22,529 bases of DNA from a virus. A model generated the notes under the pieces. It saw only the letters and a program-made list of their open reading frames with translations, did not search any database and was not told the origin of the DNA. Of the stretch, positions 1 through 22,529 are shown piece by piece (within the stretch, counting starts at the first letter, position 1; each line of letters opens with the position of its first letter). The stretch is taken from IMG/VR virus record IMGVR_UViG_3300042197_001045, positions 1-22,529 of that record; one strand, given 5' to 3'. A program made the translations under genes and the position numbers.

Positions 1-500
1 GTCGCCTTCTTAATGGTCTGATATAGTCCGATATATTTCGGTTCCGTAATCAACTGTAATGACCTAATACGACCTATTTGTTTAATATGGTCCATTATGA
101 TTTGTTGTCCTAAAGAATTAGTTGTGTTTTCTAAAAACTTACTAAAATTATTTACTCGTTCTATTACTATTTTAGGCACACTAACGGACACAACCTTGTT
201 TTTTTTTAATGATTCTAATTCAGTAATAAGGTTTAGTTTACCTTGAGACAACTTAAAATTTAACACTACTGCTTTTTCAATAGCACTTTTTATAACAGGA
301 AGTTTCTTATCTAATAGGTTTTTCATAACTTTACGAAACTCTAATGTTTGCGCTTGTTGAAAACTTTGCCAATCATTTAGTGGTTTATCATAATTACGAA
401 ATAAAAGTTTGTAGGATAAAATCTTTGCTTCACTTTCTATTTCAGCGAACGCAGTTCCTACTAACTCTGCAAGTTCGTCTATTTGTTTCTTTTTGCTCAT
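1..500 (-). CDS. Probable minor head / head morphogenesis protein (partial, C-terminus outside window)
   Basis: An open frame runs from an ATG at 500 to the window edge without a stop (166 codons seen), so this is the N-terminal part of a longer protein. It begins MSKKKQIDELAEL and is mostly helical and charged. The last visible segment, YIGLYQTIKKAT, resembles a stretch found in Firmicutes phage minor capsid proteins (Phage_min_cap2 type), and its place after the portal and small head-region genes fits such a role. The upstream gene stops at 504, three bases away; the ribosome binding site is weak and A-rich. The family call is inference from position and a short resemblance. A head-fibre or scaffold-related protein is possible. 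Confidence 0.55.
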   Translation of the reverse strand, partial: MSKKKQIDELAELVGTAFAEIESEAKILSYKLLFRNYDKPLNDWQSFQQAQTLEFRKVMKNLLDKKLPVIKSAIEKAVVLNFKLSQGKLNLITELESLKKNKVVSVSVPKIVIERVNNFSKFLENTTNSLGQQIIMDHIKQIGRIRSLQLITEPKYIGLYQTIKKA

Positions 501-503
501 TTT

Positions 504-1097
504 TTAATTTTTGTTTTCATCAAAATATTCGTCATCAAGCAAGTTTTCGCGTCTCATATAATTATAAACATCGCTATTTGATAAAGGTTGTCCTGATGTT
601 TTTGCTTCATACAATAAATCATTAATTATTCTACTAATTGCTCTTTGTGATAATTTAGGGTTTAATCTTTTTGCAGCAACTTCAATTTGTTGTTGTTGAT
701 TATTTTGTTTTGGTTGAGGTTGTTGAGTAGGTTTAACTTCAGGTTTATTTAGTTCCTCAATTTGTTCAGGAGTAACGCCGAGAGTTTCGTCAATCTTTGC
801 TGCTTGGTCTAATTTAAAACGAGCAACTCCTGATTGTGGGTCTCTAATGTTAAATGTTTTCTTTTCTCCACCAACATTACCTGCCAATAAAACTTCTTTG
901 TTTGTTTTGGGATTAGCAAAACGAAGTCCGTCTCCAACTACCTTTATATCAGGTGCATTAGAACTTTCTACCGCTTTTACTTGACTTGGAAATGGCCAAT
1001 ATCCTAATTTATTTGCTAAATTAGTTTTGTTTTTTTCCGTCATCATAATTTTATCAATCATTAAGTTGCCTGGTTTTATTTTTGGTTTTGTGTTCAT
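504..1097 (-). CDS. Hypothetical phage protein in head gene cluster (197 aa)
   Basis: No family recognised. The protein opens with the basic tag MNTKPKIKPGN seen in its neighbours. A folded-looking part follows (about 30-110), with GDGLRFANPKTNKEVLLAG and several glycines suggesting beta structure. Then comes a low-complexity Q/N/P-rich linker (about 120-140), and a C-terminal helical part (about 140-190) with RAISRIINDLLYEA and an acidic end. It is the longest member of the tagged small-protein string downstream of the portal. It could be a capsid-associated, scaffold-like or internal virion protein; none of these can be shown from sequence. Confidence 0.75.
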   Translation of the reverse strand: MNTKPKIKPGNLMIDKIMMTEKNKTNLANKLGYWPFPSQVKAVESSNAPDIKVVGDGLRFANPKTNKEVLLAGNVGGEKKTFNIRDPQSGVARFKLDQAAKIDETLGVTPEQIEELNKPEVKPTQQPQPKQNNQQQQIEVAAKRLNPKLSQRAISRIINDLLYEAKTSGQPLSNSDVYNYMRRENLLDDEYFDENKN

Positions 1098-1101
1098 ATA
1101 A

Positions 1102-1380
1102 TTACCATTTTACTTTATTTGCCCAATAAGCAGCAGACATTTTACCTTTTTTAATGTTGTCGGCGTGTCTTGCTTTAAAACTTTCTTTTCGGTTTTTTTC
1201 TTTTTCAGTTTTAGGATTATCTCCTGCACCTTGAACACCTTGTTGTCCAAAACGAATAGTTTTTACTTTTTCGCCTTCTTTTGCCACAACAACGTGAGAT
1301 TTTGTAGGGTGATTAGGTGTGCGTTTGGGTTTATTATAACCCGACACACCAACTCTTTTTAATATTGGTTTTGGATTCAT
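1102..1380 (-). CDS. Small basic hypothetical protein with KPK tag (92 aa)
   Basis: Not recognised. It starts MNPKPILKRVGVSGYNKPKRTPNHP, so it carries two copies of a K-P-K/R motif near the N-terminus. The middle reads TIRFGQQGVQGAGDNPKTEKEKNRKESFKA. In phages, FGxxGVxGAG-like segments of this kind recur in small proteins near head genes; I mention this as recollection, not a database result. The end is lysine-rich (ADNIKKGKMSAAYWANKVKW). Its ribosome binding site (AAGAAGGA) lies inside the end of the 37-residue gene upstream, and the junction reads TAATATG. Confidence 0.75.
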   Translation of the reverse strand: MNPKPILKRVGVSGYNKPKRTPNHPTKSHVVVAKEGEKVKTIRFGQQGVQGAGDNPKTEKEKNRKESFKARHADNIKKGKMSAAYWANKVKW

Positions 1381-1381
1381 A

Positions 1382-1495
1382 TTATTTATCCTTCTTCATT
1401 GGAACACATAAATCTTTACCGTTGCGAGTTCCTGCATAACGATAACCTTCCCAACACGCTTTGCCGTCTGAACCTTTTTTCTTTTTTGGTTTCAT
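1382..1495 (-). CDS. Micro-protein with CWEGYRYAGTRNGKDLC motif (37 aa)
   Basis: Short gene read directly from the sequence. ATG at 1495-1493, TAA at 1384-1382. It is all lysine at the front (MKPKKKKGSDGKA), followed by CWEGYRYAGTRNGKDLCVPM and KKDK. Two cysteines bracket an aromatic, glycine-rich core. I recall similar C-W-x-G-Y-x-x-x-G-T segments from small proteins or C-terminal tails in other phages and large viruses. Its start overlaps the previous stop as ATGA (1492-1495), so translation is probably coupled. A small metal-free or disulfide-bonded nucleic-acid-binding peptide is possible, but no function is known. Confidence 0.7.
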   Translation of the reverse strand: MKPKKKKGSDGKACWEGYRYAGTRNGKDLCVPMKKDK

Positions 1496-1737
1496 TTTTT
1501 CTTACCTCTATTTGGGTCGTGAGTGGTCATAAACCACACTAAGTCGTCAGGGGTAATACCCATTTTTTCCGCCTGGTCAATAATTTCTTTTGCTCGTTTA
1601 TAATCAATACCGAACCTACTATAATTATCAGGAACAAATTCCATTCTACCTGGGTCAACTTTAGATATTAGATTTCTTTCTTTTGAGAAATCAATGACGT
1701 TTGGATTTTTTGGTTTTGGAGGTTTATAGAAAGACAT
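1492..1737 (-). CDS. Small hypothetical protein with SFYKPPKPK tag (81 aa)
   Basis: Not recognised. It starts MSFYKPPKPKNPNVIDFSK, a variant of the tag shared along this string. The middle includes YSRFGIDYKRAKEIIDQAEKMGITPDDLVWFM, which looks like a short helical domain (about 45-72). It ends HDPNRGKKK, again a lysine tail. The stop TGA overlaps the start of the 37-residue gene (ATGA), and its own start follows the upstream stop as TAATATG. It may be a minor virion or assembly protein; that rests on position only. Confidence 0.75.
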   Translation of the reverse strand: MSFYKPPKPKNPNVIDFSKERNLISKVDPGRMEFVPDNYSRFGIDYKRAKEIIDQAEKMGITPDDLVWFMTTHDPNRGKKK

Positions 1738-1738
1738 A

Positions 1739-1987
1739 TTATTTTTTGCCTTTGTTCATTAAAGCAAACAACGCTTGTTGAAACTTCATAAATTCAGGAT
1801 TGTTAATTAATGATTCGGGAGCGGTTGTTGGTGCTGATTCAAAATCAGGCACAGTTGCACCTGGTGATGATTCTTGTTGAACAGGCATAGGTCTTTGTCC
1901 TAATGCTGGTTGATATTGAGCAACCTTGTTCATTCTATCCATAATTGCTTGTTGCATAGGAGATTTTAATTTAGGTTTTTGATACAT
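1739..1987 (-). CDS. Small hypothetical protein with YQKPKLK tag (82 aa)
   Basis: Not recognised. It begins MYQKPKLKSPMQQAIMDRM: the basic tag followed at once by a helix. The middle is proline-, serine- and glutamate-rich (QESSPGATVPDFESAPTTAP), probably disordered. The end forms a helix (NPEFMKFQQALFALM) closed by NKGKK. The lysine tail codons and the following TAATATG junction supply the start context of the next gene. The layout of tag, helix, loose linker and helix would suit a peptide that binds another head protein. Function unknown. Confidence 0.75.
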   Translation of the reverse strand: MYQKPKLKSPMQQAIMDRMNKVAQYQPALGQRPMPVQQESSPGATVPDFESAPTTAPESLINNPEFMKFQQALFALMNKGKK

Positions 1988-1988
1988 A

Positions 1989-2438
1989 TTATTTTACCTT
2001 CTTCTTTTTAGATTTATCAGCAATGTATTGTTTATACATTTGTTCGGCAAATTGTAGGTCAAATTGTCTTAAATAATCTCCAAATTTGTCTCTTTTATCG
2101 CTTCCTTGAAATACTTCTTCAAATTGTTCAAATATTTCGTTTCCACGTCTACCTTTTGGTAAAGCAAATTCACCAACTAATTCTTCCATATAACTGCTTC
2201 TATCTCCACCTTGGTCTAAATAATCTTGTTTAAAACTTTCAAAATCTTTAAATCTATCAAAATGATAATCACTCATTTTTGGTTTTACACCTTGGTTAAT
2301 TTTATTATAAACATCTTGAGAAAATTTTTCAAACACTTTTGGGTCATTTAATAACTTTGGATTAGAAAATGGTTTCCAAAAATCATTTTGTTTAGGTTTG
2401 GGTTTAACTAATTTTGGTTTTTTATAAAAGTTTTCCAT
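1989..2438 (-). CDS. Hypothetical protein with ENFYKKPKLVKPKPK tag (149 aa)
   Basis: Not recognised. This is the clearest carrier of the tag: MENFYKKPKLVKPKPKQND. The rest is rich in Phe, Tyr, Asp and Lys and looks mostly helical, with repeated short acidic-aromatic segments such as FDRFKDFESFKQDYL and FEQFEEVFQ. The C-terminus is KSKKKKVK, whose codons give an AAGAAGAAGG ribosome binding site for the next gene. A start at 2438 is backed by GAGGAAAG about 7 bases upstream, inside the end of the 47-residue gene. Probable head-region accessory protein. Confidence 0.78.
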   Translation of the reverse strand: MENFYKKPKLVKPKPKQNDFWKPFSNPKLLNDPKVFEKFSQDVYNKINQGVKPKMSDYHFDRFKDFESFKQDYLDQGGDRSSYMEELVGEFALPKGRRGNEIFEQFEEVFQGSDKRDKFGDYLRQFDLQFAEQMYKQYIADKSKKKKVK

Positions 2439-2439
2439 A

Positions 2440-2583
2440 TTATCTTTCCTCGTCTTTTAAAGCCGCCTTCATTGCTTTACGTTCTTTTTTAGAATCCTTA
2501 ACCTTGCTTTTTCCAATGTCTCTACCCCACGATTTTACTTTGGGACGAGAATAGAAATTCATCTTTTCAATTTGATTTGGCAT
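2440..2583 (-). CDS. Small basic protein after portal (47 aa)
   Basis: Read directly from the sequence. ATG at 2583-2581 with GAGGT about 7 bases upstream; TAA at 2442-2440. Residues 8-19 (MNFYSRPKVKSW) match the tag found at the very N-terminus of the next genes, so a second start at residue 8 (2562) is possible, though the ribosome binding site favours 2583. The remainder (GRDIGKSKVKDSKKERKAMKAALKDEER) is a strongly basic, probably helical tail. It sits 18 bases after the portal stop and is the first member of the tagged string. No family recognised. Confidence 0.7.
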   Translation of the reverse strand: MPNQIEKMNFYSRPKVKSWGRDIGKSKVKDSKKERKAMKAALKDEER

Positions 2584-2601
2584 AATACTACCTCTAATTC
2601 A

Positions 2602-4230
2602 TTATATACTTTCTTCTTCAGGTAATGCAACAGGATTAGGTTGGGTGCCTTCTTGATAATTGGGAGAATTCAATAACATCTCCATTGGATTCATAGCGCC
2701 TTGTCCCATAAACATAGTGATATATTGAATTTCTTTTTGTTTCGCTTCTTCATCTAATGTGTCGCCCCATAATAATTCCACATAACGTTCAATGGATAAA
2801 GCGCCTGATTGTAATGCACCAGATAACGCCATTAGTTGATTTTCAAATGATGGGTTAGCAAATTCTTCAAATTCAACACCGATTTCATAATCATTAAACT
2901 GAGCAATGACGGGATTAATCATATAATCCTCCACCTTTAAAGCAAGCATAATAACTTTTTCAAGTAAATCTTTTTGTCTCATAATGATATTGTTGCGAGT
3001 CATAATCGTAACTTTTTCTTTTTCTCGTTGTGCATCAGCGTTATCACGTTTAGCAATATCAATACCCATAGTGGCAGGAGATAGAATGCCTGTTAAGATA
3101 AACGATAAAATGCTTTGTGCTTCAGAAGAATATTGAACAACGTTTAATGCTGGTTGCGTTACTTCTATTTTACCGGTTCGTTCTCCATCTCCGTTTCTAC
3201 CAGCAGGAGTGGCAACATAAGTTCGGTCATAACGAGCAGGAAGTTTTGGTTGTCCCGTTGGTGTGCGTTCTAATAAATCCACAGGATAATATTCTACCGG
3301 TGTAGATTTTCTAATTGTATTAGCAGATTGTGAAATGGTTTGGTCTAAATCATCAAATAAATCTATCTTGCCTGTATAAATAGAACGTCCATATCCTTCA
3401 TATATTGTGTCCTTGAAAAACATTGAGGGGACCCCAAGGATTTCGTTTAAACCACTAAAGACCATATCTTGTAATCCTTCGGTTTCAGGCAAAGTTTCTA
3501 GTGATACTTCGTCCGCTTCTTTTTCCCATTCATCTTCTTTTCTACCTGGTTTAAGTTGATATAGTTTATATTCAATATAAGAATTACCTTCGTCAATGAA
3601 ACGATGGTCAACCAAAGCATATGCTTTTTTATCAGGTCCTGTAAAATAATCTACAAATTTAATACCAAAAATACGTTTAGATACAATTTCAAACTTAACA
3701 TTACGAGCATCATAAAATGTAATAATTGGTTTTTTAGAAATTTGTGGGTCAATGTTAATTTTCCAAGCACCGAAACCCGTCACGAGTGTAAGAGGCATTT
3801 GTTCTTGATTGATAGTATCAAACAATTCATTTTCTTTTACAAGATTATCAATTCGTTGTTGAATCATTGGGTCATCAGAAGTAAAAACAGGAGTTCCAAT
3901 TGCGTTAACTAATGTTTCCACAATAGCACGAGGAACACCGCTATGACTTCTTTTAATGGAGTTTTCAGTAGATGAAATGCCCCAAAAATATTCTTTTTTG
4001 TTGCGATTAAAAATAGGTTCAGTTTGAAACTCACGGAATTGTCCTTGAGTATAAAGGTTAAGTAATTCATCACTATCGCCACTATACCAAATCAAATATT
4101 CTCTTAGTTTTTGTTTTCTAATTTTTTCATCATCGTTAATAAACCATAAACGATTGTCGTATTGTTTTGGTAAATTGCCCATATTGTTTACTCCTAACCA
4201 ATTTCTTATTCTATCACGAAACCAACCCAT
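2602..4230 (-). CDS. Phage portal protein, SPP1 gp6-like
   Basis: 542 residues, a usual size for portals. Portals form the dodecameric ring at one capsid vertex through which DNA enters and leaves and to which the terminase docks. The call rests on its place right after the large terminase subunit. It is supported by the N-terminal region typical of SPP1 gp6-like portals: RRSHSGV-type segment near 95, VETLVNAIGTPVFTSDDP (about 105-120), a LVKENELFDTINQE helix, and VTGFGAWKINIDP. A long acidic/helical stem region (about 280-440) and a loose Pro/Asn-rich C-terminus follow. The start at 4230 has AGAGGT just upstream. The spacing to terL (41 bases) holds a possible promoter. Confidence 0.9.
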   Translation of the reverse strand: MGWFRDRIRNWLGVNNMGNLPKQYDNRLWFINDDEKIRKQKLREYLIWYSGDSDELLNLYTQGQFREFQTEPIFNRNKKEYFWGISSTENSIKRSHSGVPRAIVETLVNAIGTPVFTSDDPMIQQRIDNLVKENELFDTINQEQMPLTLVTGFGAWKINIDPQISKKPIITFYDARNVKFEIVSKRIFGIKFVDYFTGPDKKAYALVDHRFIDEGNSYIEYKLYQLKPGRKEDEWEKEADEVSLETLPETEGLQDMVFSGLNEILGVPSMFFKDTIYEGYGRSIYTGKIDLFDDLDQTISQSANTIRKSTPVEYYPVDLLERTPTGQPKLPARYDRTYVATPAGRNGDGERTGKIEVTQPALNVVQYSSEAQSILSFILTGILSPATMGIDIAKRDNADAQREKEKVTIMTRNNIIMRQKDLLEKVIMLALKVEDYMINPVIAQFNDYEIGVEFEEFANPSFENQLMALSGALQSGALSIERYVELLWGDTLDEEAKQKEIQYITMFMGQGAMNPMEMLLNSPNYQEGTQPNPVALPEEESI

Positions 4231-4247
4231 ATTTATACCTCTTTTCT

Positions 4248-4275
4248 ATTGTATCATATGAAAACAATATTTCAA
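4248..4275 (-). promoter_or_regulatory. Possible promoter before portal
   Basis: On the minus strand TTGAAA (4275-4270) is followed after 16 bases by TACAAT (4253-4248). The -35 box overlaps the terL stop. A start about seven bases later would leave only a short leader containing the AGAGGT ribosome binding site of the portal gene. A 6-base inverted repeat (4247-4252 / 4264-4269) lies within it. It may give extra transcription of head genes; read-through from terL is equally possible. Confidence 0.4.
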
Positions 4276-5738
4276 CGTTCTTTAAACTGCGACCAGCGTT
4301 GTAATTGTTTAATCATACTTGCCCAACCATATTCGTTAGCATTTATTGCGTGGTCGTTAATATCTTCTCGTGCTGTTCCCTGACCTATACGTGAGTTTTT
4401 AAGTTCTCTTGATAAGTTAGGACACGCTTCACTGATTAAACATTCGTCCCAAGCCATTAATAACCTTATAATGTCTATACGGTTTTGTATTTTCATCTTA
4501 GTTGATGAACCAAAATACACATTAAACAAACCCTTTTGTCTCGCCATAAGTTCTAAACCTTGACGAAATCCTATATCAGCGCTATCAACCCACACATAAA
4601 TAAGACCCTTCATTAACTTTCGGTGGTCTTTATATAATTCTCTCCATTGAAAAATAGTATTAATTATTTCTTCCATAATTTGAGGTTCGGTTTTGGGAGA
4701 TGGAAGTCCTGCGTTGGTATGAAAATACTCATTAATAGAAACTAACTTAGAATAGTCGCTTGTTAGTCCGACAAGTTGCATAGAAGTAGCACTACGAATC
4801 ATCGTTGCGCCATCTTCGGGTTTCTTTATTTTGCCTTCTCCGTTGCCTAACCCTGTATCTATGCCGATAGCATAATCTACATATTGGTAATTGTTTGCTT
4901 GACCTCTTGAAATAATTAACTTATCGCTATACTCAGGATAACAAGCACCAGCAGCGTTTCCCCACATACCAAGTCCTTCAACCTTGAATATATCAGGCGC
5001 TCTACGAGATAATTCGTTCATAGCAGAGTCATATACATCTTTATCACGGAACTCATTTATCTTGTAGTTGTTAATCATTAGATATAAACCCTTACCATAG
5101 TCGCCTATGTAGTTGTCGTCAATTAATTCCATATAAGGTTCTCGCATTAAAGTTTCGTAATCATCTTCTAATCGCCCCTTAAAGAACTGCTGATATAACC
5201 ACGAGTCAATATTCCAAGGATTAAAGACCATTGTAATTTGATAAGTAACGCCCTCAGGTGGGATACCACGAATAGACCCATCAAGTTTTCTAAAGTCCTC
5301 ATATCCTTTAATTTCAAACGCTTCCTCGATATAAACTTTAGATAGCACTCCTGTTTCGACTGTAATCGAAGTTAAAGATGTTGGTTGATTCATACCACGA
5401 AATACAATGATTTGTCCTGTTGGTAAATAAACTATTTTTAACGGGTTGTTAATAATTTTAAATCGGTCTGCAATTCCCATTACGTTTAACCAACGCACAA
5501 TATTAGCAAAAGTAGATTGACGCTGAGTAGCATCGACCTGACGAATGATAAGCACATTGTTATTTTTGTTTTCCAAAATGTCCATTATAACTCGATAACC
5601 CATACCTATTACGGACTTTTTAGAGTTTCTTGAACCTTTTATTAATCTATACCGACCCTTAAAGTTCCAAAAATTATTATAACCTGCACCCACAAGTTGT
5701 TGCATACTGATTTGTTTTTTACTTGTCCTTGTTATCAT
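4272..5738 (-). CDS. terL: Terminase large subunit (PBSX/SPP1-like)
   Basis: 488 residues. The DNA-packaging motor, with an N-terminal ATPase and a C-terminal RNase H-like nuclease. Visible motifs: Walker A GSRNSKKS at 35-42 (the lysine-rich form usual in this family); Walker B VYIEEAFE at about 135-142 with the catalytic glutamates; nuclease aspartates in AIGIDTG (D294), VWVDSADIG (D385, D388) and INDHAIN (D462). All key residues are present, so the enzyme should be active. The start ATG at 5738 lies 20 bases inside the end of the small subunit gene and has an AGGT upstream. Adjacent terS and portal confirm the context. Confidence 0.95.
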   Translation of the reverse strand: MITRTSKKQISMQQLVGAGYNNFWNFKGRYRLIKGSRNSKKSVIGMGYRVIMDILENKNNNVLIIRQVDATQRQSTFANIVRWLNVMGIADRFKIINNPLKIVYLPTGQIIVFRGMNQPTSLTSITVETGVLSKVYIEEAFEIKGYEDFRKLDGSIRGIPPEGVTYQITMVFNPWNIDSWLYQQFFKGRLEDDYETLMREPYMELIDDNYIGDYGKGLYLMINNYKINEFRDKDVYDSAMNELSRRAPDIFKVEGLGMWGNAAGACYPEYSDKLIISRGQANNYQYVDYAIGIDTGLGNGEGKIKKPEDGATMIRSATSMQLVGLTSDYSKLVSINEYFHTNAGLPSPKTEPQIMEEIINTIFQWRELYKDHRKLMKGLIYVWVDSADIGFRQGLELMARQKGLFNVYFGSSTKMKIQNRIDIIRLLMAWDECLISEACPNLSRELKNSRIGQGTAREDINDHAINANEYGWASMIKQLQRWSQFKER

Positions 5739-6069
5739 CTTTCTTACCTACATCATTCACAATTTCTATCGGTTCCATAGCACCAATAAACTCGTGGTCC
5801 TTTTGTCCTAATATTTGTTTGCCTAACCAAATTGCCATTGAGGTATTGGTTTCAGCAAGTTTAAACTGTGCTCGTCTTAAACTCATTTTGCCCTTCGCTG
5901 ATTTCTTTTTATATAACTCCGCAAAACCCTCTTTATATTGTCGCTTACACCATCGTTCAATCGTATCTTCAGAGCAGTCAAAAAACGCAGCAATCTCAAC
6001 AAGAGTGCATTGTAAAGCACAGAGATTTTCAAACGCCTTTTGGTCTATTTCAATACGAGGTCTTGGCAC
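5719..6069 (-). CDS. terS: Terminase small subunit
   Basis: 116 residues. It selects and binds phage DNA for packaging. An N-terminal helix-turn-helix is visible (about 13-45: ALQCTLVEIAAFFDCSEDTIERW). It is followed by the KGKMSLRRAQFKLAE and MAIWLGKQILGQ helices typical of this family in Firmicutes phages, which drive oligomerisation. The C-terminus is charged. The start is a GTG at 6069, directly after the TAA of the upstream ParB-like gene, with AAGGTGAT as ribosome binding site. It overlaps terL by 20 bases. Confidence 0.9.
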   Translation of the reverse strand: MPRPRIEIDQKAFENLCALQCTLVEIAAFFDCSEDTIERWCKRQYKEGFAELYKKKSAKGKMSLRRAQFKLAETNTSMAIWLGKQILGQKDHEFIGAMEPIEIVNDVGKKDDNKDK

Positions 6070-6070
6070 A

Positions 6071-6598
6071 TTACATCACCTTCTTTAATAGGTGTGCTTC
6101 ACTATAACCTTCGGTGCCTTCTATCATCATCTTTAAGAAATCTTCACGACTAAAATTACTAAGACGGAATATTTCTTCAGGTTTCATACCTAATTGTTTA
6201 GATACTTCCGATACGCTCTTACCAGCATCAAGCAATTCTTTAATGATTGCTTTCATTGGGTCTAACAAGTGAGTTCCTCTTGCTCGGTTATGCGTAATAG
6301 TTCCATACATATCTTCGCTTTGGTCTTCGTGTTTAACAATAACCACAGGCACTAATCCACCTAACATTGTATGAAGTGGTTCTCGTCCTGACACAATCCA
6401 ACGATGAAATCCGTCAATAATTGTATAATCAGGTCTAACCACAATAGGCAAAGTCCAACCGTTAGTCATTATTGATTGAATAAGCAGTTGTAAGTTTTGT
6501 TCATTAACTACGTTAGGGTTATAGTTGTTAGGTTTTAATAATTCGCGTTTTACAAATCTAACATCTCGTAAAGGCGATAATAAATCTTTATTTTCCAT
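6071..6598 (-). CDS. ParB-like / IbrB-type protein
   Basis: 175 residues from the ATG at 6598. An in-frame ATG at 6634 would add 12 lysine-rich residues but overlaps the upstream gene by 47 bases, so I prefer 6598. It carries a ParB/sulfiredoxin-fold domain: LLKPNNYNPN, a helical LIQSIMTNGWTLPIVVR segment, and the hallmark IIDGFHRW (D62, H65, R66). The C-terminal part contains a helix-turn-helix-like SVSEVSKQLGMKPEEIFRLSNF. ParB-like domains of this kind pair with PAPS-reductase-like proteins in the IbrA/IbrB arrangement, and here the partner sits immediately upstream. Role in phages is not settled: gene regulation, or nucleotide/DNA chemistry, are options. Confidence 0.82.
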   Translation of the reverse strand: MENKDLLSPLRDVRFVKRELLKPNNYNPNVVNEQNLQLLIQSIMTNGWTLPIVVRPDYTIIDGFHRWIVSGREPLHTMLGGLVPVVIVKHEDQSEDMYGTITHNRARGTHLLDPMKAIIKELLDAGKSVSEVSKQLGMKPEEIFRLSNFSREDFLKMMIEGTEGYSEAHLLKKVM

Positions 6599-7742
6599 AT
6601 TTTTTTCTTCTTTCCGTTTCTTCCACTTTAACAAAATGGAATAATTGATTCAATAATGCTTGAGTGCTTCTACCTTTAGGGTCTCCACCATAAGCAATTT
6701 CATACATAAATTGAAAGATGCGTTTAGCGTGTGCTTCTCTTAACCCTGTAATAATTGCTCCGTGTTTAGTAAAAAACTTTCTAATTGTTTTTTGAATATC
6801 TTTTTGAGATGGAGTTATAAAGAAAGTATTGTTTTTTAATAATTCAAACACTTTAGTTTTATAATGATTAGAATCTCTTACTTCAATCGTTCCATCTTCG
6901 TTAGGTTTTACAACCTTTTCGGTTTTACGGAACATTTCAGTATCCCAATAAAGCGTAGCAAGATATGCGTTCGGTTCTCGTTTTAATATCTTATTAAACA
7001 ATTCGGGGTAAAACTCGGTCATTTGCACAAGAGACCTTGCTGTATCAATAGAAAAAAACTGACTGATACGAAGGTTCTTTTTAGTAAGTCCGATTTGATA
7101 CATAAATAGATAAGCATCGGGAAAATCTACTTTAAAATCTTTAATATAGCGCCATATATCAGAATCATAAAAATCATAAATAGGATATACATAATTATTA
7201 CCTTTGCTTCCTGCAATAGCATTTCTTCTTCTAAAACTTTCGCTTACTCGTAATCCCACAATATTCACACGACCTGAACAATATCGAGTTAAAAAATCTT
7301 GATAAGATTGTTCTCTCGGTCTAAATAATGGGTGTTGAGAAATAGCAAAACTTGGTTTAGGTCTAACCCACACATCTTTCTTGGTTTCGTCCCAACAAAT
7401 AAAACTTTCGTCATTTTGTAATAGATTAAAACAATTGAAGTGTTTATATTCCATAGCAAACCAACTAAACTTTGCACCAAGCGATAACCATTTTATACGC
7501 CACGACTTCATTACTTCTTCAACGGAGGGATATATTGCTTCCTCATCTACGAAAATAACTTCAATTCGTTTAGGGTCAATCTCTCCTGTTTTAGCAAGAC
7601 GATACATAAGGTCTGCTAAAACAATACTATCCTTACCTCCTGATAAAGATAGAGTTACGTCTTGTTTATTTTGAAACGAATTTATAATTCTTTGTTTTGC
7701 AATGGTCAATACATCTACGCCAAGATTAAACTTTTTAATCAA
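6588..7742 (-). CDS. PAPS reductase-like (IbrA-type) PP-loop protein
   Basis: 384 residues. The N-terminal adenine-nucleotide alpha-hydrolase fold is clear: PP-loop SGGKDS at 34-39, then IEVIFVDEEAIYPSVEE, a cysteine-containing FNCFNLL and FICWDETKKDVWVRPKP stretch, and GLRVSESFRRR. The C-terminal half (about 200-384) is helical and matches the overall shape of IbrA-like proteins with a DUF3440-type extension. Known relatives activate a substrate with ATP, and some (DndC) take part in DNA phosphorothioation; the substrate here is unknown. It overlaps a ParB-like gene at each end (8 bases upstream, 11 downstream), so the three are probably translated together. Confidence 0.87.
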   Translation of the reverse strand: MIKKFNLGVDVLTIAKQRIINSFQNKQDVTLSLSGGKDSIVLADLMYRLAKTGEIDPKRIEVIFVDEEAIYPSVEEVMKSWRIKWLSLGAKFSWFAMEYKHFNCFNLLQNDESFICWDETKKDVWVRPKPSFAISQHPLFRPREQSYQDFLTRYCSGRVNIVGLRVSESFRRRNAIAGSKGNNYVYPIYDFYDSDIWRYIKDFKVDFPDAYLFMYQIGLTKKNLRISQFFSIDTARSLVQMTEFYPELFNKILKREPNAYLATLYWDTEMFRKTEKVVKPNEDGTIEVRDSNHYKTKVFELLKNNTFFITPSQKDIQKTIRKFFTKHGAIITGLREAHAKRIFQFMYEIAYGGDPKGRSTQALLNQLFHFVKVEETERRKKYGK

Positions 7743-8337
7743 GTTTAATTACCTCACCGCATTTAGGACACACACAAGTTTTATGTTGAGGTGTCATTGG
7801 TTGAGGAGGTAGAGGTGTATCGGTTTCCCATTGCGTAGGTTTGGCGACTTGTTCATTTACTCGTTCTTGCGATTTGTCCATAGATTGTGAAACTTCAGGA
7901 CTTACAACACCGTAAGTATTTGCTTGAGTATTTGCTTCTTCTTCACTAAACATTACAAGTTTTAAACCTTCAGGGTCAAAACCTGCAATATCAAAATCAC
8001 CAAATCCTGTAATTTCTTTAATAAATAATTCAATATTAGGTTGGTCGTCCATTCCTAACTCATAAACTTTATTATCGGACAAGATTAGTTTCTTTTTATC
8101 CTTTTCATTTAAACCTGTAATTTTATAGGCATCGGCTTCAGTCCAATTTAAATGAACCATTGCGTCATACATACCATTACCGATTAGGATATTGTTATCT
8201 TCGTCTATAACTAAAGCACGAGTTTGACCAAACTGACTTATACTTCTTGCTAATTGTTTGATTTGTGCTTCAGGGTGGTATCTCACATTAACTGCTAATT
8301 TTTTTATGGTATTGAGTAATACCTTTTCTATTTTCAT
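7735..8337 (-). CDS. ParB-like protein with C-terminal CPxC knuckle
   Basis: 200 residues. N-terminal ParB-like domain (about 1-115): LNTIKKLAVNVRYHPE, IKQLARSISQFGQTRALVIDEDN, and ILIGNGMYDAMVHL. The position that is G-x-H-R in many ParB-fold proteins reads GNGMYDAM here, so the usual His-Arg pair is missing, as in several phage and methylase-linked relatives. A linker rich in Gln, Pro and Thr (about 135-185) leads to TCVCPKCGEVIKLD, a half zinc-ribbon. The start has AGAGGT upstream. It is the first gene of the ParB-PAPS-ParB cassette leading into the terminase genes, after a 183-base gap. Confidence 0.83.
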   Translation of the reverse strand: MKIEKVLLNTIKKLAVNVRYHPEAQIKQLARSISQFGQTRALVIDEDNNILIGNGMYDAMVHLNWTEADAYKITGLNEKDKKKLILSDNKVYELGMDDQPNIELFIKEITGFGDFDIAGFDPEGLKLVMFSEEEANTQANTYGVVSPEVSQSMDKSQERVNEQVAKPTQWETDTPLPPQPMTPQHKTCVCPKCGEVIKLD

Positions 8338-8520
8338 AATTTTACCTCTTTTTCCGTCATTTTTGGGTATTTAAGGGGTATTGACGTGTATTTAAACCCT
8401 ATTTTTAGGTCATTACAGACGTTTTAGGGGGTGGATAGGGGGGATATAGGGACTACCCCCTAAACCCTCTATAAACGTCTATAAATTACATTTAATGCCT
8501 ATATGCTGTTTTTACAGGTT
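8338..8520. other. Structured non-coding gap
   Basis: The longest gap in the window. It separates the importer genes from the ParB-PAPS-terminase run. I see no gene. It contains runs of G and C that stand out from the AT-rich surroundings, three ACGT-centred elements (near 8383, 8419 and 8475) and the inverted repeat listed separately. No convincing promoter was found on the minus strand, although one would be expected here. It may hold a terminator for the importer genes, a packaging site (cos/pac) or a replication start. Confidence 0.6.
8417..8480. repeat. Nested inverted repeat in gap before ParB gene
   Basis: TTTAGGGGGT (8423-8432) is the exact reverse complement of ACCCCCTAAA (8455-8464), with a 22-base loop. 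Outside it AGACGTTT (8417-8424) pairs with AAACGTCT (8473-8480), with eight unpaired bases (8465-8472) on one side. The inner stem is much more GC-rich than the rest. There is no T-run after the stem on the minus strand, so a classical rho-independent terminator is not supported. Confidence 0.6.
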
Positions 8521-9462
8521 TTAGGCGATATTTTGGTTAAAACGATTGGTGACGATTTGTTCGACAGTAATATCGGCACGAACTTCGCCACGAGCAATCA
8601 TCCAATCCAACCAATATTGTGCGTCTTCAATAATAACTTTATTAAAATCTTGGAACTTATAGTCATCAATATCTTCCACAGCGATACCGGTGTATTTAGA
8701 AACGATTTCTTTTGCTTCTTGTTGATTGTTTTTCACAAACTCGGCAACACGAGATAAAGCAGTTACGAATTTTGTCGCTTTTACTTCATCAGTATTTGCC
8801 CACACGGAGTTAATAAAGATTGTGCAGAATTGTTTTGCTCCAAAAACATCATAACCGGTCATAAAGGTTTTAACCTGAGCGACCTTATCACGAGTTCTCT
8901 TAGTCCAAGGTTGGATTAAACCAATAGCATCTACGCTACCTTGAAGTAATGCTTCTTCTTGTTGAGCAAAAGGAAGGGACACAAATGTTACGGCATCTTC
9001 TGCAATTCCTGCATCTTCTAATGCCTTTAACCAAGTATAGTGGAAAGACGACTTAACTAAATTGATAGCAATTCTTTTGCCTACTAAATCTTGAATTGTA
9101 TTAATATTGCTATCGGCACGAACGAAGAATGTTTCTAATGGCGTATCTTCAAATTCCGATTGAATATCAGCAACGCCGATAATCGGTAGATAACCACTGA
9201 CTGCGTTAATCTTTGCCATTGTTGAAACTAATGCACCCTGAACTTGACCACTTGCGACCATTTGAACAGCAGTAGCACCACCAGCAACGACATCAACTAA
9301 CTCGACTTCTACTCCTTCGTCCTCAAAGTATCCTTTGTCCATAGCAATATAGACAGGGTCATATACTTTAAGACCGACATATTTTACAACCGATGGAGTT
9401 TCGGTTGAACCACAAGACGCTAATAGCGTTGCGGCAATCACGATTAGAGATTTAACTTTCAT
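8521..9462 (-). CDS. ABC importer substrate-binding lipoprotein (SsuA/TauA/NMT1-like)
   Basis: 313 residues. A periplasmic-type binding protein anchored by a lipid: MKVKSLIVIAATLLASC is a short signal peptide with lipobox L14-A15-S16-C17. The mature part follows the NMT1/SsuA fold order: YVGLKVYDPVYIAMDKGYFEDEGVEVELV, GGATAVQMVASGQVQGALVS, then a second lobe with LVGKRIAINL, EDAGIAEDAVTFV, EEALLQGSVDAIGLIQPW and LSRVAEF. Members bind sulfonates, taurine, nitrate, bicarbonate or pyrimidine precursors; the ligand cannot be told from sequence. The permease gene lies five bases upstream. The gene looks less AT-rich in places (28 of 60 G+C in 9241-9300), which suggests recent acquisition. Unusual cargo for a phage. 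Confidence 0.9.
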   Translation of the reverse strand: MKVKSLIVIAATLLASCGSTETPSVVKYVGLKVYDPVYIAMDKGYFEDEGVEVELVDVVAGGATAVQMVASGQVQGALVSTMAKINAVSGYLPIIGVADIQSEFEDTPLETFFVRADSNINTIQDLVGKRIAINLVKSSFHYTWLKALEDAGIAEDAVTFVSLPFAQQEEALLQGSVDAIGLIQPWTKRTRDKVAQVKTFMTGYDVFGAKQFCTIFINSVWANTDEVKATKFVTALSRVAEFVKNNQQEAKEIVSKYTGIAVEDIDDYKFQDFNKVIIEDAQYWLDWMIARGEVRADITVEQIVTNRFNQNIA

Positions 9463-9467
9463 TGAAT

Positions 9468-10214
9468 TTATACCTCCTCTCTTAATCGTTTAATGAACAT
9501 ATCGAATATCACGTTAAAGGAAAGACCTACTAACGCAACGATTACGATATATGCATATACATTTGGATATTTGAATGAGTTGGTTTCCCACAATATCATA
9601 AAACCAAGACCACTCGTAGCACCCAACATCTCGCTCACAACAAGCGAGATAAATCCACCACTTATTCCTACCTTTATACCAGTCATTAGGTCAGGTAAGG
9701 CAAGTGGATAGATTATGTAAAACATTTTTTGAAGTTTAGTAGCACCGACATTCTCCGATGCTTCTATAACTTCTCTTGAAATCGAACGCAAACCTTTTAA
9801 TTGAGATAAAAAGATTGCGGGAAATGAAGTCCAAATAATAATAAAGATACGAGGCGCATCACTTAACCCCAATAAAACAATTAACAAAGGAAATAGAGTT
9901 ATAGCACTAACATTACGAAAAGAATCAAATATAATATTAAACATTCTATAAATGGAATTAGACCAATAACTTAACACCGCCATTATACTTCCTCCAATGG
10001 TCGCTATAAGTATACCATAAAACACAAGAATTACGGAAGACGTTAAATGTTTGATAAGTTCTTGCCCTGAAATAATGCCAATGAAAGAATTTATAATTTT
10101 ATCAAGAGACGGAATTGCAGGATTATTTAAAAAAAAAGAAAAAACTTGCCAAATTGTTAAAAAAACTATAATTCCTAAAATCGACAATGTATAGTTATGT
10201 ATAGTTTTGACCAT
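9468..10214 (-). CDS. ABC importer permease (SsuC/TauC-like)
   Basis: 248 residues with about six membrane segments (near 10-30, 55-85, 100-118, 120-137, 178-198 and 215-238). The cytoplasmic EAA loop that contacts the ATPase is present at about 151-175 (EASENVGATKLQKMFYIIYP, then LALPD), so it should dock to a nucleotide-binding subunit. None is encoded in the window; a host ATPase would be needed, unless the gene is elsewhere in the phage. It belongs with the binding protein downstream. The start at 10214 has AGGGG about 11 bases upstream. The first codons form one arm of a 19-base inverted repeat. Confidence 0.9.
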   Translation of the reverse strand: MVKTIHNYTLSILGIIVFLTIWQVFSFFLNNPAIPSLDKIINSFIGIISGQELIKHLTSSVILVFYGILIATIGGSIMAVLSYWSNSIYRMFNIIFDSFRNVSAITLFPLLIVLLGLSDAPRIFIIIWTSFPAIFLSQLKGLRSISREVIEASENVGATKLQKMFYIIYPLALPDLMTGIKVGISGGFISLVVSEMLGATSGLGFMILWETNSFKYPNVYAYIVIVALVGLSFNVIFDMFIKRLREEV

Positions 10215-10290
10215 TTTTCAATAACCCCTATATAATTCTTTCCTTTATATACTTTCTAAAAAACCCTACATACTATACATAACTATACAT
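10187..10290. repeat. 19-base inverted repeat around permease start
   Basis: ATGTATAGTTATGTATAGT (10187-10205) is the exact reverse complement of 10272-10290, with 66 bases between. Each arm is itself a tandem pair of a ten-base unit ATGTATAGTT. One arm lies in permease codons 4-10, the other upstream of the start. In the mRNA it would form a long stem with the permease ribosome binding site and ATG in the loop; in DNA it gives four half-sites for a regulator. Confidence 0.75.
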
Positions 10291-10308
10291 ACTTTTATAA
10301 ACCAAATG

Positions 10309-10545
10309 TTAATTTGATAGTTCGTTTTTGTTTTTATATTTTTCAATTTTTTTAATCAAAGCATTAGATGCTTTTTTATATTCAGTAAGAAACTGATGCG
10401 TAAAAAGATGAGGGTCGGTAGTTGTCTTTTCGGACAAGTCATACAACGTAAAAGAAAGCAACGATGCAAGTTGAGTAATCACATCATCAATCTTTCCTTC
10501 AAAATCTACAATCACATTATCTCCATCGTGCGAAAGTTTAATCAT
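10309..10545 (-). CDS. Small hypothetical protein, first gene of importer unit (78 aa)
   Basis: Not recognised. It begins MIKLSHDGDNVIVDFEGKIDDVITQLASLL, a beta-hairpin-like start followed by helices, and ends in a lysine/asparagine-rich helix (KKASNALIKKIEKYKNKNELSN). It is preceded by GAGGT and directly by a strong-looking promoter, so it heads the transcription unit that also holds the permease and binding protein. No membrane segment or DNA-binding motif is visible. It is not an ATPase subunit: far too short and without Walker motifs. Confidence 0.75.
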   Translation of the reverse strand: MIKLSHDGDNVIVDFEGKIDDVITQLASLLSFTLYDLSEKTTTDPHLFTHQFLTEYKKASNALIKKIEKYKNKNELSN

Positions 10546-10567
10546 AATAAAAATACCTCGTATATTT

Positions 10568-10597
10568 ATTATACAAGGTATTTAAGTTAAATGTAAA
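10568..10597 (-). promoter_or_regulatory. Sigma-A-type promoter of importer unit
   Basis: On the minus strand TTTACA (10597-10592) is followed after 18 bases by TATAAT (10573-10568). The predicted start leaves a leader of about 15-20 bases with GAGGT before the ATG at 10545. It is the best-matching promoter in the window. Confidence 0.75.
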
Positions 10598-10599
10598 GC

Positions 10600-10619
10600 G
10601 TTATAACAATTGTTATAAC
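10600..10619. promoter_or_regulatory. 20-base palindromic operator next to -35 box
   Basis: GTTATAACAATTGTTATAAC is a perfect palindrome two bases upstream of the -35 box and nine bases past the stop of the upstream gene. It is AT-only in the stem apart from four G/C pairs. On the minus strand it lacks a following T-run, so an operator fits better than a terminator; a T-rich stretch follows it only on the plus strand, where no gene reads in. Confidence 0.6.
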
Positions 10620-10628
10620 ATTTTTATT

Positions 10629-11018
10629 TTACCACGATGCGTAGTAATGCCATTGGTCTCCGTCTTCATAATCTATTAGCGCTTCTTGAATATGGTCGAG
10701 AGTTAATTTCAGGTCGGCAATATACCATTCATTAATTTCATACTGACCGAAGAAGAAACCTTTGCGAGGTGGAAGTAAATCTAAAGCGATTTTTGTATTG
10801 TTAATATTTTTTTCCAAACTTTGTAAAACTTTTTCACAAAAATCTTTTAGTTCTAACAAATGGTCTCTCGTCACGATATAGATACCACTTTCTTCTTCGT
10901 CTCCTTCTTCTCCACGAAGCATAGAGTTTAGAACGAAGTATCCGTGAATTGCATTTGCTTTTCTCCAATACCATTGCTTGCCGTTTCTTGTATTGGTTAG
11001 ATACATATCCAATCCCAT
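10629..11018 (-). CDS. MGLDMYL-family phage hypothetical protein (129 aa)
   Basis: It starts MGLDMYLTNTRNGKQWYWRKANAIHGYFV, a pattern I recall from many small phage and bacterial proteins of unknown role (M-G-L-D-M-Y-L, then Y-W-R-K-A-N-x-I-H). The middle has an acidic loop (RGEEGDEEESGIYI) and helical DHLLELKDFCEKVLQSLEK. The end has KGFFFGQYEINEWYIADLKLTLDHIQEAL, then the aromatic DGDQWHYYASW. The conserved His, Trp and Asp residues could form a binding site, but no reaction is known. It is the last gene of the early run before the importer promoter. Confidence 0.82.
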   Translation of the reverse strand: MGLDMYLTNTRNGKQWYWRKANAIHGYFVLNSMLRGEEGDEEESGIYIVTRDHLLELKDFCEKVLQSLEKNINNTKIALDLLPPRKGFFFGQYEINEWYIADLKLTLDHIQEALIDYEDGDQWHYYASW

Positions 11019-11019
11019 T

Positions 11020-11493
11020 TTATTTACCCATCGCTTCTAAAATTAGATTAAGTTGTTTAATAGCAAATAGATAACCTTGGGTGCGATTGAACTTATCTTG
11101 GAAGAACGCTCGACCATTAATAATAATCGAGAATAATTTTTTATCTTGAACTACCGAGATTTTAACTTTGTCGTTTGAAAGTTCAGTGGCAACTTCGTTT
11201 AAAATCTTGAACTTTTTAGATATGCGTTGTTTCTTTTCTTTAGGCGCTTTAGGTGCCTTAGGAGTAGGAACGGCAGTTGGTTCAGGAGTAGTAGTTTTTG
11301 GTTTAGTTGCATTTTCTCTAATGTTTCCATTTGTAGTAGTGTTATCTTCCATTCGCTTTTTTAGAGTGTCGCGTAATTTCGTAACATCTTCTATTTTCTT
11401 ATTGTCTCCCTTTGCAGTTGCTTCAGCGATTTGTTGTTCATACAACGCTAACAACTTTTCAGCACTTTTCTTTGTCTTTTCATTTTGAATCAT
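11020..11493 (-). CDS. Hypothetical protein with P/T-rich linker (157 aa)
   Basis: Not recognised. Three parts are visible: an N-terminal charged helix likely to form a coiled coil (about 1-55, KKSAEKLLALYEQQIAEATAKG); a disordered Thr/Pro/Ala/Lys-rich linker (about 60-95, with TPEPTAVPTPKAPKAPKEKK); and a compact C-terminal domain (about 95-157), with ISVVQDKKLFSIIINGRAFFQ and a final helix. It starts 13 bases after the neighbouring stop with a good AAGGAGG ribosome binding site. The basic linker could touch nucleic acid, but this is a guess. Confidence 0.78.
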   Translation of the reverse strand: MIQNEKTKKSAEKLLALYEQQIAEATAKGDNKKIEDVTKLRDTLKKRMEDNTTTNGNIRENATKPKTTTPEPTAVPTPKAPKAPKEKKQRISKKFKILNEVATELSNDKVKISVVQDKKLFSIIINGRAFFQDKFNRTQGYLFAIKQLNLILEAMGK

Positions 11494-11506
11494 TTATTTT
11501 TCCTCC

Positions 11507-11701
11507 TTAAATGATTTCTATGTTTGCGAATTCGTCATCTAATTCTTCTAATTGTTTTTCAGCGTCCGATATATCTTCGTAATGGATAGCATCTTCCTTA
11601 GTGTTTGTCCAATAAGGAACGAAAGATAATTCACCTCCTTCGTCTGAGTATCCTTTAAAATAAACTTGTATTCCGTCATATAGTTTGGTTATCACAATCA
11701 T
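11507..11701 (-). CDS. Small acidic hypothetical protein (64 aa)
   Basis: Not recognised. MIVITKLYDGIQVYFKGYSDEGGELSFVPYWTN looks like a beta-sheet front, followed by an acidic helix (SDAEKQLEELDDEFANIEII). It overlaps the upstream gene by four bases (ATGA), which points to coupled translation. Small acidic proteins of this layout are frequent in early phage regions, and some inhibit host factors, but nothing here shows that. Confidence 0.72.
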   Translation of the reverse strand: MIVITKLYDGIQVYFKGYSDEGGELSFVPYWTNTKEDAIHYEDISDAEKQLEELDDEFANIEII

Positions 11702-12066
11702 AGTTCAGTAAAACTTGAGTGTCCGAATGTTTCTTTACAATCATCACATAATAAATCACTTTCATTTCCGTGTGTTATGTTGTTGCAATATTTACATTCG
11801 TGATAGTTTGGTTGAAAATCAGCAACTTTATTAATTAATCTATACAAGTCAATTCTTTGATATAGTAATTCGTTATCTTCATCACTCCAAATTTTTAGTT
11901 GTCCGCGCATATGAGTTTTTTGAAATGGTTGAATGTTTGTTTTTAATAATTCGTTTTGATAGAACGCGATTTGTTTTTGAGCAAACATTTGTCTTGAACA
12001 AAGCGAATCATAAAGTTTTTCTAATTCTGCAAATACATCTTTATAATTAGGGCGTAGTTTAATCAT
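11698..12066 (-). CDS. Zinc-ribbon hypothetical protein (122 aa)
   Basis: A coiled-coil-like front (VFAELEKLYDSLCSRQMFAQKQIAFYQNELL) is followed by a C-terminal zinc ribbon, CKYCNNITHGNESDLLCDDC, with two CxxC pairs. A TTG at 12081 could be used as a start, but the ATG at 12066 has GGAG nine bases upstream and gives MIKLRPNYK, so I chose it. It overlaps the end of the 58-residue gene by eight bases. A nucleic-acid or protein-contact role is plausible for the ribbon; no family recognised. Confidence 0.75.
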   Translation of the reverse strand: MIKLRPNYKDVFAELEKLYDSLCSRQMFAQKQIAFYQNELLKTNIQPFQKTHMRGQLKIWSDEDNELLYQRIDLYRLINKVADFQPNYHECKYCNNITHGNESDLLCDDCKETFGHSSFTEL

Positions 12067-12235
12067 TCTTGTATTCTCCAAATTGTTTTTGTAATGCTTC
12101 GTAATTTTGAATTATGTAAAAGTAAATGTCTCTTGGTAATCCTGAAATAATACGAGCGTTTGGATGAAGCATATTAAATCTACCGCCGAATTGAACTTTA
12201 CGATATGCGTTGAATTGTTGTAATGTAATATTCAT
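12059..12235 (-). CDS. Small hypothetical protein (58 aa)
   Basis: Read directly from the sequence. ATG at 12235-12233, TAA at 12061-12059. It begins MNITLQQFNAYRKVQFGGRF and continues with HPNARIISGLPRDIYFYIIQ and NYEALQKQFGEYKND. The pattern of helix, short loop with GRFN, then helix looks like a small folded domain. The start shares one base with the stop of the upstream gene (TAATG), and the stop overlaps the next start, so it fits snugly in the operon. No family recognised. Confidence 0.68.
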   Translation of the reverse strand: MNITLQQFNAYRKVQFGGRFNMLHPNARIISGLPRDIYFYIIQNYEALQKQFGEYKND

Positions 12236-12546
12236 TATTCAATTACCTCATCATTTTCAATTTGTATTTTGTGTTTGACTAATTCAGTATATGCTTTATA
12301 AACATTGGAGAACAAATCACCGAAAACACCTAAGTATTCCGAAGCATCATATTCATATAATTCTTCAATGTCTCTTTTATAGTCAAGCGATTGATTGAGT
12401 GCTGTTTCTAATGACTTAATAATTTCTTGAACTCTAATTAATTGTTTTTTCTTATCAGTAGGCATTATGCGTTTCATTTTTTCTCTCTCCCTTTTATTTT
12501 TTATAATAATGCGTTCCCAAAAACTTAAGTATTTGCGTTTGGTCAT
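12235..12546 (-). CDS. Helical hypothetical protein (103 aa)
   Basis: Not recognised. I chose the ATG at 12546 (MTKRKYLSFWERIII), which overlaps the stop of the 35-residue gene as ATGA. An upstream ATG at 12594 would run through that gene, while an internal ATG at 12477 (MKRIMPTDKKKQ) has its own GGGAG and could be the true start. After a basic front the protein is helical (RVQEIIKSLETALNQSLDYKRDIEELYEY), with an acidic end (IENDEVIE). Confidence 0.62.
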   Translation of the reverse strand: MTKRKYLSFWERIIIKNKREREKMKRIMPTDKKKQLIRVQEIIKSLETALNQSLDYKRDIEELYEYDASEYLGVFGDLFSNVYKAYTELVKHKIQIENDEVIE

Positions 12547-12650
12547 TTGATTTTCATCTTCCCTTCCCTTATCAAAATGTCTGCCGCTTTCCAAGATTGA
12601 ATCTTATTCCACAATGCGACCGATTCTTTACGACTCATTTTCTTTGCCAT
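12543..12650 (-). CDS. Very small basic protein, first gene after promoter (35 aa)
   Basis: Read directly from the sequence. ATG at 12650-12648 with an excellent AAGGAGG six bases upstream, and TGA at 12545-12543. Sequence starts MAKKMSRKESVALWNKIQSW and ends REGKMKIK. Its strong start signal and position right after a promoter argue that it is real despite its length. Probably one amphipathic basic helix. Alternatively it is a leader peptide for the gene it overlaps. Confidence 0.58.
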   Translation of the reverse strand: MAKKMSRKESVALWNKIQSWKAADILIREGKMKIK

Positions 12651-12667
12651 ATAGTTCCTCCTTATGG

Positions 12668-12687
12668 TATCAATATATTAACATATG
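12668..12687. repeat. Copy 1 of 20-base promoter element
   Basis: TATCAATATATTAACATATG (plus strand) is identical to 15177-15196. It covers the -10 box and early transcript region of the promoter. Confidence 0.7.
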
Positions 12688-12703
12688 GTTAATAAAAGGT
12701 CAA
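12675..12703 (-). promoter_or_regulatory. Promoter with extended -10, before small early genes
   Basis: On the minus strand TTGACC (12703-12698) is followed after 17 bases by TAATAT (12680-12675), with TG one base before the -10. The -35 overlaps the stop of the helicase gene. The region contains an inverted repeat (TTAAC/GTTAA around ATATG on the plus strand) and a 20-base element shared with the promoter at 15184-15212. Confidence 0.65.
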
Positions 12704-14037
12704 TAGCGCTTAGATAGTATTTTCTTCCGTTGCCTATATGCCTTTTCGCAATAGTATATGTTCTTATCCACAAAGTCCAAAATAATGGGTTGTTTCTTAT
12801 CCCTTATATTACGTTCTATTCTCCCTGCGCTTTGTTTTACTATCGCATAGTCCTTATGAGGTGTTGCCAAATACAACCTATCTAATATAGGTAAATCTAA
12901 ACCTTCTTTTGCTAATGAATAGGTAGAAATAATGAGTTTTATTTTGCCTTCTCTCATATCTCCGAATATTCGTTCTCGTTCAGTTTTAGGCGTTGAACCT
13001 ACAACCACCTCTCCATAACCCACTGCTTTTCTTATTTTGTAACAATGCTCTACTCTATGAGAAAGAACCAATCCATAACTATTAGTCATTTTTATAACTT
13101 GCGCCATATCTAAAGTGCGACCTTCGTTCTCACATAAGAAACTAATTAGGTTATTGTAAATCATCGTTCCGTCAGTATCCAAGTAACCTATACTTGCAGC
13201 AGTATTTAATTCAACTCGTTGATGAACCGCTTGTATTGTTTTATCTCCCACATCTAAATCTTTAATTGTATGAACTAAATCTCCCAAAATAGAGAAGGTA
13301 GATTTAATCATTCTATCAGCACGATGTAAGGTTGCCGATAATCCGTATTTATATCTTGCCGACAAGTTAGACAATACTTTATAAAATTGCATAACACGAG
13401 TTGGACTTCCAACAACTTTGTGGCACTCATCTACGATAATAATATCCCACTCTTGACGATATTGAGATAAGTCGAGAGTAGATAAGGTTTGCACAGTTGC
13501 AAAAGTAATATCTCCTATATCCACTTTGCCTCCAACTATCTCGCCTAACTTACAAGTAAAATATTGTTGTGCTCTTGATTTTGCTTGAGTAATTAAATCT
13601 AAGGTGTGAGTAATCCACAACGCTTTCTTTCCGATATCCTTTATCAGTTTTAAACCGATTTGAGTTTTACCGCTTCCACAAGGCGCTTCTAAAATACCAT
13701 TACGTGCTTTGTATAGATTATTACAGGCGACTTGTTGATAGGGATATAGTTTTATATCCCCACCCAAGTTAATAGGCGCGTTAGAAGGAAAATCTAATAT
13801 TATTTCGCCTTTAGAAATTATAGGATAAACCTTCCTCATAATTCCGAAGGGCAAGATAATTGAATTGTCTCTTACTTCGTATAACTGCATATAACGCGAC
13901 ATCTTGCCTATATATCTACCCATACGAAGTGCTTGAATATAGTCGGGGTTGTCTAATTTTAAATTAACATTACAAAAATCAAACAATTCTAACGTGGGGT
14001 CAAACACTCGTATGTTGTTAGATATAATCGTTTTCAT
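12700..14037 (-). CDS. Superfamily 2 DNA/RNA helicase
   Basis: 445 residues. ATP-driven translocase or helicase, likely used in phage DNA replication or repair. Motifs in order: a Q-like LYPYQQVACNNL (about 97), Walker A APCGSGKT at 118-125, LWITHTLDLITQA (motif Ia), VDECHK (motif II, DECH) at 202-207, LSAT at 233-236 (motif III), SYSLAKEGLDLP (motif V region) and KQSAGRIERN (motif VI). All are complete. Its N-terminal 95 residues lack an obvious named domain. The start overlaps the stop of the upstream 64-residue gene (TAATG). Confidence 0.92.
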   Translation of the reverse strand: MKTIISNNIRVFDPTLELFDFCNVNLKLDNPDYIQALRMGRYIGKMSRYMQLYEVRDNSIILPFGIMRKVYPIISKGEIILDFPSNAPINLGGDIKLYPYQQVACNNLYKARNGILEAPCGSGKTQIGLKLIKDIGKKALWITHTLDLITQAKSRAQQYFTCKLGEIVGGKVDIGDITFATVQTLSTLDLSQYRQEWDIIIVDECHKVVGSPTRVMQFYKVLSNLSARYKYGLSATLHRADRMIKSTFSILGDLVHTIKDLDVGDKTIQAVHQRVELNTAASIGYLDTDGTMIYNNLISFLCENEGRTLDMAQVIKMTNSYGLVLSHRVEHCYKIRKAVGYGEVVVGSTPKTERERIFGDMREGKIKLIISTYSLAKEGLDLPILDRLYLATPHKDYAIVKQSAGRIERNIRDKKQPIILDFVDKNIYYCEKAYRQRKKILSKRY

Positions 14038-14231
14038 TATTTTTTCTTCGTTTCTACTCTTTTACGCATTACTTTATTAAATTGCGCATCTACATCAAAC
14101 ATTGAAATATATTCAACTAACAAGTTCGTAACCAAACTTGAATCTACTACATTTTCTTTCACATATTTTTCAGCACCCTCTAATAGGATTTCAGCAATGC
14201 GAGTTTTGCTGATGGGTTTATTGTTCTTCAT
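14037..14231 (-). CDS. Small hypothetical protein (64 aa)
   Basis: Not recognised. It starts MKNNKPISKTRIAEILLEGAEKYVK and ends with a very basic tail (NKVMRKRVETKKK). The front resembles a small helix pair, as in helix-turn-helix-like bundles, but I see no clear DNA-binding pattern. AGGAGA lies seven bases before the start. It overlaps the previous gene by 14 bases and shares its last base with the helicase start, so it may be translated with the helicase and act with it; that is inference from linkage. Confidence 0.72.
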   Translation of the reverse strand: MKNNKPISKTRIAEILLEGAEKYVKENVVDSSLVTNLLVEYISMFDVDAQFNKVMRKRVETKKK

Positions 14232-14529
14232 ATAATTCTCCTAAATATGATTTAAAGTATTCGTCATTGTCTAAAAGGTCGTCTAACATTCCGTCTAAAT
14301 ACATTTGTTTAATTGTTGAATAAATTGCTTCTCGTTGTTTAGGAGTGTAATTGATATATAAGTTTTCTCTATGAATATAATAGGCAATATCTTTTTCATC
14401 AATTAAAACATCTACTAACGCTTCTTCAGTATCTTTCCACGTTTCACCTGTTTCGGTTATTTCTCCACCACGAACTTCCTTTTGAATTATTATCTTTTTT
14501 GCTAGCATTGGCATTTTGTTTTTCGGCAT
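14218..14529 (-). CDS. Hypothetical protein (103 aa), overlapping start
   Basis: Not recognised. Front: MPKNKMPMLAKKIIIQKEVRGG; the rest is acidic and helical (LVDVLIDEKDIAYYIHRE, TPKQREAIYSTIKQMYLDGMLDDLLDND). It overlaps the 80-residue gene by 86 bases in another frame. The ATG at 14529 has AAAGGGA nearby. In-frame ATGs at 14514 and 14508 are alternatives. The first two ATGs lie in copies of a 15-base tandem repeat, so the front may be a recent addition. Confidence 0.7.
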   Translation of the reverse strand: MPKNKMPMLAKKIIIQKEVRGGEITETGETWKDTEEALVDVLIDEKDIAYYIHRENLYINYTPKQREAIYSTIKQMYLDGMLDDLLDNDEYFKSYLGELYEEQ

Positions 14530-14686
14530 TTTGTTTTTCCCTTTCTTTTGCGATTGTTATAATCGCTGATTCATATTCATTTACAATGTGTTGTAATTTA
14601 GTAAGATTTTCTTTTGTTACGGTTTTTCTTTTTTGCCATACTTTTAACCACTCCTTTAAAAATTTATAAACTTCTTCTAAAGTCAT
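14444..14686 (-). CDS. Hypothetical protein with K/N-rich tail (80 aa)
   Basis: Not recognised. Residues 1-50 form an amphipathic helical unit (TLEEVYKFLKEWLKVWQKRKTVTKENL, then HIVNEYESAIITIAKERE). The tail is low-complexity (QNAEKQNANASKKDNNSKG, then SSWWRNNRNR), partly coded by a 15-base tandem repeat (NAEKQ repeated). The start overlaps the stop of the upstream MNIFVLD-family gene by four bases. The tail shares its DNA with the start of the 103-residue gene in another frame. Confidence 0.7.
   Translation of the reverse strand: MTLEEVYKFLKEWLKVWQKRKTVTKENLTKLQHIVNEYESAIITIAKEREKQNAEKQNANASKKDNNSKGSSWWRNNRNR
14510..14539. repeat. 15-base tandem duplication
   Basis: GGCATTTTGTTTTTC occurs twice in direct tandem (14510-14524 and 14525-14539). 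It lies in the overlap of two genes: in one frame it duplicates five residues, in the other it duplicates an ATG start codon and its surroundings. Confidence 0.85.
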
Positions 14687-15153
14687 AATTCATCTACAAC
14701 AAAACTTGGTATGTTTCCTGTCCAATAAAATAAATGTTTTTTCTCGTATAAGTAATAATTACGATAAGATTTTACAGGGTCATTAGTTTTATATTGGTCG
14801 GGCATAGCAAGTGCAAAAGGAGTAAATTCAGTTTTTAATATGTTAGGCATTATGGTTAGGTGTTTTATTAATGTTTCACATTTATGATGTTTTTTAAATC
14901 TTGTTTCATATTCTTTTAATAAAGCGACAAACAAACCAAGCAACCACATATAATTTAATTGACTTTCTCTTGCCCACTTTGTGCAAGGATGATTTTTGTA
15001 TGCAGTTTTATATACATTAGGATTTGGTCCGTCAATAATTTGATGAGCAGTAGAAAGCATTTGTGCAGATTCTACAATCATTTTTCTAACGTGTTTGTCC
15101 GTATGATATTTTGCTGCTATATTTGGGTCAGTATCCAATACAAAGATGTTCAT
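14683..15153 (-). CDS. MNIFVLD-family phage protein (156 aa)
   Basis: The start MNIFVLDTDPNIAAKYHTDKHVRKMIVESAQMLSTAH is a pattern I know from proteins of T4-like, marine and other large phages. Its D-K-H-V-x-K-M-x-x-E-x-x-Q-x-L-S core resembles the pyrimidine-dimer glycosylase (Pyr_excise) group, so a DNA-repair role is possible but unproven. A conserved HPCTKWARES and a late P-x-x-x-Y-R-x-Y-Y-x-x-x-K segment (DPVKSYRNYYLYEKKH) complete the family pattern. The first gene after a promoter at 15184-15212, with an AGGAGG ribosome binding site followed by a run of seven G. Confidence 0.8.
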   Translation of the reverse strand: MNIFVLDTDPNIAAKYHTDKHVRKMIVESAQMLSTAHQIIDGPNPNVYKTAYKNHPCTKWARESQLNYMWLLGLFVALLKEYETRFKKHHKCETLIKHLTIMPNILKTEFTPFALAMPDQYKTNDPVKSYRNYYLYEKKHLFYWTGNIPSFVVDEL

Positions 15154-15176
15154 ATGTTGTCCCCCCCTCCTTTCCT

Positions 15177-15196
15177 TATCAATATATTAACATATG
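15177..15196. repeat. Copy 2 of 20-base promoter element
   Basis: TATCAATATATTAACATATG, identical to 12668-12687, in the 45-base gap between the RecU-like and MNIFVLD genes. Confidence 0.7.
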
Positions 15197-15212
15197 CGCT
15201 ACATCTTTACCA
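15184..15212 (-). promoter_or_regulatory. Extended -10 promoter before MNIFVLD gene
   Basis: TAATAT (15189-15184 on the minus strand) with TG one base upstream and a poor -35 (TGGTAA, 15212-15207) 17 bases away. The same 20-base element (15177-15196) occurs in the promoter at 12675-12703, which supports a shared early-type promoter. Confidence 0.5.
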
Positions 15213-15564
15213 TTTGGTTTTTGTTAATTTTTTGTAATCCCAAGAACTCTAACTGCTTAATCTTTTTGTATGGGAGTAGATAAAACTCATTTTCAATATG
15301 AACTGCTAACCCACAGGTATCAGTTCCTTTTGCTAACAACATATCAAACGCTGTTCGTTGATTGGGTTCAATTCGCGATAGTGGAAAATAATTATCTTCA
15401 AGATTTTTAATATCTAAAAACCAAGTAACATTTCCCTTTGTCATAATTGCATCAAAAGGTTGCCCGTTTTGATTATACGATAGTAAATGAATCCACCAAC
15501 CCTGACCATACATATACTGAGCAAATTGTTTTTCGGTTTGATTACCGATTTGTTTGTTATTCAC
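15199..15564 (-). CDS. RecU-like Holliday junction resolvase
   Basis: 121 residues, shorter than cellular RecU. It likely cuts branched DNA made during phage replication or recombination. The nuclease fold is supported by E11 in a GNQTEKQFAQYM helix, QPFDAI (D38), FLDIKN (D51, K53) and SRIEPNQ at 63-69, followed by KGTDTCGLAVHI. This matches the E...D...D-x-K...Q order of RecU-type PD-(D/E)XK enzymes. The start is GTG at 15564 with GAGGT seven bases upstream, which lies in the end of the primase gene. VRR-NUC-like nucleases are the alternative. Confidence 0.75.
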   Translation of the reverse strand: MNNKQIGNQTEKQFAQYMYGQGWWIHLLSYNQNGQPFDAIMTKGNVTWFLDIKNLEDNYFPLSRIEPNQRTAFDMLLAKGTDTCGLAVHIENEFYLLPYKKIKQLEFLGLQKINKNQMVKM

Positions 15565-15566
15565 GT

Positions 15567-17822
15567 TTATACCTCAAATTTATTATACCGATACGCTGTA
15601 TCGTCTTTCTTTAATCGCAGGTTTAAATAAACTACACCTTGCGATTTTCTTGTTTTCTCAAAACGTTTCGCCATTTCTTTTCCAAATCTTGTAAGAGGCA
15701 TAATATATTCGTTTCCCTTTTTTGCCCAATCGTTATAAGCGAGATAAACGTCAGTAGCATTTGCTTCCCAACCCATAACTTGTTGGCACATATCTTCTAC
15801 AAAGGAATTAATAATATCCATATCATTACGATATTCTTGTGTTGCGTCTTCTACAATCTTTGGACTTTCTAATCCTTCTTTTAACCACAACATACAACCA
15901 TTGATTGCCCAATTAATTATTTTTCCTAATTCTCTTAAAAGTTTATTGGTCAAATCTTTATCTTGTTGTGCTTTAGGCAACTTCATTTCAAAAGGTATCA
16001 ATCTAATTCTTCTCCAAATACCTTGGTCGGTGCCACGAATAACAGGACGATAGTTTGTTGCTAACCAAATCTTAAACTCAGGTCTAAATTCAAATTCTTT
16101 TCCGTATAAAAACCGAGCAGTTATTTTATCTCCACCTGTAAGTTGTTTTACTAAACCTTCATTGAATTTACTGCCCTCGTTTGGTTCTCCTGTCGTAACC
16201 ATTCTTGCTCCTTTTAATCTTGCTAAGTCGCTGCTTCCACCTGAACCATTGTTTCGGTGATTTAATAAAGTATCAACTTGAGCATTGACGGCATAATCTC
16301 CAAGCATTGCACTAACCACATCTAAAAATACTGACTTACCATTAGCACCTTCTCCAAAACATATAAACATACATTGTTCTTTTATAGAACCAGTCATTGT
16401 ATATCCTATTGCTTTTTGGACAAACTTAATTAACTCTTTATCTCCATTAAATATCTCGTTCAAAAACTTTAACCACAACACAGGTTCTCCATCCACAATT
16501 TCTACATCGCTTATTTTACTCATCATTTGAGATTTTTCGTGAGGTATAATTCTACCCGAACTTAAATCTACAATTCCTGAGTTTGTATTAAAATATTTTT
16601 TATTCTTATCAAAATCAGCGTTAGTGCAAGGAACACTTCCAAGATGTATGCTTTCTCTAAGCATTGCTTCTTTTCCGCGAGATGAAAAAGCGTGTTGAAC
16701 ATTCTTCATTTTTGCTTTTTGTAATTCCTTGTCGTCCTCACTCATAGCATCTTTCTTCATTTCTCCGATAACTATTTCAGACATTTTCTTATGAGATAAC
16801 TCGGTATCGTGTTTCCAACGATTACCTGTCCATATCATATATTGTTTGTTATCAAAATTGTATTTCAGTTGTTCGCCATATCTATCGACAAAGCGACGAG
16901 CATTACCTGTATCGTTTAATTCATATTCAGTAGATGAACCAAAAATTACTTCGCCTGTTTGAGCGTTAATCGTTACTCCTGAATCGTTATGCGATTTGTT
17001 ATATACATCTTTTGTTTTATTACAAGCGTTCTCTATGGTTATTGCTCCGTAAGTAGTTCCGTTTTGTTTTCGTTCCCACTTGCTACGCATAAGACCACTC
17101 AATCTAAAAATTCTATCCATTTGCATTTTATTTTTTCCTGTCCAAAATGCTAACAAGAAACAAAACGCCATATCGGCTTCGCTTTGACTTGGATAAACTC
17201 CTTGCCAATTTCCAGCAAATAATAAACTAAACAAGGAACCATTTTTACTATTCCCTGCTTTCTTTATAACTTCATTGTCTTCTAAATCTACAACTTCAAC
17301 ATCTACTGATTGCACTACATATTTAATTCCTAAATATTTGTTGTGTAAAATTTCTATTTCTTTCGTGCAATCTTTTATGTCTGCAATATTTACTGAATCG
17401 CCGGTCATTACAAAAAATCTATTTGAGTCATACATCTCAATTCCATTCTTGCGTCTTGAACCTTCTGGCAATTTACCCTTACATATAATGTGTATCCCTA
17501 AACCACTTTGAGATATTTCAGTATATGAATTTAATGTAGATATAAATTCTACTTTTAATTCATCGGTTGGATTATCCAAGTCCACGCCAAAATAAGGAGA
17601 TTGAAACATAAACCCAATTCCTGCAAGTTTATATTTATCTACACCTTTTATTGCATTTTCAAACGAACTCCAAGTATTAGGATTGTTCGCCATTGCATTA
17701 GAACCCGTAATAGGGTTTATTGGTATCTTGGTTGTTTTACCATTATCAAGAGTTATCTTCTTCCAACAAACCCAATTATTCAGTTCTCTTAATTCTAATG
17801 GGATATTAAGAAAGTTCACCAT
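15567..17822 (-). CDS. Primase-polymerase / SF3 helicase
   Basis: 751 residues: a two-part replication protein that makes primers and unwinds DNA at the fork. The N-terminal archaeo-eukaryotic primase-like domain has GVDLDN (D81, D83), SGLGIHI (H111) and NRFFVMTG (about 134-141), the three catalytic motifs of PrimPol enzymes such as the NrS-1 type. A linker region (about 190-400) follows. The SF3 (D5/P4-type) helicase has Walker A GEGANGKS at 490-497, ARMVTTGEPNEG as the B region, and FKIWLATNYRP with sensor, then DQGIWRRIRLIPF. No separate DNA polymerase is in the window. The upstream SSB-like gene ends one base before. Confidence 0.92.
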   Translation of the reverse strand: MVNFLNIPLELRELNNWVCWKKITLDNGKTTKIPINPITGSNAMANNPNTWSSFENAIKGVDKYKLAGIGFMFQSPYFGVDLDNPTDELKVEFISTLNSYTEISQSGLGIHIICKGKLPEGSRRKNGIEMYDSNRFFVMTGDSVNIADIKDCTKEIEILHNKYLGIKYVVQSVDVEVVDLEDNEVIKKAGNSKNGSLFSLLFAGNWQGVYPSQSEADMAFCFLLAFWTGKNKMQMDRIFRLSGLMRSKWERKQNGTTYGAITIENACNKTKDVYNKSHNDSGVTINAQTGEVIFGSSTEYELNDTGNARRFVDRYGEQLKYNFDNKQYMIWTGNRWKHDTELSHKKMSEIVIGEMKKDAMSEDDKELQKAKMKNVQHAFSSRGKEAMLRESIHLGSVPCTNADFDKNKKYFNTNSGIVDLSSGRIIPHEKSQMMSKISDVEIVDGEPVLWLKFLNEIFNGDKELIKFVQKAIGYTMTGSIKEQCMFICFGEGANGKSVFLDVVSAMLGDYAVNAQVDTLLNHRNNGSGGSSDLARLKGARMVTTGEPNEGSKFNEGLVKQLTGGDKITARFLYGKEFEFRPEFKIWLATNYRPVIRGTDQGIWRRIRLIPFEMKLPKAQQDKDLTNKLLRELGKIINWAINGCMLWLKEGLESPKIVEDATQEYRNDMDIINSFVEDMCQQVMGWEANATDVYLAYNDWAKKGNEYIMPLTRFGKEMAKRFEKTRKSQGVVYLNLRLKKDDTAYRYNKFEV

Positions 17823-17823
17823 A

Positions 17824-18315
17824 TTAAAATGGTAAATCTTCGTCTAATTTAGGGGTTCCCTTGCTTACGGGTTTTTGACCCTCGTTTGAAGGGGTATTGC
17901 TGACCTTTTGGGAGGGGTTGTGGGTATGACGATAGTAAATAACCCTATTAACTTCTTCCCCTCTGTAATCGTCCATTTCGACCGTTATTTTGAGGATTAG
18001 ATAGGAACCCTTCAGGTCTTCCAAAAGACCTGAAATATCGTCATAGGTCTTTCCATTCTCAATATCTTGAGTTCTAAGTAGAAGATTTAAGCGTTTTCTA
18101 TTAAAGAAGGCAGGGTTTTCTTTTTCTTTCCAAATGTCTTCAAACACAATGCGACCTTTGGATTCTTGCTCAACGTCTTCACGAATTTTATACTTTAAAG
18201 AAATCTTTTCTTTTCCGTTTGGTGTGGTTTTGACTGATGCTTCTTGTATCATCACTTCATATTCACCTGATTTAATTAAACCATAGGCACTATTCTTGTC
18301 GTATGTGTAACTCAT
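17824..18315 (-). CDS. DUF669-type single-stranded DNA-binding-like protein
   Basis: 163 residues from the ATG at 18315, which has a strong GGAGGA; an upstream ATG at 18372 would overlap the nuclease gene and lacks a ribosome binding site. The core (GEYEVMIQEASVKTTPNGKEKISLKYKIRED, then GRIVFEDIW and FFNRKRLNLLLRTQDIENG) matches phage DUF669 proteins. The C-terminus DEDLPF is the acidic tip by which SSB proteins recruit partners. It lies between exonuclease and primase genes, as expected for an SSB role in recombination and replication. Binding is inferred, not shown. Confidence 0.85.
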   Translation of the reverse strand: MSYTYDKNSAYGLIKSGEYEVMIQEASVKTTPNGKEKISLKYKIREDVEQESKGRIVFEDIWKEKENPAFFNRKRLNLLLRTQDIENGKTYDDISGLLEDLKGSYLILKITVEMDDYRGEEVNRVIYYRHTHNPSQKVSNTPSNEGQKPVSKGTPKLDEDLPF

Positions 18316-18331
18316 TTTATTTTCCTCCGAG

Positions 18332-18940
18332 TTATTCTTGTTTTGCTTTCCAAAACATTTTATATATTTCAAATAGGTTTCGTTCTTTTAACCAATTAAA
18401 GAATTGTTGTATCATTGGTTCTATTGGTTTCGCTTCGTCTCGTCTATAAGTTTCAAAGTATGTATGATTTCCGTCATTAATAATATAAGTAAATTCTTTT
18501 GCTTCAGGAACCATAGCGAGATAAAAGTGATGTTGATAAGCGTTTAGATATTTTGGCGCTTCATATTTACTCACACGTTTGATATCGTAAATCTTCCCTG
18601 CCTTTAGAATATCTAATTTTCCATAAACTAAAACTTCTAATCCATCTACTTTAATATCTTTTGTTGCTACTGCTTGGTATATACCTCCTCTAATTAAGTC
18701 GGTAATTCCTTCTACGTTTCCTTCCAAACATTCTTTTTCAAAATCTAACCCTCGTTGCATAAAGAAATTTGGTGGAGTATAAATTTTTTGTAGAGAGTTT
18801 AGAAAGTCAGTATATGATGAATCATAATATTCATCATCTACTTCAAATAAGTAAGACCAAGAGTTTAACAACGATTGAGTTATATAAACTTTAGGTTCAG
18901 TTGCCAACATTTTGTATATATCTTCCTTCATTTTTAGCAT
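18332..18940 (-). CDS. PD-(D/E)XK exonuclease (RecB/Cas4-like)
   Basis: 202 residues from 18940; a start at residue 11 (18910), preceded by AAGGA 13 bases away, is also possible and would reduce the overlap with the upstream gene from 44 to 14 bases. Motifs: GLDFEKE (E68/E70), VYGKLDIL (D110), IYDIKRV (D119, K121) and YQHHFYLAM (Q136), in the order of RecB-type PD-(D/E)XK nucleases. With the Sak4-like protein upstream and the SSB-like protein downstream it forms a likely single-strand annealing recombination module, making 3' tails at breaks. Confidence 0.85.
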   Translation of the reverse strand: MLKMKEDIYKMLATEPKVYITQSLLNSWSYLFEVDDEYYDSSYTDFLNSLQKIYTPPNFFMQRGLDFEKECLEGNVEGITDLIRGGIYQAVATKDIKVDGLEVLVYGKLDILKAGKIYDIKRVSKYEAPKYLNAYQHHFYLAMVPEAKEFTYIINDGNHTYFETYRRDEAKPIEPMIQQFFNWLKERNLFEIYKMFWKAKQE

Positions 18941-19832
18941 AGACCAAATTTAATTGCTTCGCTTTTTCGTGAAGTTGTAATTTTAATTCTCTTTCACTAG
19001 TCAATGCGTGTTCGGTCGTTTTGATGCGTTCAACTAAGTCATTGATATTTTGTTCGTTAGTTGCTTTTTGAATTAACTGAACTAACAACATTGCTTTATC
19101 ATACACATCTTGTTCTTTACTTTGAGCGACAACTTCTTTTTGTAAGTCATCAATCATTTTATTAAACAAGTCGGTTAAGAAAGTATTGGGTTGTCCTTCT
19201 TTTAATTCAGGTATAGTATATGTTCCACGAATTCCGTGTGTCCCCTTGGCGTAATATTTTTCACAATTGGAGAAACCGATGATTCGATTCTTTCCATTCA
19301 TTTCGATAAATCCACCGAGGTCCATAACTTGCCAAATATTATCACGAGTAGAACCTTCAACTAAAATTCTTAACTTAGCATTATCTCCGTCTCGTTCTTC
19401 TTTAGCGTGGAAGATAACCACAATGTGTTTGTTTAAGGTTTCAATCATTTTCATAAACTCAGTAAATTTACGACTGACCGCTCCCCAACCTGCTAAAGAT
19501 AATGAACCATCTTTTTGACCATTCTTAGTATTTTCCAAAATCACTTTTGGTTTTAATAAGTCAAGCAATTTTCCTCCTGTATCAATAACTATTGTATCAT
19601 AGTTTGTTAAATCATTAGAAGTTAAATCGTTTTGTAGTTCATCATAATCTTCGGCGAGAATTACGTCCTTGCGATAACGCGCTTCAACTCTATCTACTCC
19701 TTTGTCTAAATCAATAAGTAATGGGCGAGGCGCTGATAGTCCAAGCGTTGTCTTTCCAATACCTGGATATCCACTAATAATCATCTTAATCTTTTTAGAA
19801 CTGAAATCTAATTGATTTGGTTTTTTAAGCAT
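18897..19832 (-). CDS. Sak4-like RecA-fold recombination ATPase
   Basis: 311 residues. Phage AAA_24/Sak4 proteins are short RecA-like ATPases that help strand annealing. Visible: MIISGYPGIGKTTLGL (Walker A at 21-29), PLLIDLDKGVDRV, TIVIDTGG (Walker B near 81-86), HIVVIFHAKEE and a GGFIEMNGKNRIIGF strand pair. The last 90 residues are helical and may mediate partner contacts. The start has a good GGAGG. It overlaps the upstream gene by eight bases. Linked SSB-like and exonuclease genes support the call. Confidence 0.87.
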   Translation of the reverse strand: MLKKPNQLDFSSKKIKMIISGYPGIGKTTLGLSAPRPLLIDLDKGVDRVEARYRKDVILAEDYDELQNDLTSNDLTNYDTIVIDTGGKLLDLLKPKVILENTKNGQKDGSLSLAGWGAVSRKFTEFMKMIETLNKHIVVIFHAKEERDGDNAKLRILVEGSTRDNIWQVMDLGGFIEMNGKNRIIGFSNCEKYYAKGTHGIRGTYTIPELKEGQPNTFLTDLFNKMIDDLQKEVVAQSKEQDVYDKAMLLVQLIQKATNEQNINDLVERIKTTEHALTSERELKLQLHEKAKQLNLVYAKNEGRYIQNVGN

Positions 19833-20199
19833 CGTGTTTTCCTCCTTCTTGCTTTACTTCAACCTTTTCTTCCTTTTCTTCTTTTTCTTTTTTTTGACCA
19901 AATTCTTTTGAGACCGCTTGTTGTAGTTCTCCGAACGAACCATTCAATGCGTCTAATAATTTCTTAATAACAAAAATATCAAAATTTGATTCTACATTTG
20001 GAAATTCAATGTTGATTGATTTTAAAATTGATTGAACAATTTGTAATCCTTCACGAACTGCAATGCGACCTTGTCCGCGAATTTTTAAATTGGTTGTTTC
20101 CGAATCCATTCCATCGACAACTGCAACGATTGCTCCGTCACAAGGTTGGTTGATATTTAAATCTAATTCCTTTAACATCTCTAATAAAGTTTTCTTCAT
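19825..20199 (-). CDS. Hypothetical protein with charged tail (124 aa)
   Basis: Not recognised. Residues 1-95 look folded: MKKTLLEMLKELDLNINQPCDG, then AIVAVVDGMDSETTNLKIRGQGRIAV and a helical REGLQIVQSILKSI. The end is a run of lysine and glutamate (KKEKEEKEEKVEVKQEGG), likely disordered. It lies between the regulator and the Sak4-like ATPase, with good ribosome binding. It may be an accessory protein of the recombination module; that rests on linkage only. Confidence 0.75.
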   Translation of the reverse strand: MKKTLLEMLKELDLNINQPCDGAIVAVVDGMDSETTNLKIRGQGRIAVREGLQIVQSILKSINIEFPNVESNFDIFVIKKLLDALNGSFGELQQAVSKEFGQKKEKEEKEEKVEVKQEGGKHDA

Positions 20200-20219
20200 A
20201 AATCCTCCTTTGGATTTTT

Positions 20220-20459
20220 TTATTGTGTTTCAAATTTCTTAATTGCTTCTCTCATATCAGTATAAGTCAGTCCGAGTGTTGTAGCAATTTTTTCTATTGC
20301 TTTTCTTCCACCGGTTGTGTGTCCATTCTCAATCAACGAAAGCGTTACTCGAGAGATTCCACTTTGTTCGGCAAGTTCTTGGATTGACTTGTTAGCATCC
20401 AATCTTTTCTCTCTAACGAACTTACCGAAAAGCACTTTTACATTTGGGTCATTAGACAT
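20220..20459 (-). CDS. XRE-family helix-turn-helix regulator (79 aa)
   Basis: A single-domain DNA-binding protein: KSIQELAEQSGISRVTLSLIENGHTTGGRKAIEKIATTLGL covers the five-helix XRE fold, with the recognition helix at ISRVTLSLIENG. There is no dimerisation or peptidase extension. It is the first gene after a promoter that carries a symmetric element in its spacer, so it probably represses or tunes its own transcript, which also carries the recombination and replication genes. Strong AAGGAGG before the ATG at 20459. Confidence 0.9.
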   Translation of the reverse strand: MSNDPNVKVLFGKFVREKRLDANKSIQELAEQSGISRVTLSLIENGHTTGGRKAIEKIATTLGLTYTDMREAIKKFETQ

Positions 20460-20484
20460 ATGTTTTCCTCCTTTCCTTATATAT

Positions 20485-20513
20485 ATTATAACACATAGTT
20501 TATGTTATGTGTA
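20485..20513 (-). promoter_or_regulatory. Promoter with operator in spacer, before XRE gene
   Basis: On the minus strand TACACA (20513-20508), 17 bases, then TATAAT (20490-20485), with TG one base before the -10. An inverted repeat ACACATA / TATGTGT (20491-20497 and 20506-20512) fills the spacer with an 8-base centre, a natural operator for the XRE regulator encoded next. Confidence 0.7.
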
Positions 20514-20532
20514 TAACTTTCTAACTTTTTAT

Positions 20533-21384
20533 TTACTTTATATTACCAAATAATTGTTGTAGGTCAGTTTTGATATTAATGTAAATGTAATTATTTGAAA
20601 CTAATTTATCTTGAATTGTTTTATATGCCGATTCGTTAAGACGTTGTAAAATGTAAAGTGGTTTGCCTTTGCCTGAACGATACTGACCTCCGGGCACAGT
20701 TTCTTCCCATCTGAATGAAACGTATCGTAACATTGCAGGATGAGCAATAGGAAACATAAATCGCTTTAAGTCAAATGGTTCCGATTCGTGTTTGCATAAT
20801 AACTTTAATGTTTCTATTACATCATCTCCACTTCCATCCATATGAGTATCCATTGTTTCTACACGAACTCGATATCCATTTGCTTCTAATACTTGTAGTT
20901 CGGCAAGTATTTTACTACCCCATTCAATAATTTCATCAATATCGGTAGAACCTGAATAACCGATATCAATTAAAAAGTGTAGAACTTTGTTTTTCTTTAC
21001 ATCTCGTTTAATTCTAATCATATTAGTAGGGATACCTTTTAAAACGTTAGGTATGTGTGGAACAACTCCGATAACGTTTTGAACTAATTGGTATTTACTT
21101 GGGTTGTTTTGAATTTTGTTCTTCAAAACTTTTTCATAAATTGCTTTTACTTTTGGAAGATGTAAATCCCAACCATTTCTCATAAGTGAGAACGCTTCTT
21201 CTTCCGTAGATACTCCTGTAAAACTTTTAGTTATTTCAGATTTTGGTCTTCCGCGATACGCTTCGTTGTTAGGGCGATTGCGAATAACATCAATCAATTC
21301 GTTTAAAGATTCAAATGTTTCGGTAATCCAATTTACTTGGTTGCTTGTTTTGGTATATTGGATTTTTACTTCGCTTCTAACCAT
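20533..21384 (-). CDS. VWA-like partner of MoxR ATPase
   Basis: 283 residues. The N-terminal half (NWITETFESLNELIDVIRN, FTGVSTEEEAFSLMRNGWD) and the second half (VLHFLIDIGYSGSTDIDEIIEWGSKILAELQVLEANGYRVRVET) fit a phage family that sits beside MoxR-type ATPases and is thought to have a degenerate VWA fold (DUF7192-like, from memory). The metal site D-x-S-x-S is not clean: it reads DIGYSGS. It overlaps the ATPase gene by 19 bases, so the two are likely made together and act as one complex. Substrate unknown. Confidence 0.72.
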   Translation of the reverse strand: MVRSEVKIQYTKTSNQVNWITETFESLNELIDVIRNRPNNEAYRGRPKSEITKSFTGVSTEEEAFSLMRNGWDLHLPKVKAIYEKVLKNKIQNNPSKYQLVQNVIGVVPHIPNVLKGIPTNMIRIKRDVKKNKVLHFLIDIGYSGSTDIDEIIEWGSKILAELQVLEANGYRVRVETMDTHMDGSGDDVIETLKLLCKHESEPFDLKRFMFPIAHPAMLRYVSFRWEETVPGGQYRSGKGKPLYILQRLNESAYKTIQDKLVSNNYIYINIKTDLQQLFGNIK

Positions 21385-22529
21385 TGTTGTAATCCCTTCA
21401 TATATTGATTGTTGTTGCTACTAATATTCATAGAACCTCTAATCATAGACACATCGTCTCGGTCTAAACCTTTAATTAACGCTACATCTAAAACATCTTT
21501 AAAGTTCCATCCGATTTGTAATAGGTCTCGCATATTAATTATCTCACGATATGATATAACCTTTTTGATACCACAATGTTTGATTGCTTTTCGGAAATCT
21601 CTTGCGAAATCTAATAACTCAATATCAGTAGTAAGCGAGTTTTCGATTTGTGTAGAGTAATTAATTTCCACGAATAAGAATCGGTTGAGTGTTGCTTGGT
21701 CAAGTTCATTTCGTGAATTGTATTCGCGAGATGCTCCTGAACCTTTAGTATTACCTGCCGCAATAACTCGGAAATCTTTATGTGCTTTGACTTGACCAAC
21801 GCCGGGGAAAGTAAAGTATCCGTTAGCGAGTGCAGCATTTAATAGGATAAGAACTTCAGCGACCGATGCGTCCATTTCGTCAAGCATATAGAGACCGCCT
21901 TTAGTAAATGCTCGGTAAAATTCCGTTTCAACGTATTTACCATTCGCATCAGTATAACCTTCTAAAGAGAAACCATTTTGAACAGCGTTATTGAAATAGA
22001 AGTCAGTTTGAAGTGCCTTAGCGATTTGATGAGCGATAATGTTTTTACCGGTTCCGCTTGGTCCATATAGATAGACCGCTTTGCCAATTTGAACTAATTG
22101 GAGAACTTGTTCGAACTTTTCGTGTGTTGTTTCTTTTAACACAACTTTATCTAAAACTTTTAGTTCGACTTGTTTGCTGATTGTTCCGTATTCAGATTTA
22201 ACAAATTCTTTTACATTCTCAATTGCTTTCTCAGCAACTTTAGGTGCGTATTCTTCAATCATCACCTTAGCGAGCGCTTTCTCAATCAAACCTAACGTCA
22301 TTGCTCCGTTGTCCATATCTTTCCCTTTTACCTCCTTGGGTTGTTCTACTGCTGTCGGTGTAGATTCCGTTGTTTGTGGTTTAGGCGTAGGCACATCGTT
22401 TCCGTTGACTTGAATGTAATCAATCACATTGCTTCTTGATAAAGCATATGAGATTGGTTTCTTATCAGTCGAACGAACATACTTCAGGAGTGAAGTAAAG
22501 TTTCCTTTAAATAACTCATAAGCATCTTT
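21366..22529 (-). CDS. MoxR-type AAA+ ATPase (partial at window edge)
   Basis: The frame is open to the right edge. The first possible start in the window is a GTG at 22427, but 34 further in-frame codons (ending ISYALSRSNVIDY) lie upstream, and the true start is probably outside. Numbering from that GTG: a Pro/Thr-rich linker (12-35), a helical part, Walker A GPSGTGKN at 122-129, LYMLDEMD (Walker B) at 179-186, AAGNTKG (sensor 1, N226) and LNRF (R249, likely arginine finger). Asn replaces the usual Thr/Ser after the Walker lysine, as I recall from related phage ATPases. Works with the VWA-like protein downstream, probably as a chaperone-like remodeller. Confidence 0.88.
   Translation of the reverse strand, partial: KDAYELFKGNFTSLLKYVRSTDKKPISYALSRSNVIDYIQVNGNDVPTPKPQTTESTPTAVEQPKEVKGKDMDNGAMTLGLIEKALAKVMIEEYAPKVAEKAIENVKEFVKSEYGTISKQVELKVLDKVVLKETTHEKFEQVLQLVQIGKAVYLYGPSGTGKNIIAHQIAKALQTDFYFNNAVQNGFSLEGYTDANGKYVETEFYRAFTKGGLYMLDEMDASVAEVLILLNAALANGYFTFPGVGQVKAHKDFRVIAAGNTKGSGASREYNSRNELDQATLNRFLFVEINYSTQIENSLTTDIELLDFARDFRKAIKHCGIKKVISYREIINMRDLLQIGWNFKDVLDVALIKGLDRDDVSMIRGSMNISSNNNQYMKGLQQWLEAK

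Follow-up and report, generated by a model that had tools for sequence, protein, structure and literature searches.

Importers of the TauABC/SsuABC type in E. coli, represented among known structures by TauA (6ssy, 6st0, 6st1, 6stl), combine a substrate-binding protein (SBP) and a permease with a cognate ATPase, and the ligand residues of TauA are available as a comparison set (PMC6906117). Sharing of an ATPase has been described for importers of Gram-positive bacteria, in which MsmK (PMC4519317) or, together with Isd, FhuC (PMC10147376) serves SBP-permease sets encoded elsewhere. SaoXP (NF040733/NF040735, PMC13188914) are transporter subunits of uncertain substrate. Phage transport genes are already known; cyanophage PstS is a phage-encoded ABC binding protein that is host-derived, has no conserved synteny, and is thought to use host transporter parts (PMC10976474). 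In the Dnd and Dpd DNA-modification systems, PP-loop or other modification enzymes occur together with ParB-superfamily proteins (PMC10853773, PMC12839542). In the literature, no published description of a phage-only, ATPase-less importer beside a PP-loop/ParB cassette was found.

Here, we analyzed a stretch of 22,529 nucleotides of viral DNA (IMG/VR record IMGVR_UViG_3300042197_001045), which is called the window throughout. It contains a permease gene and an SBP gene next to such a cassette (Table 1). The pair resembles TauABC/SsuABC in the fold of the SBP (TM 0.74-0.78 with TauA), the permease family and the EAA loop, and the phage SBP also retains the hinge Glu and the Ser/Thr-x-His-Tyr ligand loop. 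It differs in that an ATPase gene is missing, identity is 17-25%, the positions of Gln30 and Asp205 are changed, the SBP belongs to a phage-only clade, and the neighbours are PP-loop and ParB genes. Unlike cyanophage PstS, the pair is syntenic and far from cellular homologues. In the MsmK and FhuC/Isd systems both partners are cellular, whereas the orphan half is viral here.

Table 1. Features of the locus and their positions in the window
Feature	Position	Strand	Characteristics or basis
Importer permease, TauC/SsuC type (BPD_transp_1), 248 aa	9468..10214	-	Pfam, NCBIfam, EAA loop
Substrate-binding lipoprotein (SBP), NMT1/SsuA/TauA fold, 313 aa	8521..9462	-	Pfam, model, Foldseek
Inverted repeat	10187..10290	-	Perfect 19 bp arms; encloses permease start codon; strong mRNA hairpin
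ParB1, ParB-like	7735..8337	-	C-terminal CPxCG zinc ribbon; next cassette gene
PAPS, PP-loop ATP-pyrophosphatase of the 'PAPS reductase' family	6588..7742	-	SGGKDS; phrog_2302
ParB2, ParB/Srx-fold protein	6071..6634	-	DGFHRW motif
TerS, putative terminase small subunit	5719..6069	-	HTH; downstream module border
TerL, terminase large subunit	4272..5738	-	Terminase_3; marks neighbourhood as phage

The permease and binding-protein genes

Both open reading frames are intact. The SBP matched NMT1 (PF09084, E=7e-30) and the permease BPD_transp_1 (PF00528, E=2e-24) in Pfam. The EAA loop of the permease, which is the docking site for the ATPase (EASENVGATKLQKMFYIIYPLALP), was kept across relatives, and the lipobox of the window SBP reads LASC. 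Thus, a BPD_transp_1 permease with an EAA loop and a secreted SBP of the NMT1/SsuA fold, features of type I importers of the TauABC/SsuABC/NitT family, are both present. The first-pass annotation had proposed an intact SsuC/TauC-like permease with an EAA loop and an SsuA/NMT1-like binding protein with a full lipobox, and had located them between early genes and the terminase cassette without a nucleotide-binding subunit in the window. All of this was borne out: the order is replication/early genes, the pair, ParB-PAPS-ParB-TerS-TerL-portal, and PF00005 is absent from the window.

Significant NCBIfam matches of the pair included SsuA_fam (95.6 versus a curated cut-off of 163.5), TauC, SsuC, and SaoP, the best match of the permease (E=1e-35; 123 bits versus 295, so that it is no member of that family); SaoX scored 47 versus 300. 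Because all scores remained under the curated cut-offs, the two proteins are superfamily members that belong to none of the named families. An AlphaFold2 model of the SBP (mean pLDDT 88) grouped with TauA, SsuA, Thi5 and a thiamin-binding protein in Foldseek (TM 0.70-0.80); in a viral structure library, no TauA-like fold was found for it at a good TM.

The start codon of the SBP gene lies 5 nt past the permease stop codon and is preceded by an AGGAGG motif that extends into the 3' end of the permease gene; translation of the two genes appears to be coupled. Both are under purifying selection. In the comparison of the window with a divergent phage (L005/L010), the SBPs were 67% identical, with a dN of about 0.28, and the permeases were 60% identical, with a dN of about 0.36; dS for the two genes was 1.6-2.1. 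Over the pairs compared, dN of the SBP was about 0.10-0.28 and dS about 1.5-1.6, and two other pairs showed similar or stronger constraint. The SBP is better conserved than the permease and contains many invariant polar residues.

The comparison with the TauA ligand residues gave a mixed picture. Glu106 (E110), Gly61 (G62) and the hydroxyl at Thr132 (S139) are kept, whereas Gln30 is replaced by L/F and Asp205 by C/S/T. From the set Gln30, Glu106, Thr132 and Asp205, only the Glu is therefore retained as such, and the replacement of Gln30 and Asp205 leaves a taurine importer unsupported; judged from these residues, a sulfur compound is only one candidate substrate. The SBP family has invariant residues of its own (D35, D99, Q101, S102, N134 and Q211, with K137 nearly invariant). 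Positions that bind the ligand in TauA are among the invariant ones of the family.

An ABC ATPase (PF00005) was found in 0 of the 25 viral records holding the pair (the window and 24 others) and in 14 of 14 control genomes; as the viral records are possibly incomplete, the absence is strong as a pattern and not proof for any single phage. The match lists of two additional contigs with the pair, L024 (C8) and L025 (C54), did not include PF00005 either. In the two nearest cellular operons inspected, the order was ATPase-SBP-permease with the ATPase adjoining. A search for an SsuB/TauB-like ATPase had been proposed in the first-pass annotation; a nearby ATPase gene that would turn the locus into an ordinary complete host operon was rejected, as there was none in the 25 records.

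A recurring phage family and its cassette

Profile-guided scans revealed the pair in 24 IMG/VR contigs outside the window, in a prophage contig (L024), and in a contig of a Chloroflexota metagenome-assembled genome (MAG; L025). Near-duplicates are included in this number (L004 and the window, L020/L021, L034/L035). The permease adjoins the SBP in every contig found, the SBPs are 41-67% identical to that of the window, and the GC content of the contigs is 34-57%. A lipobox is present in most of these relatives; L016 and L025 are without one, and L015 has a cleavable-looking signal without a Cys, so that the lipid anchor does not extend throughout the family.

A chimera at the borders of the island, which the first-pass annotation had named as a possible refutation, was looked for, and the locus proved not to be one. 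Contig L004, which stems from a different IMG/VR sample, matches positions 1-10288 of the window at 100% identity; these span the border between SBP and ParB and the whole side from SBP to portal. The match breaks at 10288, inside the inverted repeat beside the permease start, and this break would fit a host operon fragment fused to phage DNA by assembly or binning. The divergent phage L005/L010 has the order hyp78-PERM-SBP-[PP-loop2]-ParB1-PAPS-ParB2-TerS-TerL-portal, which is that of the window plus an extra PP-loop gene after the SBP, and the permease-side border is therefore reproduced too. Amino acid identities to the window are 43-81%, nucleotide identity in the packaging genes is about 72%, and the contig further encodes a minor head protein, a scaffold and a major head protein. 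The pair thus occupies the matching locus in a related phage, as the earlier annotation had suggested checking. This synteny on both sides refutes an artefact, and the 24 further contigs and the low scores of cellular homologues (at most 147 bits versus 406-553 bits for intact family members) also speak against it; we regard its chance as negligible.

L024 is a prophage-like contig of a MAG from horse feces, with an integrase, a repressor, TerL and a capsid gene. An integrase, a CI-like repressor and a LysM/CAP gene are found near this prophage (L124:4571-7368). The LysM/CAP gene near the integrase suggests that the contig is Bacillota-like, although the MAG is labelled Bacteroidaceae. The window contains no tRNA.

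In one scan of a species-level genome collection, only L024 and L025 contained matches to the phage-type SBP. Outside the family, scores reached at most the 147 bits mentioned above (samples: relatives of G019, the phylum of G020 and the phylum of G019). In a maximum-likelihood tree with limited cellular sampling that included no Bacillota, 20 phage-type SBPs formed one clade with a support of 100/100 and a long stem, and they did not nest near host homologues as does a host-derived auxiliary gene of the cyanophage PstS type. The SBP therefore represents a phage-only clade and not a recent host capture, and the pair looks like a lasting viral trait. Among GenBank phages, the best matches to the pair were 20-32% identical and mostly located in bacterial-looking bins. 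The transporter genes in the GenBank phage records OR845000, OR846590 and CAKLQH/CAKLQF resemble bacterial contamination.

These results modify the first-pass annotation in several respects. Its statement on the rarity of importer genes is correct for cultured phages, but among metagenomic phages the family recurs. The proposed search against phage and bacterial sets yielded the phage-only clade. A phage-borne, ATPase-less, non-chimeric pair at a shared locus had been recognized correctly, whereas the phage-only SBP clade and the tie to the cassette had been missed. The finding is thus broader: the importer is specific to phages, has no ATPase of its own, and is linked to a cassette of PP-loop and ParB genes.

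Cassette genes, followed by terminase genes, accompany the pair in 25 of 25 viral contigs. ParB1 and PAPS are both visible in 21 of these, and the others are short or cut at an end and contain at least one cassette gene each. The pair precedes the cassette or, in L019-L022 and L039, follows it; these two gene orders indicate that the linkage outlived rearrangement. It spans the full GC range given above and different terminases. Distance matrices were correlated for SBP and permease (r=0.77) and for SBP and PAPS (r=0.65, p=0.0005), to which shared phage ancestry contributes. Conversely, a PAPS profile scan confirmed 340 viral contigs, and the pair was present in 3 of the best 80, a set that is biased to close PAPS relatives and contains some cut loci. 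Because most phages with the PP-loop/ParB cassette are without the pair, the importer is an optional extra of a common cassette, which does not depend on it.

ParB2 is among the most conserved cassette members, with about 57-73% identity to the window protein in all of the compared phages except one (34%). Its motif resembles that of kinases of the ParB/Srx fold. The PAPS protein has a lone invariant cysteine (C104). Its model has low confidence (pLDDT 75, pTM 0.59), and therefore the weak matches to its nearest PDB folds, the sulfur-handling PP-loop enzymes TtuA, NcsA, PAPS reductase and LarE, count for little and are only suggestive. In L005 (L005:6304-7110), L006, L014, L015 and L016, the gap between SBP and ParB1 holds the gene for a second PP-loop protein, which has 259-270 aa, is phrog_424-like, and is absent from the window.

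The combination of a PP-loop enzyme and a ParB-superfamily partner, as in modification modules of the Dnd/Dpd type, is present in the cassette, which also resembles IbrA/IbrB-like pairs of a PAPS reductase and a ParB protein. It differs from IbrA/IbrB, Dnd and Dpd in its two ParB-like proteins, the frequent second PP-loop protein, the phage-borne position before the terminase, and the added importer. On the Chloroflexota contig (L025:71-7543), the pair comes after genes for two AsnB-like amidotransferase/PP-loop proteins and for a protein that weakly matches a Spo11-like Toprim, and PAPS/ParB genes were not found on this contig. This neighbourhood of AsnB-like enzymes in place of PAPS/ParB makes a link to sulfur insecure.

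Proposed function and alternative explanations

The 'PAPS reductases' of phages are usually described as auxiliary genes of sulfur metabolism, but which reaction they catalyse there has yet to be established. Our preferred reading, to which we assign a probability of about 0.52, is that the permease and the SBP form a two-subunit ABC importer that is specific to phages, belongs to the TauAC/SsuAC/NMT1 superfamily, works on a host ATPase and feeds the PP-loop/ParB enzymes. This reading is the most economical, and its elements have precedents in the ATPase sharing of importers (PMC4519317, PMC10147376), in cyanophage PstS with the host PstABC (PMC10976474) and in the joint occurrence of PP-loop and ParB-superfamily proteins in DNA modification (PMC10853773, PMC12839542). 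The permease dimer would dock a host ATPase of the TauB/SsuB/NrtD type via its EAA loop. The ligand of the lipoprotein would be a small organic compound, probably anionic or containing sulfur or nitrogen, and would be taken in during infection or lysogeny. Borrowing of a host ATPase, as the first-pass annotation had considered, would fit three observations: the EAA loop is retained, the genes are under purifying selection, and none of the 25 records has an ATPase. The later steps are weaker: the PP-loop/ParB enzymes might use the imported molecule as a substrate or as the donor of a group, and might act on phage DNA or on a nucleotide. A more novel but less likely extension of this reading is that the importer is a dedicated supply line for hypermodification of phage DNA or nucleotides, in which the PP-loop/ParB enzymes would couple the imported molecule to phage nucleic acid.

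A more general explanation is that the pair is a nutrient moron, which takes up sulfur, nitrogen or vitamin precursors for host and phage with a borrowed host ATPase, and that the cassette is a mere neighbour. The SBP family imports sulfonates, taurine, nitrate and thiamine precursors, and with cyanophage PstS there is a precedent of a phage SBP that uses the host PstABC (PMC10976474). However, cassette genes accompany the pair in all viral contigs, irrespective of GC content, terminase and gene order and with correlated distances, which speaks against a mere neighbour, and the phage-only clade speaks against repeated capture of host genes. We therefore consider the nutrient moron unlikely.

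The other two explanations both have a much lower probability. Phage lipoproteins that exclude superinfection exist, and the first-pass annotation had offered the blocking of superinfection as an alternative, in which the lipoprotein would exclude other phages at the surface with the permease as its anchor or target. The lipobox in the window and in most relatives would fit, but it is missing in L016 and L025, as is the Cys in L015; furthermore, the invariant residues include ligand-binding positions of TauA, the permease is retained with its EAA loop, and the cassette is left unexplained. This proposal has thus become weak and is very improbable. Alternatively, the phage subunits might interfere with uptake, either by forming unproductive hybrids with a host importer or by ATPase theft, and thereby shut an uptake route. 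The lack of an ATPase in every record would be compatible with such a role, but a decoy would need neither an SBP that is better conserved than the permease nor its many invariant polar residues, and we give interference only a slim chance.

If the preferred reading of an importer that feeds the cassette is true, viruses would here encode most of a pump and leave the motor to the host, which is rare, and this arrangement would be conserved in many lineages of phages. The link between the cassette and an importer found only in phages suggests that the cassette needs a specific molecule from outside, and the ligand of the SBP can be found by ordinary assays.

Repeats at the borders of the pair

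The predicted hairpin at the permease start had a z of -5.5 in the window and of -2.4 in L005. Part of the inverted repeat is retained in L005, where one A-U pair appears to have changed to G-C; only this nearest relative shares any of the element, and a wider test across the family revealed no consistent hairpin. An Rfam search for a riboswitch gave no match in the window or in L005. An invertible promoter or segment was considered and rejected: a 108-bp reverse-orientation match to L005 at 10183-10289 stems largely from the palindromic arms. On the other side of the pair, the spacer after the SBP gene (8338-8520) and its counterpart in the divergent phage (L005:6022-6303) contain many G-runs and CCCTAAA-like repeats, which are possible G-quadruplexes and are unlike the rest of the window.
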